A stretch of 64,000 bases of DNA from Chroococcus sp. FPU101 (lineage in GTDB: Bacteria; Cyanobacteriota; Cyanobacteriia; Cyanobacteriales; Microcystaceae). Below are positions 1 through 64,000 of this stretch, piece by piece (the first letter of the stretch is position 1; every line of letters starts with the position of its first letter). A program made the translations under genes and the position numbers. The notes below the pieces were generated by a model that was not told the origin of the DNA, did not search any database, and saw nothing but the letters and a program-made list of their open reading frames with translations. The stretch covers positions 310,001 through 374,000 of the forward strand of contig NZ_BLJI01000001.1 of assembly GCF_017312365.1 (NCBI RefSeq), read 5' to 3'.

Positions 1-2
1 GA

Positions 3-584
3 CCTAACCCTACGCCACCCTCCAGGATTAATCCACCAAAAGGTAGAACTTTAGTAATTCTCGATCCGGGTCACGGTGGCAAAGACCCAGGGGCGATCGG
101 GATCGGGGGATTGCAAGAAAAAAATGTGATTTTACCGATTTCTCAAATGGTCGCCCAGATCCTTGAACAACAAGGCATTAATGTGATGATGACTCGCTCA
201 TCTGATTATTTTGTCAGTCTCCAAGGTAGAACCGATTTGGCTAACAAAGCGGGAGCATCGCTGTTTGTCAGTATTCACGCGAATTCAATGGGGGCAGGTC
301 GTCCCGATGTTAGTGGGTTGGAGGTGTATTATTTTGGTGATCGTCGTCTCTCGGATACGATTTATCGTAGTATTGTGCGAGGTGTGAATGTTAAAGAAAG
401 AGGAGTCCGTCGCGCTCGCTTTTACGTGTTGAGAAATTCTAAAATGCCATCTACACTAATAGAGGTAGGGTTTGTTACAGGAGTGGAAGATGCACCAAAG
501 TTGAGAAATGCTAATTATCAGCGTCAAATGGCTGAAGCGATCGCTAGAGGAGTGATCGAATACATTCGACAAAATCGACTCTAA
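3..584 (+). CDS. N-acetylmuramoyl-L-alanine amidase, C-terminal catalytic domain (5' end outside window)
   Basis: This is the end of an Amidase_3 zinc enzyme that cleaves the amide bond between N-acetylmuramic acid and the stem peptide in the periplasm, a step in cell separation. The frame is open from base 3, so the true start lies upstream; the TTG at 111 is only internal. Zinc and catalytic landmarks are in order: DPGHGGKDPG (first His), LQEKN (Glu), SIHAN (second His) and IEVGF (catalytic Glu). A proline-rich linker precedes the domain, as in cyanobacterial AmiC-type proteins with an N-terminal AMIN region, which is not visible here. murI follows on the same strand 101 bases downstream, so both neighbours act on peptidoglycan. 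Confidence 0.93.
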   Translation, partial: PNPTPPSRINPPKGRTLVILDPGHGGKDPGAIGIGGLQEKNVILPISQMVAQILEQQGINVMMTRSSDYFVSLQGRTDLANKAGASLFVSIHANSMGAGRPDVSGLEVYYFGDRRLSDTIYRSIVRGVNVKERGVRRARFYVLRNSKMPSTLIEVGFVTGVEDAPKLRNANYQRQMAEAIARGVIEYIRQNRL

Positions 585-685
585 ATAACTTTTTATAAGA
601 TAAATTTTATTTACTTGACAAGTTATTCATGTTTCAATATCAACAACTTATTCATTTATTCATAACGCATTGATTATTTCTTTCC

Positions 686-1537
686 ATGAGAGAATCCCAA
701 CGTAGTCCAATTGGTGTTTTTGATAGTGGTGTGGGTGGACTCACCGTTTTAAGGGAGCTATATCGTAAACTTCCTGATGAATCGATTCTCTATTTTGCAG
801 ATACAGCGCGACTTCCCTATGGTACTCGTAGCCAAGGCGAAATTGTGCAGTTTGTAAGAGAGATTGTCACTTGGATGATCCAACAAAAAGTGAAAATGGT
901 CATTATGGCTTGTAATACAAGTTCTGCTTTGGCCTTAGAAACGATTCGGGATGAATTTAGCCCTCTACCCATTTTAGGAATTATTTTACCCGGTGCAAGA
1001 GCCGCCGTACAACGTGGAAAACGAATTGGTGTCATCGCAACACCCGCAACCGCGCAAAGTAATGCCTATGCTCAAGCGATCCAAGAAATCGATCCCACAG
1101 CCCAAGTTTGGCAAGTGGGTTGCCCTGAATTTGTTCCTCTAATTGAACAAAATCGCATTCTTGACCCTTATACCCTAAAAGTAGCTCAAGAATATATTAA
1201 ACCCCTATTACACAAGAAAATTGATACGCTGATTTATGGTTGTACTCATTATCAGCATCTGGAACCTGTGTTTAAAAGCTTTTTGCCAAACTCAGTTCAA
1301 TTAATAGACCCCGCTAAATATTTTGTTTTAGCTATTGAAAAAGAACTGGAGTTAATGGGCTTAAAAAATACTTATGCTCCAAGGGCGACTCGTTTTGGGG
1401 TGAGTGGTCATCCTCAACAATTTGCTCAAGTCTCTCAAAGATGGCTTGGTTTTGTGCCTCATGTTGAGAAGATTTATTTACCTATTTCTCTTACGCCTAA
1501 ATCGGTTTCTGTTCCTTTAAAAGTGGAAACTGAATAA
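686..1537 (+). CDS. murI: Glutamate racemase
   Basis: Converts L-glutamate to D-glutamate for the peptidoglycan stem peptide in the cytoplasm. The 283 residues are full length for the family. The N-terminal FDSGVGGLTV motif, the first catalytic cysteine in MACNTSS (about residue 76) and the second in YGCTHY (about residue 186) are all present, giving the usual two-cysteine racemisation site. The ATG at 686 is chosen because the conserved core begins a few residues later. It lies downstream of an amidase gene and ends just before a hairpin that could terminate the pair. Confidence 0.96.
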   Translation: MRESQRSPIGVFDSGVGGLTVLRELYRKLPDESILYFADTARLPYGTRSQGEIVQFVREIVTWMIQQKVKMVIMACNTSSALALETIRDEFSPLPILGIILPGARAAVQRGKRIGVIATPATAQSNAYAQAIQEIDPTAQVWQVGCPEFVPLIEQNRILDPYTLKVAQEYIKPLLHKKIDTLIYGCTHYQHLEPVFKSFLPNSVQLIDPAKYFVLAIEKELELMGLKNTYAPRATRFGVSGHPQQFAQVSQRWLGFVPHVEKIYLPISLTPKSVSVPLKVETE

Positions 1538-1544
1538 AATCTTG

Positions 1545-1590
1545 AAGGAGATTGAGTAAGGTTAATCTTCTAATCTCCTTTTGTATTGTT
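1545..1590 (+). terminator. Possible terminator after murI
   Basis: A perfect 9-bp stem (AAGGAGATT at 1545-1553 with AATCTCCTT at 1572-1580) begins 7 bases after the murI stop and is followed by the T-rich TTGTATTGTT. The 18-base loop is long, so termination strength is uncertain. Confidence 0.55.
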
Positions 1591-1656
1591 TAACTTCAAG
1601 GGTCTTTGATTAGGATTATGAAAATTGTCTACGGGGTCTAAAAAAGTTAAGATTTA

Positions 1657-1914
1657 TTACTGTTTGAAGGGTTGTTGAATCGGTTGTGTCCGATTAGGCT
1701 TTTCAGTTAATCCTAACTTATTAATCAGCTTGACTACTCCAAATGCTAATCCTGCACCTAAAACCAGTCCAATGATTAGAAGAATAGCAAACCATTTCCG
1801 AGCTTGTCTTTTAGCTGCTTTTACTCTAGCTGGAGAAAGTTCTAAATCTAGCTCGTTTTGAGAAGGATTTGACGGCGGCAAGTCGTTATCAAAATCATTA
1901 GGTAAGGGAGCCAT
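1657..1914 (-). CDS. Small single-pass membrane protein, unknown function
   Basis: I do not recognise this 85-residue protein. It has an acidic, Asn/Pro-rich N-terminal part (residues 1-30), a basic stretch (RVKAAKRQARK, about 30-40), one hydrophobic segment (about 42-65, glycine-rich towards its end) and a short polar tail ending in Gln-rich sequence. By the positive-inside rule the N-terminus should be cytoplasmic. It stands alone, convergent with murI. Codon use looks like its neighbours. A cyanobacterial conserved hypothetical is the likely label. Confidence 0.65.
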   Translation of the reverse strand: MAPLPNDFDNDLPPSNPSQNELDLELSPARVKAAKRQARKWFAILLIIGLVLGAGLAFGVVKLINKLGLTEKPNRTQPIQQPFKQ

Positions 1915-2141
1915 AATTATTTAAACTAAGAGCAATAGGCTCACCTTAACACGAAGAATTCTAATTGTGTAAATAAAATTGTTAGACAGTTGTAGATCTC
2001 AATAGTGATAAGTAATCTCAGTTTTAATCCAAAATTTCAAAAGATCTCAGATTGAAATGCAAGTTAATTCACGAATCCTCAAACACATTTTTGGGTTAGT
2101 CGTGGCTGAGCTACAACTGTGTTAATGGGATACTTAGGTTT

Positions 2142-2294
2142 TCAAAAAACCCCTAATAAAACCAAGAGTGTAAACATACCGAGCAACATAATCATCCCTG
2201 CATAGATGGCTAACCAGGGTTCATGATTCATGCTGTCTAAGTACACATTCACTTTTTTGTCGTTGGGTTCGGGATGCCAAATCATGGGTTTCAT
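2142..2294 (-). CDS. 50-residue one-helix membrane protein (HLIP-like, possible photosystem II accessory protein)
   Basis: The frame could start at 2336, but the ATG at 2294 is preceded by a near-perfect Shine-Dalgarno sequence (TAGGGAGGT at 2302-2310, seven bases away), so the product is taken as 50 residues starting MKPMIWHPEP. A short polar N-terminal part leads into SMNHEPWLAIYAGM and one hydrophobic helix that runs to the C-terminus. The Asn-His-Glu-Pro-Trp segment before the helix recalls the chlorophyll-binding helix of high-light-inducible proteins (consensus ExxNxR) but lacks the Arg. This layout suits a small thylakoid subunit of the Psb34/Psb35 kind. The membrane location is well supported; the photosystem link is inference. 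Confidence 0.6.
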   Translation of the reverse strand: MKPMIWHPEPNDKKVNVYLDSMNHEPWLAIYAGMIMLLGMFTLLVLLGVF

Positions 2295-2301
2295 ATCTCT
2301 T

Positions 2302-2310
2302 ACCTCCCTA
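2302..2310 (-). promoter_or_regulatory. Strong ribosome binding site setting the start of the one-helix protein
   Basis: Read on the minus strand this is TAGGGAGGT, almost the full anti-16S complement, ending seven bases before the ATG at 2294. It favours that start over the in-frame upstream start at 2336. Confidence 0.7.
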
Positions 2311-2749
2311 AATTTTTGAGTGATTGATCCGCTCATCGTTAGCTCATTGTTTCAAAAAATAATATTATTTTTTGTTAACTAAACTTAACTATCGATTTGC
2401 TTTGATCTAGGTTTTTAAGTCATCGAGATCTTTTTAAATGTGATGAGACCATTTTAAACAAGTAGTGTAAATGGTTAATTGCTTTTTATTAACCCTCTCT
2501 TTTGAAGTGAGAGGTTACGACTCAATTAAAATAGTCTGATTCGTTAATAATATTGTATAAAATCTACTTGACAAAATCAAGCATATATATATTAATCATT
2601 GTTGCGTTACTTGAAGAAAGCGAGTAAAACTCATGAAAAATTTTGTTGTTCTTAACAATTGCTCATCGAATGATTGAGTAGCTGTCATTAGTTAAAAAAA
2701 GTTAGTTAAACAAAATTTACAAGGCTTGCTAATCAGTATTTTTGTGCTT
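2311..2749. other. Intergenic region without a recognised gene
   Basis: About 440 A+T-rich bases upstream of the one-helix protein gene and downstream of the acylphosphatase gene. The promoter of the former should lie here on the minus strand. The only structure I see is a short stem (AACC-TCTC with GAGAGGTT, 2491-2516) with one bulged base and no U-tract on either strand. I find no coding potential beyond very short frames. Confidence 0.5.
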
Positions 2750-3034
2750 TTATCGTCGCATCTCAAAACCGCTTAATCCTTGCGAAGCTTGCATTTTAAC
2801 AGCGACATCGGCGACAACTGCATTAGGAGAACCTCGATAACACCATTGAATCATTTTTTCAACAATTGGGCGTTTTCCCTCAAAAACAGCTTCAACTCGT
2901 CCATCGGGGAGATTTTTGACCCAACCATTAAGCTTGAGAGTTTGAGCTTGTCGGGTCGTATAATAGCGATAGCCTACGCCTTGTACTTTACCTGAAATCA
3001 AAACATGGGCTTGTACGAGTGTATTTTGTTCCAT
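2750..3034 (-). CDS. acyP: Acylphosphatase
   Basis: Small cytoplasmic enzyme that hydrolyses carboxyl-phosphate bonds such as acetyl phosphate or 1,3-bisphosphoglycerate. The 94 residues match the family length. The phosphate-binding loop [11 protein letters not shown] with the catalytic Arg (about residue 23) and the GWVKNLPDG segment with the catalytic Asn (about residue 41) are intact. It starts two bases after the stop of the upstream CCG-domain gene on the same strand, so the two are probably co-transcribed. Confidence 0.94.
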
Positions 3035-3036
3035 TT

Positions 3037-3939
3037 CTAGAAACCTAGCTTTTCTAAAACAGATTTAGTAGAAACTAGATGACGATCTAATCCTAATTCT
3101 TGTGGAGAAATTCCTAACGCTAAGGCGACTAACTGGGGTAAATGTAAAATAGGTAAACCCAGTTTTTGTCCTGTTACTTTTTCGATTTCCTTTTGACGAG
3201 AGTCTAAGTTCAGATGACACAGAGGGCAAGGTGTTACCATACAGTCAGCACCAGCATCGATCGCTTCTTGAATGTGATTAGCTGCCATTCTAAAAGATTT
3301 TTCTTCAGCATAACTTGAAAGGGGCCACCCACAACATTGTGTTCTACCGCGATAATAAATCGGATTAGCCCCAACAGCACGAAAGACATTTTCCATTGAT
3401 TCGGGTTGAAAGGGATTATCGTAGGGAATCGTGTCTTGCGCTCTGAGGATATAACAACCATAAAATGCCGCACAATTGAGATTTGATAAAGTGCGCTTTA
3501 CTTTTTCTTGGAGTTTTTCTAATCCATAATCTCCCACTAAAACCCACAGAAGATGTTTGACTTGTGTTGTTCCTTGATAGGGTGAACAATTTTCTTTTGT
3601 CAGATAGCTGTTGACTTGCTCTAAATAATTTGGATCATTCTTTTGAGCTTTTTTGAGCCGTTCATCGACATGACCGATCACGCCTTGACAGGTGCTACAG
3701 TGAGTGAGTAGAGGTAAATTTAAAGATTCGGCCAGGGCAATATTACGCGCATTAACGGTATCTTCTAAAAGTTGGGAATCTTCTTTATAAGTCCCTGAAC
3801 CACAACAGGCTGCTTTTTTGAGTTCAATCAGTTTAATGTCAAGAGCTTGTGTTAAAACGGCGGTTGATTGATAGAGTTCGCGACACGCTCCTTGTGCAAC
3901 ACAACCTGGAAAATAGGCGTACTGTAGAGTTGAGGACAT
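3037..3939 (-). CDS. HdrB-like CCG-domain iron-sulfur protein (CoB--CoM heterodisulfide reductase subunit B family)
   Basis: A 300-residue protein with two CCG modules of the type that in HdrB holds non-cubane 4Fe-4S clusters. The first module reads CVAQGAC, AACCGSG, HCSTC; the second reads [18 protein letters not shown]. Such proteins in cyanobacteria have often been labelled succinate dehydrogenase iron-sulfur subunit, but the redox partner is unsettled and methanogen cofactors are absent from cyanobacteria. No HdrA or HdrC homologue is next to it. It sits immediately upstream of acyP with a two-base gap. Family is secure, function is not. Confidence 0.88.
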
Positions 3940-4012
3940 GAAATTTAATGATAGGGTCTATTTCTATGATGAGCGATACAAGTAACAGATGGTGGAAAGA
4001 TCTGAGAATTTT

Positions 4013-4762
4013 TTAGATTTTTCCAAAACGTCGATCGCGTTGTTGATAAGCTAGTAAGGCTTGATGAAAATGCTGACGGTCAAAATCTGGCCATAGCGTA
4101 CGGGTTACATAGATTTCAGCATAAGCCATTTGCCAGAGTAAAAAATTACTAATCCGCATTTCGCCACTGGTACGAATCAGTAAATCGGGGTGAGGAATGC
4201 CCGTTGTATACAAATGATGTTCAAACAAAGATTCATTAATCTCTTCGGGATTAATTTTACCTTGCTGAACTAAGGTTGCTATTTCTCGACACGCTTGAAT
4301 AATTTCTTGTCGTCCGCCGTAGTTGGTCGCTACACTAAATTGAGTCCCTGTATTGTTTTTGGTTTCATCCATCGATCTTTCGATTTCTTCTTGTAACGAA
4401 TCAGGGAGAGCCGATAAATTCCCCACAAAACGAATTTTGACATTTTCTGCCATCATTTCTTTTAATTCACGTCGCAATACCCGTTCAAACAAGGTCATCA
4501 AAAATTCTACTTCTTCTAAAGGTCTACCCCAATTTTCCGTAGAAAAGGCATAGGCTGTTAAAGCTGGAACGCCCCAATCTCGACAACAACGCAGTAAATT
4601 TTTGAGTGTGTCAACCCCACGCTGATGCCCCATAATGCGGGGTAAACTTCGATGTTTGGCCCAACGGCCATTACCATCCATGATAACCGCTACGTGCTTT
4701 GGTAAGCGTTTTTCATCGAGATCACTAGGTAATTCTTGTAACACTTTAAGCTGAACAGTCAT
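4013..4762 (-). CDS. uppS: Isoprenyl transferase (undecaprenyl diphosphate synthase family)
   Basis: Cis-prenyltransferase that condenses isopentenyl diphosphate onto farnesyl diphosphate to make the C55 carrier lipid for peptidoglycan and surface glycans. The 249 residues have [12 protein letters not shown] with the catalytic Asp near residue 29, the following basic [10 protein letters not shown], and AYAFSTENW, all diagnostic. A C-terminal region with DLLIRTSGE and RRFG is also present. Its start overlaps the cdaA stop by four bases, implying translational coupling. lysA lies further upstream on the same strand. Confidence 0.96.
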
Positions 4763-5697
4763 TTTTTCTTTTTAGGGGTCGATGCCGATGATCTAAGAAA
4801 GAATAGTTTGTATAGATTATGGCCTTGTATGCCAATTGTACGACCTAAGCGGCCTAAACTGGGTGTTACAGTTTCCCGTTCTACGGCGGGTGAAAACCGT
4901 TCATCTAATAATTCTTTTAATTTACTGCTGGTTAAAGGACGATTGAGCAAACCTTGTTCAGCGAGTGATATTGAACCCGTTTCCTCAGAAACAATGATAC
5001 ACAAACAATTATCTAATCGTTCGGTAATTCCCATTGCAGCCCGATGACGGGTACCAAGTTGACGGGAGGCAGTGCGATCAGAAAGTGGTAAGATCACGCC
5101 TGCTGAAATAATCCTTGCGCCTCGAATAAAAACGGCTCCATCGTGTAACAGGGTTTTCGGTTGAAAGATCGTTTGTATTAGTTCTTTGGACACTTCGCCA
5201 TTAACACTAACCCCAGGATTGACAAAATCTCTTTGATCAATACTACTGGCTGTTTCGAGTACCATCAAAGCACCAGTTCTATTTTGCGATAGTTCTTTAA
5301 CTGCGTCTACAATTTCATCAATCACATTATCAGGTTTCGGTATGGGTGAGCCTCGTTTAAAGAGTTGTAGAATTTGTCCTTGCCCTAATTGTTCTAAAAA
5401 ACGGCGGAACTCTGCTTGATAAACAAAGGCCATGGCAACGGATGAACCGATAACTAATTTTTCTATAACAAAGCTAAGTAATACCATACCTAATCTTTGG
5501 CTGATCACCGAAGCCAACATTAGGATAATTAATCCTCTAACCATCCACAGGGTACGACGTTCTCCAACAATAAAGAGCATCGTATAAACCAGAGAGAGGA
5601 CTAATCCAATATCCATCAGCGCGGTACTATTGGAGATCAGCCAAGAAATTAGCAAACGGTGGTCAGGAAAAAAACCCGACATGAGAAAGAAAATCAA
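4759..5697 (-). CDS. cdaA: Diadenylate cyclase CdaA (c-di-AMP synthase)
   Basis: Makes cyclic di-AMP from two ATP; in cyanobacteria this messenger is tied to osmotic, potassium and day-night control. The N-terminal part has three hydrophobic segments (about residues 14-100), followed by the DAC domain with LLHDGAVF (DGA at about 186-188) and LGTRHRAA (RHR at about 217-219), the catalytic and ATP-binding motifs. The length of 312 includes a basic tail ([10 protein letters not shown]). The start could also be the ATG six codons later. It lies between lysA and uppS, an arrangement that joins c-di-AMP to cell-wall precursor supply. Confidence 0.95.
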
Positions 5698-5775
5698 AAT
5701 GATGAATTAAACAAGAATGCTCACAGTTTTGGTCATTGAAATAAACTTAGGTTTAAAGGATCGTTTTTCTCAACC

Positions 5776-7182
5776 CTAAAGTAACCGCGAAGGTAGTCTA
5801 TCTTGTCGCAGTAGATCCTCATTGGTTTCTCGATGCAAAATCAGATTAGCTTCTCCATCATTGACCATCACCGCCGCAGGACGAGGTAAACGGTTGTAGT
5901 TGGAGGCCATACTATAGTTATAAGCTCCTGTCGCCATAACAACCAAAATGTCACCCGCTTCTGTTTTCGGGATTTGAGCGTCTTTTATTAAAATATCTCC
6001 TGATTCACAGTGTTTTCCCGCAATTGTTACGGTTTCCTGACAAGGTGTGGTCATTCGATTTGCGATGACAGTGCGATAGACAGATTGGTAAGTTATCGGA
6101 CGTGGGTTATCTGACATCCCACCATCAACAGAGATATAGGTTCGTAGATGAGGAATTTCTTTACGACCTCCTACGGTATAAGCGGTTACACAAGCGGTAG
6201 CAATCAGCGATCGTCCTGGTTCTGCAATCAGTTTCGGTAGGGGTAGGTTATGGGTTTGACAAGCATTTGTGATCGATTCTGAGACCGTTTTCACCCATTC
6301 TTCAATACTTGGGGGATCATCACTTTCAGTGTAGCGAATCCCTAAACCACCACCAACATCAATTTCGGAAATCGCTAAATTATATTGATGAATGGCTTTT
6401 TGCATCCACTCGATTAAAACACCCCCTAAATCTTGATGGGGTTGACGCTCAAAAATTTGTGAACCGATGTGAGCATGGAGTCCTAAACAGTTTAGAATCG
6501 GGTTTTGTGAGACATAAGTTAGTACAGCATCCATTTGATTCGGATCGAAACCAAATTTACTATCTAAATGTCCAGTACGAATATATTCATGAGTATGGCA
6601 TTCAATCCCTGGGGTGAGTCTAAGCAAAATGGGAATTGAATCGATTCCTAATTCTGCACCGAGTTTAACGAGTGTTTCTAATTCTAACCAATTATCAACA
6701 ATAATCTTACAGCCGATTAATAGCGCGTATTTTAATTCTGTTACGGATTTATTATTACCATGAAAATAAATTTTATTTTTACTTTGCTCAGTGATGCCCA
6801 TTTGTTCGAGGGCTGTTAAAGTGGTATAGAGTTCTCCACTTGAAACCACATCAAACCCTAAACCCTCACTGGCAATAACTGCACAAACGGCTAAACAACT
6901 CCAAGCTTTAGACGCATAAATAACTTGAGATTCACCTAAATAATATTTTTTAAAGCTATCTCGATATTGACGGCAAGCAGTTCGCAACGTCATTTCATCT
7001 AGAATATATAACGGTGAGCCATACTGAGCGACTAGAGTCGTGACATCACATCCACCAATTTCTAGATGATTTTGACGATTGATTTTTGCACTAAGAGGTA
7101 AAAGATTTTGATTAGGGGAATTTTGCGCCTCTAGATACTGTTTCCCTGATTGGGCTAATGGTTCGGCTGATAACATATTCAC
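5776..7182 (-). CDS. lysA: Diaminopimelate decarboxylase
   Basis: PLP enzyme that decarboxylates meso-diaminopimelate to L-lysine, the last step of lysine synthesis. The 468-residue protein has the PLP lysine in YASKAW (about residue 92), HAHIGSQI, IDVGGGLG, EPGRSL for phosphate binding, and HCESGDIL with the catalytic Cys contributed to the partner subunit. The N-terminal extension of some 40 residues before the fold is common in cyanobacterial LysA. It is first in a minus-strand run with cdaA (78 bases downstream) and uppS. Confidence 0.96.
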   Translation of the reverse strand: MNMLSAEPLAQSGKQYLEAQNSPNQNLLPLSAKINRQNHLEIGGCDVTTLVAQYGSPLYILDEMTLRTACRQYRDSFKKYYLGESQVIYASKAWSCLAVCAVIASEGLGFDVVSSGELYTTLTALEQMGITEQSKNKIYFHGNNKSVTELKYALLIGCKIIVDNWLELETLVKLGAELGIDSIPILLRLTPGIECHTHEYIRTGHLDSKFGFDPNQMDAVLTYVSQNPILNCLGLHAHIGSQIFERQPHQDLGGVLIEWMQKAIHQYNLAISEIDVGGGLGIRYTESDDPPSIEEWVKTVSESITNACQTHNLPLPKLIAEPGRSLIATACVTAYTVGGRKEIPHLRTYISVDGGMSDNPRPITYQSVYRTVIANRMTTPCQETVTIAGKHCESGDILIKDAQIPKTEAGDILVVMATGAYNYSMASNYNRLPRPAAVMVNDGEANLILHRETNEDLLRQDRLPSRLL

Positions 7183-7282
7183 TATAATCGTCAGTTGGTC
7201 TAGTAAAGAAAGCTATTTTCTAAAGCCTTCTTTATTAAGTGTACGATGAAAACTAGACCGTCTAAAACATAATCTCAGAAGA

Positions 7283-8833
7283 TCACAATAACTTTTTAGC
7301 TGATTCTTCGATTAACTTAGCATAAGTTTCAGAAGGCCGATCGCCTAAATGATCTTCTACAAGTCGTTGTGTTCCATGAGCATAATCGAGCGTTAATAAC
7401 CCAAAACGCGGTGTATACGATCCCCATTCATAATTATCCGTCAGTGACCAATAAATATAACCGATCATCGGTACGCCTTCATCGCGCAGACGGTTAATTT
7501 GTTGAACGTGTGCTTCTAAAAATTCACTTCGTCGCAATTCATCGGGACGTGGCGCGGCAATGCTATTATCGGGTTTACGACGTAGAGCCATCCCATTTTC
7601 GGCAACTAAAATGGGACAATTGTCAAATATTTGTGAATAATATTTACAAAAAAAGTGTAAGCCTTCGGGGAGCGATCGCCAATCCCACCATTTACTCGTA
7701 ATTCCACTCATCACCCAAGCGCGAAAATCTTTAGCCTCAAATTCAAAATCTGAAAACGACGGCAAACGGAAGGTATGGGCGAAAAAGGGATCATAATAAT
7801 CGATGGCAATGTAATCGAAAAATTTAGAACGTGGAATTGATTCTAAAGTCTGGAAAAAGGGTTCAAATGCTTTAAAATTAAAACTTTTGCGACCGAACCA
7901 TCGGGCTATTTTTCGAGCAATTAATCCGACGCGATAGGGAAGATCTCGACTAAAGGGAAGATCGGCGATGATTAAAGCATTTTCTAATTCTTGCGATCGC
8001 GTTTTAAAATAATTAGGGAGTTGATCGCGCTGCATAGACGTTTGTTTGAGCGATAATAAATCCCAAATGACCTTTTCTGACCAATATAAATCGCTACAGT
8101 AGGTATTAATCGAAACTTGAGGCGTTATCCAATTATTCGACTCATAAATGCTATGGATGCAATCATAACAGCGTACATGAGCGACCAATAAGTTATTATA
8201 AGCCTTTAAAGCTGCTTGAGTTCCCCACGCACCACCAGAGGGAAACATCGTACTTAAATAAGTATTCGGTACTAAAATATTCGGCTCATTAATGGTAATG
8301 TACCAGCAAATCGGCGGTAATTGATACTCATAAATCAAAGAACGGTTAATATGAGTCACCGTCATGCGAACATATTCAATAAAATAGTCGATCGTTTTTG
8401 GTTCTAACCAAGCATCCAAACCCAACCAAGCGGGATGGGTAAAATGAGACAGGGTAACTACGGGTTCAAGTCCATGATGACGACAAGAGGCAATAAGCTT
8501 CGCATAAGCATCGAGGGCATTTTTATCAAAAGGTGGCGGATCAATGGGTTCTAGGGTCGTACAAGGTTGAATCCGCGACCATTCCAGACTCAAACGAAAG
8601 CTATTAATACCCAAATTTTGGCAGATTTGAAAGTCTTCCTCGTAATGCGACCATAAATCGGCAGCTTTACCCGTAGACATGACTAACCCGTGCCTTTCGC
8701 TTTCTGACCAGTTATTTTGCGGTTGCCCAATTCCATTATAACCGCCTTCGCTTTGATATCCTGATGAAGCAACACCCCAGAGAAAAGATTCAGAACTATT
8801 TAACAAAGCTTTCTTCTCCTTTTGAATGGACAT
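7283..8833 (-). CDS. Glycoside hydrolase family 1 protein (beta-glucosidase-like)
   Basis: A GH1 TIM-barrel enzyme. The acid/base Glu is in TINEPN and the nucleophile Glu in VAENGM, with FLWGVASSGYQSEGG near the N-terminus and YWSLTDNYEWGSY near the C-terminus, so catalysis should be intact. No signal peptide is seen. The frame extends to 8854; ATG 8833 is given, but a TTG at 8806 follows an AAGGAG nine bases upstream and would shorten the overlap with the upstream gene to about 11 bases. That gene encodes an MGDG-synthase-like glycosyltransferase, so the substrate may be a glycolipid rather than a cellodextrin. This is inference; a plain beta-glucosidase remains possible. Confidence 0.9.
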   Translation of the reverse strand: MSIQKEKKALLNSSESFLWGVASSGYQSEGGYNGIGQPQNNWSESERHGLVMSTGKAADLWSHYEEDFQICQNLGINSFRLSLEWSRIQPCTTLEPIDPPPFDKNALDAYAKLIASCRHHGLEPVVTLSHFTHPAWLGLDAWLEPKTIDYFIEYVRMTVTHINRSLIYEYQLPPICWYITINEPNILVPNTYLSTMFPSGGAWGTQAALKAYNNLLVAHVRCYDCIHSIYESNNWITPQVSINTYCSDLYWSEKVIWDLLSLKQTSMQRDQLPNYFKTRSQELENALIIADLPFSRDLPYRVGLIARKIARWFGRKSFNFKAFEPFFQTLESIPRSKFFDYIAIDYYDPFFAHTFRLPSFSDFEFEAKDFRAWVMSGITSKWWDWRSLPEGLHFFCKYYSQIFDNCPILVAENGMALRRKPDNSIAAPRPDELRRSEFLEAHVQQINRLRDEGVPMIGYIYWSLTDNYEWGSYTPRFGLLTLDYAHGTQRLVEDHLGDRPSETYAKLIEESAKKLL

Positions 8834-9950
8834 CGTTGAGAATAAAAGAAGCAATATTATGAGCCGCGTTAGGTTTGCCAGTGGCTAAAGCAGCTTGACG
8901 CATTTGTGCTAAACGCTCAGGATAATTGAGAAGATACATCACAGTTTGTGCGACCATTTCAGGAAGACGTATCTGTATACCCGCCCCCGATGCAGAAATT
9001 ACATCGGCGTTTTGTTCCTCTTGCCCAGGGATGGGATCGATAATCACCATCGGAACCCCCCGTGCTAGGATCTCACTGGTAATCAGTCCACCTGCTTTGG
9101 TGATAATTAAGTCACTAGCCACAATCATGTCATCAACATAGTTGATCGAACCTAGTTTAACGAATTTCACCTGTTCAGTGTCGGTGAGATCTTCGATCGC
9201 GTCGAGTAATGTATCGCTTCTTCCTGCAATAATAGCAAGGGTTAAGGGGGTAGAAACCGTCAGAAAATCAGTCAGAATAATTTTGATGCGCTGCGGGTTT
9301 AAACCTCCACCAAATACCGTAATGACAGGTTGATCTAAAGGAATGTTATAACGCGATCGCATCTCCTTTTTATTTTTTGGTTCTAGGACTTCTGATTTGA
9401 TGGGAATTCCAGTAACGTGTAATCGTTCGGGGTTAGCCCCACGTTGAATAAGCATATTTACCCCTATTTCACTGGGCAAAAAATAGGCATCTATTTCATA
9501 GTTTAACCAACTACTATGGGCGATCGCATCAGTTACAACAACATAATGAGGAGTTGATAGATTGTTTTTTTGTTTCAATAACTGAATTAAACGACTGGGA
9601 ATTTGTTGAACCGAAATAATAATATTGGGATTCGTTTCAGTCACTAAATCTTCTAATTTTCTAAAAAATGGAAACTCTAATCGTGCAACCGAGAGATTAC
9701 CATCTAGAGATTCTTCAACATCATCACCGTCAGTGCCTTCATAAATTGCCTTATATAAAGTGGGAATTCTTTCACTCAATTGTTTATAGATTTGAGTAAT
9801 ACTACTACGATAGATGGCACTCGCATACTCTAGCGCATCTTGCGTGAGAACCTCTACATCAGGATAATTCAGAAATGCTTCAGTTAAAGCTTTAGCAGCA
9901 TTCAGATGTCCTGCACCAAGGGAAGCGTATAAAATGAGAATAGTCGTCAT
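8796..9950 (-). CDS. GT28-type glycosyltransferase of the MGDG synthase / processive diacylglycerol glycosyltransferase family
   Basis: The 384-residue protein starts ILYASLGAGHLNAAKAL, the signature of the MGDG-synthase N-terminal lobe that binds the lipid acceptor, and the C-terminal lobe has VFGGGLNP, VKLGSINYVDDMIVASD, TKAGGLITSE and DPIPGQEEQNA, the UDP-sugar site of GT28 enzymes. It probably adds a sugar to diacylglycerol or another lipid at the membrane surface. Most cyanobacteria make galactolipids by a different route (a GT2 glucosyltransferase plus epimerase), so this would be an extra activity. Its 3' end overlaps the GH1 gene, implying coupled translation. Confidence 0.88.
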   Translation of the reverse strand: MTTILILYASLGAGHLNAAKALTEAFLNYPDVEVLTQDALEYASAIYRSSITQIYKQLSERIPTLYKAIYEGTDGDDVEESLDGNLSVARLEFPFFRKLEDLVTETNPNIIISVQQIPSRLIQLLKQKNNLSTPHYVVVTDAIAHSSWLNYEIDAYFLPSEIGVNMLIQRGANPERLHVTGIPIKSEVLEPKNKKEMRSRYNIPLDQPVITVFGGGLNPQRIKIILTDFLTVSTPLTLAIIAGRSDTLLDAIEDLTDTEQVKFVKLGSINYVDDMIVASDLIITKAGGLITSEILARGVPMVIIDPIPGQEEQNADVISASGAGIQIRLPEMVAQTVMYLLNYPERLAQMRQAALATGKPNAAHNIASFILNDVHSKGEESFVK

Positions 9951-10080
9951 ACAAAAGGTAGCGGTGTCATTGGTTCATACTATGTCAATATAGTCGATTC
10001 ATCAAAAAACTACATCGCTCTCACTGCATTGATGCTTAAAAGCGTAGTTTAGAAGAAATTAAGCTAGATTGGAGGTTACA

Positions 10081-10264
10081 ATGATTTTTAAAGCGGCTTT
10101 AAGCGATCCAGAAAAGATTAAGCAGACTCTTGCAAAAGCATATCGAAATTGTCAAGAAATGGAGTTAGCTCCGAATCCAGCTAGAAGAAATTATCATTAA
10201 ACTTCAACAAGAAAAGTTAAATCAGCGTAAACAACAATTAGGTAATTTTCTAAAAAAAAGCTAA
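10081..10264 (+). pseudogene. Small frameshifted gene, unknown function
   Basis: A good Shine-Dalgarno (TGGAGG) precedes the ATG at 10081. The first frame gives 39 residues with a charged, helical look (AALSDPEKIKQTLAKAY) and stops at 10200. The next frame over carries a continuous helical stretch (QLEEIIIKLQQEKLNQRK) from about 10170 to the TAA at 10264. Joining the two near 10165 by removing one base gives one protein of about 60 residues with coiled-coil character. I do not recognise the family. It could be a real short protein of 39 residues, but the coding look of the second frame favours a break. Confidence 0.5.
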
Positions 10265-10272
10265 AGCAATAG

Positions 10273-11748
10273 TTAAGAACATTTTTTCAATTGACCTAAT
10301 AATAAAATAATTTCATCGATGCCTTGACGAAGGTTTGAATTAGCCTGATCTGAAGAATTTACCATAATACTAAATACTAAAGTTTCACCATTGGGAAGAT
10401 CAACATAGCCTGATAGTGTTGATACCCCCGATAAACTTCCTGTTTTTGCTTGTATTTTTCCTTGCATGGTAGTACTTTTAAATCGATTGGCTAATGTTCC
10501 ATTAACTCCACCAACTGCAAGAGAATTTCGATACACTTTTCCTTGTGGAGTTTGCGACATTTTTTGTAAAAGTAAAACAAAAGTTTCGGGTGTTGCTAAA
10601 TTATGCCGAGATAAACCAGAACCATCAACTACTTTATAATTATTTGAATCAATCCCTAATTGTGTGAGTTGTTTTTGTAGAATAGAAGTCCGAAAATCAT
10701 TTGATTGAACTTCTAAAAGCTTAAAAAGTGTTTCAGCATAAAGGTTATGGCTGTCTTGATTAACGGTTTGAATTAAATTCTCTAAAGTTGGAGAAGTTAA
10801 AAAAGCAATTTCTCGTTCAGAATCATTGATATAATGTTCTAAACTAATTTGTTTTTGTTTAACAGTAATGCCTTCAGCTTCTAAAAATTGTGCCAGGGTG
10901 TCGATAAAATATTGAGTCGGATTAATAATGGCGATCATTTTTTCTCCAGTAACTTTATTTCCTAGTTGTCCACGAATCATTAAACGAGATTGGGCAAAAT
11001 AACCTTGAATTGCAATAGTATTATCGGTTGTAGAATCAGTAGTTGTCGTTAAGTTTTCAATTTGCCATTGTTTAGCAGCTATTGGATCAGACCAAGATAA
11101 TTTTACTGGTTGACCGACTTGTGTAGGTGTTAAAATTAAAGTAAAAGCATTTTCATTTAAGACTAAACTATTAGCAGGAACACCATAGGAAAAAAATAGA
11201 TCATCCCATTCCCACATCGGAGGTATTCCCGAATTATTAAAATAACCATCTTGAATGATTAGTTTTTCGATCTGTTGAATGCCTTGTTGCTTGAGTTGTT
11301 GTGTTAAGGTTTTTAGCGTATCTGTGGTTATGGTTGGATCACCTTGACCCACTAATCTTAAAGTCTGTAAATTAGATGTATTTCCTTGACCATAAATAGA
11401 AGTGCGGATCACAAATTGTGAACCGAATTCTAATAACGCGGCGGCTGTCGTTAAGAGTTTAATATTAGAAGCAGGGGTAAAAAATTTCTTAGAATTTAAG
11501 GCATAAAGGTTAAAATCAGAGTAGAGGGGTTGAATTAAAATTCCCCAATGCGCTCGCACAAACTCTGGACGTTGAATAATCTTTTCGATATCAGTTGCCA
11601 ACTCCCAAGGACAGATCGGCCGAGAATTAAAATTCTGTGCGAGTATAATGTTTGGGTTAGTTCCTTCTTTGATTGGAGGAAAAGGTACACTAACCCATAG
11701 CAGCAACATTAATAACGGTTGTCCCCACAAGAGCGATCGTATTAGCAT
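10273..11748 (-). CDS. dacB: D-alanyl-D-alanine carboxypeptidase/endopeptidase, PBP4 type (peptidase S13)
   Basis: Periplasmic serine enzyme that trims or hydrolyses cross-links of peptidoglycan. A hydrophobic signal segment occupies residues 1-23. The penicillin-binding motifs are complete: SxxK as PASNIK (Ser about residue 94), SxN as DSHN in the SHNLYAETLF context, and KTG in QAKTGSLSG. The long insert between the first two motifs is typical of S13 enzymes; length 491 is normal. It is divergent from the glutathione reductase gene with only 44 bases between starts. Confidence 0.93.
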   Translation of the reverse strand: MLIRSLLWGQPLLMLLLWVSVPFPPIKEGTNPNIILAQNFNSRPICPWELATDIEKIIQRPEFVRAHWGILIQPLYSDFNLYALNSKKFFTPASNIKLLTTAAALLEFGSQFVIRTSIYGQGNTSNLQTLRLVGQGDPTITTDTLKTLTQQLKQQGIQQIEKLIIQDGYFNNSGIPPMWEWDDLFFSYGVPANSLVLNENAFTLILTPTQVGQPVKLSWSDPIAAKQWQIENLTTTTDSTTDNTIAIQGYFAQSRLMIRGQLGNKVTGEKMIAIINPTQYFIDTLAQFLEAEGITVKQKQISLEHYINDSEREIAFLTSPTLENLIQTVNQDSHNLYAETLFKLLEVQSNDFRTSILQKQLTQLGIDSNNYKVVDGSGLSRHNLATPETFVLLLQKMSQTPQGKVYRNSLAVGGVNGTLANRFKSTTMQGKIQAKTGSLSGVSTLSGYVDLPNGETLVFSIMVNSSDQANSNLRQGIDEIILLLGQLKKCS

Positions 11749-11792
11749 TTTTTTCGATTTGGATTTCAGTTTAAAAACAGGATAAACGACGT

Positions 11793-13154
11793 ATGAGTTA
11801 CGATTTTGATTTTTTTGTCATTGGTGGTGGTTCTGGTGGAATAGCCACCGCTAGACGTGCCGCAGAATACGGTGTAAAAGTAGGATTAGCAGAAGTGAGT
11901 CGTTTGGGAGGAACCTGTGTCAACCGAGGCTGTATTCCTAAAAAATTAATGGTATATGCGTCTCGTTTCCCTGATCATTTTGAAGAAGCAACGGGATACG
12001 GCTGGAGTCCAGTTCATAGTAACCTAGATTGGTCAAAAATGAATCATGTCGTTGAACAAGAAGTAACCCGTCTTAATGGCATCTATCAACGGATGTTAGA
12101 TAATTCTAAGGTGACTGTTTTTCCTAAATATGCTAGATTTATCGATCCCCATACCGTAGAAGTGGGAGATGAAAAAATTACGGCTGATAAGATTTTAATT
12201 GCTGTTGGGGGACATCCGTTTCGTCCCGATATTCCTGGGATCGAACATACTTTGATTTCCGATGATATGTTCAAGTTACCCCATCAACCAAAACGAATTG
12301 TGATTCTGGGATCTGGTTATATTGGGGTAGAATTTGCCTGTATTATGAATGGACTCGGTACAGAAGTTACCCAAATTGTTCGGGGTGATAACATTCTTAA
12401 AGGGTTTGATGAGGATGTGCGAACAGGTATTCATGAAGGCATGGAAAAACATGGTATTCGCATCTTAACCAATAGTATGCCATCCTTGATCGAAAGAACA
12501 AAAGACGGATTTAAAATTTATATTGAAGGTGATCCAAACTCAGAGGTATTAGTTGCTGATGCGGTTGCCTTAGCTGCTACAGGAAGACAACCGATGATCG
12601 AACATTTGGGGTTAGAAAATGCGGGTGTAGAAATAGTAGATGGTTCAGTTGCAGTGAATGAATATAGTGTCACTTCGGTAGAACACATTTACGCAGTGGG
12701 AGATTGTTCTAATAAAGTTAATCTAACACCTGTAGCGATTAATGAGGGTCGCGCTTTAGCAGATACGGTGTTTGGGGGAAAACCTCGTGTAATGAGTTAT
12801 GAAAATATTCCCTCTGCTGTTTTTAGTACCCCTGAAGCTGCATCAGTCGGTTTAACCGAAGCAGAAGCAAAAGATAAATATGGTAAGGATGGCATCAAAG
12901 TTTATCGTTCCAAGTTTCGTCCGATGTATCACACGCTGACAGGAAAAGACGAAAAAACGATGATGAAATTAATTGTAGAAAACGCTACCGAAAAAGTGGT
13001 AGGAGCGCATATGGTAGGAGAATACTCTGCGGAAATTATTCAAGGAGTGGCGATCGCAATTAAAACAGGTGCCAAAAAATCCGATTTTGATGCAACCGTT
13101 GGCATTCATCCTAGCGCAGCCGAAGAATTTGTGACCATGCGAAATCCTGTGTAG
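11793..13154 (+). CDS. gor: Glutathione reductase
   Basis: NADPH:glutathione-disulfide oxidoreductase that keeps glutathione reduced in the cytosol. The N-terminal FAD site GGGSGGIATA is followed by the redox-active CVNRGC (Cys about 42 and 47), the NADP-binding GSGYIGVEF, an FAD-binding AVGDC, and the C-terminal HPSAAEEF with the catalytic His-Glu pair contributed across the dimer. Length 453 is full. The CVNRGC form marks glutathione reductase rather than mercuric reductase or lipoamide dehydrogenase. Possible -10/-35 elements must be shared within the 44-base gap to dacB. Confidence 0.93.
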   Translation: MSYDFDFFVIGGGSGGIATARRAAEYGVKVGLAEVSRLGGTCVNRGCIPKKLMVYASRFPDHFEEATGYGWSPVHSNLDWSKMNHVVEQEVTRLNGIYQRMLDNSKVTVFPKYARFIDPHTVEVGDEKITADKILIAVGGHPFRPDIPGIEHTLISDDMFKLPHQPKRIVILGSGYIGVEFACIMNGLGTEVTQIVRGDNILKGFDEDVRTGIHEGMEKHGIRILTNSMPSLIERTKDGFKIYIEGDPNSEVLVADAVALAATGRQPMIEHLGLENAGVEIVDGSVAVNEYSVTSVEHIYAVGDCSNKVNLTPVAINEGRALADTVFGGKPRVMSYENIPSAVFSTPEAASVGLTEAEAKDKYGKDGIKVYRSKFRPMYHTLTGKDEKTMMKLIVENATEKVVGAHMVGEYSAEIIQGVAIAIKTGAKKSDFDATVGIHPSAAEEFVTMRNPV

Positions 13155-13211
13155 GTACGATAAAGTCACTAACACTTCTCACTCCAAAAACTCTATTCTT
13201 AAGGGACTTTT

Positions 13212-15125
13212 TCAGTACTTATATTGATTCTCAAATGTATAGTTTTTGACATTGATCTGTAATTTTCCCGTTTTCCATCCTAGAGATACAGGTGAACCAT
13301 CAGAACTAAGACTTTTATAAAGATCATTGGGTGGCTGATAGTTTTTTCCATCTCGTTTTAGCAAAGGTAAAAGATTAGATTGATTATAGTTTAGGTATAA
13401 TTGTTGTCCTAAAATACTTTCTAAGTTAACTTTACCTTTGGCTAATTCTGTTAAATCTAATCCTTGTTTTTGCAGAATATTTTGTTTAAACGTTTCATAA
13501 CTGCCGTGAGTTTCATTTTCTCCAACTTCTAAAGCGAAACCACTATAAGTACTTCTTTGCGGTATCGCTTTTAACGTTTGCTCTTCTGAATAAACTCTTA
13601 GGTATTTTGGATCTTCAATGGTGATGAAACTGGGTTGATTTAGACTAATCGAATAAATCGCTAACCATGTTTTTTCGAGTTGAACAAACCAAATATTATC
13701 TTGCATTTCTAGTTTTGCCGTTTTGGGTAACTGAAAGAAAAAAGGTTGATCAGCAGGACGTAACCAAATTAAAATGTTTCGATATTGTGCAATTTGATCG
13801 CCGTTGTTTTTTCCAGACCTAACACGATCGCCTCCTGTATTTGCTACAAAAAAATCAACCCCTCTAGAGGAATTGTAAGCTAATAACTTAAAAGGTGCGA
13901 CATCACCATCGGCAAAGGTTCCCGCAAGACTTCCCATTTGATAGGTTTGACCGAAAAACTGTGTTTCATAGTATCCTGGTTTTTGATCATTTCCTTTTTT
14001 CCAGTTTTCGTAGAGTGGTTTACTACTCAGAACTTCTACTGGTTTATTAAAATTTTTGTGTGCAAGTTCGACAACCGCTTGAGGTGGACGATAGGTACTG
14101 GTGATTAGATAAAGTGTATCTAGCGTGGGACGAGGGTTATTGATAGGGGTATCACCGAAATATAGCCAAAAGGTTCGCGCTGCATCTGAACTTAAAACGA
14201 CATTTCCACCACTATAATCTCGTTTAACGGGCCCCCCCCATCCTTCTCGATAATACTTGATTGCAGCAGCAGTAGACAACCAATCTAGCGCAGATTTAGC
14301 AAGTTGCTTCACTTCGGGATCTTTGGCAAAATCGTAGAGATTGAGATAAGGCGCAAAGGTATGCCCATGATAAACTTCTGAATCCCATTCTCCCATACCG
14401 ATGTTATATAATGCCCACACATAACGCTGTAGTTTCTGTTTATACAATTGGCGCGTCGCTTCGTTTCCCGTCTCTTCTGCCATCAGATAAACAGATGTTT
14501 CTCGCATTGCTCTTAAATTATCGGTATTGCGACCATCTACCCAGCGTCCTCGTCGTTGAATACTCCAGTCTTTTCCCGTTCCATCCCCATAACTATAAAT
14601 GGGATGTGGACGCATTAGCGGATCTTCTTGTGTCCATTTTTTGGCGCCATCGTACATTTTTTGGCGGTATGCGGGATCTAAATAGGAACCCAAGAGAAAG
14701 TATTTACGGATTTGTCCTTTGAGGGTGAAGCTAAAATAATAGTCAATGCCATTAGTATGAGCCTGATTTTTTTGATCTGAATCCTCTTGTTGCAAAAATG
14801 CGATCGCTCGTTTTCGATTTCCTGCTAAAAAGTCAAACATCGCGTTAGGATAGGATCGTTTTTCGTTTTCTTGAAAAGTATTGCCGTACTGTTTTGGGTT
14901 AGCGAAAGATTGAATAATGGCTTTAGAACGTTGTTGAAATTGGGTTTCGAGTTCACTTGTCCACAAATTACGGAATTTTGGATCTACTTCAACAAGTTGA
15001 ACCCCTCCTACGCTAGAAGGGGTTTGGGAAATTTGAGGATAAACAACAGCAGTACAAGAAGCGAAAAAAAGAGGAAGACAAATTAAAATGAGTCTTTTTT
15101 TGAGTCTAGATCCATTCTTCATCAT
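13212..15125 (-). CDS. Large predicted lipoprotein, unknown function
   Basis: The N-terminus has a basic region, a hydrophobic core and the lipobox FASC (Cys about residue 24), so the protein should be lipid-anchored. The 600-residue remainder is rich in Trp, Tyr and charged residues (GKDWSIQRRGRWVDGR, GEWDSEVYHGHTFAPYLNL, REGWGG). This composition and spacing suggest an alpha/alpha-toroid followed by a beta-sandwich, as in polysaccharide lyases and heparinase II/III-like proteins, but I cannot name a family. It starts inside the end of the upstream 117-residue gene (20-base overlap) and is last in a txlA-led unit. Confidence 0.75.
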   Translation of the reverse strand: MMKNGSRLKKRLILICLPLFFASCTAVVYPQISQTPSSVGGVQLVEVDPKFRNLWTSELETQFQQRSKAIIQSFANPKQYGNTFQENEKRSYPNAMFDFLAGNRKRAIAFLQQEDSDQKNQAHTNGIDYYFSFTLKGQIRKYFLLGSYLDPAYRQKMYDGAKKWTQEDPLMRPHPIYSYGDGTGKDWSIQRRGRWVDGRNTDNLRAMRETSVYLMAEETGNEATRQLYKQKLQRYVWALYNIGMGEWDSEVYHGHTFAPYLNLYDFAKDPEVKQLAKSALDWLSTAAAIKYYREGWGGPVKRDYSGGNVVLSSDAARTFWLYFGDTPINNPRPTLDTLYLITSTYRPPQAVVELAHKNFNKPVEVLSSKPLYENWKKGNDQKPGYYETQFFGQTYQMGSLAGTFADGDVAPFKLLAYNSSRGVDFFVANTGGDRVRSGKNNGDQIAQYRNILIWLRPADQPFFFQLPKTAKLEMQDNIWFVQLEKTWLAIYSISLNQPSFITIEDPKYLRVYSEEQTLKAIPQRSTYSGFALEVGENETHGSYETFKQNILQKQGLDLTELAKGKVNLESILGQQLYLNYNQSNLLPLLKRDGKNYQPPNDLYKSLSSDGSPVSLGWKTGKLQINVKNYTFENQYKY

Positions 15126-15459
15126 CTTCTGAAAATTCCTCTACATCATTGATTTTTTCTTCTGGGTTTGTGCTGACTGCTTCGGGAAGGGGAATAGCGG
15201 GAGTCGTAAGGATGGTTTCAGGTAAAATTGCTGCGGGTTTTTCCCCATCTACTTCGACAACTATCACATCACTCATATTTAACCAAACGATTCTACCAAA
15301 AGAATCACAGGCGGCTATTAAGATCGATTTTTCGGGAACGTCTTTCGCAAAAAATTCGCCCAACATCCGAGAGGAAATTGAGGTTTTTTGTCCTTCTAAC
15401 CCAATGCCTAAGAAAATATATTCATTGCCATCGTTAATATGTTGTAGGATGATAGCCAT
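15106..15459 (-). CDS. Small acidic protein, unknown function
   Basis: This 117-residue protein has a folded-looking beta-rich N-terminal half (about residues 1-72, with YIFLGIGLEGQ and GRIVWLNMSDVIVVEVDG) and a low-complexity C-terminal half rich in Pro, Val and Glu that ends EDDEEWI. There is no signal peptide or membrane segment. It begins two bases after the txlA stop and its end overlaps the lipoprotein start, so the three are very likely one transcript. Family not recognised; conserved cyanobacterial hypothetical is the best label. Confidence 0.7.
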   Translation of the reverse strand: MAIILQHINDGNEYIFLGIGLEGQKTSISSRMLGEFFAKDVPEKSILIAACDSFGRIVWLNMSDVIVVEVDGEKPAAILPETILTTPAIPLPEAVSTNPEEKINDVEEFSEDDEEWI

Positions 15460-15461
15460 AT

Positions 15462-16013
15462 TTATTCACTGACGACTTGTGCGCCATGACTACGAGGATC
15501 AGAACTTGATGTTGTCTTCGGGTTAAAATCGGAGGTCTGACCAGTCGTATAGGCATAGGGTAAGGTACTATCTGCAATTAAAGCATCTAGGTTTGCTTCT
15601 AGTATCGACTGAGGTTGTTCGCCGATCGTTTGTGCGATCGCTTTGCCTTCTCTGTTAAGATAGACGAAATGGGGAATACCATCAACGCGATAACGCAGAA
15701 TTTCGGGTAACCATTTATTATTGTCCACATTCAACATGACAAAATTAACTGAATTGTCATATTTTGTTTTGATTTGTGCCATTTCACCCGCCATTGCCTG
15801 ACAGCTAGTACACCAGTTCGCATAAAATTCAGTTAGCGTCGGTTTGCCATTCGATAGTGCGACTTCGATGGGGGTAGAGTTTTCAGCTTGCGCTTCTAAG
15901 GAAGTTGCGTTAGTTTGAGTTTGAAGACCAAAAAGAAGAGCAGCACTCAAAATAACAGCAGCCAGAGCAATAATAATATTTCTGAGACGATTATCGGTTG
16001 TTACTTGAGTCAT
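15462..16013 (-). CDS. txlA: Membrane-anchored thioredoxin-like protein TxlA/HCF164 type
   Basis: One N-terminal hydrophobic anchor (about residues 11-30) is followed by a thioredoxin domain with the redox motif WCTSC (about 67-71), the cis-proline segment DGIPHFVYL, and the LPYAYTTGQTSDF tail common to the TxlA/HCF164 family. In plants HCF164 faces the thylakoid lumen and passes reducing power for cytochrome b6f assembly; the cyanobacterial protein is thought to act similarly. It is divergent from the NIL/ferredoxin gene with 52 bases between starts, and leads a tight run with two unknown genes. Confidence 0.88.
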   Translation of the reverse strand: MTQVTTDNRLRNIIIALAAVILSAALLFGLQTQTNATSLEAQAENSTPIEVALSNGKPTLTEFYANWCTSCQAMAGEMAQIKTKYDNSVNFVMLNVDNNKWLPEILRYRVDGIPHFVYLNREGKAIAQTIGEQPQSILEANLDALIADSTLPYAYTTGQTSDFNPKTTSSSDPRSHGAQVVSE

Positions 16014-16065
16014 TGAAAGAAAGCCATTTTTTTATACATTATTTACTCTACTTTAATACGATTTT

Positions 16066-16470
16066 ATGAAAAAACGAGTAACCCTAACGTTTCCCCAAAA
16101 AACGGTACATATGCCAGTCACTTATTTACTCGCCAAAGATTTTAACGTTGCTGCAAATATTATCCGCGCTCAAGTGGCACCCAATCAAGTCGGAAAATTG
16201 GTTTTAGAGTTATCGGGTGATATTGATGAGTTAGAAGCGGCCTTAGAATGGCTCAAAGCACAAGGAATCATCGTATCATTAGCAAGTCGAGAAATCTTAA
16301 TTGATGAGGAAAAGTGTGTAGACTGTGGTTTATGTACGGGAGTTTGTCCGACCGAAGCATTAACCCTTGATCCTAATAGCTTTCGTTTAAAGTTTTTGCG
16401 TTCTCGTTGCGTAGTTTGCGAACAGTGTATACCTGCTTGTCCTTTACAAGCAATTTCGACTAATTTTTAG
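16066..16470 (+). CDS. NIL domain plus two 4Fe-4S clusters, ferredoxin-like protein
   Basis: The 134-residue protein has an N-terminal NIL domain (about residues 1-80; MKKRVTLTFPQ, LELSGDIDELEAALEWL), a ligand-sensing fold also found in methionine ABC transporters, fused to a bacterial-type ferredoxin module. The first cluster motif is CVDCGLCTGVCP and the second is CVVCEQCIPACP, so both 4Fe-4S clusters should form. Related NIL-ferredoxins occur in anaerobes and cyanobacteria and have been linked to sulfur metabolism; that link is not shown here. Confidence 0.9.
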   Translation: MKKRVTLTFPQKTVHMPVTYLLAKDFNVAANIIRAQVAPNQVGKLVLELSGDIDELEAALEWLKAQGIIVSLASREILIDEEKCVDCGLCTGVCPTEALTLDPNSFRLKFLRSRCVVCEQCIPACPLQAISTNF

Positions 16471-16599
16471 AGAATTACAGTTAACAAACTATCTTTAGGT
16501 AGGCTTGAGAACTAGACGATTCATAAAAATTTCTTTTCAGTTGCCAAAAATAAATTATCAGAGTAAACTACAGAAAAAAATCTAACTAGCCATCTAGAG

Positions 16600-17526
16600 A
16601 TGACAATATCTGTTATTATTCCTGTTTATAAAGGAGGTGAAGCTTTTCGACGCTGTTTAAACAGTTTGAAACAGTTTGCCTCACCTAATGTAGAGATTAT
16701 TGTTGTCGCTGATGGCGATGATGAATCTGGAGATGTTGCCGAATCTTGGGGAGCTAAAGTTGTTCGAAATTTTCCCACATCAGGCCCAGCTAAAGCGAGA
16801 AATTTAGGGGCTAAAATAGCAACAGGAGATATTCTTTTTTTTATTGATGCCGATGTTACAGTAAATGAAAATACGCTTCCTCAAGTCGAGCTACTTTTTT
16901 CACAAGAACCTGATCTAGCGGCGGCTATTGGATCATATGATGATGAACCAGGGGCAGCTAATTTTTTATCTCAGTATAAAAATTTATTTCATCACTATAC
17001 TCATCAAACAGGTAGTGAAGAAGCATCTACCTTTTGGGGTGCTTGTGGTGCTATTCGACGCAATATCTTTCTAGAAATGGGGGGGTTTGATGAAAGCTAT
17101 CGTCTACCCTGTGTTGAAGATATTGAGTTAGGGTATCGTCTCAAAACTGCAGGTTATCAGATTAGACTTTGCAAAACTTTACAAGTCAAACATCTTAAAC
17201 GTTGGGAAATAGTCTCACTTTTAAAAGCAGATGTTTTTTATCGAGCTATTCCTTGGACGACTCTAATTCTACGCTATAGTCAGCTAAAAAATGACCTAAA
17301 TCTCCAGTGGTCTAGTCGAATTAGCGTTATGCTTGTTTACAGTCTTTTAGCGTCGTTAATCGCTACTTTCTGGTGGACAGCTATGTGGGCTTTTGTCTTA
17401 GGAATATGTATTGCTCTTTTAACAATTAATTTCTCTGTTTACCGTTTTTTTTACCACCGAAAAGGTACAATTTTTACGCTGCGGATGATCCTTGGCATTG
17501 GTTATACTACTTTTATAGTGGTTTAG
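16600..17526 (+). CDS. Glycosyltransferase family 2 protein with frameshifted C-terminus
   Basis: A GT-A fold enzyme: SVIIPVYKGGEAFRRCLNSL, VVADGDDES, GPAKARNLGAK and FIDADV give the nucleotide-sugar and metal site, and FWGACGAIRR with CVEDIELGYRL the acceptor side. A hydrophobic C-terminal pair begins near residue 245. The frame stops at 17526, but the next frame continues WHWLYYFYSGLALVVG to a stop at 17594, which is the usual ending of this family. One missing base near 17489 explains it. The catalytic domain is intact. It opens a plus-strand polysaccharide cluster running to 27417. Confidence 0.85.
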   Translation: MTISVIIPVYKGGEAFRRCLNSLKQFASPNVEIIVVADGDDESGDVAESWGAKVVRNFPTSGPAKARNLGAKIATGDILFFIDADVTVNENTLPQVELLFSQEPDLAAAIGSYDDEPGAANFLSQYKNLFHHYTHQTGSEEASTFWGACGAIRRNIFLEMGGFDESYRLPCVEDIELGYRLKTAGYQIRLCKTLQVKHLKRWEIVSLLKADVFYRAIPWTTLILRYSQLKNDLNLQWSSRISVMLVYSLLASLIATFWWTAMWAFVLGICIALLTINFSVYRFFYHRKGTIFTLRMILGIGYTTFIVV

Positions 17527-17620
17527 CATTAGTCGTAGGGATGATTCGTTATTATATCTTTTCTCCCATAATGAAAGAAAAATTCTTAGCTTAATGAACT
17601 GTTAATCTACATATTGATAA

Positions 17621-19075
17621 ATGAATAATTATCCAGTTGTTATTATTGGTGCAGGGCCGGCAGGACTGACAACAGCCTACGAATTAGTGAAACAGGGTAT
17701 TAAACCATTGGTTCTCGAATCATCGGACAAAGTTGGCGGAATTGCCAGAACGGAAATCTACAAAGATTATCGCTTTGATATTGGTGGACATCGCTTTTTT
17801 ACTAAGGTTGGCGAAGTTAATCAAATTTGGCAAGAGATTCTAAAAGATGATTTTATTAAAGTCCCGCGTTTGTCTCGTATTTATTACCAAGATAAATTTT
17901 TTGATTATCCTCTTTCCTTTAAAAATACTTTATCAAATTTAGGACTTATTTCAAGTGGATTAATTCTTTGGAGTTATCTTAAAGCCAAGTTAATCGCTGC
18001 GATTAATCGTCCTGATCCACAAACATTTGAAGAATGGGTAACTCATTGTTTTGGCGAACGCCTTTACCTAACTTTTTTTAAAACATATACCGAAAAAGTT
18101 TGGGGTATACCTTGTAATAAAATCCAAGCAGAATGGGCAAAACAACGAATTAAAGGAATGTCTTTAAAAGCGGCTGTTTTTAACCTTTTGTTTGGTAAAA
18201 GCAAGGCTAAAAGTTTAATTAAAGAATTTGATTATCCGATTTTAGGCCCTGGAATGATGTGGGAACGTTGCCAAGAAATTGTAGACGATAAAGGAGGAGA
18301 AGTTCGTCTTCATTCTAAAGTAATTAAACTAGAACGCGAGGGCAATCGAATTACAAAAATCATTGCTATGTGTGATGGGCAATTAACCGAAATTACAGGT
18401 GAGCATTATGTTTCAAGTATGCCCATTACTTTACTCCTAGAACGTCTAGATCCGGCTCCACCTGAAACAGTTTTACAAGCGTCGCGCTCACTCTCATATC
18501 GAGATTTCCTTATTGTTTCACTGATTGTTGATGCTGCTGATCTTTTCCCTGATAATTGGATCTATATTCATAGCCCTGATGTCAAAGTTGGACGCATCCA
18601 AAATTTTAAAAATTGGAGTCCGAAAATGGTTCCTGATGCGAGTAAAACTTGTTTAGGGATGGAATATTTTTGTAGTGAAGGAGATGAGATTTGGAATTTA
18701 TCCGATACAGAGTTACTAGATTTAGCGAGTCGAGAACTTGTACAATTAGGTTTAGTTCCAGCTAAAGTGATTGAAGATGGTACCATTATTCGCCAGAAAA
18801 AAGCATATCCTGTATACGATCGAGATTACGCTAAACATTTAAAAGTGATTCAAGAATACCTTGAAGGTTTCGATAATTTACAAACCGTTGGACGTAACGG
18901 AATGCACCGTTATAATAATCAAGATCACTCCATGCTAACGGCAATTTTAGCCGCTAAAAATATTATGGGAGAAAAACACGATTTATGGGATGTTAATACC
19001 GAACGTTCTTATCATGAGGAATTTACAACTGAAGAATGGCAAAAACGTAAAGAAACAGAATCATTAGGAGTTTAA
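17621..19075 (+). CDS. FAD-dependent oxidoreductase, UDP-galactopyranose mutase / amine oxidase-like
   Basis: The N-terminal Rossmann site VVIIGAGPAGLTTAYEL followed by VLESSDKVGGIART and RFDIGGHRFF is typical of NAD(P)-binding_8 / flavin amine oxidase-like proteins, including UDP-galactopyranose mutases. The 484-residue length and position inside a glycosyltransferase cluster suggest a sugar- or lipid-modifying flavoenzyme. The C-terminal part has the FAD-closing GRNGMHRYNNQDHSM. I cannot tell mutase from dehydrogenase. It lies 94 bases beyond the stop at 17526, only 26 beyond the restored glycosyltransferase end. Confidence 0.83.
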   Translation: MNNYPVVIIGAGPAGLTTAYELVKQGIKPLVLESSDKVGGIARTEIYKDYRFDIGGHRFFTKVGEVNQIWQEILKDDFIKVPRLSRIYYQDKFFDYPLSFKNTLSNLGLISSGLILWSYLKAKLIAAINRPDPQTFEEWVTHCFGERLYLTFFKTYTEKVWGIPCNKIQAEWAKQRIKGMSLKAAVFNLLFGKSKAKSLIKEFDYPILGPGMMWERCQEIVDDKGGEVRLHSKVIKLEREGNRITKIIAMCDGQLTEITGEHYVSSMPITLLLERLDPAPPETVLQASRSLSYRDFLIVSLIVDAADLFPDNWIYIHSPDVKVGRIQNFKNWSPKMVPDASKTCLGMEYFCSEGDEIWNLSDTELLDLASRELVQLGLVPAKVIEDGTIIRQKKAYPVYDRDYAKHLKVIQEYLEGFDNLQTVGRNGMHRYNNQDHSMLTAILAAKNIMGEKHDLWDVNTERSYHEEFTTEEWQKRKETESLGV

Positions 19076-19122
19076 ATAATTCATTTTTTAAATAATTGTT
19101 GATTATAGGAGATTCAATTCTA

Positions 19123-20178
19123 ATGGATAATATTCAAGTAACAATTGTCGTTTCTCCTCGTGAGCGTTTTAGTTATACTAGCGAGTCTTTGGAGAGCATT
19201 TATCAATATAGCGATATTCCTTTCAAGCTAATTTATGTTGATGGTAATTCGCCGTCTCATATTAAAAAATATTTAGAAAATCAAGCTCAAGAAAAAGGTT
19301 TTAAAATTATACGAACTGAGCATTATTTAACGCCAACACGAGCCAGAAATATTGGCTTAGAGGCAGTTGACACTAAATATGTTGTTTTTGCTGATAACGA
19401 TATTGTCGTTTCTTTAGGTTGGTTAAGTGCTTTGGTAGACTGTGCCGAAGAAACTGGGGCGACTGTTGTGGGGCCTTTAATGTGTCAAGAACTTCCCATC
19501 CATGACAAAGTACATTTTGCTGGTGGAGAAGCACACATCTTTACTGATATCAAAGGACGCACTCGTTTACGAGAAAAAATGTACAAACAAGGACATCAAG
19601 TTCATAAAATCAAATCCAAGTTAAGCAGAACAATAACGGAATTATGTGAATTCCACTGTATGTTAGTTCGGACAGAAATCTTTAAACAAACGGGTTTCTT
19701 TGATGAAGGATTCATGAATACAAAAGAGCATCTTGACTTCTGTATGAGGGTTAGACAGTTAGGAGGAACCGTCTATTTTGAAGCAGATAGTCTAGTCACT
19801 TATGTTTCTGGCCCGCCTTTGGATTGGACAGACTGGCATTATTATATGCTTAGATGGAGCGATGAGTGGGAACTCAAAAGCCTCAATCATCTACGACAAA
19901 AATGGAATTTAGAAGAAGATATATATTTCAAACACAAGTACAAAGCACTGGGATGGCGACGTAGAAAAACCATTTTACAGCCCATGGTTGACACAGTGAC
20001 ATTGGGGATCAAAAACCGTTTATTAAACAAAATCGTCATGTACGGATTGCTTGCCCCAATAGAAAAATTAGTCAATCGCTACTTAACGACACAATATGCC
20101 CAACGCTGGCTATCTTCGTCAAATAATTCTGCTACTATCTTATCGGAGCAAGTTCTAGAGACGACATCGGTTCGTTAA
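19123..20178 (+). CDS. Glycosyltransferase family 2 protein
   Basis: GT-A type glycosyltransferase with VTIVVSPRERF, LIYVDGNSP, TPTRARNIGLEA and FADNDIVV in order, the last being the DxD-equivalent metal site. The central part holds EFHCMLVRTEIFKQTGFFDE, the usual acceptor-side signature. The TTG at 19096 is in frame, but the ATG at 19123 has TAGGAGA ten bases upstream and places the first strand at the N-terminus, so the product is taken as 351 residues. No membrane segment. The next gene begins eight bases after its stop. Confidence 0.87.
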   Translation: MDNIQVTIVVSPRERFSYTSESLESIYQYSDIPFKLIYVDGNSPSHIKKYLENQAQEKGFKIIRTEHYLTPTRARNIGLEAVDTKYVVFADNDIVVSLGWLSALVDCAEETGATVVGPLMCQELPIHDKVHFAGGEAHIFTDIKGRTRLREKMYKQGHQVHKIKSKLSRTITELCEFHCMLVRTEIFKQTGFFDEGFMNTKEHLDFCMRVRQLGGTVYFEADSLVTYVSGPPLDWTDWHYYMLRWSDEWELKSLNHLRQKWNLEEDIYFKHKYKALGWRRRKTILQPMVDTVTLGIKNRLLNKIVMYGLLAPIEKLVNRYLTTQYAQRWLSSSNNSATILSEQVLETTSVR

Positions 20179-20185
20179 GCAGAAT

Positions 20186-21376
20186 ATGAAGATCCTTTTA
20201 CTCAATGACTTTGGGACACCAACTGGAGGAGCAGAATTACAAATTTTGTCTTTACGTCAGGGATTACGTGAGCGAGGACATGAAGTTCGACTACTGTCTA
20301 GCGGAATTTCTCCTGTGAAGAATGTTGACATTTTGGCTGACTACCAATGTTTTGGTACAAATACTAAATTTCAAGTGATTTCACAAACGGTTAATCCTTC
20401 AGCGTATCTGTGTTTACGTCAGATTCTCCATGAGTTTAAACCCGATGTTGTTCACGTCAGGATCTTTATGGGACAACTTTCACCCCTCATTCTTCCGCTC
20501 TTGAAGAATGTACCCTGTCTGTACCAAGCTGCCATGTATAGAGCGATTTGTCCAACTGGAAAAAAAATTCTACCTGATGGCTCTCCGTGTCAAAGTAAGC
20601 CTGGGTTAGTGTGTTTGCGCCAAGAGTGTTTAACACCTCAATCATGGTCAGTTTTGATGTTACAAAGGCAACTTTGGCTACATTGGCAACAGGTTTTTGA
20701 TATGGTTGTCGCCCTCAGTCATGGCATGAAAGATAAACTAGAAGCGGAAGGCATCAAACCCGTACACGTGGTTTATAACGGTGTTCCAGAACGACCACCG
20801 CGACCCCCCTTGAGTAATACTCCGACGGTGGCTTATGCTGGCCGTTTATCGTTTGAAAAAGGCATTCATGTGTTATTACAAGCTTTCGCCAAAAGTCTGA
20901 TTTTGATTCCCGAAGCACGTTTAATGATTGCTGGACAAGGTAGCGAAAAAACAAATCTACTTACTTTAGCCGATGAATTAGGAATATCTCAACAAATTGT
21001 CTGGCTCGATCATGTTTCACGAACTGAGCTAGAAAATCATTTTGATTTAGCTTGGGTTCAAGTCGTTCCGTCACTGTGGGATGAACCGTTTGGCAATGTC
21101 ACAACTGAAGCGATGATGCGTGGAACGGCGGTTATTGCCAGTGCAGTTGGGGCGCAACCTGAAATCGTTGAAGACGGGGTGACAGGTTTTTTAGTTCCTG
21201 CTGATGATGTCGAAAAGCTGGCTAGTGCCTTAGTTCAATTATTGAGTAAGCCGACTTTAGCGGAACAAATGGGACAAGCAGGCCGTCAACGCGCCTTAAG
21301 TCACTTTAGCGAAAATCGGCGTACTGAACATTTTTTAGAGCTTTATCAAAAACTATATGCTACTTATCACATTTAA
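20186..21376 (+). CDS. Glycosyltransferase family 4 protein
   Basis: A GT-B fold retaining glycosyltransferase of 396 residues. The N-terminal lobe begins KILLLNDFGTPTGGAELQ, the acceptor-lobe glycine loop. The C-terminal donor lobe has VAYAGRLSFEKGIHVLLQAF, WDEPFGNVTTEAMMRGTAV and GVTGFLVPADD, including the EX7E-type motif that binds nucleotide-sugar. A cysteine-rich stretch around residues 128-152 (ICPTG, CQSK, VCLRQEC) resembles the metal-binding insert seen in some sugar transferases of this family. It probably builds the repeat unit of the cluster's polysaccharide. Confidence 0.9.
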   Translation: MKILLLNDFGTPTGGAELQILSLRQGLRERGHEVRLLSSGISPVKNVDILADYQCFGTNTKFQVISQTVNPSAYLCLRQILHEFKPDVVHVRIFMGQLSPLILPLLKNVPCLYQAAMYRAICPTGKKILPDGSPCQSKPGLVCLRQECLTPQSWSVLMLQRQLWLHWQQVFDMVVALSHGMKDKLEAEGIKPVHVVYNGVPERPPRPPLSNTPTVAYAGRLSFEKGIHVLLQAFAKSLILIPEARLMIAGQGSEKTNLLTLADELGISQQIVWLDHVSRTELENHFDLAWVQVVPSLWDEPFGNVTTEAMMRGTAVIASAVGAQPEIVEDGVTGFLVPADDVEKLASALVQLLSKPTLAEQMGQAGRQRALSHFSENRRTEHFLELYQKLYATYHI

Positions 21377-21403
21377 GAACAATTGGAGTGAAAAAGTCAT
21401 AAA

Positions 21404-22231
21404 ATGTTACCAAATTTAATTATTATCGGAGCAATGAAATGCGGAACTACTAGCTTACATTCATATTTGAACCAGCATCCCGAAATTCAAATGTCTCGAC
21501 AAAAAGAGCTTGATTTTTTTGTAGATAGATACAATTGGGATCTCGGACTTGATTGGTATCAATCTCAATTTAAAGGCAATGCGACAATCTACGGGGAGTC
21601 GTCACCAAACTATAGCAATTATCCAAGTATGCCGAATGTCGCTAGGCGTATGTATGATTTGGTTCCCCAAACAAAGATAATTTATCTGGTACGAGATCCG
21701 ATCGCTCGGATGATTTCTCACTATATTCATAAATATAGTGCCAGAATCGAAAATCTGCCGCTTCAAAAAGCTCTCATCGAGCATCAAGCTTATTTGTCCC
21801 GCAGTTTGTATTATTTTCAATTAGAACAATTTCTGGCCTACTATCCACCTTCTCAAATTTTGGTGATTGCTGCCGAGGATTTATATGAGCAAACCGCTTT
21901 AACCCTACGTCGAGTTTATGAGTTTTTAGAGGTTGATCCCAACTTTTATACTTGGCAATCAGAAATTGCACTGCATCGTAGCATTCGTAAACGACGCCAA
22001 ACGGAGCTAGGCCATTGGTTAATCAATACCTCCCCCCTGAGAGTGATTGATCGACTTCCACCGAATTTACGCTGGCCGATCAAAGGATTGATTAATTATT
22101 TTTTTGCTAAACCGATCATCAAACCTAAACTTAGTGACATTTTACGTGATGAATTAACAGAGCGTCTGCGTAATGATGTCAACAAACTACGAGAATTTAC
22201 AGGGTACGATTTTCAACAATGGAGTATTTAA
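21404..22231 (+). CDS. Sulfotransferase
   Basis: A PAPS-dependent sulfotransferase of 275 residues. The 5'-phosphosulfate loop is IIGAMKCGTTSLHSYL at the extreme N-terminus, and the 3'-phosphate site is KIIYLVRDPIARMISHY near residue 95-110. HPEI after the loop and KELDFFV are shared with heparan N-deacetylase/N-sulfotransferase-like enzymes. In a polysaccharide cluster it most likely sulfates sugars; sulfated exopolysaccharide is well known in cyanobacteria. No sulfate-activation genes are adjacent. Confidence 0.92.
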   Translation: MLPNLIIIGAMKCGTTSLHSYLNQHPEIQMSRQKELDFFVDRYNWDLGLDWYQSQFKGNATIYGESSPNYSNYPSMPNVARRMYDLVPQTKIIYLVRDPIARMISHYIHKYSARIENLPLQKALIEHQAYLSRSLYYFQLEQFLAYYPPSQILVIAAEDLYEQTALTLRRVYEFLEVDPNFYTWQSEIALHRSIRKRRQTELGHWLINTSPLRVIDRLPPNLRWPIKGLINYFFAKPIIKPKLSDILRDELTERLRNDVNKLREFTGYDFQQWSI

Positions 22232-22256
22232 AATATTCGCTCTTAGTAGGATTTCT

Positions 22257-23039
22257 ATGTATCGCTATGCACAGACCAATTTACAACTCTATCATCAACT
22301 TCGTCTCGAAGCGTATACAGATGACGATCTAAAACTCATTGCTCAAGCTTATCAGCTTATTCTAGATTTATTTACAGGTCAGTTTCGTTCTTCTGGAAAA
22401 ACATTTATTGCTCATCTCGTTGGAACAGCTAGTATTCTTGCTAGTTTTCAAGTTTCAATCAAAGTTATAGCCGCAGGACTTTTACACGCTGTATATTCTC
22501 AAGGAGATTTTGGCGGACTTAGTAAACAAGGTATGAATAACGCAAAACGAGAACGGGTTAGAAAAGCTGTCGGCCAAGATGTTGAAGAATATATTGCTTA
22601 TTACACGGCGTTCACTTGGAATGCAAATCAAATTCCTAAGATTTATAGTCGTCTTGAAGAATTAGATACGATCGCAAAAGATGTTTTATTAATTCGTTTA
22701 GCTAATGAACTCGAAGAATATTTAGATTGTGGGTTGCTGTATTGTGGAGCAGCAAAACATCAACTTTACCAAGAGCATGATACGCATTTATTGAGCAAAA
22801 TGGCTGAATACCTGGGCTATCCTGCTTTGGGTGTCGAAATTGCTCAGGTTTTACAAGAAAACGTTTCTACTATCCTACCTCAAGAGTTATGTAATCCAAC
22901 AGGTCAAACTTTTTCTAGTTTGGTTCTGCCCAATTCTTGTCAAAGAAAACTACCCGCTTGGTTTTACTATCATTTTAATCAAAGATTCGCTAACCTGAAA
23001 TTGTTTGCTCGTTCTGTCTTAAATGGGATGACAAACTAG
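22257..23039 (+). CDS. HD-like / DUF6817-type protein in polysaccharide cluster
   Basis: Taken from the ATG at 22257, preceded by TAGGA, just after the sulfotransferase stop; the earlier start at 22173 would overlap that gene by 59 bases. The 260-residue protein carries FIAHLVGTASILAS and IAAGLLHAVYSQGDFG, an arrangement like the His and His-Asp positions of RelA/SpoT-type HD phosphohydrolases, except that the Asp after the second His is Ala. I judge it close to the DUF6817 family. Substrate unknown; metal-dependent hydrolysis is inferred. Its stop is two bases before the flippase start, so it belongs to the cluster's transcript. Confidence 0.72.
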   Translation: MYRYAQTNLQLYHQLRLEAYTDDDLKLIAQAYQLILDLFTGQFRSSGKTFIAHLVGTASILASFQVSIKVIAAGLLHAVYSQGDFGGLSKQGMNNAKRERVRKAVGQDVEEYIAYYTAFTWNANQIPKIYSRLEELDTIAKDVLLIRLANELEEYLDCGLLYCGAAKHQLYQEHDTHLLSKMAEYLGYPALGVEIAQVLQENVSTILPQELCNPTGQTFSSLVLPNSCQRKLPAWFYYHFNQRFANLKLFARSVLNGMTN

Positions 23040-23041
23040 AT

Positions 23042-24502
23042 ATGAGCATCAAACAAAAAGTAGTTAATAGTGTATTTTGGTCGGCGGCTCAGGGATTTGG
23101 AAATCAAATTTTATCCCTCATTATCTTTTCAGTGTTGGCTCGTTTATTAACACCGCAAGATTTTGGGTTAGTAGCGATCGCTAATGTTTTTTTGGCGATT
23201 TTACAAATTTTTCTTGAACAAGGATTTGCCCAAGCTTTAATTCAAAAAGACGAACTAACACAAAAACATTTAGATACGGCTTTCTGGACTACTGTCGGAA
23301 TGGGAGTATTGATCACCTTTTTGGGAATAACGACAGCCCCTTTATTTGCTGAGTTTTTTCGCCAACCTCAACTAACACCCGTTATTCAATGGCTCTCGCT
23401 GCTGTGTTTGATTTTGTCGTTGTCCCAAGTCCAACAAGCTCTTTTAGAACGAAAATTTGCTTTTAAAGCGATCGCTACTCGTTTCCTTTTTGGTACGATC
23501 ATTGGTGGTTTTGTCGGCGTTGTCATGGCTTTAAAAGGCTATGGTGTTTGGAGTTTAGTCACTCAACAAATTATTCAAGCTACTGTAGCAACAATTTTTT
23601 TATGGAAAGTAAGTGATTGGCGACCTAAATGGTATTTTTCTAAACAATGTTTTCAAGATTTATTTAATTTTGGGATTCATATTTTAGGTTTTAAAATAGT
23701 TAGTTTTTTTAATGATAAAGCCAATGATTTTTTAATTGGTTATTTTCTAGGGGCGGTTGCTTTGGGTTATTATAGCCTCGCCTCACGAATCTTTTCTATT
23801 ATTACTCAAATTGTTGTCAAAACTAGCCAAGATATCGCTCTACCCACCTTTTCTCGATTACAACATGAGCCTGAAAAAATGCGCCAAGCTTTTTATCAAG
23901 CTACTCAATTTACGAGTTTAGTTGCTTTTCCTACTTTTTTAGGAATTGCTCTATTGGCTCCAGAATTAATTTTCGTTTCCTTTGGACAACAATGGTTAGC
24001 TGCTATTCCACTGATTCAAATATTATCTTTGATGGGTATTTTGCGCTCAGTTACCTATTTTACTTCTTCAGTTTTTGTGGCAATGGGTAAACCTTCTTGG
24101 TGGTTTCGATTAGGTCTTTTAAAAATGGTGCTTAATTTATCAGGTTTTTTAATCGCTTATCCATTTGGTATTATAGCTGTAACTTGGGCTTATGTCATTC
24201 GTCTGTATATTGCTTTTCCCGTTGGACAATGGGCAATCAGCAAGCTACTTAACATTTCATGGAGTCAATATTTACGACAATTTATTCCCGCTTTTGTGGG
24301 ATCAATTATTATGATTACAGTAATTTTTGCTTTTAAAAGTTTATTATTAGTTTGGTCATTGTCTCCTCTATTAATTCTTATCTTGTGTTCTCTTGTTGCT
24401 TTTATTAGCTATGCTGTAGCAATTTATCTGATTGCTCCAAAAATGATTAAACAAATCATTGCACTTTTTCGTTTAGCTACCTCTCGTCCTAAAGAAACTT
24501 AA
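23042..24502 (+). CDS. Wzx/WzxC-type polysaccharide flippase (MOP superfamily)
   Basis: A 486-residue polytopic protein with about 12-14 hydrophobic segments and the N-terminal signature VFWSAAQGFGNQILSLIIFSVLARLLTPQDFG of lipopolysaccharide/exopolysaccharide exporters. It should flip an undecaprenyl-linked oligosaccharide across the cytoplasmic membrane. It begins two bases after the HD-like gene and ends two bases before the next glycosyltransferase. No Wzy, Wzc or Wza partner is evident nearby unless the 650-residue membrane protein is the polymerase. Confidence 0.92.
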   Translation: MSIKQKVVNSVFWSAAQGFGNQILSLIIFSVLARLLTPQDFGLVAIANVFLAILQIFLEQGFAQALIQKDELTQKHLDTAFWTTVGMGVLITFLGITTAPLFAEFFRQPQLTPVIQWLSLLCLILSLSQVQQALLERKFAFKAIATRFLFGTIIGGFVGVVMALKGYGVWSLVTQQIIQATVATIFLWKVSDWRPKWYFSKQCFQDLFNFGIHILGFKIVSFFNDKANDFLIGYFLGAVALGYYSLASRIFSIITQIVVKTSQDIALPTFSRLQHEPEKMRQAFYQATQFTSLVAFPTFLGIALLAPELIFVSFGQQWLAAIPLIQILSLMGILRSVTYFTSSVFVAMGKPSWWFRLGLLKMVLNLSGFLIAYPFGIIAVTWAYVIRLYIAFPVGQWAISKLLNISWSQYLRQFIPAFVGSIIMITVIFAFKSLLLVWSLSPLLILILCSLVAFISYAVAIYLIAPKMIKQIIALFRLATSRPKET

Positions 24503-24504
24503 TT

Positions 24505-25446
24505 ATGAATCAAAATCTTTTATTTTCTATTATCATTCCCACCTATAATCGTCCTGAACGATTAAAAACTTGTCTTGAGTCTTTAGTTAATCTGAATTTT
24601 CCCCTTGAACAGCTTGAAGTTGTTATTGTTGATGATGGAAGTAATCAACCATTAGATGAATTAATTGATAATTTTAATAAACAATTATCGATTCAACTTA
24701 TTAGACAAAATAATGCAGGCCCAGCAACGGCTCGAAATACAGGAGCTAATCAAGCTAAAGGAAAATATTTAGTTTTTACTGATGATGATTGTCAAGTTGA
24801 TAGTAATTGGTTACAAGCATTTGATAAAGGTTTTAAACAAAATCCTGATGCTTTATTAGGAGGTTATACGATCAATGCTTTATCAGATAATCTCTACTCA
24901 GAAGCCAGTCAACTTTTAGTAGATTATCTTTATCATTATTATAATAATAACTCAGAGCAAGCTAGTTTTTTTACATCGAATAATTTTGCTTTATCTAAAG
25001 AACTGTTTGAACAAATAGGTGGCTTTAATACATCGTTTCCCTTAGCAGCAGGAGAAGATCGAGAATTATGCGATCGCTGGTTATCCTATGACTATCCTAT
25101 GCACTATTTACCTACAGCAATCATTTATCATTCTCACCAATTATCTCTTAAAAAATTCTGGAAACAGCATTTTAATTATGGTTGTGGTGCTTTTTATTTT
25201 CATCAAGTTCGTTCTCAACGTAAACAAGAATCAATTAAAGTTGAGCCTTTAAGTTTTTATTTTAAACTATTAACTTATCCTTTCTCATCATCTTCCAATC
25301 AGTCTAAACTATTTTTATCCTTACTCTTTTTTGTTTCACAATTAGCTAATGTTTATGGTTTTTTTAGAACTCGTTTTTTATACAAATCATCTTTTAATGA
25401 CAACTTAAATTATCTTCAGGTTAATGATAAAAAACAAGCAACTTAA
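24505..25446 (+). CDS. Glycosyltransferase family 2 protein
   Basis: GT-A enzyme of 313 residues with FSIIIPTYNRPERLKTCLESL, VVIVDDGSNQP, GPATARNTGANQAKG and FTDDDCQVD, covering the donor-sugar and DxD metal site, then FFTSNNFALSKELFEQIGGF and AGEDRELCDRW on the acceptor side. No full transmembrane domain, only a short hydrophobic patch near residue 280. The coding sequence is noticeably richer in A+T than the cluster's first genes. It likely adds one sugar of the repeat unit. Confidence 0.9.
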   Translation: MNQNLLFSIIIPTYNRPERLKTCLESLVNLNFPLEQLEVVIVDDGSNQPLDELIDNFNKQLSIQLIRQNNAGPATARNTGANQAKGKYLVFTDDDCQVDSNWLQAFDKGFKQNPDALLGGYTINALSDNLYSEASQLLVDYLYHYYNNNSEQASFFTSNNFALSKELFEQIGGFNTSFPLAAGEDRELCDRWLSYDYPMHYLPTAIIYHSHQLSLKKFWKQHFNYGCGAFYFHQVRSQRKQESIKVEPLSFYFKLLTYPFSSSSNQSKLFLSLLFFVSQLANVYGFFRTRFLYKSSFNDNLNYLQVNDKKQAT

Positions 25447-25464
25447 TTGTAGGAGTTTTACATT

Positions 25465-27417
25465 GTGTCATTTCCATTAGTTGTTTTAGAAGTATTATGT
25501 TTTTGTTTGGGAGGAGTTTTATTTATTTCTGCTCCCTCTCGCCGAGTTTCAGAGAGCCTTTCTTTAGGTATCTGCTTAGGTTTAATGTTATTATCAGTTA
25601 TTTTTCAAATTTCTTTTTTATTAAAATTACCTCAGTTTTCTTTTATTTTAGAAGGTTTGTTTTTAATCTTTATTTTTTACCATGCGCGAAAAAAGTATAG
25701 CGAAATTAAAAAAATATTAATAGCTATTAAGCATTTTTTCTTGAAATACAAGTTAATTACATCAATTATACTGATTTGCTGGATTCATTTCTTTCTACTA
25801 GCTACAATTATTCCACCAGCAAACTGGGATAGTATGACATATAATTTAGCTAGAGTGTTTCTTTTTCAGCAAGAGAAAACTTTTTTCCTAACAAATGTTA
25901 CTACTCCTCGTCAGGCTATCTTTGTAGTAGGTTCTGATGTTCTTCCTCATGCTTTTTTAAGATTCTACTCTGATTATGGTGTTGGCTTATTTAGTTTTTT
26001 AGCTTATTTGAGTATTGGACTAGGAACTTACGCTCTATCTCGAAATTTCGTTTCGGTTAAGATTAGTTTATTAGCAACTGTCATTATTATTGGAATGCCA
26101 GAATTATGTTTTCAAGCAACTTCTACTAAAAATGACATTTTTACAGCTAGTGCAGCTATTTTTTGTTTTATTTCTGTATATCGTTTATTAAATTATTTAA
26201 ATAAACAGGATTTATCCTTAATTATTTTGGGTTTAACTTTTGGTCTTTCTGTCAAAACTACATTTTTAGCTTTTTTTGTGCCATTTAGTGTGATTTTTGG
26301 CTACTTAATCTTAAGAAAATATAGTGTTTTTGAAATAGTTAAACTGATTAAACAAAATAAATTATATTTTATTATTATATTGTTTCCTGCTTTGATAATG
26401 TCGCAAATCTGGTTATTTCTTTATCATTTTTTACAAGTTTCTGATATTAATATAGTGGAAGATAAAAACATAAAAATGGTAATTGGTAATAACAATCGAT
26501 TGTTCAAAGGGATAGCCAATTTTATTAGATACATCTTTCAATCTATTCATTTATTTCCTTTTGATAATTTACTACTAGGTAGATTAAAAATTGATTTTGA
26601 TCAATTTCTAAACAATATATATAACTTGATTTTTTTTCCTTTATTTGGAAATGCAGGTTTAGGTTACTCTCTCAATGCACCTCGACCTTTTTTAATTAAT
26701 TCTGAGCCTCACGAAGATTTGTCTTGGTATGGTATTGCAGGTTTTTTTGTTATTTTACCTTCTTTAGTTTGGACGCTTTATAAAGGTAATTCTTTCTTAA
26801 AAGCTTTAAGTTTGACGTTGATTGGATTCTTTTTAATCGTTTGTTTTGGTATTTATTGGACTCCTTGGAATAATCGATATTTAACTTTGTTTTTCTCAGC
26901 TTCAGGACTTTGTATTGCTTTTTTTCTTCAATCGATTTATCCAAAAATTAAAAATAGAGGAATTCAATTTTTACAAATTGTTTTTATTATTATCTTAATT
27001 TCTTCTTGCCTATTAAATAGCTCTAAACCTTTTGCTGGATTATCAATAAAGCAGTTTTTAAAACCTAATATCTGGTTAAAAACTAATTTTGGTACAAATC
27101 GTTTTTACTATGCTAATAGGCATTTTGAAGATGAACGATTAGCAAAATTCGCTGAATTAATTCCAGTTAATTCTCAAGTTGCTTTATTAGCAGGTGATAA
27201 TAGCTGGATTTATCCATTCTATTTAATTAACCCTCAAATTATAATTCAACCTGTTGCTTTAAAAGAATTACAGCAAAAAAATCATAATTTTGATTATACT
27301 TTATGCCTTGATGTTGGTTGTACATTGATCAGTGATCAACCTAGTTATAAAGTTCTTTGGGCATCTAATGAAGAGAGTAAAAAATTAGGAAAAATTATCA
27401 AAATAAATCCTGAGTAA
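25465..27417 (+). CDS. Large polytopic membrane protein (GT39-like or polymerase candidate)
   Basis: Begins with GTG at 25465, supported by AGGAG at 25451. The 650 residues contain about a dozen hydrophobic segments plus a first large loop with IIPPANWDSMTYNLARVF, an acidic/Trp-Asp loop placed like the catalytic loop of GT-C (GT39/PMT-like) glycosyltransferases that use polyprenyl-phosphate sugars. A soluble C-terminal part (from about residue 540) follows. It ends the cluster. It could be a GT-C transferase or the Wzy-like polymerase that the cluster otherwise lacks. Confidence 0.78.
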   Translation: MSFPLVVLEVLCFCLGGVLFISAPSRRVSESLSLGICLGLMLLSVIFQISFLLKLPQFSFILEGLFLIFIFYHARKKYSEIKKILIAIKHFFLKYKLITSIILICWIHFFLLATIIPPANWDSMTYNLARVFLFQQEKTFFLTNVTTPRQAIFVVGSDVLPHAFLRFYSDYGVGLFSFLAYLSIGLGTYALSRNFVSVKISLLATVIIIGMPELCFQATSTKNDIFTASAAIFCFISVYRLLNYLNKQDLSLIILGLTFGLSVKTTFLAFFVPFSVIFGYLILRKYSVFEIVKLIKQNKLYFIIILFPALIMSQIWLFLYHFLQVSDINIVEDKNIKMVIGNNNRLFKGIANFIRYIFQSIHLFPFDNLLLGRLKIDFDQFLNNIYNLIFFPLFGNAGLGYSLNAPRPFLINSEPHEDLSWYGIAGFFVILPSLVWTLYKGNSFLKALSLTLIGFFLIVCFGIYWTPWNNRYLTLFFSASGLCIAFFLQSIYPKIKNRGIQFLQIVFIIILISSCLLNSSKPFAGLSIKQFLKPNIWLKTNFGTNRFYYANRHFEDERLAKFAELIPVNSQVALLAGDNSWIYPFYLINPQIIIQPVALKELQQKNHNFDYTLCLDVGCTLISDQPSYKVLWASNEESKKLGKIIKINPE

Positions 27418-27465
27418 GTATCGACTTTCTCTAGAGACTGGTTAACAACAATAAAATTTAGCTGA

Positions 27466-29277
27466 CTAAGGAATAGAATTAGATAACACTCGAATATTTA
27501 ATTGATAATTAGATGTGCTATCCGATTTAGAAACAACAGTTATTTCATATAAACCACTTTCGGTTAAAGTTCCTTTCCAAGAGGTTTCTGTAGAATCATC
27601 TAGTAGATTATTACTACCAGATGGCGAATAAATAGAGATTTGTGTTTCACCAGACGCGCTGATCTCAAATTCGATTTCTTGCGAACTTTCTAACTGTATT
27701 ACATAAGCTTTTCCTTGTCCTGGTGCTAAGGTTCCTTGACGGCTAATCTCATTTTCTGTGGGTATTTCTGAAATTTTCTCATAGGTTTCTCCAGATTGTA
27801 ATTTTTTTAAATTATATAATAACATTGCGCTTAAAACTTGTCCTGTTGGTTGTTCCATATTATCTTTGTTTTCGTTGGGAAACAACAGAGTAAATTCAGC
27901 GTTGGCTAAATCATAAAGTGCGCGACTACTTAAGTTTAAATCATTAGCCTCTTTAAAGATTTCTTGACGACGCGATCGATCATAATTGCCTAATTCTGCT
28001 CTTGCTTCTACACTTAGAGTATTTAATTGATCAATTAATTCTGAAGCAATTTGATCTCGTTGCTGTTGCCATTCTTTCTTTTGTGCGGGATCTGATTCAG
28101 TTGTCTTTAAAGCAAATTCTGGATAGCGATTCAAAAAGATTTGATCTACTAACATTTGAAAAAACTGATGATTGATCCCCAATTCCTGACGACGTTTGCG
28201 TAACTCTGCTTTGCGTTCCCATTCTGCACTTTGTTCAGTAGAAACAGGAAACAGCGCAGGATCACTCTTATTAGAAGGCTCTGTTTTTTCAAACGTCAGC
28301 TTAGGGGATGTTGGGGGTTTAAGCCATGTTTTACCCACAAACCATCCTAACGCGCCAGAGCCAAGACCTACCGCTAAAATTAATCCTAGTTGACCTAAAC
28401 AACCTACAAATAAACTCTGCTTTTTACGGGAGAGTGTGACCATAGTTTCCTTCTCAGGGGGAGTAGATACAGTGAGAATAGGAGGAGGAGAAGGAGCGAG
28501 ATTAATCGTCGGTTGGGTAAAAATCGGATCGTCTTGATCCGTACAAATTATCACATCTTGAGCCGTTGTAAAGCGATCGCTTTCGACATCGGTCACCATT
28601 TTGCTAAAAACTTGCTTCAGCTTGGGACTTAAAATGATGTCTTCACTAAGGATACGAGTTTCTCCCTCAAAGAATTGATTCGATTCTTTTCCAGTCAACA
28701 AACTCAGTAAGGTAATCGCTAGTTGTGAGAGATCTTGTTGAGGGGATGGGAGAGAACTATGTTCTAGCGTTTGAACTTGGCTAAAATCAATCAAAAACGG
28801 TAATTGATCCCATTTACGACAAATCAAGTTATCTAGCGCGATATCCTGATGATAGACACCTTGAGAGTGAAGATAATCTACAACGCTTAACAGTTGCTTC
28901 AGTAAATTAATGATCTCAGTTTCACTAAAGTATTGTTGTTGACTTAGATTGAGGTTTAACAGTTCCCGATAAGTAAAGCCTGGAATATAATCTAAAACAT
29001 AATATAATCCCGTCTGTTCGGGACTTTCTAAACGAAACAATTCCCGAAAGCGTGGAATCTGGGGATGTTTTAATTGATACAGTATCTGCGCTTCCTGTTT
29101 AAACTGGGTTTGACGATCATCTGATAATTCTGTTAGATCAATTAATTCTTTGATGACGCACAATTCATTAAAACGATAATGATCCTTAGCCAAATAGGTT
29201 CGACGATGCTGACTCTTGGCTAAAGGCTTTATAATCTGATAGCGATTGTTTAAAATCACAGAAGGTTCAATCACCAC
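27466..29277 (-). CDS. Serine/threonine kinase-like receptor with degenerate catalytic motifs
   Basis: Residues about 11-260 have the protein kinase fold, with the lysine in CVIKEL and VLDYIPGFT at the hinge. The glycine loop is absent (PLAKSQHRRTYLAKD), HRD reads HQD in YHQDIALDN, and DFG reads DFS, so the metal Asp and catalytic Asp remain but the flanking residues do not. A transmembrane helix near 285-310 (glycine-rich) and a C-terminal domain from about 510 with GQGKAYVIQLESSQEIEFEI, like bacterial pre-peptidase C-terminal (PPC) domains, would face the periplasm. It may be a weak kinase or a pseudokinase sensor. Confidence 0.85.
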   Translation of the reverse strand: MVIEPSVILNNRYQIIKPLAKSQHRRTYLAKDHYRFNELCVIKELIDLTELSDDRQTQFKQEAQILYQLKHPQIPRFRELFRLESPEQTGLYYVLDYIPGFTYRELLNLNLSQQQYFSETEIINLLKQLLSVVDYLHSQGVYHQDIALDNLICRKWDQLPFLIDFSQVQTLEHSSLPSPQQDLSQLAITLLSLLTGKESNQFFEGETRILSEDIILSPKLKQVFSKMVTDVESDRFTTAQDVIICTDQDDPIFTQPTINLAPSPPPILTVSTPPEKETMVTLSRKKQSLFVGCLGQLGLILAVGLGSGALGWFVGKTWLKPPTSPKLTFEKTEPSNKSDPALFPVSTEQSAEWERKAELRKRRQELGINHQFFQMLVDQIFLNRYPEFALKTTESDPAQKKEWQQQRDQIASELIDQLNTLSVEARAELGNYDRSRRQEIFKEANDLNLSSRALYDLANAEFTLLFPNENKDNMEQPTGQVLSAMLLYNLKKLQSGETYEKISEIPTENEISRQGTLAPGQGKAYVIQLESSQEIEFEISASGETQISIYSPSGSNNLLDDSTETSWKGTLTESGLYEITVVSKSDSTSNYQLNIRVLSNSIP

Positions 29278-29424
29278 AGGCGTTCATATTGATTTGGGTA
29301 ATGGGAATAAACTCAAGACAGCTTACTTAAGTTTCTATATAAAATATGAGAACTAGGGTAGCAGATTTGGTAAAGACTACACCTAGATGCTGCTAAAATT
29401 TCTTCGCTCTTTCAATCATTATTT

Positions 29425-30609
29425 ATGATGCAATACCGACGCTTTGGCCGTACAGAACTGCAAATGCCCGTTTTTTCCTGTGGTGGGATGCGCTATCAAT
29501 ACAATTGGCAAGATATTCTGTATCAGCAGATCCCCTCAGATAATCAATTAAATCTCGAAAATACGATTCGTCGTGCGCTCGATGTTGGTATTAATCATAT
29601 TGAAACGGCTAGAGGTTATGGCTCATCTGAATTACAACTTGGGCAAATTCTACCAAAATTCCCACGAGAAAAACTAATCATACAAACAAAAATATCACCA
29701 AAAAGTGATGTAAAAGAATTTCGCCGACAATTTAATCAATCTTTTCAGTTTCTTAATTTAGATTATATTGATTTACTGGGAATTCATGGAATTAATACTC
29801 TTGAACTACTCGAAGAAACAATTCGTCCAGGGGGCTGTTTAGATGAAGCCAAAAAATTACAAAAACAAGGAAAAGTTAGATTTATTGGTTTTTCAACTCA
29901 TGGCGCAACAGAAACTATTATTAAAACCATAGAAACCAATCAATTCGATTATGTTAATTTGCATTGGTATTACATTTTTCAGAACAATTGGCTAGCAATA
30001 GAAGCCGCGCATCAGTATGATATGGGAGTCTTTATTATTAGTCCATCCGATAAAGGTGGACATTTATACAACCCACCGCAGAAATTAGTGAATCTTTGTT
30101 CTCCACTGAGTCCAATGGTGTTTAATGATTTGTTTTGTTTGAGTCATCCTCAAGTACATACCCTTAGTATTGGTGCGGCTAATCCATCCGATTTTGATGA
30201 ACATTTAAAAACAGTTAAATTATTAGAGAAAGCTGAGCAAATTTTACCTCCCATCCTAGAAAAGTTAGAAACAGAAGCGATTAAATTTCTGGGTGAAGAA
30301 TGGTATAAAACATGGAATTTAGGTTTACCGACTTATCAACAAACACCCAATAAAATCAATATTCCTATTATTTTATGGTTAAGAAATTTAGTTTTAGCTT
30401 ATGACATGGTTGAATTTGCTCAGGCTAGGTATAATTTACTAGGTAATGGTGGTCATTGGTTCCCAGGAGAACAAGCGAAAAATATTAATAAATTTGCTTT
30501 AAAAAACTGTTTAGCTAACAGTCCTTATGCTGAAATCATTCCAGACTTATTAGCCGATACCCATCGTTTATTACAAGCAAAATCCGTCCAACGTTTATCA
30601 AGTAGTTAA
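29425..30609 (+). CDS. Aldo/keto reductase family protein
   Basis: NAD(P)H-dependent TIM-barrel oxidoreductase of 394 residues. It begins QYRRFGRTELQMPVFSCGGM. The catalytic tetrad positions show Tyr in ARGYGSSE, Lys in IQTKI and His in LGIHGIN, but the usual Asp of the DTAxxYG motif is Glu (HIETARGYG). The C-terminal part is longer than in simple AKRs and ends without the 4Fe-4S cysteines found in a related ferredoxin-containing subgroup. Two ATGs are adjacent at 29425 and 29428. It is divergent from the kinase-like gene with a 147-base gap. Confidence 0.87.
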   Translation: MMQYRRFGRTELQMPVFSCGGMRYQYNWQDILYQQIPSDNQLNLENTIRRALDVGINHIETARGYGSSELQLGQILPKFPREKLIIQTKISPKSDVKEFRRQFNQSFQFLNLDYIDLLGIHGINTLELLEETIRPGGCLDEAKKLQKQGKVRFIGFSTHGATETIIKTIETNQFDYVNLHWYYIFQNNWLAIEAAHQYDMGVFIISPSDKGGHLYNPPQKLVNLCSPLSPMVFNDLFCLSHPQVHTLSIGAANPSDFDEHLKTVKLLEKAEQILPPILEKLETEAIKFLGEEWYKTWNLGLPTYQQTPNKINIPIILWLRNLVLAYDMVEFAQARYNLLGNGGHWFPGEQAKNINKFALKNCLANSPYAEIIPDLLADTHRLLQAKSVQRLSSS

Positions 30610-30621
30610 TGTAAGACAATC

Positions 30622-31461
30622 GTGAAAACAGATACCATTTTTTATCGTCTTTTTCAATCTTCTCCGTTCATTTTGTTTGAATTGCTGAATTTAGATGCAA
30701 GTTTGGCGCAAGCTTATCAATTTTCATCTGTAGAAGTCAAACAACTTGCATTTAGAATTGATGGAGTATTTATAGCCCAAAGGACGGATTTACCCATTTA
30801 TTTTGTTGAAGTCCAATTTCAAGATGATTCTAATTTTTATGGGCGTTTTTTTGCTGAAATCTTTTTGTATCTAAGCAAAACACCTCTATCTAATAACTGG
30901 CGTGGTGTAGTTCTTTATCCCAATCGTAGTGTAGAACCCACTGAAACTGAGAGATATTCAGAATTACTCAAATCCGAACGAGTAACCCGTATCTATTTAG
31001 ATGAATTAGAAAGTCTTTCAGAAACATCTATCGGATTAACAACGGTTCAGTTAATTACAGTCAGTGAAAATAAAGCAATTGAACAAGGACGAATCTTAAT
31101 TAATCGTATTAGAGAACAAATGACCGATGACAGTCAAAGACAAGAACTTTTACAATTAATAGAGACAATTTTAGTTTACAAACTACCTCGGATTAGTCAT
31201 AAGGAGATAGAAGCTATGTTTAGCCTAAGTGATTTGAAACAAACCAGAGTTTATCAAGAAGCATTAGAAGAAGGGCGTGAAGAAGGGCGTGAAGAAGGGC
31301 GTGAAGAAGGGCGCGAAGAAGGGCGTGAAGAAGGAGAATTAAGGGCAAAAATAGCCGCTATTCCCCGTTTATTGTCTTTAGGATTGAGTGTAGAACAAAT
31401 TGCCCAAGCTTTGGACTTATCTGTAGACCAAGTGCGTCAAATTGGGCGAGAAACTTTATAA
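30622..31461 (+). CDS. Rpn family recombination-promoting nuclease / DUF2887 protein
   Basis: Begins with GTG at 30622, 13 bases after the aldo/keto reductase stop. The N-terminal domain MKTDTIFYRLFQSSPFILFEL and the PD-(D/E)XK-like core FRIDGVF ... YFVEVQFQDD mark the TIGR01784/DUF2887 group, common in multiple copies in cyanobacteria. Residues about 216-239 are five EEGR units plus EEGE encoded by a 12-base tandem repeat. The C-terminus (LSLGLSVEQIAQALDLSVDQV) looks like a helix-turn-helix. Its 3' end overlaps the convergent gcvT end by 25 bases. Confidence 0.88.
   Translation: MKTDTIFYRLFQSSPFILFELLNLDASLAQAYQFSSVEVKQLAFRIDGVFIAQRTDLPIYFVEVQFQDDSNFYGRFFAEIFLYLSKTPLSNNWRGVVLYPNRSVEPTETERYSELLKSERVTRIYLDELESLSETSIGLTTVQLITVSENKAIEQGRILINRIREQMTDDSQRQELLQLIETILVYKLPRISHKEIEAMFSLSDLKQTRVYQEALEEGREEGREEGREEGREEGREEGELRAKIAAIPRLLSLGLSVEQIAQALDLSVDQVRQIGRETL
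31267..31338 (+). repeat. 12-base tandem repeat inside the Rpn nuclease gene
   Basis: Five copies of GAAGAAGGGCGT (one with GCGC) at 31267-31326, followed by a diverged sixth unit. It encodes EEGR units. Because the unit is a multiple of three, copy-number slippage would change linker length without breaking the frame. Confidence 0.95.
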
Positions 31462-32549
31462 AAGGGCTTTTTAACCACCGTAGCAGGATACGTTTTACCG
31501 CGAATTTCGACTTCTAGGGTTTGTCCAATAGTAGCTAATTCTGACGGAACGTAAGCCAGCGCGATCGCTTTTCCCAAAGTTGGTGATAATGTGCCACTGG
31601 TGACTTTACCCACTACTTGACCATTAGACCACACGGGGTAATCATGTCGAGCGATGTGTCTTCCTTCCATCTGTAATCCAACCAAACGACGAGGTAAACC
31701 GTTTGTTTTCTGATTTTCTAAAACCAAACGACCGACAAATTCACCTTTTTCTTTAAGATGTACCAACCAGCCTAAACCCGCTTCTAAAGGTGAGGTCAGA
31801 TCATCGATATCTTGACCGTAGAGGGCTAATGCTGCCTCTAAACGTAGAGTATCCCTTGCTCCCAATCCACAAGGCGTTACACCCGCTTGTAGTAAGGAAT
31901 TCCAGAGTTTTTGACCCGCATCTGCTGATAGCATAATCTCAAAGCCATCTTCTCCTGTATATCCTGTTCTCGCAATAAAAGCGGGTTGGTCAAAAATAGT
32001 GGTTTCTAGATGTTCAAACAATTTTAATGGACTGAGATCATCTGAAACTAAAGATTGTAGTATTCTTTGAGCGTGTATTCCTTGGAGTGCAATTAAGACT
32101 TTTTCTTGGGAGACATCTTCTAGTGTGACGGAATATTTTTCGAGATGAGGAAGTAACCAAGCTTTGTCTTTTTCGGTGGTTGCAGCATTAACGATGAGTA
32201 TTCCAGTTCCTGTTGCTTGGTAATAAAAGATGACATCATCAATAATTCCACCATCCGCGTTTAACAACACTGTGTACTGTGCTTGTCCGAATTGTAACCG
32301 TTCTAAATTCGAGGGAACAAGAGACTGTAGCGCGGGAACTAAATCTTTTCCAGTCAGAATAAATTTTCCCATGTGGGAGATGTCGAACATTCCGACACTG
32401 GTTCTAACTGCTTCATGTTCTTGTTTCAAACCGCTAAACTGAATGGGCATAACCCAACCCGCAAACTGGGTCATTTTAGCCTGTTGTGCGACAATGAGAC
32501 GATATAACGGAGTTTGTAAAGCTTGGGATGCTGTTTCAGATACTACCAC
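31437..32549 (-). CDS. gcvT: Aminomethyltransferase, glycine cleavage system T protein
   Basis: Transfers the methylene group from the lipoyl-bound aminomethyl of H protein to tetrahydrofolate, releasing ammonia, in glycine cleavage (photorespiration in cyanobacteria). The 370 residues show MPIQFSGLKQEHEAVRTSVGMFDISHMGK, the folate-binding N-terminal part with the catalytic Asp (DISH), TGYTGEDGFEI, GLGARDTLRLEAAL, and VTSGTLSPTLGKAIALAYV near the C-terminus. It stands alone here. Its last codons overlap the convergent Rpn gene. Confidence 0.95.
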   Translation of the reverse strand: MVVSETASQALQTPLYRLIVAQQAKMTQFAGWVMPIQFSGLKQEHEAVRTSVGMFDISHMGKFILTGKDLVPALQSLVPSNLERLQFGQAQYTVLLNADGGIIDDVIFYYQATGTGILIVNAATTEKDKAWLLPHLEKYSVTLEDVSQEKVLIALQGIHAQRILQSLVSDDLSPLKLFEHLETTIFDQPAFIARTGYTGEDGFEIMLSADAGQKLWNSLLQAGVTPCGLGARDTLRLEAALALYGQDIDDLTSPLEAGLGWLVHLKEKGEFVGRLVLENQKTNGLPRRLVGLQMEGRHIARHDYPVWSNGQVVGKVTSGTLSPTLGKAIALAYVPSELATIGQTLEVEIRGKTYPATVVKKPFYKVSRPI

Positions 32550-32718
32550 GATCGCAAAACCTTTATTAAAATTTGATCTGTAGTTAGGGTAGTACAGAAT
32601 TCATAGATCGACAAGCCTTGTTCGGTGTTCTGATGTGATCCCAAAATAAGCTAAAGTAATTCAAGGTATATTTTTCTATGACTTCTGACGGTTAAAAAAA
32701 TAAAAGGAGAAACGTTCA

Positions 32719-32835
32719 ATGATTACCCTTAAGATTGTTGTCTATTTGGTTGTATTTTTCTTTATTGGCTTGTTTGTCTTCGGTTTCCTTTCTAGCGATC
32801 CAACTCGTAACCCCGGACGCAAAGATTTTGAATAA
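32719..32835 (+). CDS. psbI: Photosystem II reaction center protein I
   Basis: A 38-residue single-helix subunit at the edge of the photosystem II core beside D1 and CP43. The sequence [18 protein letters not shown] then [18 protein letters not shown] is close to PsbI of other cyanobacteria and chloroplasts, including the invariant [12 protein letters not shown] tail. AAAAGGAGA lies about nine bases before the ATG. It is monocistronic, between divergent gcvT and convergent Uma2, and is followed by a strong hairpin. Confidence 0.97.
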
Positions 32836-32869
32836 AGACGGTTTGCGATCGTTTTAGTCAAGCATGATT

Positions 32870-32931
32870 GTAGTGGGGGTTTGTGTAGCAATTGTACAAA
32901 AAGTTGCACCCCCACTATCCTAATTTTTATT
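32870..32931 (+). terminator. Large hairpin after psbI, probable terminator
   Basis: A perfect 10-bp stem (TAGTGGGGGT at 32871-32880 with ACCCCCACTA at 32908-32917) encloses a 27-base loop that can itself fold (TTGT/ACAA). TCCTAATTTTT follows on the plus strand. It lies between convergent psbI and the Uma2 gene, whose stop is at 32927, so it may serve both. Confidence 0.65.
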
Positions 32932-33556
32932 GAATTTGACTCCGAACCCATTGACGAAACTCTTTAATCAGTTCTAAATAGTCCATTTCTTCGATTTTTT
33001 CGAGAAAAGACGCTATTTCTGACAGTAATAAATTTGGAAAAGCTACACTTTGTTCACTTACAATATAATTGTTTTCTTGTAATAAATAAATTTTAAAACT
33101 TTTGCCATTATATAACCAAATTTCTTTTACACCTAAATCTGCATAAACTTGAAAACGCTGTGTTGAAAAACTGGTGATATCAACTTCTATGACTAAATCG
33201 GGTGCTGGATCTTGTTTTAAATCTAGTCTTTTTTTACCTTTAACTAAATTGATATTCGTGATATAAAAACACTTATCAGGTTCAACACCACTAGATCTAG
33301 GTTTTTTATAAGTAGTTGAACCCAAGGGATAAATATTTATTTCTAATTCTTCTGCTATAGTTTCCGCAAATCGTCCTAAGACTTCTTTATATATTTCATG
33401 TTCGGGTGATGGGGCCATAATTTCAAGAAGACCTTGATAATAAGTAAGTCTTAAACGGCGGTGGCTGAGTTCTTTTAGTAAGGTTTCGTATGTCTCCCAA
33501 CTAATTTCAGATAAAACAATTCTTTCGGCTGGTGGTGTTAATGTAGAAGTTTCCAT
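32927..33556 (-). CDS. Uma2 family endonuclease (DUF820)
   Basis: Restriction-endonuclease-like PD-(D/E)XK protein of about 209 residues, starting METSTLTPPAERI at 33556; the in-frame start at 33619 would run back into ilvE. The core shows RLTYYQGLLEIMAPSPEHE, GVEPDKCFYI, APDLVIEVDITS (the Asp and Glu-x-Asp positions) and YADLGVKEIWLYN. The family is hugely expanded in cyanobacteria and its function is unsettled. It lies 35 bases downstream of ilvE on the same strand. Confidence 0.92.
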   Translation of the reverse strand: METSTLTPPAERIVLSEISWETYETLLKELSHRRLRLTYYQGLLEIMAPSPEHEIYKEVLGRFAETIAEELEINIYPLGSTTYKKPRSSGVEPDKCFYITNINLVKGKKRLDLKQDPAPDLVIEVDITSFSTQRFQVYADLGVKEIWLYNGKSFKIYLLQENNYIVSEQSVAFPNLLLSEIASFLEKIEEMDYLELIKEFRQWVRSQIQ

Positions 33557-33591
33557 AATTAAAAATGGTGGGTAATTTCCCACCCAAAAGA

Positions 33592-34506
33592 TTAATCTAA
33601 AGGAATAACATTGACCCAATCTTGATAGTTTGGATCTTCATTTCGTGTAATTGCTGTTAATTTTTCTCTCAGTTTTGTAGCAATCGGTCGTTCTTCGGGT
33701 AGTGTATAATTTTCAATTCTTTTTACGGGAGCAATTTTAGCAGCCGTTCCACACAAAAACACTTCATCTGCAATAAATAATTCTGTTTTATCTACTGCTC
33801 TTTCTACTACTGGAATTCCTAAATCTTTAGCTAAAGTTATAACACTATCTCTGGTTATTCCTTCTAGGATATCTTGTTCAAATCCGGGGGTAATAATTTG
33901 ACCATTCCTCACAATAAAGATATTCATTCCCGTTGCTTCACAGACTTTGCCTTGGGAATTCATTAAAATTGCTTCATCAAAACCTGATTCTACTGCTTCT
34001 GTTTTGGCTAAAGCTGAAGTAATATAAGCACCTGTAATTTTACCTCTTAAAGGAAAGCTACGATCTTCTTGACGATACCAAGAACTAATCCGACAATTAA
34101 TCCCAGAAGCGGATAAATATTCATCCATTTCTAAACCATAGACCAAAAAGTTTTTCTCAAGATTATGTAATCTCGGTGCAATTCCCAACCCAGAACTATA
34201 GACTAAAGGACGAATATAAAAAGATTGATTGGGTCGATTTTTTTTAACGAAATCAATAATAATTTGATAAATTTTATCAGCAGGGATCTCGTAATGTAAA
34301 AACTTAGCACTCTGACTTAAACGTTGACAATGACGATCTAATCTAAATAATAAAACTTGTTCGGGGTTTTGTGGATCGGGAATGCCTCTTAAACCCCCAA
34401 ATGCTGCGGTACCATAATGTAAAGCATGAGTCGCAACTGATAATTTAGCATCTTCAAACGGGACAAATTGATGCTCAAAGTAAGCGTATTTAAGAAAGGT
34501 ATCCAT
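33592..34506 (-). CDS. ilvE: Branched-chain amino acid aminotransferase
   Basis: PLP class IV transaminase for leucine, isoleucine and valine. The start at 34506 (MDTFLKYAYF) is preferred over the frame opening at 34560, which overlaps the M61 gene. Key regions: FEDAKLSVATHALHYGTAAFGG, the PLP lysine in GKITGAYITS, EAILMNSQGKVCEATGMNIF, and GTAAKIAPVKRI near the C-terminus. About 305 residues, full length. It lies 26 bases after the M61 peptidase gene, with Uma2 downstream. Confidence 0.94.
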   Translation of the reverse strand: MDTFLKYAYFEHQFVPFEDAKLSVATHALHYGTAAFGGLRGIPDPQNPEQVLLFRLDRHCQRLSQSAKFLHYEIPADKIYQIIIDFVKKNRPNQSFYIRPLVYSSGLGIAPRLHNLEKNFLVYGLEMDEYLSASGINCRISSWYRQEDRSFPLRGKITGAYITSALAKTEAVESGFDEAILMNSQGKVCEATGMNIFIVRNGQIITPGFEQDILEGITRDSVITLAKDLGIPVVERAVDKTELFIADEVFLCGTAAKIAPVKRIENYTLPEERPIATKLREKLTAITRNEDPNYQDWVNVIPLD

Positions 34507-34532
34507 TTTTCTAGTGTAATTAATCGATAAGT

Positions 34533-36314
34533 TTAAGGATTTATTGCTTGTCGCACCCACTCGGAAAAATTTTGCTTTTGACTATCGGATGAGTTCTGTA
34601 TCCGCACAAGTTCATAGCGAGAAGGTTGCGGGGCTGCGAGTTTGACGCTAAGGGTTCTTAGTTCATCTTGATGAAAGACAGTAACTTGAATGATATCATT
34701 CTCTTGGTAGTCTTTGAGACGATCGCTGATCTGATCGCCACTGACTCTAAAACCATCGAGTGCTAATAATTCATCTTCTGTATTAATCCCTGCAATTTGC
34801 CCAGGCGATCCAATTTCAACAAATTTTATTATTTCTTTACCATTTTCTGAATTAACCTTGATTCCCAGATAAGGGACTCTTTCTTCTTCATAAACTTTTT
34901 TGAGTTCTAGTCCAAAAGGTTCTAAATATTCCTCAAAAGGCAACTCTTCTACACCATCGATAAAACGAGTAAAGAAATCACTTAAATCAATTTTTGCAAC
35001 AGATTCTATAACTTTTTTTAATTCCGCATCTGTATAGCCTATTTCCGCTTTACCATACTTTTCCCACATGATTCTCATTACATCATCAAAAGAACGTTGA
35101 TTATCGTGACGCTGACGAATTAATAAATCGAGCAACATCGCTATCAGTTGACCTTTGAGGTAATATGAAATCTGAGAGTTATCACTATTTGCATCTCTGC
35201 GATACAACTTAATCCAAGCATCAAAACTCGATTCACTAACGGGTTGTACTTTTCGCCCTGGTATTGATAAATAACGATTAATTTCTTTACCCAACAAATC
35301 TACAAACGTTTTACTATCATAAATTCCTGAGCGCATTGGAAACACGATATCATAATAACTTGTTACTCCTTCACAAAACCAAAGGGCATTTGTATAGTTT
35401 TCCTGTTCATAGTCAAAAATTTCTAACGCTTTGGGGCGAATTCTTTTGACATTCCACAGATGGAAGAATTCATGGGCGACTAATTGGATAAAATTATTGT
35501 ACTTATCTTTGGCACGAAAGCCAAAACGAGAATAAATTAGAGTACAAGATTTTTTATGTTCTAAACCACCATAACTATTTTTAGAAAGATGAAGCAGGAA
35601 AACGTAGCGATCATAAGGTAATCCTCCAAACATTTTAGCTTCAGTTGCAATAATTTTCTGTGTATCACTGATTAGACGTTCTACATTGACATTTCCCTGT
35701 CCCCAGATGGCTAATTGATGGGGTATTCCTAAAACTTCAAAATCATATTTCTGATGTATTCCCACTTCAAAAGGACTATCGACTAATGTATCAAAATCTT
35801 TAGCAATAAAAGTATTCTCTTTTCCTTCGACTAGCGGTAAAGATGTGGTGACTTGCCAATTTTCATCAGGGGGAATAATCGTTACTGTATAAGATTGTTT
35901 CAGAAATTGGGGAACATATAAAAATAAAGCCGCGCCATTAAAATAACCATGAGTTGCATCAAGATGATTAGTTCTTACCGTTAGTTCATTCGCAAAGACT
36001 CGATAAGTAACCGTAATTTCGGAATGATTTGGGGTTTCAACTTGCCAATGATTTTTAGCACATTTACAATAAACTAATTTTTGCTGATTTGCTTTAGCAG
36101 AAAAATCTTGAACATGACGCGAATATTCTCGAACTAAATACGATCCAGGTGTCCAAACCGCCATCTTTAAATCTAATCTATCACTATTCCAACCCCTAAT
36201 CTGTAGCGTCACTTCAAATAGATGGGAGGTGGGTTCAGACATCGCCACCTGATAAGATATGACTGGGCGAGTTTGAGTCAGTTCAGTAGATCGAGTTAGT
36301 GTAGCTGTTGTCAT
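34533..36314 (-). CDS. M61 family metallopeptidase with PDZ domain
   Basis: A zinc aminopeptidase of the glycyl-aminopeptidase group, 593 residues. The N-terminal beta domain (about residues 15-190) is followed by the thermolysin-like domain with HEFFHLWNVKRI (HExxH at 281-285) and the downstream Glu in FCEGVTSYY. A C-terminal PDZ domain (about 480-570; YLGIKVNSENG, EIGSPGQIAGI, ALDGFRVSG) probably binds peptide ends. No signal peptide is visible, so it is likely cytoplasmic. ilvE follows closely downstream. Confidence 0.93.
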   Translation of the reverse strand: MTTATLTRSTELTQTRPVISYQVAMSEPTSHLFEVTLQIRGWNSDRLDLKMAVWTPGSYLVREYSRHVQDFSAKANQQKLVYCKCAKNHWQVETPNHSEITVTYRVFANELTVRTNHLDATHGYFNGAALFLYVPQFLKQSYTVTIIPPDENWQVTTSLPLVEGKENTFIAKDFDTLVDSPFEVGIHQKYDFEVLGIPHQLAIWGQGNVNVERLISDTQKIIATEAKMFGGLPYDRYVFLLHLSKNSYGGLEHKKSCTLIYSRFGFRAKDKYNNFIQLVAHEFFHLWNVKRIRPKALEIFDYEQENYTNALWFCEGVTSYYDIVFPMRSGIYDSKTFVDLLGKEINRYLSIPGRKVQPVSESSFDAWIKLYRRDANSDNSQISYYLKGQLIAMLLDLLIRQRHDNQRSFDDVMRIMWEKYGKAEIGYTDAELKKVIESVAKIDLSDFFTRFIDGVEELPFEEYLEPFGLELKKVYEEERVPYLGIKVNSENGKEIIKFVEIGSPGQIAGINTEDELLALDGFRVSGDQISDRLKDYQENDIIQVTVFHQDELRTLSVKLAAPQPSRYELVRIQNSSDSQKQNFSEWVRQAINP

Positions 36315-36344
36315 ATCCCAATAATTAAGCGAGTACCATTTTTA

Positions 36345-37400
36345 CTAGCTTAACGCTCCAGAATAGCTTTGGTTTAATCTTTTTTCGGTTAATTCCACAC
36401 AAAGATCAATTGCAGCTTTCATACTTGCATTTCTCGCTATTCCCTTTCCTGCAATATCAAAAGCGGTTCCATGATCTGGAGAAGTACGAATAAATGGTAA
36501 TCCGATTGTAGTATTAACGGCTTCATCAAAGGCCATCAATTTAACTGGAATTAATCCTTGATCATGATACAACGCGAGATAAGCATCGGCAGGCTTACTA
36601 TTGACAAAATCGCGGTACCATGCTATTGCAGGTGTTACCCACATCGTGTCTGGAGGAATTAACCCTTTTAAGTTTACCTGTGGATAGTTTTTCTGTTGTT
36701 CATCTAACCAAGCATTCATCCAGTCTATTTCTTCGGTTCCGAGTTGTCCTTGTTCTCCGCTATGGGGGTTCAAACCTGCGATCGCAATTTTGGGATTTTG
36801 AATACCAAAATCAGTTTGTAAACTCTTAATCAATAAATCGAGTTTTTGTGACATCAATTCGGGTGTGAGTACCTGAGACACTTGATTTAATGGTATATGA
36901 GTCGTAGCAAGTAAGGTTCGTAGTATCCAACCTGTATAGGGCGATTTTCCCACAAAAATCATGCCATATTGTTTAGTTTGGGATTTATCGGCTAAAACTT
37001 CGGTTTGTCCAGGGTAATTATATCCTGCTGCTTTCCATGCTGATTTAGCAATAGGGGCCGTAACAATTCCTTGAAAGGTTCCATCGAGGGTTAAATTAAT
37101 TGCCGTTTCTAAATACTGATAACTTGCTTCTCCACTTGCAGAGTTACCTTCTCCAGTAACAATTTGCGTCTTTCTAGTCGGTAGATTGAAGATGGGGAAA
37201 CTGTCGGGGTCTGCTAGATCTGTTCTCGTTTGACGTAAGTGAATATATGTCGTTTCTAGAATAGTACGGTTACCAATGACAGTAAAATCACCCTTTTCTT
37301 TGATTTTAGGGTCAGCGAGGGCCGAGAGAACGACTTCAGGGCCAATGCCTGCGGGATCTCCTATTGCGATCGCTATTTTAGGGCGTTTTTTTAATTCCAT
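36345..37400 (-). CDS. pdxA: 4-hydroxythreonine-4-phosphate dehydrogenase
   Basis: NAD-dependent enzyme of the DXP-dependent pyridoxal phosphate pathway. The 351-residue protein begins [20 protein letters not shown], and has [21 protein letters not shown] and [12 protein letters not shown], holding two of the metal-binding His. At the first metal position, where many bacteria have GHTE, this protein reads PGQTEVLA; I believe this Gln form occurs in other cyanobacterial PdxA but cannot check it here. It is divergent from petM with 86 bases between starts. Confidence 0.93.
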
Positions 37401-37486
37401 CTTAAGAATTGGGCTGGCTTGGTTTACAATACCAATAATGCGTAAAATGACTTATCTTTAGCATAAAACAATTAGGAGGAATAATA

Positions 37487-37600
37487 ATGACGGCTGAAAG
37501 TATGTTATTTAATGGTGCTATTTTATCGGCTATTTTAGTATTAGTTGGATTAGCTTGGGGCTTTTTGCTTCTCAAAATTCAAGGTAAAGCAGCAGAATAA
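37487..37600 (+). CDS. petM: Cytochrome b6f complex subunit 7
   Basis: A 37-residue single-helix subunit of the b6f complex. [19 protein letters not shown] then [17 protein letters not shown] matches PetM across cyanobacteria and plastids nearly residue for residue. AGGAGGA lies six bases before the ATG. It is followed by an imperfect inverted repeat and then psb28, so two photosynthetic membrane-complex genes are neighbours here. Confidence 0.97.
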
Positions 37601-37614
37601 TTTTTATTCAAGAT

Positions 37615-37685
37615 GGGTTTGGAAACCCTACCCCTATAATAATTATGTTAGAGCATCAATGTGTGGGGGTAAGGTTTCTAAGCCC
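37615..37685. repeat. Imperfect inverted repeat between petM and psb28
   Basis: Left arm GGGTTTGGAAACCCTACCCC (37615-37634) pairs, with a few mismatches, with the right arm at 37665-37685 (GGGGGTAAG then GTTTCTAAGCCC). The arms enclose 30 bases. It could act as a petM terminator, but there is no U-tract; the partial copy at 37735 suggests a dispersed palindromic element instead. Confidence 0.65.
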
Positions 37686-37734
37686 AAAATTCTAACAGAA
37701 GATAGATCGATTTCTCTCACTTTTTTAAGATTAA

Positions 37735-37762
37735 GTTTGGTAACCAAACTCCTACAATAATT
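37735..37762. repeat. Second copy of the petM-psb28 repeat arm
   Basis: Begins with the perfect palindrome GTTTGGTAACCAAAC and continues CTCCTACAATAATT. Over 28 bases it agrees with 37617-37644 at 23 positions. It ends five bases before the psb28 ATG, so it would lie in the psb28 leader and could hinder ribosome access. Confidence 0.6.
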
Positions 37763-37767
37763 AAATT

Positions 37768-38130
37768 ATGACGACTCCTTCAATTGAATTTTTTGTTGGA
37801 TTGGCTGAAAACTTAGATAATGTCAGTTTAAGACGACAAAAAGATACTGGTGTAAGAACGGTTCTGATGACCTTTAAAACCCTAAAGGCAATTGAAAAAT
37901 TCAAAAGCTTTACTCAAAGAACTTATGGTGATTTACGGTTCATTGATGATGAAGGAGTGATTAGCGTTGAACCTTCTTCGATGAAGTTTTTTTTTGCAGG
38001 GGATGAGGGAGACGAGATTAGACGAGTTGAATGTCGTTTTGAACTGATTAAAGATGAACACTGGGAACGGTTTATGCGCTTTATGAATCGTTACGCCAAA
38101 GCAAACGGCATGGGTTATCAAGATAAGTAA
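37768..38130 (+). CDS. psb28: Photosystem II assembly protein Psb28
   Basis: A cytoplasmic-side assembly factor that binds the CP47-containing photosystem II intermediate, protecting it during biogenesis. The 120-residue protein carries the family landmarks IEFFVGLAENL near the start, SLRRQKDTGVRTVLM, and WERFMRFMNRYAKANGMGY at the end. It is plus-strand, downstream of petM, and 15 bases upstream of the epimerase gene. The ATG at 37768 follows a 15-base palindrome rather than a clear Shine-Dalgarno. Confidence 0.96.
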   Translation: MTTPSIEFFVGLAENLDNVSLRRQKDTGVRTVLMTFKTLKAIEKFKSFTQRTYGDLRFIDDEGVISVEPSSMKFFFAGDEGDEIRRVECRFELIKDEHWERFMRFMNRYAKANGMGYQDK

Positions 38131-38145
38131 ATATTAGTGAAATTT

Positions 38146-39048
38146 ATGAAAATTGCGATTACGGGTGGTACAGGATTTGTCGGAACGCGCTTAATTGAAA
38201 AGCTAAAAAATGAGGGGCATTCGATTGTTCTTTTTACTAGAAATGCCGAAAAAGCTCGAAGAAGTTTTTCTAATATAGAGATTATTCCTTACAAAATTAC
38301 TGAATCTGGAGACTGGCAAAAAGCAATATCAGGCTGTGATGCAGTGATTAATTTAGCAGGAGAACCAATAGCCGAAAGATGGACACCAGAGTATAAAAAA
38401 GCAATTTTAGAAAGTCGGCAACTAGGAACACAAAAAGTAGTAGAAGCGATCGCGCAAGCTAATCCTAAACCATTGGTGTTGATTAGTGCTTCAGCGATTG
38501 GTTATTATGGTGCCAGTGAAACCAAAACTTTTGAGGAAAGTAGTGTTTCAGGAAATGATTTTTTATCGGAAGTTTGTCAAAAATGGGAACAAGAAGCGGA
38601 AAAAGTTAAGCAATATGGAGTCCGTTTAGTCATTCCTAGAATTGGCATTGTTTTAGGAAATGGTGGTGCATTAGGGAAGATGTTACCTGTTTTTAAATTA
38701 TTTGCTGGTGGGCCAATTGGCACGGGTCGTCAATGGTTTTCGTGGATACATCGAGAAGATTTAGTTAATTTCATCATTGAAGCAATAAAGCGGCCAGAAA
38801 TAGCAGGAACGTTTAATTTAACGGCTCCTAATCCTGTTAAAATGAACGAGTTTTCTAAAATTTTAGGAGAAGTGTTAAATCGTCCCTCATGGTTACCTGT
38901 GCCTGGAATTGCTTTAGAAGTTTTGTTAGGTGAAGGCTCAAAAGTGGTTTTAGAAGGACAACAAGTTTTACCGAAAGCAACTCAAAATATCGGTTTTAAA
39001 TATCAGTATCCTAATCTTAAATCAGCGTTACAAGAGATTATTAAATAA
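38146..39048 (+). CDS. TIGR01777 family NAD-dependent epimerase/oxidoreductase
   Basis: A short-chain-type Rossmann protein of about 300 residues beginning [19 protein letters not shown]. It has [25 protein letters not shown] in place of a classic YxxxK site, and the C-terminal DUF1731 region with [17 protein letters not shown]. Homologues in plants and cyanobacteria (SulA/YfcH-like) influence plastid or cell division in some studies; whether this one does is unknown. GTG at 38137 is an alternative start; ATG 38146 puts the glycine loop in the usual place. Confidence 0.92.
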
Positions 39049-39134
39049 ATATCTATCTTTAGGAAGATTTCATTATATTACCTTTCTGAATTTATGAGGT
39101 AAGATTAACTTGTTATTTGTGAGTTTAAAAATGT

Positions 39135-40376
39135 ATGACTTTTAACACTCAACACCCAGAAATCTCTCCTCAGTTGCTTTTAAGGATTCAAAACAAGCTC
39201 ATTATTTGGTTTTGCTATTTTTATGCGAGATGGAATAATGAACGTTTTGTAAGTCAGAAGATACTTTTTTTTCCAGCACTACGCTCGCATCAATCTCTAA
39301 ATTATCGTAAGTTATTGGTTGAAGATCATCAAAAATTATTAAATACTCCAGCATCATTAGTTTTAGAGCCAAAATGTGGTCTATCTTTTTCTTTTTATAG
39401 TTATGAAATTTCAACTATAGAGTATGCTTATAATACAATCAAATTATTTAATGGTTCGCCGTTAGCTGAAACTAAAACTTTTCAAGATGTCTGGTATCTA
39501 CCTCAATACCGTTGTTTTTATCAGCAAGATGGCTCAAGAATTGATTATTCTTGTCAACCCGAATATAAAATAGCACCAGAAAAAATTTCAATTCCAAACA
39601 ATTTTAGAACAGTTAATCAAAAATTTATTTATGGTGGGCATCTTTTTCGGCATTACGGACATTTTATAACTGAGTGTATTTGTCGATTATGGTATGCAGC
39701 AAAAGAGCCAAACTATCCAATTATCTATTCTGAAAGTCCAAGATTTTCAATAAAAAGAGATTATATAGATATTTTTATGAATACCATTGGCTTTGATAAA
39801 GAGCGATTTGTTGCTTTTAATAAGCCGATTTTCTTGAAAGAGGTTATCATACCATATCCATCATTTATGATGAACTATCATGCCTATACCGTTCATCGAT
39901 TATTACCTGAAGCTGTAGCACAAGCTATTTTAAAAGAGCAGCCTAAGAAAATAGCACAACCGCTTTATCTATCGCGAAAAAAACTGAATAAGCAGAATTC
40001 TTTTCGTAGTATTTTAAATGAAGATAAACTAGAAGATAAACTTCGTGAAAAAAACTTTAAAATTGTTTATCCAGAACAATTAACCCTGGCTGAACAAATT
40101 CAATTAATCAATCAGCATGAGACGATTGTAGGTGTGAGCGGCTCGGCATTGCATACGATTCTGTTTGATTTATTAGATAATCACTTAGTCTGTTTAAGTG
40201 ATACAGATTATATTCATCCTAATCTTCTCTTAGTTGATGCCGTAAAATCAAAGAATTCATCTTATATTGCTGCTGTTGAGGTTGAACAAGATTTTTCTAA
40301 AGAAAGAATTAAAAGAGCTAGAATTTTAGATATAGAAAAAACGATTTATAGTCTTAAAACAATAGGATTACTCTAA
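39135..40376 (+). CDS. Glycosyltransferase family 61 protein
   Basis: A 413-residue DUF563-type glycosyltransferase. The conserved segment FIYGGHLFRHYGHFITE followed by CRLWYA, and near the C-terminus INQHETIVGVSGSALHTILF, mark the GT61 fold used for capsule or glycan side-chain addition. No signal peptide or membrane helix is seen, so it likely works in the cytoplasm on a lipid-linked acceptor. It is outside the main polysaccharide cluster, with an EamA-like transporter gene converging on it ten bases away. Confidence 0.86.
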   Translation: MTFNTQHPEISPQLLLRIQNKLIIWFCYFYARWNNERFVSQKILFFPALRSHQSLNYRKLLVEDHQKLLNTPASLVLEPKCGLSFSFYSYEISTIEYAYNTIKLFNGSPLAETKTFQDVWYLPQYRCFYQQDGSRIDYSCQPEYKIAPEKISIPNNFRTVNQKFIYGGHLFRHYGHFITECICRLWYAAKEPNYPIIYSESPRFSIKRDYIDIFMNTIGFDKERFVAFNKPIFLKEVIIPYPSFMMNYHAYTVHRLLPEAVAQAILKEQPKKIAQPLYLSRKKLNKQNSFRSILNEDKLEDKLREKNFKIVYPEQLTLAEQIQLINQHETIVGVSGSALHTILFDLLDNHLVCLSDTDYIHPNLLLVDAVKSKNSSYIAAVEVEQDFSKERIKRARILDIEKTIYSLKTIGLL

Positions 40377-40386
40377 AAAATTTTAA

Positions 40387-40755
40387 TTACTTTTGCCAGA
40401 CGACTAAAATGACACCACAAACAATAAAACCCATTCCGAATAAACGATAAATTGGAATTGATTCTTTAAAGATAAAATAGCCCATTAAAACGGAAAAAAT
40501 ATAAATCAAAGAAGCCGAAGGGCCAGCAACACTGAGTTTAACACGAGTTAGAAGCAGAATATAAGCGATCGCACCCAAACCGTAGCAAGCTAAACCCGCC
40601 AATAATTCAGGAACCATAATAATATTAAAAATATGACTAACTAAATTGCTTCCAGTTACTTTCCCTAATTTTAAAGCACCGATTTTCAGAAAAAATTGTC
40701 CAGTAGCACTTACCAAAACCGAAAAAAGTAGTAAACAAAACTCTTGTAGATTCAC
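40387..40755 (-). CDS. EamA/SMR-like four-helix transporter
   Basis: The 122 residues form four hydrophobic helices, one EamA half, comparable to small multidrug resistance proteins that function as dimers. GPSASLIYIFSVLMGYFIFKE and LFGMGFIVCGVILVVW at the C-terminus are typical of the last two helices. Cargo cannot be told: undecaprenyl-phosphate-linked aminosugar flippases (ArnE/F type) share this shape, which would suit the adjacent glycosyltransferase gene, but this is inference. Confidence 0.82.
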   Translation of the reverse strand: MNLQEFCLLLFSVLVSATGQFFLKIGALKLGKVTGSNLVSHIFNIIMVPELLAGLACYGLGAIAYILLLTRVKLSVAGPSASLIYIFSVLMGYFIFKESIPIYRLFGMGFIVCGVILVVWQK

Positions 40756-40876
40756 AATAGAAACCCTTGCGCCACCTGATCCTAAAACCCCATTTAGAGT
40801 AACGTTATTCTAAGACCACTGTCAATCAGCACCGATAATGATAAAATGACCCCACAAATCAATCTTCACACATCAC

Positions 40877-41887
40877 ATGAGTAAACAACGCGTTTTATCT
40901 GGAGTACAACCAACAGGAAATTTACATTTAGGCAACTATCTCGGCGCAATTCGTAATTGGGTTGAAATTCAGCAAGATTATGATAGTTTTTTCTGTGTTG
41001 TTGACTTACACGCGATTACAGTTCCTCATAATCCTAAAACCTTAGCAGAAGATACCTACAAAATTGCAGCCCTCTATCTCGCTTGTGGGATCGATTTACA
41101 GTATTCGACGATTTTTGTACAATCTCATGTTACCGCCCATAGTGAACTGACGTGGCTTTTGAACTGTATTACGCCGTTAAATTGGTTAGAACGGATGATC
41201 CAGTTTAAAGAAAAAGCCGTTAAGCAAGGAGAAAATGTTAGTGTCGGTTTACTCGATTATCCAGTGCTGATGGCGGCTGATATTTTGCTCTACAATGCAG
41301 ATAAAGTTCCAGTGGGTGAAGACCAAAAACAACATTTAGAATTAACGAGAGACATTGCAGTACGAGTAAACGATAAATTTGGCACGAAAAAAACCCCCGT
41401 TCTTAAAATGCCTGATCCGATGATTGCCAAGGAAGGGGCGCGGGTAATGAGTTTAACTGATGGTACCAGCAAAATGTCTAAATCCGATCCTTCAGAGATG
41501 AGTCGGATTAATTTATTAGATACACCCGACTCGATTAGCAAAAAAATTAAACGCTGTAAAACCGATCTTGTCAAAGGATTAACATTCGATGACTCAGAAC
41601 GCCCAGAATGTAACAATCTTTTAACACTCTATTTGTTACTGTCCAATAAAACCAAAGAAGAAGTGACAGCCGAATGTCAAGATATGGGATGGGGACAATT
41701 TAAACCCCTCTTGACTGAGACAACGATTACAGCCCTTAAACCGATTCAAGACAAGTATTATGAAATCATGGACGATCGCGGTTATCTTCAGTCTGTATTA
41801 CGAGAAGGACGACGTAAAGCAGAAACCGTAGCGAATGAAACCCTTTCTAGAGTCAAAAATGCGTTGGGTTACTTACCGCTTTTTTAG
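40877..41887 (+). CDS. trpS: Tryptophanyl-tRNA synthetase
   Basis: Class I aminoacyl-tRNA synthetase charging tRNA-Trp. The HIGH-equivalent is GVQPTGNLHLGNYLGAIRNW, and the KMSKS loop is GTSKMSKSDPS. Length 336 is normal for bacterial TrpRS. PVGEDQKQHLELTRDIA, the tryptophan-binding region, is intact. The gene is alone, with a short inverted repeat (AAACAAAT/ATTTGTTT, 41888-41909) just after its stop. Confidence 0.97.
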   Translation: MSKQRVLSGVQPTGNLHLGNYLGAIRNWVEIQQDYDSFFCVVDLHAITVPHNPKTLAEDTYKIAALYLACGIDLQYSTIFVQSHVTAHSELTWLLNCITPLNWLERMIQFKEKAVKQGENVSVGLLDYPVLMAADILLYNADKVPVGEDQKQHLELTRDIAVRVNDKFGTKKTPVLKMPDPMIAKEGARVMSLTDGTSKMSKSDPSEMSRINLLDTPDSISKKIKRCKTDLVKGLTFDDSERPECNNLLTLYLLLSNKTKEEVTAECQDMGWGQFKPLLTETTITALKPIQDKYYEIMDDRGYLQSVLREGRRKAETVANETLSRVKNALGYLPLF

Positions 41888-41955
41888 AAACAAATCAGAT
41901 AATTTGTTTATAACTGGAATTTTCCTTTAAAATCTAAGATTAAAAATTCAAGTTT

Positions 41956-42855
41956 ATGTATACTCGTTTCCGTCAAGCTATAAAAAATCAAGAATTTTTG
42001 GTCACTGCTGAGATTTGCCCCCCAAAAGGCGGTAATCCTCAACATATGGTAGAAATGGGTACATTACTCAAAAATCGCGTTCACGCTGTTAATATTACCG
42101 ATGGGAGTCGTGCGGTGATGCGGATGTCATCCATGGCTGCTTCTGTCATTTTATTACAGCAGGGGATCGAACCGATTTGTCAAATGGCTTGTCGCGATCG
42201 CAATATCATCGCCTTGCAAGCCGACCTCATGGGAGCCTATGCTTTAGGAATTCGTAACGTCTTAGCTTTAACTGGAGATCCCGTCAAAGCAGGAGATCAC
42301 CGCGAGGCAAAAAGCGTTTTTGAATTAGAGTCGGTTCGCTTACTTAAATTAATCCAACAATTGAATCATGGGTTAGACTTTAACGAGAAAACCTTACCTG
42401 ATGAACCTTTAGACTTATTAGCGGGTGCTGCTGTTGATCCTCAATGCAAAAGTTGGTCAGGGTTACAAAGTCGTTTTGAGAAAAAAATCACCGCAGGGGC
42501 GCAATTTTTTCAAAGTCAAATGATTACTGATTTTGAGCAACTTGATAAATTTATGAATCAAATTGCCGTCGGAGTCGATAAACCTATATTAGCAGGAATT
42601 TTTCTGCTTAAATCTGCAAAAAATGCTGAATTCATCCGCAAAAATGTTCCTGGTGTTCTGATTCCCGATGAACTGATTAAACGACTTGCAGAGGCACCAG
42701 ACCCTCTACAAGAAGGAGTTAAAATAGCAGCCGAACAAGTCAAATTAGCTCAACAACTTTGTCAGGGAGTGCATCTGATGGCAGTGCGAAGAGAAGATTT
42801 AATCCCCGAAGTTTTAGATTTAGCAGGCATTCCACCCGTCAATTCAATAACTTAA
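41956..42855 (+). CDS. metF: Methylenetetrahydrofolate reductase
   Basis: Flavoprotein reducing 5,10-methylene-THF to 5-methyl-THF for methionine synthesis. The 299-residue TIM barrel has VTAEICPPKGGNPQHMVEM with the catalytic Glu, AVNITDGS, MACRDRN, and RNVLALTGDPVKAGDH, the folate/flavin motif with the conserved Asp. Compared with E. coli MetF it lacks the N-terminal extension and resembles the short MTHFR-like group common in cyanobacteria, so the electron donor is uncertain. Confidence 0.92.
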   Translation: MYTRFRQAIKNQEFLVTAEICPPKGGNPQHMVEMGTLLKNRVHAVNITDGSRAVMRMSSMAASVILLQQGIEPICQMACRDRNIIALQADLMGAYALGIRNVLALTGDPVKAGDHREAKSVFELESVRLLKLIQQLNHGLDFNEKTLPDEPLDLLAGAAVDPQCKSWSGLQSRFEKKITAGAQFFQSQMITDFEQLDKFMNQIAVGVDKPILAGIFLLKSAKNAEFIRKNVPGVLIPDELIKRLAEAPDPLQEGVKIAAEQVKLAQQLCQGVHLMAVRREDLIPEVLDLAGIPPVNSIT

Positions 42856-43555
42856 TTAACCTGAGTTTTGTTAAAGAATGAACCAAAAAAAGTAAGTTTA
42901 ATTATAAACCAGAGAGTTTGAAAGTAAGTTTTTATACTGATGAGTATCGGCAATCAAATTGAGTAGAATATATTTTTTGGTGTGCTGGATGCTTCAATTG
43001 AGTATTGACAGTTGTACGCTCTGTTTTCGGTGCAAAAGCTAATCATAAAGTCTGGGCAGTCGAGATTTCATGTTACCTTGACAGGTGATGAACAACTTAA
43101 TGTCTTTAAAACAAAAGCTTTTAAAATAAAAACTGAGAATGAGCGATGCGACGGCTGTCACTTAACCTCTGCTCAAAGATAAGCGTACTATAAAATTCAG
43201 GTTTTCGACAAAAATGCTGTATGTATTTGGTAGGCTATTGAGCGACAAATTAGACAAAAAGTTGCAGTTTATCTAGGCTCTATAATTAAAAAGAGTACTA
43301 ATCAATTTTGTTACTCCTTATCAAACAATAAATGTTTAATAAATTAACTTTTTTACTACATATTTTATGCGATTCAAAAATTTTGTTAATCTTAAGAACA
43401 AGGCTAAAACGATTAATTAGACAAACGATCTGTTTTTCTCAAGCTATTCAAATGCACAATCTGATAATTAGTTTATTCAATAATATTTATAAGTTTGGAT
43501 TAGCTCTTAAACAAAAATCAATTTATCTACAACACTCTCATCAAATTTTAAAAAT
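42856..43555. other. 700-base region with probable gene remnants
   Basis: No intact gene is supported. Two overlapping plus-strand frames near 43020-43180 look coding: one reads SVFGAKANHKVWAVEI and the next SRFHVTLTGDEQLNVF followed by ERCDGCHLTSAQR and a stop. Further on, YKIQVFDKNAVCIW (about 43190-43230) resembles the ends of small cyanobacterial proteins. Together these suggest a decayed gene or two. The 86-residue open frame at 43332-43592 looks like chance. The promoter of the following gene should lie in the A+T-rich stretch before 43556. Confidence 0.4.
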
Positions 43556-45043
43556 ATGTTCATTTATCATAATGGAGCAGAAAAAAATTTAGATATGACC
43601 AATTATTCATTAATAAATCTATTTAACTGGTTTTATAATATACAAAATATTATTGCTATAAATGTTTTAATAATAATTTTTGTATTAATAGCAATTCTTT
43701 TTTTGATCTACACTTTAAAAAAAGAAATAAAACTACGGCAAGAAATTGATAGACGACGCAAAATTGCTGAAGATGCTTTACAAGAAAGCGAGAATCGTTA
43801 TCGTAAAATTGTCGAAAACCAAACAGATTTTTTACTTCATTCATTACCAGATACTACTATTACCTATGCCAATCGCTCATTGTGCGAAGCTTTAGGTGTA
43901 ACATTAAATCAGATTGTTGGTAAAAAATGGCTCGACTTTGCCAATCGTGAGGACTTAGAAAAAGATGTTTTTCAAGAAATATTAAAATTAACGCCAGATC
44001 TACCAAATTTTGTAGCAGAAAATCGAGATCAACGAAGTAATGGTGAAATTGGCTGGACACATTGGTTAAATCAAGGCATTTTTAATGAACATGGAGAATT
44101 AGTAGAAATTCAATCTGTTGGACGAGATATTACTCATCTCAAATTAGTAGAAATTGCACTGCGTCATAATGAAGAACGTTTACGACTGGTAACGGAAAAT
44201 ATGAGAGATTTAGTGTGTTTACATGAAATCAATGGAAAATATCTTTATGTAACACCTTCAAGTCAATTTCTTTTAGGCTATCATCCTGAGGAGTTGATGG
44301 GACAAAATCTAGAGAGTTTTTTGCATGAAAATGATTACCTCCATGTCCTTCAAAAACTGAGTTTGCTATCAAATTTAGAAGCTTCATTAATGCCTCTTGT
44401 TTATAGGATGCGAAAAAAAACGGGAGATTACGTCTGGTTAGAAACTTTAATTCAACCAATTTTGAACAAAGAAGGAGAAATTAGTCATTTACAAAGTACC
44501 TCTCGTGATGTTAGTGAACGCATTTTAATGGAACAAAAACTCAAACATGATGCTTTATATGATTCTTTAACAGGCTTAGGAAATCGCACTCTCTTAATTA
44601 ATCGTCTTGAGCAAACACTAAAGCAAATCAAACGCTCTTCTATGCTTGCTATGGCTGTTCTTTTTTTAGATCTCGATAATTTTAAATTTATTAATGATAG
44701 TCTTGGTCATTTAATCGGGGATAAACTTCTTAAAGTAATTGCCACTAAACTTATTAAATGTGTCAGAGAAGTTGATTTAGTGGCACGTTTAGGAGGAGAT
44801 GAATTTGTAATTTTATTAGAGAAAATTAATAGAGTTGATGAAGCTATCTGTATTGCTTCCCGAATTTTAAATACACTTGCTACTTCTATCGTAATCGATG
44901 ATAGAGAAATTTTTGTTACTACCAGTATTGGGATCGTTTTAGGAAATCATTATTATGATCATGCAGAAGAATTAATTAGAGATGCCGACCTTGCCATGTA
45001 TCAAGCAAAATCTCAAGGAAAAGGTTGCTATGCTATTTTATGA
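43556..45043 (+). CDS. Membrane PAS-PAS-GGDEF part of a split c-di-GMP turnover protein
   Basis: A transmembrane helix (about residues 26-50) and a short coiled coil lead into two PAS domains (about 75-195 and 210-330), then a GGDEF domain with RLGGDEF at about 413. The RxxD inhibitory site REVD stands five residues before GGDEF, so feedback by c-di-GMP is expected. The frame ends in KGCYAIL at 45043, exactly where linkers to EAL domains start, and the EAL domain continues in the next frame. An alternative start is 43595. The original protein was almost surely one polypeptide of about 765 residues. Confidence 0.85.
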   Translation: MFIYHNGAEKNLDMTNYSLINLFNWFYNIQNIIAINVLIIIFVLIAILFLIYTLKKEIKLRQEIDRRRKIAEDALQESENRYRKIVENQTDFLLHSLPDTTITYANRSLCEALGVTLNQIVGKKWLDFANREDLEKDVFQEILKLTPDLPNFVAENRDQRSNGEIGWTHWLNQGIFNEHGELVEIQSVGRDITHLKLVEIALRHNEERLRLVTENMRDLVCLHEINGKYLYVTPSSQFLLGYHPEELMGQNLESFLHENDYLHVLQKLSLLSNLEASLMPLVYRMRKKTGDYVWLETLIQPILNKEGEISHLQSTSRDVSERILMEQKLKHDALYDSLTGLGNRTLLINRLEQTLKQIKRSSMLAMAVLFLDLDNFKFINDSLGHLIGDKLLKVIATKLIKCVREVDLVARLGGDEFVILLEKINRVDEAICIASRILNTLATSIVIDDREIFVTTSIGIVLGNHYYDHAEELIRDADLAMYQAKSQGKGCYAIL

Positions 45044-45860
45044 GTCTGAAATGCACCAATCGGTTATTCAACGCCTAAATCTCGAAAATGATCTTCGTAA
45101 AGCAATTTTTAATCAAGAGTTTGTTCTCTATTATCAACCGATTATTGCTTTAAATACTCTAAATTTATTGGGATTTGAAGCCCTGATCCGTTGGAATCAC
45201 CCAACCAAAGGATTAATCCCCCCAGATCAATTTATTCCCATAGCAGAGGAAAGTGGATTAATTATTTCTTTAGGACACTGGGTTTTAGAAGAAGCTTGTC
45301 AACAATTAGCGCGATGGCAGCAAAAATATCTTTTGGCTAAGAAGATTAAGATGAGTATCAATCTTTCCGTTCAACAACTTCAAGACCCTCAACTGTTTGA
45401 AAAACTCCAACAAGTTATCAAAAAAGCCAGCATAGAGGGAAAATCGCTGGTATTAGAAATTACGGAAAGTATGTTAGTTGAAAATATTAAAAAAACTTGC
45501 GATTTACTTACTCAGATACAGTCTCAAGGAATATCAATTAGTATTGATGATTTTGGCACAGGATATTCATCGTTAAGTTATCTTCATCGCTTGCCTGTCA
45601 ATGCTTTAAAAATAGATCGCTCTTTTGTTAGTCAAATTCAACGAGAAGGCGAAACTTATACAATTGTTGAAACAATTATTACTTTAAGTAATTTACTAAA
45701 ATTAGATGTAGTTGCTGAGGGAATTGAAACTTTACAACAACTTACCTGGTTACGCAATCATCAGTGTAATTTTGGTCAAGGTTTTTTCTTCTCAAAGCCT
45801 GTTACATCCGATAATGCAGAATATTTCATCACTCAAAATGGTATTGTTAACCTAAATTAA
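44982..45860 (+). CDS. EAL domain part of the split c-di-GMP turnover protein
   Basis: The meaningful sequence begins about 45040 with FYESEMHQ; the ATG at 44982 lies within the GGDEF coding region and is probably not a natural start. The EAL domain is complete: LYYQPI, FEALIRW, INLSVQQL, LEITESML, DDFGTGYSS, LKIDRSF, VAEGIET and GQGFFFSKP, including all metal-binding and catalytic residues, so c-di-GMP phosphodiesterase activity is expected if it is translated. It is shifted +1 relative to the GGDEF part at a TTTT run (45036-45039). Confidence 0.8.
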   Translation: MPTLPCIKQNLKEKVAMLFYESEMHQSVIQRLNLENDLRKAIFNQEFVLYYQPIIALNTLNLLGFEALIRWNHPTKGLIPPDQFIPIAEESGLIISLGHWVLEEACQQLARWQQKYLLAKKIKMSINLSVQQLQDPQLFEKLQQVIKKASIEGKSLVLEITESMLVENIKKTCDLLTQIQSQGISISIDDFGTGYSSLSYLHRLPVNALKIDRSFVSQIQREGETYTIVETIITLSNLLKLDVVAEGIETLQQLTWLRNHQCNFGQGFFFSKPVTSDNAEYFITQNGIVNLN

Positions 45861-46067
45861 AAATGTTCGCTTATTAAAAATTTACTAATTTTTGATTTAG
45901 AAACCGAGCTATTATTACTTTCTCAGTGTTTAATTTAAAAAACTTTTCTTCTAAAGACATTGAATTGTTCATCACAGAAGCAACTCTGACAAACTGTCTT
46001 TTGACAAACAGTCATCGTTAGTTATAGCATAGCTCACACGTTAATTCCCAGAAAGCTCGTCTTATAA

Positions 46068-46397
46068 ATGAACTTCAATCCTAAAGACTCTACTTGCAAG
46101 ACTCCACAACGAAAACTCATTTCGATTGGAGTAACTCCGACGGGTTATATTTCGATTGGTATTGTCCCGATGGGAATTATCTCGATTGGAGTGGTTCCGA
46201 TGGGGGTGATTTCTATTGGGATAGTGGCGATGGGAACGATCGCCACTGGATTGGTTTCAATGGGAATTCTGGCGATTGGAGGCGAAACAATGGGATTGGT
46301 TCAGTTAGGGTCATGGCAGATCGGGCCAGTTAAAATAGAAGCTGAACCCCACAATCATCAATCTAACCCTGCACCAACTGAACCTCACCATCATTAA
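46068..46397 (+). CDS. Glycine-pentad repeat protein with His-rich tail
   Basis: The 109 residues consist of a short basic N-terminus, fourteen five-residue units from about residue 18 to 87, and a tail ending EPHHH. Each unit has Gly at position four: ISIGV, TPTGY, ISIGI, VPMGI and so on, with Ile or Met before the Gly. The DNA is correspondingly repetitive. The five-residue period recalls pentapeptide-repeat beta-helices, though the A(D/N)Lxx consensus is absent. The strong hydrophobicity also allows a membrane or aggregating structure. Function unknown; the His tail could bind metal. Confidence 0.72.
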   Translation: MNFNPKDSTCKTPQRKLISIGVTPTGYISIGIVPMGIISIGVVPMGVISIGIVAMGTIATGLVSMGILAIGGETMGLVQLGSWQIGPVKIEAEPHNHQSNPAPTEPHHH

Positions 46398-46415
46398 TTA
46401 ATTCCTTGAAGCAAC

Positions 46416-47003
46416 TTAAGATGCTACTGGATCGGATGATCCTGAGTCAGTAGAAGCTACCGTAGAAGGAAGATTTAATGCAAGCATGGTTCGTGAAATT
46501 CCTGTAAAGAGAACACTAACACCGACTAGCGTTCCGAGTAACCAAGGAGCATTATACGGCCAACCGAACCAAACCATTGCACCTAGAACAAGAGTTACCA
46601 GTCCGTTAACAAGTACCCAAGTCCAATTAGCACGGCCTCGGATTTTAAAGGCTAAAATCAATTCAAATACGCCTTCAGTTAAGAAGAAACTACCCAGTAA
46701 TAAAGTGAGTGAGAGAATACCCGTTAAAGGATAAACTAAGAGCATTATACCTGTAGCTAGATAGAGAATACCTAGTACTAGCTTCCAGATAAATCCGTCT
46801 TGTTGACGAGTAGCAAAAGCATTACTTATTTTAGCCCCAGCAGCAAAGATTAATAGCAAAGATGCCCAAGTTTCAACTACACCCGTTGCGATATTCGGTA
46901 GCACTAGACCAGCAATTCCTAAACCCACTAAAAGAAGACCAGACCAAAACGCCATTCCTCTGCTTAATTTGATATTTTGTTGAGGTGAAATATCAGTTGT
47001 CAT
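46416..47003 (-). CDS. HdeD/DUF308 family membrane protein
   Basis: A 195-residue protein with six hydrophobic helices in three pairs, the layout of HdeD/DUF308 proteins (GMAFWSGLLLVGLGIAGLVLP at the start; LLLGSFFLTEGVFELILAF in the middle). HdeD helps Escherichia coli survive acid at high cell density, but the family's role in cyanobacteria is not established. The C-terminus is a Ser-rich tail. It converges on the glycine-pentad gene with 18 bases between stops. Confidence 0.88.
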   Translation of the reverse strand: MTTDISPQQNIKLSRGMAFWSGLLLVGLGIAGLVLPNIATGVVETWASLLLIFAAGAKISNAFATRQQDGFIWKLVLGILYLATGIMLLVYPLTGILSLTLLLGSFFLTEGVFELILAFKIRGRANWTWVLVNGLVTLVLGAMVWFGWPYNAPWLLGTLVGVSVLFTGISRTMLALNLPSTVASTDSGSSDPVAS

Positions 47004-47123
47004 ATTATTTTTTCTCCCTTTTATTAGAACACTATAAAATTCAAGTTAGACAATTTTTTGAAATATAAGATCATTCCTCAGACAGACACAGTTAATGTGT
47101 TGAATCAACCAATAATAGATTAA

Positions 47124-47513
47124 TTATCGATCATTAAGATTTTCTAACTGAGTTCTAACAATATTGAGATATCCTTCATCGTTCATCGCATCTGAGGAAA
47201 GACGGCCTTTATTAATTGCACTTCTGACTAATGTTTCTGCATCAACATCACCGTTTGCGATCGCACTCTTAAAAGCTGCATGACTGGGAATTCCTTGATC
47301 TTCAAAATAACCTTGATAGGCTAATTGAACCAATGTGACAGGCTCAAGATTATCTTCAGTCGGTGTAGATTGACTGCCAAAACTTTCATTTTGGTCGGTT
47401 GTCTCAGTTGTTGGAGTAGATTGTCGATTATTATTGACTTGTCCTGCAAGTGTCGGAACCGCAACAGACGATAAAGTAAAAACAGACAAAAGAACAAAAG
47501 CAAAGCGTTTCAT
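47124..47513 (-). CDS. Secreted small protein, unknown function
   Basis: Taken from ATG 47513 (MKRFAFVLLSVFTLSSVAVPTLA), a clear signal peptide with a likely cleavage after AGQ or TLA; the TTG at 47531 is in frame but less likely. The mature part has a Thr/Gln/Ser-rich linker (about residues 25-55) and a compact C-terminal domain (VQLAYQGYFEDQGIPSHAAF, DVDAETLVRSAINKGRLSSD) that looks helical and recurs in cyanobacterial exported proteins. Function not recognised. Confidence 0.75.
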   Translation of the reverse strand: MKRFAFVLLSVFTLSSVAVPTLAGQVNNNRQSTPTTETTDQNESFGSQSTPTEDNLEPVTLVQLAYQGYFEDQGIPSHAAFKSAIANGDVDAETLVRSAINKGRLSSDAMNDEGYLNIVRTQLENLNDR

Positions 47514-47724
47514 AATTTTTACCCAATTCAAGAAAATGGCTTAGACATTAGTTTTATTCTGGCAACGGGTTTAATTTTTTACTTCCTTAAATAGATAGAT
47601 TCCCAAGGTCATCCCAATAATAGATTTTTAACAATGTATCCAATTAAGCTTTTTCCGTTAAACGATTCCAATGATCGCTAAAATAGGCAAATAACTAAAA
47701 AATAAACAGAGCCTAAATTAAGTC

Positions 47725-48090
47725 ATGACCGTAGCTAACACTGAGTCCACAGAACAAGATAAAATGCTTGAGGCGATGAAAAACTTTGCGGAACAATACG
47801 CCAAGCGAACTAATACCTATTTTTGCAGTGAACCGTCTGTAACCGCAGTTGTTATCGAAGGATTAGCCAAACACAAAGAGGAACTTGGCGCACCTCTGTG
47901 TCCCTGTCGTCACTATGAAGACAAAGAAGCAGAAGTCAAAAATACCTTTTGGAATTGTCCCTGTGTTCCAATGCGCGAACGAAAAGAATGTCACTGTATG
48001 TTGTTTATTACTCCCGATAATGAATTTGCAGGAGATCAGCAAGAAATTTCTTTAGACTATATTAAAGAAGTTAGAGCCAGTATGGCTTAA
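47725..48090 (+). CDS. ftrC: Ferredoxin-thioredoxin reductase catalytic chain
   Basis: The 4Fe-4S beta subunit that passes electrons from ferredoxin to thioredoxin in light-driven redox control. The seven family cysteines are visible: YFCSEP, PLCPCRHYED, WNCPCVPMRE and ECHCMLF, comprising the redox disulfide and the cluster ligands. Length 121 is usual. It leads a plus-strand run with the DUF309, lptA, lptB and lptF/G genes; the DUF309 gene begins five bases after its stop. Confidence 0.96.
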   Translation: MTVANTESTEQDKMLEAMKNFAEQYAKRTNTYFCSEPSVTAVVIEGLAKHKEELGAPLCPCRHYEDKEAEVKNTFWNCPCVPMRERKECHCMLFITPDNEFAGDQQEISLDYIKEVRASMA

Positions 48091-48095
48091 GCGCA

Positions 48096-48506
48096 ATGCA
48101 AGAATCATTTGATTCGGTTCCTCAAGCATTTTGGCAAGGCGTAGATGAATTTAATCAACATGAATTTTATGCCTGCCATGATACCCTTGAGGCTTTATGG
48201 ATGGAAGCCCCAGAACCGAATAAACGTTTTTACCAAGGTGTACTCCAAATCGCGGTAGGCTGTTATCATTTGGGAAATCATAACGGGCGAGGAGCCATGA
48301 TTTTATTAGGGGAAGGGATAAAACGGCTTAAAGATTACCTTCCCATTTATGAAGAGATAGATGTAACTCAGTTGCTAGAAGAAAGTAGCGAATTATTAAG
48401 CCTTGTCCAACAAACCGACCCTAACGAACTCACGTTCTTAGTACAACAGTTAGATGAAAATGTTTTTTCTTGGCCCAGAATCATCTCTATCGAACAAAAC
48501 GTCTAA
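48096..48506 (+). CDS. DUF309 family protein
   Basis: A 136-residue helical protein with the family signature FNQHEFYACHDTLEALWMEA and RFYQGVLQIAVGCYHLGNHN; the paired His/Glu residues on the two helices could bind a metal, though no function is established. It begins five bases after ftrC. The next gene's apparent open frame overlaps its end, but the likely start of that gene lies downstream. Confidence 0.92.
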   Translation: MQESFDSVPQAFWQGVDEFNQHEFYACHDTLEALWMEAPEPNKRFYQGVLQIAVGCYHLGNHNGRGAMILLGEGIKRLKDYLPIYEEIDVTQLLEESSELLSLVQQTDPNELTFLVQQLDENVFSWPRIISIEQNV

Positions 48507-48553
48507 CATATGTCTTTAGAACAAATTATAAAAAAAGTTATTTTGATGAGCCA

Positions 48554-49006
48554 ATGATGATCAATCCACGTACCTGGACGCTCGGTTTAATGACTGGACT
48601 ACTTACCCTGCCTGGAATGGCGATCAATGTAGCCGTTGCTCAAACTCCCCAAGTTACAGGAGGGGCTTTAACAGTCCGTTCTGATATTCAAGAAGCTAAC
48701 TCACAAACGGGAGTTGTTACGGCTAGGGGAAATGTACAGGTTTTTTATCCCGCCCGCAAAATTCAAGCAACATCCGCCCAAGCTCAATATTTTAGTAAAG
48801 AACGCCGTTTAGTTCTCAGTGGTAATGTTTATGTACTACAAGAAGGGAATAGTATGCGAGCAGAAACCATGACTTATTTAGTTGATGAAGGGCGTTTTAT
48901 TGCCACACCACAATCTAATCAACAAGTAGAGTCAATTTATATTGTCACCGAATCACAGCAATCCTCAGCCGCCCCTAATACGTCTCCAACGAATAGAAGA
49001 CCTTAA
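48554..49006 (+). CDS. LptA/OstA-like periplasmic lipopolysaccharide transport protein
   Basis: The start is taken as ATG 48554, giving a signal peptide (LGLMTGLLTLPGMAINVAVAQ) before the domain; the frame is open further upstream but without meaning. Residues about 35-135 have the beta-jellyroll repeats of OstA/LptA (SDIQEANSQTGVVTARGNV, ARKIQATSAQAQYF, RLVLSGNVYVLQEGNSMRAE). It should bridge lipopolysaccharide across the periplasm. lptB and the permease follow, as in other Gram-negative lpt loci. Confidence 0.87.
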   Translation: MMINPRTWTLGLMTGLLTLPGMAINVAVAQTPQVTGGALTVRSDIQEANSQTGVVTARGNVQVFYPARKIQATSAQAQYFSKERRLVLSGNVYVLQEGNSMRAETMTYLVDEGRFIATPQSNQQVESIYIVTESQQSSAAPNTSPTNRRP

Positions 49007-49068
49007 ATGATAATATCTAATGTTTAAGGCGGGTATACGTGATCACTTTATAATCTAAAACTGATATC

Positions 49069-49797
49069 GTGACTTTATTTCTTGATAACATTCATAAATC
49101 TTATGGTAAGCGAACCGTCGTCAACCGAGTTAGTATTACAGTTGCTCCAGGAGAGATTGTTGGACTATTAGGCCCGAATGGTGCAGGGAAAACGACAACT
49201 TTTTATATTGCCACTGGTTTAATTAAACCCAATCAAGGTAGAGTGTTGTTTGATCAGCGCGAGATTACGAGTTTATCTTTAAACCAACGCGCTCGTCTAG
49301 GAATTGGCTATCTGACTCAGCAGGCAAGCATTTTTCGTTATTTGTCTGTCGGCGAAAATATTGAACTAGCTCTCGAACAGTCTCACGTTCCCTATCCGAT
49401 TAGAACAAGCAAACTACAAAATTTATTAAAAGAATTTCGCTTAGAGAAAATTTCGCGTACCAAAGGGGCTTATGTCTCTGGGGGAGAACGCCGACGCACT
49501 GAACTTGCCAGAGCTTTAGCAGTTGGGGTTAATGGGCCTAAATTTTTACTGCTTGATGAACCGTTTGCGGGAGTCGATCCCATTGCTGTTGCTGAAATTC
49601 AAGCCATAATTGCGAATTTGCGCGATCGCAAAATAGGGATCTTAATTACTGACCATAACGTCAGAGAAACACTAGCAATTACTAATCGAGCTTATATCAT
49701 GCGAGAAGGACAAATCTTAGCATCGGGTAGTCCAGACGAATTGTATTCTAATCCCTTGGTTCGTCAATACTACTTAGGGGATAAATTTTATGTTTAG
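49069..49797 (+). CDS. lptB: LPS export ABC transporter ATP-binding protein LptB
   Basis: ATPase that powers lipopolysaccharide extraction by LptF/G. Start GTG 49069. Walker A is GPNGAGKTTT, the Q-loop YLTQQASIFRYLSVGEN carries the LptB-typical sequence, the signature is VSGGERRR, Walker B is FLLLDEPFAGVD and the H-loop is ITDHNVRET. Length 242 is standard. It sits between lptA and the frameshifted permease gene. Confidence 0.95.
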   Translation: MTLFLDNIHKSYGKRTVVNRVSITVAPGEIVGLLGPNGAGKTTTFYIATGLIKPNQGRVLFDQREITSLSLNQRARLGIGYLTQQASIFRYLSVGENIELALEQSHVPYPIRTSKLQNLLKEFRLEKISRTKGAYVSGGERRRTELARALAVGVNGPKFLLLDEPFAGVDPIAVAEIQAIIANLRDRKIGILITDHNVRETLAITNRAYIMREGQILASGSPDELYSNPLVRQYYLGDKFYV

Positions 49798-49972
49798 ATT
49801 GCTTGAGCAAGTGCTTTCTACAATCTAAAAACTGTTTTTTATTGTTCTTTCTTAATGAGGATCATTAAAAACAAACTTAATTACACTTTAGATCTACTTA
49901 CTTTAGAAATTTATGATTTAATTTTAAAATTATTTGGCTCTATTATCAGATCACTATCATCGCTATTCTACA

Positions 49973-51135
49973 ATGAAAATAGGACGTTTTTACTCTTTTT
50001 TAAGGACTATTCCAGGTTTTTCTCTGCTAGATCGCTATATATTCTTGGAATTATTGTTACCGCTTTTGTTTGGCATGGGGTTATTTACGTCCCTTGGTAT
50101 TGCGATCGGGACTTTATTCGATCTAGTGCGTCGTATTACTGAAATGGGGCTTCCCATCACGATTGCTTTACAAATTCTTTTCCTGAGAATGCCAGAGTTT
50201 ATCGTTTTGGCTTTTCCGATGTCCATGCTCTTATCGACTTTGATGGCGTTAGTCGTTTATCGAGTGATAGTGAATTAATAGCCCTACGAAGTATTGGAAT
50301 TAATGTTTATCGTTTAATTGTTCCTGCGGTTATTCTCAGTATTATAGTAACGGGTTTAACCTTCACCTTTCATAATTATATTGCCCCCGCCTCGACTTAT
50401 CAGGCGACGGTTACTTTAGCCAAAGCCCTCAAAAGAGAAAAACTCCCTTTTGATAACGATAATATTATTTATCCTGAATATACTCAGATTAAAACAGATG
50501 ATGGAGGAACTAGAACAGTTTTACTACGTTTGTTTTATGCCGAAGAATTTGATGGGCGACAGATGAAACGATTAACCATTTTAGATCGTTCTCAACCTGA
50601 CATTAATCAAATTATTACCTCACAATCGGCGGTCTGGAATCTCGATAACAATAAATGGGATTTTTATAACGGTACGATTTATTTAATTTCACCTGATGGG
50701 GATTATCGTAATATTGTCCGTTTCGACCATCAAGAATTATCCTTGCCTCGCGCTCCTTTAGATATTGCCAACCGAGGGCGAGATGCAACGGAAATGAATA
50801 TACAACAAGCTAGAGAGTATTTAAAAATCGTACAGTTAAGCGGAAATGAAGTAAAAGCGCGAAAATTAGAAGTACGAATTCAAGAAAAAATTGCCCTTCC
50901 CTTTGTTTGTATTGTTTTTGCTCTGATTGGCGCATCGATGGGAGTACGTCCACAAAATACCAATAGAGCGACCAGTTTTGGCATCTGTGTTGTCTTAATT
51001 TTTTCTTATTATTTGCTGTCATTTATTAGTAGTTCTTTTGGCGTTTGGGGGGTACTAACACCTCTGATGGCTGCTTGGTTGCCCAATACATTAGGATTAA
51101 TAGCAGGGATTTTACTACTGGTGCGATCGGCTTAA
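49973..51135 (+). pseudogene. LptF/LptG family permease, split by a frameshift
   Basis: The N-terminal part from ATG 49973 (MKIGRFYSFL, then SLLDRYIFLELLLPLLFGMG) is the first YjgP/YjgQ helix region. It runs into a stop at 50278, having left the true frame near 50249. The next frame supplies SRLSSDSELIALRSIG, the normal continuation, and proceeds through the periplasmic domain to the last three helices and a stop at 51135. One missing base between about 50248 and 50251 explains the split. As lipopolysaccharide export is normally essential and only one permease gene is here, an assembly error is more likely than true loss. Confidence 0.85.
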
Positions 51136-51190
51136 AATAGTTGATGATTTCTAGTTTAGGATTTAGGATAAGCTTAAAGTCATAAACGGG

Positions 51191-52081
51191 TTGGTATATA
51201 TGAATAATTCTGAAAATAATTCCTCAATGCGTTACTTACTAGCTCGTCTTAAACCTTTTGGGCGATTAGCTTTTTGGGGCCCGTTGGGTTTGCTTTCCCT
51301 TGGTTTAATTTTCTATTGGCAATATCAACAACATCCTGAATGGTTAATTCAGATTACTGACCAACCCGAAACACTTGATAGTTATTTTCGTTCGCCATCG
51401 GTTCCTGTAGCTCAACCTAACGTAGCTCAACCCGATGCTCAAACCCCTCAAACTGGTACAAATAATCCTAATGATGGAAATTGGGCGACTGAATGGAAAA
51501 AAGGACTGACTCAAGAGCAAGTGATGCCTTATTCTCTAAACAATTCAAAAAACTTAAATAAAATTAATAATCCTTCACAGATACAGAACAATCAGTCTTC
51601 TTCGAGTCTATTTAGACCCTTACTTCCCCCAGTCAGGTCAAATAATCAACCAGCTACCTCAATTAGACCCTATCAGGTACCGACTGCTCCGACTGCATCA
51701 GAGAATTATTTAAAAACAGCAGTTGATCAGATTCCGAGGAGTAATTCATCTAGCTATTACAATACCAATGTTGCACCCGTTAATTCAGGTCAACCTCCTT
51801 ATAATCCATATCCATCTTATTCAGGGGTCAATCAGCCAGTTAATCCAACAGTCAATGGTGATCAACCTCCTACGGGCTATGCTGCACCTCCAACTGCGGC
51901 TCCAAGTTATCAACCTCCCAGTTATGGCTCAACCTACGCTAGACCCATTCCTCCACAACCGTATGTTCCTCCAACTGCTTCTCAGCAACCGTATAATCCC
52001 TCTGGTGTGGCAATTCAACGAAATATAACCCAAAATGGTTATCAAGTTCAACCGTCGATTAGTAATTCGGGGAGATTTTAA
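51191..52081 (+). CDS. Proline-rich protein with one N-terminal membrane helix, unknown function
   Basis: The 296 residues start with a short polar part and one helix (about residues 22-44, LAFWGPLGLLSLGLIFYW), followed by a long disordered, Pro/Gln/Asn/Ser/Tyr-rich tail with loose repeats such as QPPYNPYPSY and QPPSYGS. No catalytic motif is seen. The arrangement suggests a membrane-anchored flexible arm in the periplasm. It stands 55 bases after the lptF/G stop and might be part of that transcript. Confidence 0.75.
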   Translation: MVYMNNSENNSSMRYLLARLKPFGRLAFWGPLGLLSLGLIFYWQYQQHPEWLIQITDQPETLDSYFRSPSVPVAQPNVAQPDAQTPQTGTNNPNDGNWATEWKKGLTQEQVMPYSLNNSKNLNKINNPSQIQNNQSSSSLFRPLLPPVRSNNQPATSIRPYQVPTAPTASENYLKTAVDQIPRSNSSSYYNTNVAPVNSGQPPYNPYPSYSGVNQPVNPTVNGDQPPTGYAAPPTAAPSYQPPSYGSTYARPIPPQPYVPPTASQQPYNPSGVAIQRNITQNGYQVQPSISNSGRF

Positions 52082-52163
52082 AGCGACTTAAATCATCATT
52101 TTTGTTTGGGGGTTTGGTTTAGCCACGCCCCCTTCCTTTATGAAAATTTATTAAAATAAAGAT

Positions 52164-54056
52164 ATGAATCGTAAAAGTTTAGCTTTAGAAAGTAGTCTCA
52201 TTCGAGATCCTGAACGCTTAGAGAGCCGATTAAAAGAAATCCCTACAGAATCGGGCGTTTATCTAATGCGCGACCAAAGCGGCGATATTCTTTATATTGG
52301 CAAATCCAAAAAATTACGATCGCGGGTTCGTTCCTATTTCCGTCCCGCTCAACCTCTTAGCCCTCGTATTGCCATGATGGTACAGCAAGTGGTTGAGATA
52401 GAATTTATTGTCACCGATACGGAGGCTGAAGCCCTCGCCCTTGAAGCGAATCTGATCAAACAACATCAGCCCTATTTTAATGTCCTCCTTAAAGACGACA
52501 AAAAATATCCATACATTTGTATTACTTGGTCAGAACTTTATCCGCGAATCTTTATAACTCGTAAACGACGCACTGATAATGCTAGAGATCGCTATTATGG
52601 CCCCTACGTTGATACACGGCTACTGCGTCAAACCTTACAAATCATTAAGCGAATTTTTCCCCTCAAACAACGCCCAAAACCTCTTTTTAAAGACCGTCCT
52701 TGTTTAAATTATGATATTGGTCGCTGTCCTGGTGTTTGTCAATTATTAATTTCTTCGGAAGACTACCGCAAAACCGTTCAACAAGTGGCCATGATTTTCC
52801 AAGGTCGCAGCAGTGAATTAGAAGACAAACTGCAAACTCAAATGGACACGGCCGCCGAAAACCTTAATTTTGAACAAGCGGCAGCCCTACGAGATCAGAT
52901 TAAAGCCTTAAAATCGCTCAACGCTGATCAAAAAGTGTCCTTAAGTGATGATACCGTTTCTAGAGATGCGATCGCTCTGGCTGCCGATGAGCAACATTGC
53001 TGTATTCAACTGTTTCAAGTCCGTGCAGGTCGGTTAGTCGGTCGCTTAGGGTTTTTCGCGGAAACTCAGTCGGGAACACCTGGAGCTATCTTAGAACGGG
53101 TACTGGAAGAACATTATATGATGGCAGAAGGGGTAGAAATTCCGACCGAGATTTTAGTACAGCACGAATTACCCGAAGGAGATATCTTAGCGACTTGGTT
53201 GAGTGAACGCAAAGGGCGTAAAGTACAGATTACTGCCCCTCAGCGACAAACCAAGGCAGAATTGTTAGAAATGGTGCAACGGAATGCTCAATATGAGTTA
53301 GAACGTACCCAACGTTTTGCCGAGCGTAACTTACAATCATTACAAGATTTAGCCGAAGTTCTGGATTTAAGTGATTTACCGCGACGGATTGAAGGATATG
53401 ATATTTCCCATATCCAAGGTTCTAATGCGGTTGCTTCACAAGTCGTTTTTGTTGATGGTGTACCTGCGAAACAGCACTATCGTCATTACAAGATCAAAAA
53501 TCCGCAAGTTAAAATCGGTCATTCTGATGACTTTGCGAGTATGGCTGAGGTGATTCGTCGTCGTTTTCGTCGCTATGCTGAAGATCCAACAATTCTAGAT
53601 GATTTAGAAGAAAATGATGATTTTCCAGATTTAGTGATGATTGATGGAGGAAAAGGTCAATTGTCTTCTGTGGTCGAAGTTCTCCAAGACCTGAACTTGC
53701 TAGAACACGTTAAAGTCATTAGTTTGGCTAAACAAAAAGAAGAAATTTTCCTCCCTGGGGAATCTGAATCGTTAGCCACTGATGCCGAACAACCAGGGAT
53801 ACAATTATTACGACGTGTGAGAGATGAAGCGCACCGTTTTGCGATTACCTTCCATCGTCAACAGCGTCTGAAAAGTAGTAGACGTTCTCGTTTAGATGAA
53901 ATCTCTGGATTAGGGTTCCAGCGTCAAAAACAACTCTTAGCGCATTTTCATTCGGTTGATTATATTCGTGAAGCTTCAGTGGAACAGTTACAAGAGGTTT
54001 CAGGAATTGGTGAACAGTTAGCCCAAGAAATTTACGATTATTTTCATCCTGCGTAG
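52164..54056 (+). CDS. uvrC: UvrABC system protein C
   Basis: Makes the dual incision of nucleotide excision repair. The GIY-YIG nuclease ([19 protein letters not shown] at about 31-49), a UvrB-binding UVR motif (about residues 215-250, [14 protein letters not shown]), the RNase H-like endonuclease domain ([28 protein letters not shown]) and the C-terminal helix-hairpin-helix ([31 protein letters not shown]) are all present. Length 630 is typical. Its stop lies inside a perfect 12-bp palindrome. Confidence 0.97.
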
Positions 54057-54081
54057 AGACGCGTCATAGCGCGTCTCTACG
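54052..54081. repeat. Perfect 12-bp inverted repeat at the uvrC stop
   Basis: CGTAGAGACGCG (54052-54063) and CGCGTCTCTACG (54070-54081) flank the loop TCATAG. The uvrC TAG is inside the left arm and the convergent VWA gene stops two bases beyond the right arm. The sequence is like the GTAGAGACGCG-type palindromes scattered in many cyanobacterial genomes. It may also serve as a two-way terminator. Confidence 0.85.
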
Positions 54082-54082
54082 A

Positions 54083-54703
54083 TTAATCTTGAATTGCATT
54101 GAGTAAGACTTCTGTTAGGGTCATATCTTCCATCTCATCAATCGTGATTGTGTCTACAATATCGAATTTAGCTCCTGCGGTTTCTAGTTGATCATCTAAT
54201 GCGCGTAGAAACTCTGTTGCTTTACGATCTTTACCCACTTGAATCAGAGAAATTGCTAATTCATCATCTCGCTCCATTTGACGGGATGCTTCGATAATTT
54301 GGCGCATGACTGATTTACGATCGTCTGGTTCCCCATCTGTGATTACTAAGATTGTTTCTCCATTGGGTTTAGCGAGTCCTGCAACTTTGCGCTGAAAATA
54401 ATTATCTAAAGCATCTTGTAAAACACTCGCTAGATCAGTACGTCCCATCGGTTCATTTTCTTGATACACTTGGGACACTTTATCTGAGGTGACATTATCA
54501 TAACGTCTAAACCGACCTGAAAAAAGATAAACCGTAATGCCATCAGGATCGATTTCTTCGCACTTTCTGGCTAAAGCAAGGGTCGATTCTTGGGCGATCT
54601 CCCAACGGGTTTTTCCTCCGGGTTGATCGGATGTGGACATACTGCCACTTTTGTCAATGATTAAAGTATAATCCCGATCTTGTGCAATAGAACTTTCCGG
54701 CAT
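54083..54703 (-). CDS. von Willebrand factor A domain protein
   Basis: A 206-residue single VWA domain with a complete MIDAS metal site: DKSGSMS near residue 17, a Thr around GRTDLAS and the Asp in ITDGEPDD. It would bind a partner through a Mg-bridged contact. No signal peptide is seen. It converges on uvrC and is divergent from recR with a roughly 105-base gap, so neither neighbour indicates its partner; in other cyanobacteria such proteins accompany tellurium-resistance-like or kinase genes, not seen here. Confidence 0.9.
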   Translation of the reverse strand: MPESSIAQDRDYTLIIDKSGSMSTSDQPGGKTRWEIAQESTLALARKCEEIDPDGITVYLFSGRFRRYDNVTSDKVSQVYQENEPMGRTDLASVLQDALDNYFQRKVAGLAKPNGETILVITDGEPDDRKSVMRQIIEASRQMERDDELAISLIQVGKDRKATEFLRALDDQLETAGAKFDIVDTITIDEMEDMTLTEVLLNAIQD

Positions 54704-54808
54704 GGATAATCGTTAAACCTCTGTTGTTGTTGGTAGTACCTCTATATTTCTAGGCTAATACGGACAACAGGAAACTAGGGCAAAAATTCCGAATTTTCTT
54801 AGAATTGT

Positions 54809-55459
54809 TTGAGTACAGAAGTACGGGATAAAATAAAATTAAGACAATTAAGAGGATGGTTTTCTATTTATACTCCACCGTTAGCCCGTTTAATCGAACA
54901 ACTTCAAAAATTACCCGGTGTTGGGCCAAAAACCGCACAACGTTTAGCTCTACATATTCTAAAGCGATCGGATGCAGATGCTCAAGCTTTAGCTAAGGCG
55001 ATTATTGACGCAAAAAAACAAGTTGGCTTTTGTAAGGTTTGCTATCACCTATCTGCTGAACCCGTGTGCGAAATTTGTCGTAATCAAAATCGTGAAAATC
55101 AAGTGATCTGTGTGGTTGCAGACTCTAGAGATGTTATTGCATTAGAGAAAACCCGCGAGTATCGAGGAAAATATCACGTTTTAGGGGGTGTTATTTCCCC
55201 AATGGATGGCATCGGGCCAGAACAATTAAATGTACAGGTTTTAGTTCAGCGCGTCAACCACGAAAAAACCAAAGAAGTCATTTTAGCCATTAGTCCGAGT
55301 GTGGAAGGAGAAACTACTACGCTTTATGTTGGAGGACTCCTAAAACCTTTTACAAAAGTGACTCGTATTGCTTTTGGTTTACCGATGGGTGGCGATTTAG
55401 AATATGCTGATGAAGTAACTCTTGCACGAGCTTTAGAAGGAAGACGAGAATTAGATTAG
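54809..55459 (+). CDS. recR: Recombination protein RecR (start uncertain)
   Basis: Works with RecO and RecF to load RecA at gaps. The core [21 protein letters not shown] begins at about residue 21 of this frame, where RecR proteins usually begin. HhH, the four-Cys zinc finger (CKVCYHL ... CEICRN) and Toprim domain ([21 protein letters not shown]) follow. The first 19 residues look non-conserved. The frame's only standard start is TTG 54809 without a clear ribosome site. AAGAGGA (54850) lies ten bases before an in-frame ATT at 54866; alternatively one surplus T in the TTTT at 54860 hides the ATG at 54856. Confidence 0.9.
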
Positions 55460-55475
55460 TAGAGGAGAAATGGTT

Positions 55476-55754
55476 ATGACTACAGAAGAAATCCTTTTAG
55501 AAAAATGGCGTACTTTACCCAGTGAAAAACAACAAGAAGTTTTAGAGTTTGTCGATACTTTAGCTAAAAAAGAAGCAGATTTACACATTAAAGAAGCAGC
55601 ATCACATGAAACAGTAAATTTTCAACCCAAAACGGAATTAGGAAAAAAATTATGGGAACTACGCCAAAAAGCCATAGCAGCAGGAAAAGTTAAATTCCTT
55701 GACTGGGATGGAATTGAACAAGAAATTGCTCAACGACGAGGCGAAATTGAGTGA
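55476..55754 (+). CDS. Antitoxin-like DUF2281-type protein
   Basis: A 92-residue protein starting MTTEEILLEKWRTLPSEKQQEVLEF, like the DUF2281 antitoxins paired with PIN toxins in cyanobacteria. The remainder is charged (KTELGKKLWELRQKAIAAGKVKFL) and could wrap the toxin. The ATG at 55476 is preceded by AGAGGAGA with good spacing; the ATG at 55470 is an alternative. Its stop overlaps the GTG of the PIN gene by four bases, the usual toxin-antitoxin arrangement. Confidence 0.82.
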   Translation: MTTEEILLEKWRTLPSEKQQEVLEFVDTLAKKEADLHIKEAASHETVNFQPKTELGKKLWELRQKAIAAGKVKFLDWDGIEQEIAQRRGEIE

Positions 55755-56166
55755 CAAGAATTATTAAAACTTATATTAATTCTGGTGTACTCATCGCAGT
55801 TTATCAAGGAAATAATAAAGTATCAATTAAAGCTGTTAATATTCTCGATGAAGAAAATCGACAATTAATTTCTAGTGATTTTGTTAAATTAGAAGTGTTA
55901 TCCAAAGCACTTTATCACAGACAACAAGAAGAAATTCAATTTTATCAAGGTTTCTTTGCGTCATGCTCTGTGTGTGGGCAGATTATTTAACTTTGATTGT
56001 TAAATTAGCACAAAATATCGCTAGTCAATACGGATTAGGTGCCTTAGATGCGCTTCATGTCGCTAGTGCTATTTCTGTTTCTGCGGATGAACTGATTACA
56101 ACTGAAAAGTTATCTAAACCAATTCATCAAGTTAGAGAAGTTCAAGTTATCTCTATTGCTGAATAG
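55751..56166 (+). pseudogene. PIN-domain (VapC-like) toxin, frameshifted and with a substituted catalytic residue
   Basis: The first frame from GTG 55751 begins TRIIKTYINSGVLIAVYQG, a PIN N-terminus where the first metal Asp (normally LDSGVLI) is Asn. It stops at 55990. The next frame carries WADYLTLIVKLAQNIASQYG then LGALDALHVASAISV, with the later Asp, to a stop at 56166. The shift lies at a TGTGTGTG run (55969-55976); two extra bases there restore SCSVWADYL. Both the Asn and the frame break point to an inactive toxin with a possibly surviving antitoxin. Confidence 0.78.
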
Positions 56167-56194
56167 CTTTTTTAGAAAAAGGAAAATTAAGTTA

Positions 56195-56488
56195 ATGCCA
56201 TCTAAAGAAACGTTATTTGCTATTTCTTTGTTTCCCTATCTGGGTTTTTTGTGGTTTATCACTCGTTCGGGTAAAGCACCTCGTTTAGCTTTAATTGGAT
56301 TTTATGTTTTATTAATTTTTGTTGCGGTGACGATTCCTGCGGGGATTTATGCAAAAATTCACTACGGCAAAGATTTAGCTAATGTCGATTGGTTACATGG
56401 TAGTGCAGAGTTCTTTCTAACCCTCTCTAATATTCTGGTTGTTTTAGGATTTCGAGAAGGGATTTTAGCTAAACAAAAAGGCGGTTAG
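56195..56488 (+). CDS. DUF3593 family membrane protein
   Basis: From ATG 56195 the 97 residues start PSKETLFAISLFPYLGFLWF and contain three hydrophobic helices with GFYVLLIFVAVTIPAGIYAK in the centre and LHGSAEFFLTLSNILVVLGF near the end, fitting DUF3593, which is restricted to cyanobacteria and plastid-bearing organisms. Function unknown; a thylakoid location is plausible. Its 3' end overlaps the convergent glcE gene by 20 bases. The earlier start at 56156 would begin inside the PIN reading frame. Confidence 0.85.
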   Translation: MPSKETLFAISLFPYLGFLWFITRSGKAPRLALIGFYVLLIFVAVTIPAGIYAKIHYGKDLANVDWLHGSAEFFLTLSNILVVLGFREGILAKQKGG

Positions 56489-57734
56489 GACTAAAAATCT
56501 GATTCGGGTCAAATTTCTGTTTAAGTTTTTGCATTATTTCTAAGGCATTACCGTTATATCCCCAAGGATCGATTTTTTCTTTAATGAGTTTAGCGGCTTC
56601 TAAAACACTGAGAAATCCTTGATGAGATTGACAAAGCGATCGCAATTCTTTAATTCCTTGTTTTTTAATAACTATTTTTCCTAAACCACTACTTAAATTA
56701 ACCATTCCAGTACCGAATTCATTTACTTTAGTCAAAAACCGTATACTCTCACTTGGTGAAATTCCAATTTTACAAATCAAATCAGAATTATTCTTACCAA
56801 CTTGAAGTTTTTCCCAAAGTTGTATTTCATCTAAATCCGAATAGATTTGACTTTGACAATTCTTAGGTTGCGCTAATTCCTTAACTTGTCTAATTTGTTC
56901 GCTAATACTTTCGCTAATACTCTGAAACCGAAGCAATATCCCCATTTCTTGCCCATTTCCTAAACTTTTTACTAATGAAGTGGATAAAATTTCGGCGGCG
57001 GTTGGGGTAACTCCAGACTGACGTAAGCTTTTTGCAACAACAGCAATTGAATCAGATTTTCCTGTGAGTAATAGAGTTTGAGACGCTTCTGGAATCGGAT
57101 AGAGTCTAAAGGTCATTTCCGTAATAATGCCCAATGTTCCATATGACCCCGTAAATAATCGCATCATATCGTAGCCTGCGACGTTTTTAACCACTCTTCC
57201 GCCCCCTTTAGCGATTTTGCCATCATATCGCACAAAAGAAAGCCCTAAGACCATATCTCTGACCCCTCCGTAGCGTTGTCGCCAACTTCCTGTATCTGCT
57301 GTCGCCATAATTCCGCCAAGAGTTGCCTTATCGGGGTAAGCGGGGTCTATGGGTAAAAACTGCGAGTGAGGTTGTAAAATACTTTGCAATTGTTGGAGGG
57401 TAACGCCTGCTTCGACGGTAACCGTTAAATCACCCACCGCATGAGCAATAATATGATTGAGACGTTGGGTACTAATGACTAATTGCGGATTTTTGACCAG
57501 CCCTCCCCAAGTTAGTTTACTAGCATTGCCACAGGGTAAAATCGCTAACTGATTTTCGTTGGCGTATCGTACCACTTCGGCTAAAGCGTCTTGTGTGTGT
57601 GGAAAAATTAAATAACTCGGAGGAGTATCTGGTAGAGTGGCTTGTTCAACGGTTTCTCTCCAACTAGAATCGACTTTTTGCCAGGGAATAATTTCTGCAT
57701 CAGTTTGAGGAAGCGAAGAAAGTTGAATCGTCAT
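56469..57734 (-). CDS. glcE: Glycolate dehydrogenase FAD-binding subunit GlcE-like
   Basis: An FAD_binding_4 (VAO-type) protein of 421 residues. The flavin part (about 30-210) includes LAILPCGNASKLTWGG, VTVEAGVTLQQLQ, PDKATLGGIMATADTGSWR and KNVAGYDMMRLFTGSYGTLGII. The C-terminal cap is short, as in GlcE rather than GlcD. It is 67 bases downstream of glcD on the same strand, so the two flavoprotein subunits likely form one operon. A GlcF iron-sulfur subunit is not adjacent; the HdrB-like CCG protein at 3037-3939 belongs to a related superfamily but is far away. Confidence 0.88.
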   Translation of the reverse strand: MTIQLSSLPQTDAEIIPWQKVDSSWRETVEQATLPDTPPSYLIFPHTQDALAEVVRYANENQLAILPCGNASKLTWGGLVKNPQLVISTQRLNHIIAHAVGDLTVTVEAGVTLQQLQSILQPHSQFLPIDPAYPDKATLGGIMATADTGSWRQRYGGVRDMVLGLSFVRYDGKIAKGGGRVVKNVAGYDMMRLFTGSYGTLGIITEMTFRLYPIPEASQTLLLTGKSDSIAVVAKSLRQSGVTPTAAEILSTSLVKSLGNGQEMGILLRFQSISESISEQIRQVKELAQPKNCQSQIYSDLDEIQLWEKLQVGKNNSDLICKIGISPSESIRFLTKVNEFGTGMVNLSSGLGKIVIKKQGIKELRSLCQSHQGFLSVLEAAKLIKEKIDPWGYNGNALEIMQKLKQKFDPNQIFSPNRLFV

Positions 57735-57801
57735 GGCTTTAAGTCTTTATAGGTTCACCCCATTTCAGCTTACTATAAATCCTGTTGCTCCCCCCATTCT
57801 T

Positions 57802-59283
57802 CTAAAATAATTCCGCTTCTTTAAATTCCTCCATCTTTCTCGCATTAGCCGCTTCTCCACAAGTACGCGGAGTAGGAAACATTTTACCCGGGTTGGCTAA
57901 CCCTTTCGGATTGAAACAACTACGGATATACTGCATCGTTTCTAAATCAACCTCGTTAAACATTTCTGGCATATAACAATTCTTATCAACGCCGATACCA
58001 TGTTCACCCGATAAACTACCACCCGCTTTCACACAAAGTTTGAGAATTTCGCCGCCTAATTCTTCGACTTCTTCCCATGCTCCTGCAATTTTATTATCGT
58101 AGAGAATTAGAGGATGTAAGTTACCGTCTCCTGCATGGAAAACATTGGCGACACGATAGCCATATTGTTCACTCAAACGATTGATTTGTTGTAGAACCTG
58201 TACGAGTTGAGTTCGCGGAATCACCCCATCTTGTACAAAATAATTCGCGCTGACTTTTCCTGCTGCTGCAAACGCTGCTTTACGTCCTTTCCATAATTTG
58301 TAACGTGTTTCGGCATCACTGGCAGAAGTAAGACTTCTTGCGCCATTTTTTGTGCAAATCTCAGCGACTCTTTTTTTATTCGCTTCTACTTCTACTGCTA
58401 ACCCATCGAGTTCCACTAATAAAATTGAATCCGCATCTCTGGGATAACAACCCGTCGCTACGACATCTTCAACTGCATTGATGCTGAGATTATCCATGAT
58501 TTCCATACCAGCAGGAATAATCCCCGCACTAATGATATCGGCGACGGACTGCCCTGCGGCTTCTATACTGGTAAAGTCAGCTAAGAGTACACAAATTGAC
58601 TCTGGAACTTTAAGGATGCGGAGGGTGATTTCTGTAGCGATACCTAATGTACCTTCACTTCCCACAAATAATCCTGTTAAATCATATCCTGGCATTTCTT
58701 GAACAGGGCCACCAACATCAATAGTTGATCCATCGGGAATGACTAATTTAAGCCCTAAAACATGATTGGTTGTGACACCATATTTAAGACAGTGAACCCC
58801 GCCTGAATTTTCGGCAACATTTCCACCAATAGAACAAATGATCTGACTAGAAGGGTCTGGCGCATAATAAAATCCTGCACCACTTACCGCTTGCGTAACC
58901 CAATTATTGATGACTCCGGGCTGAACGATAACTCTTTGATTTTCTAAATCGACTTCCAAAATTTGTTTCATGCGGGCTGTTACAATCAAAACCCCATTTT
59001 CTAAGGGTAATGCGCCACCCGATAAACCTGTACCTGCACCTCTGGCGACCCAAGGAATTTCATTTTCATGACAGATTTTCACAATTGCGGCGACTTGTTC
59101 GGTTGTCCGAGGTAGAACAACTAAAGCAGGACGTTGACGATATCCTGTAATTCCGTCGCATTCATAGGTCAACAGTTCATCTTTGCGACGTACCACCCCA
59201 TCTTTACCAACTACCGATTCTAATCGCCCAATAATCGAACGCCATTGAGCTTGGGGTGAGTTAAGAAGATTTCTCAGTAGCAT
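57802..59283 (-). CDS. glcD: Glycolate dehydrogenase subunit GlcD
   Basis: Oxidises glycolate to glyoxylate in cyanobacterial photorespiration. The 493 residues have the VAO-type FAD site (VARGAGTGLSGGALPLENG, PGVINNWVTQAV, DPSSQIICSIGGNVAENSGG), FVGSEGTLGIATEITLRIL, and the FAD-oxidase C-terminal domain ending GEHGIGVDKNCYMPEMF and NPKGLANPGKMFP. FHAGDGNLHPLI includes the metal-binding His. It lies upstream of glcE on the same strand and probably shares its promoter. Confidence 0.94.
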   Translation of the reverse strand: MLLRNLLNSPQAQWRSIIGRLESVVGKDGVVRRKDELLTYECDGITGYRQRPALVVLPRTTEQVAAIVKICHENEIPWVARGAGTGLSGGALPLENGVLIVTARMKQILEVDLENQRVIVQPGVINNWVTQAVSGAGFYYAPDPSSQIICSIGGNVAENSGGVHCLKYGVTTNHVLGLKLVIPDGSTIDVGGPVQEMPGYDLTGLFVGSEGTLGIATEITLRILKVPESICVLLADFTSIEAAGQSVADIISAGIIPAGMEIMDNLSINAVEDVVATGCYPRDADSILLVELDGLAVEVEANKKRVAEICTKNGARSLTSASDAETRYKLWKGRKAAFAAAGKVSANYFVQDGVIPRTQLVQVLQQINRLSEQYGYRVANVFHAGDGNLHPLILYDNKIAGAWEEVEELGGEILKLCVKAGGSLSGEHGIGVDKNCYMPEMFNEVDLETMQYIRSCFNPKGLANPGKMFPTPRTCGEAANARKMEEFKEAELF

Positions 59284-59524
59284 GGTTTATCCTCTGAATT
59301 TTCTCAAATGATGAGCATTATTACCGATTAAAAGACAGTAAACCCTTAATAATACCATTGAATAAACCCAAGGGCCACCTTCAGGCTGACCAAAAAAGTC
59401 AGTTTTCTGAAATATGACCCTCACGGTTTGTAGATATATATAGATAAGAGTTAGAATTGGGGAAAATTGATTTTACTTGATTCGGTTAGACAAAGAGTAC
59501 CAGTCTTTGAATAGCCGAGCTTTT

Positions 59525-59920
59525 TTATGCGGCTTCGTCGTCTACTTCCCCAGAGCCTTCAACCTGCTTGAGATGAATGTGCTTGTAACCTAACTTAATC
59601 TCAAACTCATCGCCTGGTTTTAAACCCATCTGTTCAGTGTAGGTAGAACCAATGACAATTTGTCCATTTTTATGAACACTAACGCGGAATGTAGGTTCAC
59701 GACCGCGACCATCTTTGACTCCATCAGGATCAAGTGGAACACCTTTTGCTCCTAAAACAGCGTCATAGAAATCAGTTAAATTAACACGAGTTTGACCATC
59801 TTTTGTGACTGAGTAGTAACCACAGCGTTTTGCTGTTTCACGGCGAGGTAAGTGTGCAAGCTCTTTTACTTTTTGAAGTAAAGCTTTTCCTGTTAATGGA
59901 CTCGTTGCGATGTCATTCAT
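59525..59920 (-). CDS. cyAbrB-type transcriptional regulator
   Basis: A 131-residue member of the cyanobacterial AbrB family, with LTGKALLQKVKEL, RREAKRCGYYSV-like N-terminal helices and, from about residue 75, the AbrB DNA-binding fold FRVSVHKNGQIVIGSTYTE then GLKPGDEFEIKLGYKHIHL. Unlike Bacillus AbrB the DNA-binding part is C-terminal. Family members act on carbon/nitrogen balance and hydrogenase genes. I cannot say whether it is cyAbrB1 or cyAbrB2. The gene stands alone with about 240 bases before glcD and a long upstream gap. Confidence 0.9.
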   Translation of the reverse strand: MNDIATSPLTGKALLQKVKELAHLPRRETAKRCGYYSVTKDGQTRVNLTDFYDAVLGAKGVPLDPDGVKDGRGREPTFRVSVHKNGQIVIGSTYTEQMGLKPGDEFEIKLGYKHIHLKQVEGSGEVDDEAA

Positions 59921-60684
59921 GACGTTTCAATTGTTCCTTGTATTTCACTAACTGTCAATTAGTTTTATTTTACCAATTGATCATATCAAAAATATAACCT
60001 GAATTTTAGCAACTGTCACAAAAAAATTTTATAATTTGATCACCTATAAAAAAAAATGGTAAATTTAACCTTCATGAGATTATCTTGAGTCTGTTGCATC
60101 TAAGCGATTAATTTAAGGGTATGTCTAGAGATGACCTTTACTGTAAACTAGAATTAAAATAAAGATCCGAAAGTCATGAACTGTTGTTCTTAAAGCTATG
60201 TCTATCAAAGGTTATACTTAATTTACTTATGGCTAGACTAGGTATTTATCTGATGCTGTGTTTTTGGGTTTTTCCCTTTGTTCTATAACCAGTGTGTACT
60301 CAATTGCGTTCTATCTACTTTCATCATCCTTGTTGTTACTCAGGTTTTCTATCCTTGCTATTTTCTGGTTTTGAGAAGTGCAGAAACATTCTTAGAGTCT
60401 AAGTTGTCGGTGTATTGGGTCAAGATGAGAGCCAGCTTTAGACATTGAGCAACCATCAGATAGTTTGATAACTTATTGCATTTTATTGTCCGTTTCCCAC
60501 CATCTTCGCGCTAGATGTTTTAATCCTTCAAGACCAACTTTTTTCCCAATTGCTCCATTTGGTATATTTTTAGCAAAAATAGCTCATCCGTTCAACTGTC
60601 TTTTTAATGAACATTAATAACTCTTAACATTTTTTGATGTTTTTTCGTTATATTTGAAATAAAGCAAACGAGAGGGAGGTTACT
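59921..60684. other. Long intergenic region between cyAbrB and the adenosine-deaminase-like gene
   Basis: The 764 bases must hold the divergent promoters of both flanking genes. The first 250 bases are A+T-rich with short direct TTTA/AAAA runs. From about 60240 to 60590 base composition is more even, close to coding DNA, but every frame on both strands is interrupted; a minus-strand stretch reads LKHLARRWWETDNK (about 60480-60525) with a frame break before it. This may be a decayed gene. I see no tRNA or ncRNA with confidence. Confidence 0.4.
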
Positions 60685-61728
60685 GTGGCTTTGTACGCAG
60701 AATTACACCGTCATTTAGGTGGGTCAGTGGTGCCTCGGATTCTCTGGGGTTATTTTCAACGTTATCAATTAAATTTAGCGAAAGTGTATCCAGAATATTC
60801 GGCATTTGAAGAATATTATACACGCGAACGGAGTAGTTTAGATGAGTATTTAGAACTGCATACACTTGTCGAAAGCGTCCAAACTCCACAAGCTTTACCC
60901 TATTTTATCTGTCGTTTAATTCGAGGAGCCTATATTTTTGAAAATTTGGCTTACTTAGAATTACGTTATACGCCATATTATCGAACTTCTGAAACGTTAA
61001 GTCAATCAGAACGAATCGAACAAATGCCGATGATTGTTGAAATTGTTGGACAAGCATCGAAAGTTAAAGAATATCCAATTGTAACGAGTCAAATTTTGTG
61101 TATTCACTCTCGTTTACCCTATGAAGTGAATAAAGCGATCATCGATCTAGCCGCGCAAATGCGAGAATATGTGTGTGCGATCGATATTGCGGGGGGTGAT
61201 GCCCATATTGCCGAACGTTTAGACGAATTTGTTGGATTATATCGTTATGCGCGATCGCTTGGACTCAAAACAACAGGTCATCTTTATGAAACCACCAATG
61301 GTTGTTACCCCGAACTCTTACCCTATCTAATGCGTATTGGACATGGGATTCAAATTCCCCTAAAATATCCTGAACTCTTAAAAGAAGTCGCGCAACTTAA
61401 TCAATGTTTAGAAGTATGTCCGACAACTTATCTTAAAACAGGAACCTTAGAGAACATTTCTGATCTTAAAACGGTTTTTGATCGTTGTTTTGACGCGGGT
61501 GTAGATATCGCCATCTGTACCGACAATGCGGGACTCCATAACGTTCGTCTTCCCTTTGAGTACGAAAACCTTTTAACTCATAACGTAATTGACTTTCAAC
61601 AACTTGAAGCGTGTCAAGATGCAGCATTTCATCATGCCTTTGCTTGGCCCTATGGTAAACGTCCTGCGTCGATGTTGTCTGGTTTATTGCAAAAACCCCA
61701 AGAAAAAGAATTATTATCTTTCTCATAA
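60685..61728 (+). CDS. Adenosine-deaminase-like amidohydrolase
   Basis: Starts with GTG 60685 after GAGGGAGGT. The first metal motif LHRHLGGS (HxH) is at residues about 7-10, as in adenosine deaminases. Further on, the HAGE-like catalytic motif reads TGHLYET, GHGIQ supplies another His, and the usual NTDDP metal/acid pair reads CTDNAGLHN with Asn in place of the second Asp. The 347-residue length fits. Divergence at substrate residues leaves room for another purine or adenine-like substrate. It is followed by two hairpins. Confidence 0.82.
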   Translation: MALYAELHRHLGGSVVPRILWGYFQRYQLNLAKVYPEYSAFEEYYTRERSSLDEYLELHTLVESVQTPQALPYFICRLIRGAYIFENLAYLELRYTPYYRTSETLSQSERIEQMPMIVEIVGQASKVKEYPIVTSQILCIHSRLPYEVNKAIIDLAAQMREYVCAIDIAGGDAHIAERLDEFVGLYRYARSLGLKTTGHLYETTNGCYPELLPYLMRIGHGIQIPLKYPELLKEVAQLNQCLEVCPTTYLKTGTLENISDLKTVFDRCFDAGVDIAICTDNAGLHNVRLPFEYENLLTHNVIDFQQLEACQDAAFHHAFAWPYGKRPASMLSGLLQKPQEKELLSFS

Positions 61729-61755
61729 ACTCTTAAACCACTCTTAGTCGACATT

Positions 61756-61813
61756 TAAGTCAAAACTGATCAACGATTGACTTAGAACAGCTTGTCCTGA
61801 TGACAGACTGTTC
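61756..61813 (+). terminator. Two consecutive hairpins after the deaminase-like gene
   Basis: First stem TAAGTCAA/TTGACTTA (61756-61763 with 61777-61784, loop 13 bases); second stem GAACAG/CTGTTC (61785-61790 with 61808-61813), with a shorter inner TGTC/GACA pairing. The second is followed by ATGTTAAATTTTA. They probably terminate the upstream gene or shape the leader of the transketolase-like gene. Confidence 0.5.
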
Positions 61814-61908
61814 ATGTTAAATTTTATGGAAGATTAGAAAAATGACTAAATTATTAGTCGCAACCCGCTAAAAGAAAGCAGTTATCTAAAAATTAGGACG
61901 ATTGAGTG

Positions 61909-63828
61909 ATGACCGTAGCACAAGAACCCGTAACTTTTCCAATAGACTTAAGTGCGTATAAACAGATTAAATTAGATCCGAACAGTTCTACTTTAACTGA
62001 CGCTCAAAAAGTTGATCTCAAGGCAAATATCCAACTTTGTCGGGATGCGATCGTATTTTTTACCGCCACAGGTGCGGCTAGAGGCGTAGGCGGTCATACT
62101 GGCGGGCCTTATGATACTGTACCTGAAGTGGTAATTCTCGATGCACTGTTTAGAGGTAGTCCCGACCAATTTGTGCAGACTTTCTTTGATGAAGCAGGAC
62201 ACCGCGTAGCTACACAATACTTAATGTCCGTCCTTAAAGGTCATCTAAATGCCGAACAACTGATGCACTATCGGGAAGCCAATTCTACCCTACCAGGACA
62301 TCCAGAACTCGGTTTAACCAAAGGCGTTCAATTTAGTTCAGGTCGTTTGGGTCATATGTGGCCCTATGTTAATGGTGTTGCTTTTGCTAACCCCACTAAA
62401 ACCGTTTTCTGTCTCGGTTCTGACGGTTCTCAACAAGAAGGAAACGATGCAGAAGCGGCCCGTATGGCCGTTGCTCACGGACTAAATGTTAAATTACTGA
62501 TCGATGATAATGATGTTACAATTGCGGGTCATCCCTCTGGCTATCTGCCAGGTTACGACCTGAAAAAAACCCTTGGTGGTCATGGACTAACCGTTCTAGA
62601 AGGCGATGGCGAAGACCTAGACGACCTCTACAGCCGTATTATTCAAGCCATTAATACCCCCGGCCCTGTTGCTGTCATTAACAAGCGTAAAATGTGTGTC
62701 GGGATCGAAGGATTAGAAGGCTCGACCCATGGACATGATGTCATTTCTGTCAAGCTTGCTCTACCCTATCTTGAATCTCGCGGTTTAACGGCGGCGGTGG
62801 ATGTTCTGCGATCGATTTCTACCCCTAAAAATAATTATACATTTATGGGTTCGGGCGATAACTGGGGATCTAACCGTAACGTCTTCGGTGATGCAGTAGT
62901 TGCTATTCTAGGTCGCATGAGTCCTGAAGATCGTAAGAAGAACGTTTTAGTGATTGATAGTGACTTAGAAGGTTCTTGCGGTTTAAATAAGATTCACGCG
63001 GCAAACCCCGAAATCTTCGTTAGTGGCGGAATTATGGAACGAGGAAACCTATCTGCTGCTGCGGGTTTTGGTATGGAAGAAGGCAAACAGGGAATTTTTG
63101 CCACCTTTAGCGCGTTTTTAGAGATGTGTATTTCCGAAATTACGATGGCGCGGTTAAACTTCTCTAACCTGTTGTGTCATTTCTCCCATGCAGGTATCGA
63201 TGATATGGCTGATAATACCTGTCACTTCGGTATCAATAATATGTTTGCCGATAACGGGTTAGATGATGGTTATCCAACTCGTTTGTATTTTCCGGCTGAT
63301 GCTGCACAAATGACAGCTGTTGTTGAAGCTGTTTTCACCAACCCCGGTTTACGGTTTATCTTCTCGACTCGTTCCAAAACTCCCAACATTTTGAAGGAAG
63401 ATGGTACACCTTTTTATGGTGAAGGTTATACTTTTGTTCCTGGAAAAGATGAAGTCATCCGCAAAGGAAGCGCAGGCTATATCGTTAGTTTTGGTGATTC
63501 TTTATACCGTTCCTTGGATGCGGTTGAACGGTTAAAACAAGAAGGTATTGATGTCGGTTTAATCAATAAACCCACGCTAAATATGATTGATGAAGAAACG
63601 ATGGCCAAAATTGGTAAATCGCCTTTCGTTATTGTAACTGAAGCCTTCAACCGTCGGACGGGTCTAGGTTCGCGTATGGGGTCTTGGTTACTCGAACGGG
63701 GTTACACACCAAAATATGCTTATCTAGGTACCCATCAGGAAGGTTGCGGCGGTCTTTGGGAACAATATCCCCATCAAGGAATTGACCCAGAAGGCATCAT
63801 GAAGAAAGTTAAAGAGTTAATGGGATAG
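61909..63828 (+). CDS. Divergent transketolase-family protein
   Basis: A thiamine-diphosphate enzyme of about 639 residues. The first half has STLPGHPELGLTKGVQFSSG, where ordinary transketolases have a TTGPLGQG segment, and the ThDP/metal site GSDGSQQEGNDAEAARM then LLIDDNDVTIAG. The pyrimidine domain has FVSGGIMERGNLSAAAGFGM with the cofactor Glu, and the C-terminal domain FVIVTEAFNRRTGLGSRMG. It lacks the usual N-terminal transketolase opening. Likely a paralogue with its own substrate rather than the Calvin-cycle enzyme. ATG 61909 is used. Confidence 0.88.
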   Translation: MTVAQEPVTFPIDLSAYKQIKLDPNSSTLTDAQKVDLKANIQLCRDAIVFFTATGAARGVGGHTGGPYDTVPEVVILDALFRGSPDQFVQTFFDEAGHRVATQYLMSVLKGHLNAEQLMHYREANSTLPGHPELGLTKGVQFSSGRLGHMWPYVNGVAFANPTKTVFCLGSDGSQQEGNDAEAARMAVAHGLNVKLLIDDNDVTIAGHPSGYLPGYDLKKTLGGHGLTVLEGDGEDLDDLYSRIIQAINTPGPVAVINKRKMCVGIEGLEGSTHGHDVISVKLALPYLESRGLTAAVDVLRSISTPKNNYTFMGSGDNWGSNRNVFGDAVVAILGRMSPEDRKKNVLVIDSDLEGSCGLNKIHAANPEIFVSGGIMERGNLSAAAGFGMEEGKQGIFATFSAFLEMCISEITMARLNFSNLLCHFSHAGIDDMADNTCHFGINNMFADNGLDDGYPTRLYFPADAAQMTAVVEAVFTNPGLRFIFSTRSKTPNILKEDGTPFYGEGYTFVPGKDEVIRKGSAGYIVSFGDSLYRSLDAVERLKQEGIDVGLINKPTLNMIDEETMAKIGKSPFVIVTEAFNRRTGLGSRMGSWLLERGYTPKYAYLGTHQEGCGGLWEQYPHQGIDPEGIMKKVKELMG

Positions 63829-63841
63829 AATATTACTAAGG

Positions 63842-63868
63842 CCTCGAAAGATTTTTCGGGGTCTTTTT
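63842..63868 (+). terminator. Rho-independent terminator after the transketolase-like gene
   Basis: Stem CCTCGAAA (63842-63849) pairs with TTTCGGGG (63854-63861) through one G-U pair, with a four-base loop, then TCTTTTT. It begins 13 bases after the stop codon. Confidence 0.8.
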
Positions 63869-64000
63869 AAAACGGAGTGGACATCATTTGATTAGTTAGT
63901 TTTACTGTTGTAAACAATTTTCTTATTTCAGTTCTTTAGCGATACTAGAACCTTTCCAAAATCTTTTTTGCACATAAGTTTTAAAATAAAAATAGTGTTG

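Follow-up and report, generated by a model that had tools for sequence, protein, structure and literature searches.

The window, the whole 64,000-nucleotide stretch of Chroococcus sp. FPU101 DNA analysed here, carries a GT28 lipid glycosyltransferase gene whose end overlaps the start of a GH1 gene, and the two products almost certainly work together. As the earlier note had proposed, the genes form a functional pair, which is indicated by their conserved adjacency across phyla, by the recurrent stop/start overlap and by an apparently repeated independent assembly. The simplest reason for such coupling would be a shared substrate. In the literature searched, no description of such a GT28-GH1 pair was found.

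Conservation and overlap of the gene pair

In 292 genomes sampled across the cyanobacterial phylum, GT28 (at least 56% identity) and GH1 (at least 61%) were confined to one and the same set of six genomes, belonging to four genera, and were adjacent in each, in the order GT28 then GH1; five further genomes contained only a distant GT28 (32-36%). The chance of this full coincidence is ~1e-12 (hypergeometric). The GH1 alignment was also used to scan ~85,000 species genomes, and the scan, which was based on two short conserved peptides and thus reaches this GH1 family alone, yielded 78 loci in cyanobacteria (Planktothrix, Microseira, Acaryochloris, Elainella and others), in Verrucomicrobiota (Chthoniobacter, Methylacidiphilum, Methylacidimicrobium and many MAGs) and in a few Methylococcales methanotroph MAGs. 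GT28 lies directly upstream on the same strand at 74 of these loci, which together with the coincidence in cyanobacteria rules out a chance neighbourhood. Among the four exceptions, L103 is situated at a contig edge, and L069, L070 and L080 truly have no adjacent GT28; the genome of L080 carries a cassette-like GT28 on another contig. A cassette-type GH1 with no adjacent GT28 was also found in one of eight verrucomicrobial genomes in the survey (L239). Many related GT28s stand without GH1, thus GT28 does not need its partner.

The pairwise identities of GT28 and GH1 covary, both within cyanobacteria and within the remaining loci (none of 2000 permutations was as high). The GH1 is present in three of the 39 genomes of the window's own family, a patchy distribution that fits a transferred accessory unit. 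The Methylococcales may tentatively be regarded as a third phylum with the cassette, since their cases rest on MAGs and the only one of 185 sampled gammaproteobacteria with this GH1 family was the query's own genome. Clustering of all flanking ORFs at the 78 loci revealed no third widely conserved neighbour, and no recurrent transporter or sugar-use gene was found near the GT28-GH1 loci. An operon with the flanking lysA or PBP4 was rejected: L028 also has lysA after the pair, but the other loci differ in their surroundings. A plasmid-borne element was dismissed as there was no plasmid match, and foreign base composition was not informative (GC of the pair 40.6% vs 37.4 ± 2.9% for window segments). 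Downstream of lysA in the window (4013-5697), a CdaA-like diadenylate cyclase gene (4759-5697) and an undecaprenyl diphosphate synthase gene (4013-4762) share 4 bp.

The GH1 start lies inside the GT28 end, as originally observed, whichever of two candidate start codons is used (Table 1). The start is probably TTG 8806 rather than ATG 8833, which would make the overlap 11 bp, because an AAGGAG is suitably placed upstream and the frame of the upstream ATG is closed in L028 (Aphanothece hegewaldii), the nearest relative, with a GH1 that is 88% identical. In L028, the longer reading is interrupted by a stop in the same frame, so TTG must be the start, and it stands behind a perfect AAAGGAGGT. Counted on predicted starts, on which these numbers depend, the 11-bp overlap recurs in seven cyanobacterial loci besides the window (L028, with ATG starts at the other six, L029, L032, L034, L038, L054 and L090), and a 4-bp overlap occurs at 14 of the 78 GH1-family loci. 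The spacing in cyanobacterial cassettes ranges from the probable 11-bp overlap of the window to a gap of more than 200 bp in L019 and L020, thus tight coupling is common and not universal.

Table 1. Positions in the window of the two genes, their overlap and the protein features discussed (GH1 residues in ATG numbering).
Feature	Position	Strand	Details and basis
GT28 lipid glycosyltransferase, UgtP/MGD1-like, first gene of the pair	8796..9950	-	ORF, 384 aa; Pfam, profile, AlphaFold
YASLGAGH, residues 8-15, N-lobe glycine/histidine loop of MGD1/UgtP-type GT28	9906..9929	-	alignment
PGQE, residues 308-311, C-lobe GT28 motif	9018..9029	-	GQE invariant in 50 relatives
AAGGAG, Shine-Dalgarno-like, inside the GT28 gene	8816..8821	-	ends 9 nt before TTG 8806
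GT28 end / GH1 start overlap	8796..8806	-	11 bp; 38 bp (8796-8833) if ATG is used
GH1 protein	7283..8806	-	507 aa from TTG 8806; 516 aa if ATG 8833; ORF, Pfam, AlphaFold
GH1 acid/base E183, in TINEPN	8285..8287	-	invariant in 53 relatives
Helical insert specific to the family, residues 254-332, flanked by barrel strands 239-245 and 342-345	7838..8074	-	AlphaFold secondary structure
Cationic amphipathic helix, residues 298-317 (LPYRVGLIARKIARWFGR...), proposed membrane contact	7883..7942	-	hydrophobic moment 0.67
GH1 nucleophile E412, in VAENGM	7598..7600	-	invariant in 53 relatives

Origins of the pairing

The cassette GH1s form one separate, long-stemmed clade (support 100/100), with the cyanobacterial members nested among the verrucomicrobial ones; a grouping with cellobiose-type glucosidases, which the earlier note regarded as the outcome that would speak against a glycolipid role, was not found. 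Between cyanobacteria and Verrucomicrobiota the mean identity is 29% for the GT28s and 48% for the GH1s. A second, unrelated GH1 clade adjoins relatives of the verrucomicrobial GT28 at eight loci (L206-L210 and L213-L215) in the 194 Verrucomicrobiota genomes surveyed, with GH1 first at five of them and GT28 first at three. A single clade was rejected for all cassette GT28s (p-AU 0.012, LG+C20 mixture) as well as for the second-clade and cassette GH1s taken together (p-AU 0.005), p-values that are somewhat optimistic because the AU tests followed a quick tree, although the test groups were defined by adjacency; earlier quick trees on a single origin gave p 0.003 and 0.012. As monophyly of the cassette GT28s is rejected, two GT28 lineages have been combined with members of this one GH1 family. 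The two AU tests reject a single origin for the GT28-GH1 pair, and, judged from these trees, the pairing seems to have arisen independently at least three times. For approximately 35 further GH1s in these surveys, the ~1.5 kb of flanking sequence on either side contains no GT28 gene. Re-invention of the pairing with unrelated partners suggests that the combination itself is selected.

At one locus of the second clade (L214), GH1 overlaps GT28 by 4 bp. A third, distant GH1 is convergent to a GT28 with overlapping 3' ends (L221:4145-6643), which could be due to chance.

Features of the two enzymes

The GT28 passes the gathering cut-offs of Pfam with both its N-domain (MGDG_synth, PF06925, 1.8e-27, 96.9 bits vs 25) and its C-domain (Glyco_tran_28_C, 1.8e-6, 28.5 bits vs 22). 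The LYASLGAGH acceptor-lobe signature reported for it is part of ILYASLGAGH at residues 6-15, where G12, G14 and H15 are invariant in 50 relatives and the loop is aligned with the GxGH of UgtP and MGD1; the PGQE is aligned with PGQE of UgtP and AGQE of MGD1. In the profile ranking, UgtP (PDB 9wde, 234 bits) precedes MGD1 (183 bits) and MurG (65 bits). Structure comparison of the AlphaFold model (pLDDT 91) places the fold nearer to MGD1 (4wyi, Z 35.8) than to MurG (27.2) and other GT-B enzymes. The protein remains under the NCBIfam equivalog cut-off for the UgtP diglucosyl-diacylglycerol synthase (189 of 500 bits), and in the GT28 tree the reference branches of MGD1 and UgtP are too long for the GT28s to be placed against them, so that no shared clade with MGD1 is shown. 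The 5.29-Mb genome contains one further weak match (E 2.8e-4) and no second close member.

Family, fold and the acyltransferase neighbours of some related GT28s point to glycosylation of a membrane lipid; the claim that GT28 makes a glycolipid is supported by family and structure only. Three related GT28s that have no GH1 adjoin fused PlsC + GNAT acyltransferases (PF13444 with PF19576/PF01553; L219:1880-5003, L222:4502-7693 and L224:4379-7939), suggesting a pathway for a glycosylated acyl-amino lipid and supporting a lipid setting for GT28. The genes of another GT28 subgroup share 4 bp with a gene for a low-molecular-weight phosphatase-like protein (L201:1481-3261, L203:3467-5253 and L204:4367-6126), thus GT28 seems to acquire various co-translated partners.

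The GH1 (Glyco_hydro_1, PF00232, 4e-55, 187.5 bits) is catalytically complete, in agreement with the first description, since E183, E412 and the whole -1 subsite are invariant in 53 relatives. Its AlphaFold model (pLDDT 93.7) is a GH1 barrel. The protein lies under the TIGR03356 equivalog cut-off for beta-glucosidase BGL (187.6 of 478.5 bits), and a search of the 5.29-Mb genome found no second close GH1 match. In most PDB matches of the GH1 profile, nothing is aligned with the helical insert. It includes a helix with the highest hydrophobic moment in the GH1, arginine-rich in the window's protein, with a charge pattern that is not kept in every family member; from its moment, this helix could be the membrane contact. 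At L056 (4998-7511), the frame of a cassette GH1 stays open through a stretch like a signal peptide and a further domain resembling GH26-type glycosidases, which is either a fusion or a missed stop.

The normal cyanobacterial route to MGDG consists of MgdA and MgdE (PMC4742570). In the window's genome, the gene of an MgdA-like GT2 adjoins that of an MgdE-like hydroxylase/SDR protein (L255), which agrees with the expectation that MGDG arises here by another route, and each of the six cassette genomes searched contains an MgdE-like gene of ~400-420 aa. The idea that the cassette replaces the canonical MGDG route was rejected because MgdA/MgdE-like genes are retained alongside, and the GT28-GH1 pair is thus an addition to this route.

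Possible roles of the pair and comparison with known systems

The reading we prefer, with a probability slightly below one half, is a two-gene cassette for building and then trimming or turning over a glycolipid. The inverting GT28, the donor of which is probably UDP-glucose or UDP-galactose, would put a beta-linked sugar on a membrane lipid at the cytoplasmic face. The GH1, translated off the same message and coupled via the overlapping stop and start, would be a cytosolic retaining exo-beta-glycosidase that uses its helical insert to dock at the membrane and cleaves the terminal sugar from the GT28 product, which could either set a limit to the chains that a processive GT28 makes or serve lipid turnover. 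The membrane docking, the common substrate and the preference for trimming over transfer are what we infer. Trimming is favoured because unrelated GH1s were recruited more than once, a pattern more in keeping with a generic exo-glycosidase than with a specialised transferase invented each time. Against it stand the GH1s with no adjacent GT28, the many GT28s without GH1, and the futile cycle to be expected when a hydrolase is made together with its own transferase, unless selectivity or regulation prevents it. To our knowledge, enzymes making and cutting the same bond type are rarely locked in one coupled operon.

This futile loss would be avoided if the GH1 were an SFR2-like transglycosidase that moves sugar between glycolipids or to another acceptor in the membrane. 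The pair would then yield an oligoglycosyl lipid and need no second nucleotide sugar; we consider this possible but less likely than trimming. The retaining GH1 mechanism is intact, an active site on the membrane side would favour transfer over hydrolysis, the aromatic patch W382-W385 is conserved, and there is a precedent for transfer in SFR2, the plant GH1 that acts as a galactolipid:galactolipid galactosyltransferase (PMC11525325). The transfer by SFR2 needs loop A and the C-terminal region (PMC11155703; PMC11525325), i.e., an insert of ~47 residues (S90-K136 in AtSFR2) and residues 550-580 (PMC11155703). Neither has a counterpart in the window GH1, the N-terminal half of which aligns to bacterial GH1 with small insertions only and the model of which ends with the last barrel helix, and two unrelated GH1 clades would both need to become transferases. 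The proposal of the earlier note that the GH1 is a galactosyltransferase of the SFR2 type is thus not supported; the missing elements lower the probability that the protein is an SFR2, not that it works like one. The broader version, that bacteria have at least three times independently evolved a GT28 + GH1 module working like plant MGD1 + SFR2 in one co-translated unit, in which the GH1 redistributes sugars into oligoglycosyl lipids, is improbable in our estimation. If true, it would add a second, nucleotide-sugar-free layer of head-group remodelling.

The patchy distribution and the complete set of canonical galactolipid genes would also be more typical of an accessory product than of a housekeeping lipid. 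The pair could glycosylate and de-glycosylate a hydrophobic small molecule (a carotenoid, hopanoid, sterol or other natural product) for its storage or protection and later release, but GT28 belongs to the MGDG_synth/UgtP/MGD1 group and not to the GT1 group of macrolide and natural-product enzymes, and neither a biosynthetic gene cluster around the pair nor another widely conserved neighbour was found; we thus consider this quite improbable. Transfer as a unit would likewise explain the distribution if only regulation were shared and the GH1 were an ordinary cytosolic beta-glucosidase acting on imported glycosides, with adjacency as a by-product. Ordinary beta-glucosidases have the same fold and -1 subsite, but this explanation is very unlikely in view of the independent assemblies with different partners, the adjacency kept in otherwise unrelated surroundings and the lack of recurrent transporter or sugar-use neighbours. 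Confirmation of the pair's proposed role would mean that a bacterial glycolipid is edited after its synthesis in bloom-forming Planktothrix, verrucomicrobial methanotrophs and others, and would provide a tractable test bed for the switching of GH1 between cutting and transferring sugars on lipids.

Among known systems, the nearest solved sequence to the window GT28 by profile is UgtP/YpfP, a processive diacylglycerol beta-glucosyltransferase of GT28 that has the Pfam architecture, the GxGH loop and the PGQE motif in common with it; unlike UgtP/YpfP, the window GT28 is co-encoded with a GH1 and is far below the NCBIfam equivalog cut-offs. The best solved fold match is plant MGD1 (PDB 4wyi, 4x1t; rmsd 2.5 over 318 residues), at 25% identity. 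MgdA and MgdE likewise form a two-gene system in which a glycolipid head group is first made and then altered, but their families, a GT2 and an epimerase, are unrelated to GT28 and GH1. For the GH1, the top-ranked (tied) fold match is BGPh of Pyrococcus horikoshii (PDB 1vff, Z 38.5), a long-alkyl-glucoside GH1 for which membrane association and alkyl-glucoside preference have been reported (PMC4687101). BGPh is also the top PDB sequence match of the second GT28-linked GH1 clade (293 vs 264 bits), but it is only 29% identical to the window GH1 and in the tree is sister to neither GT28-linked clade, thus a BGPh lineage for these GH1s, suggested by the bit scores, is unsupported. The window GH1 shares with SFR2 the functional pairing with a GT28-type glycolipid synthase and the intact active-site glutamates, and it is set apart by the lack of loop A and of the 550-580 region (PMC11155703), by a different helical insert and by its bacterial, operonic setting.
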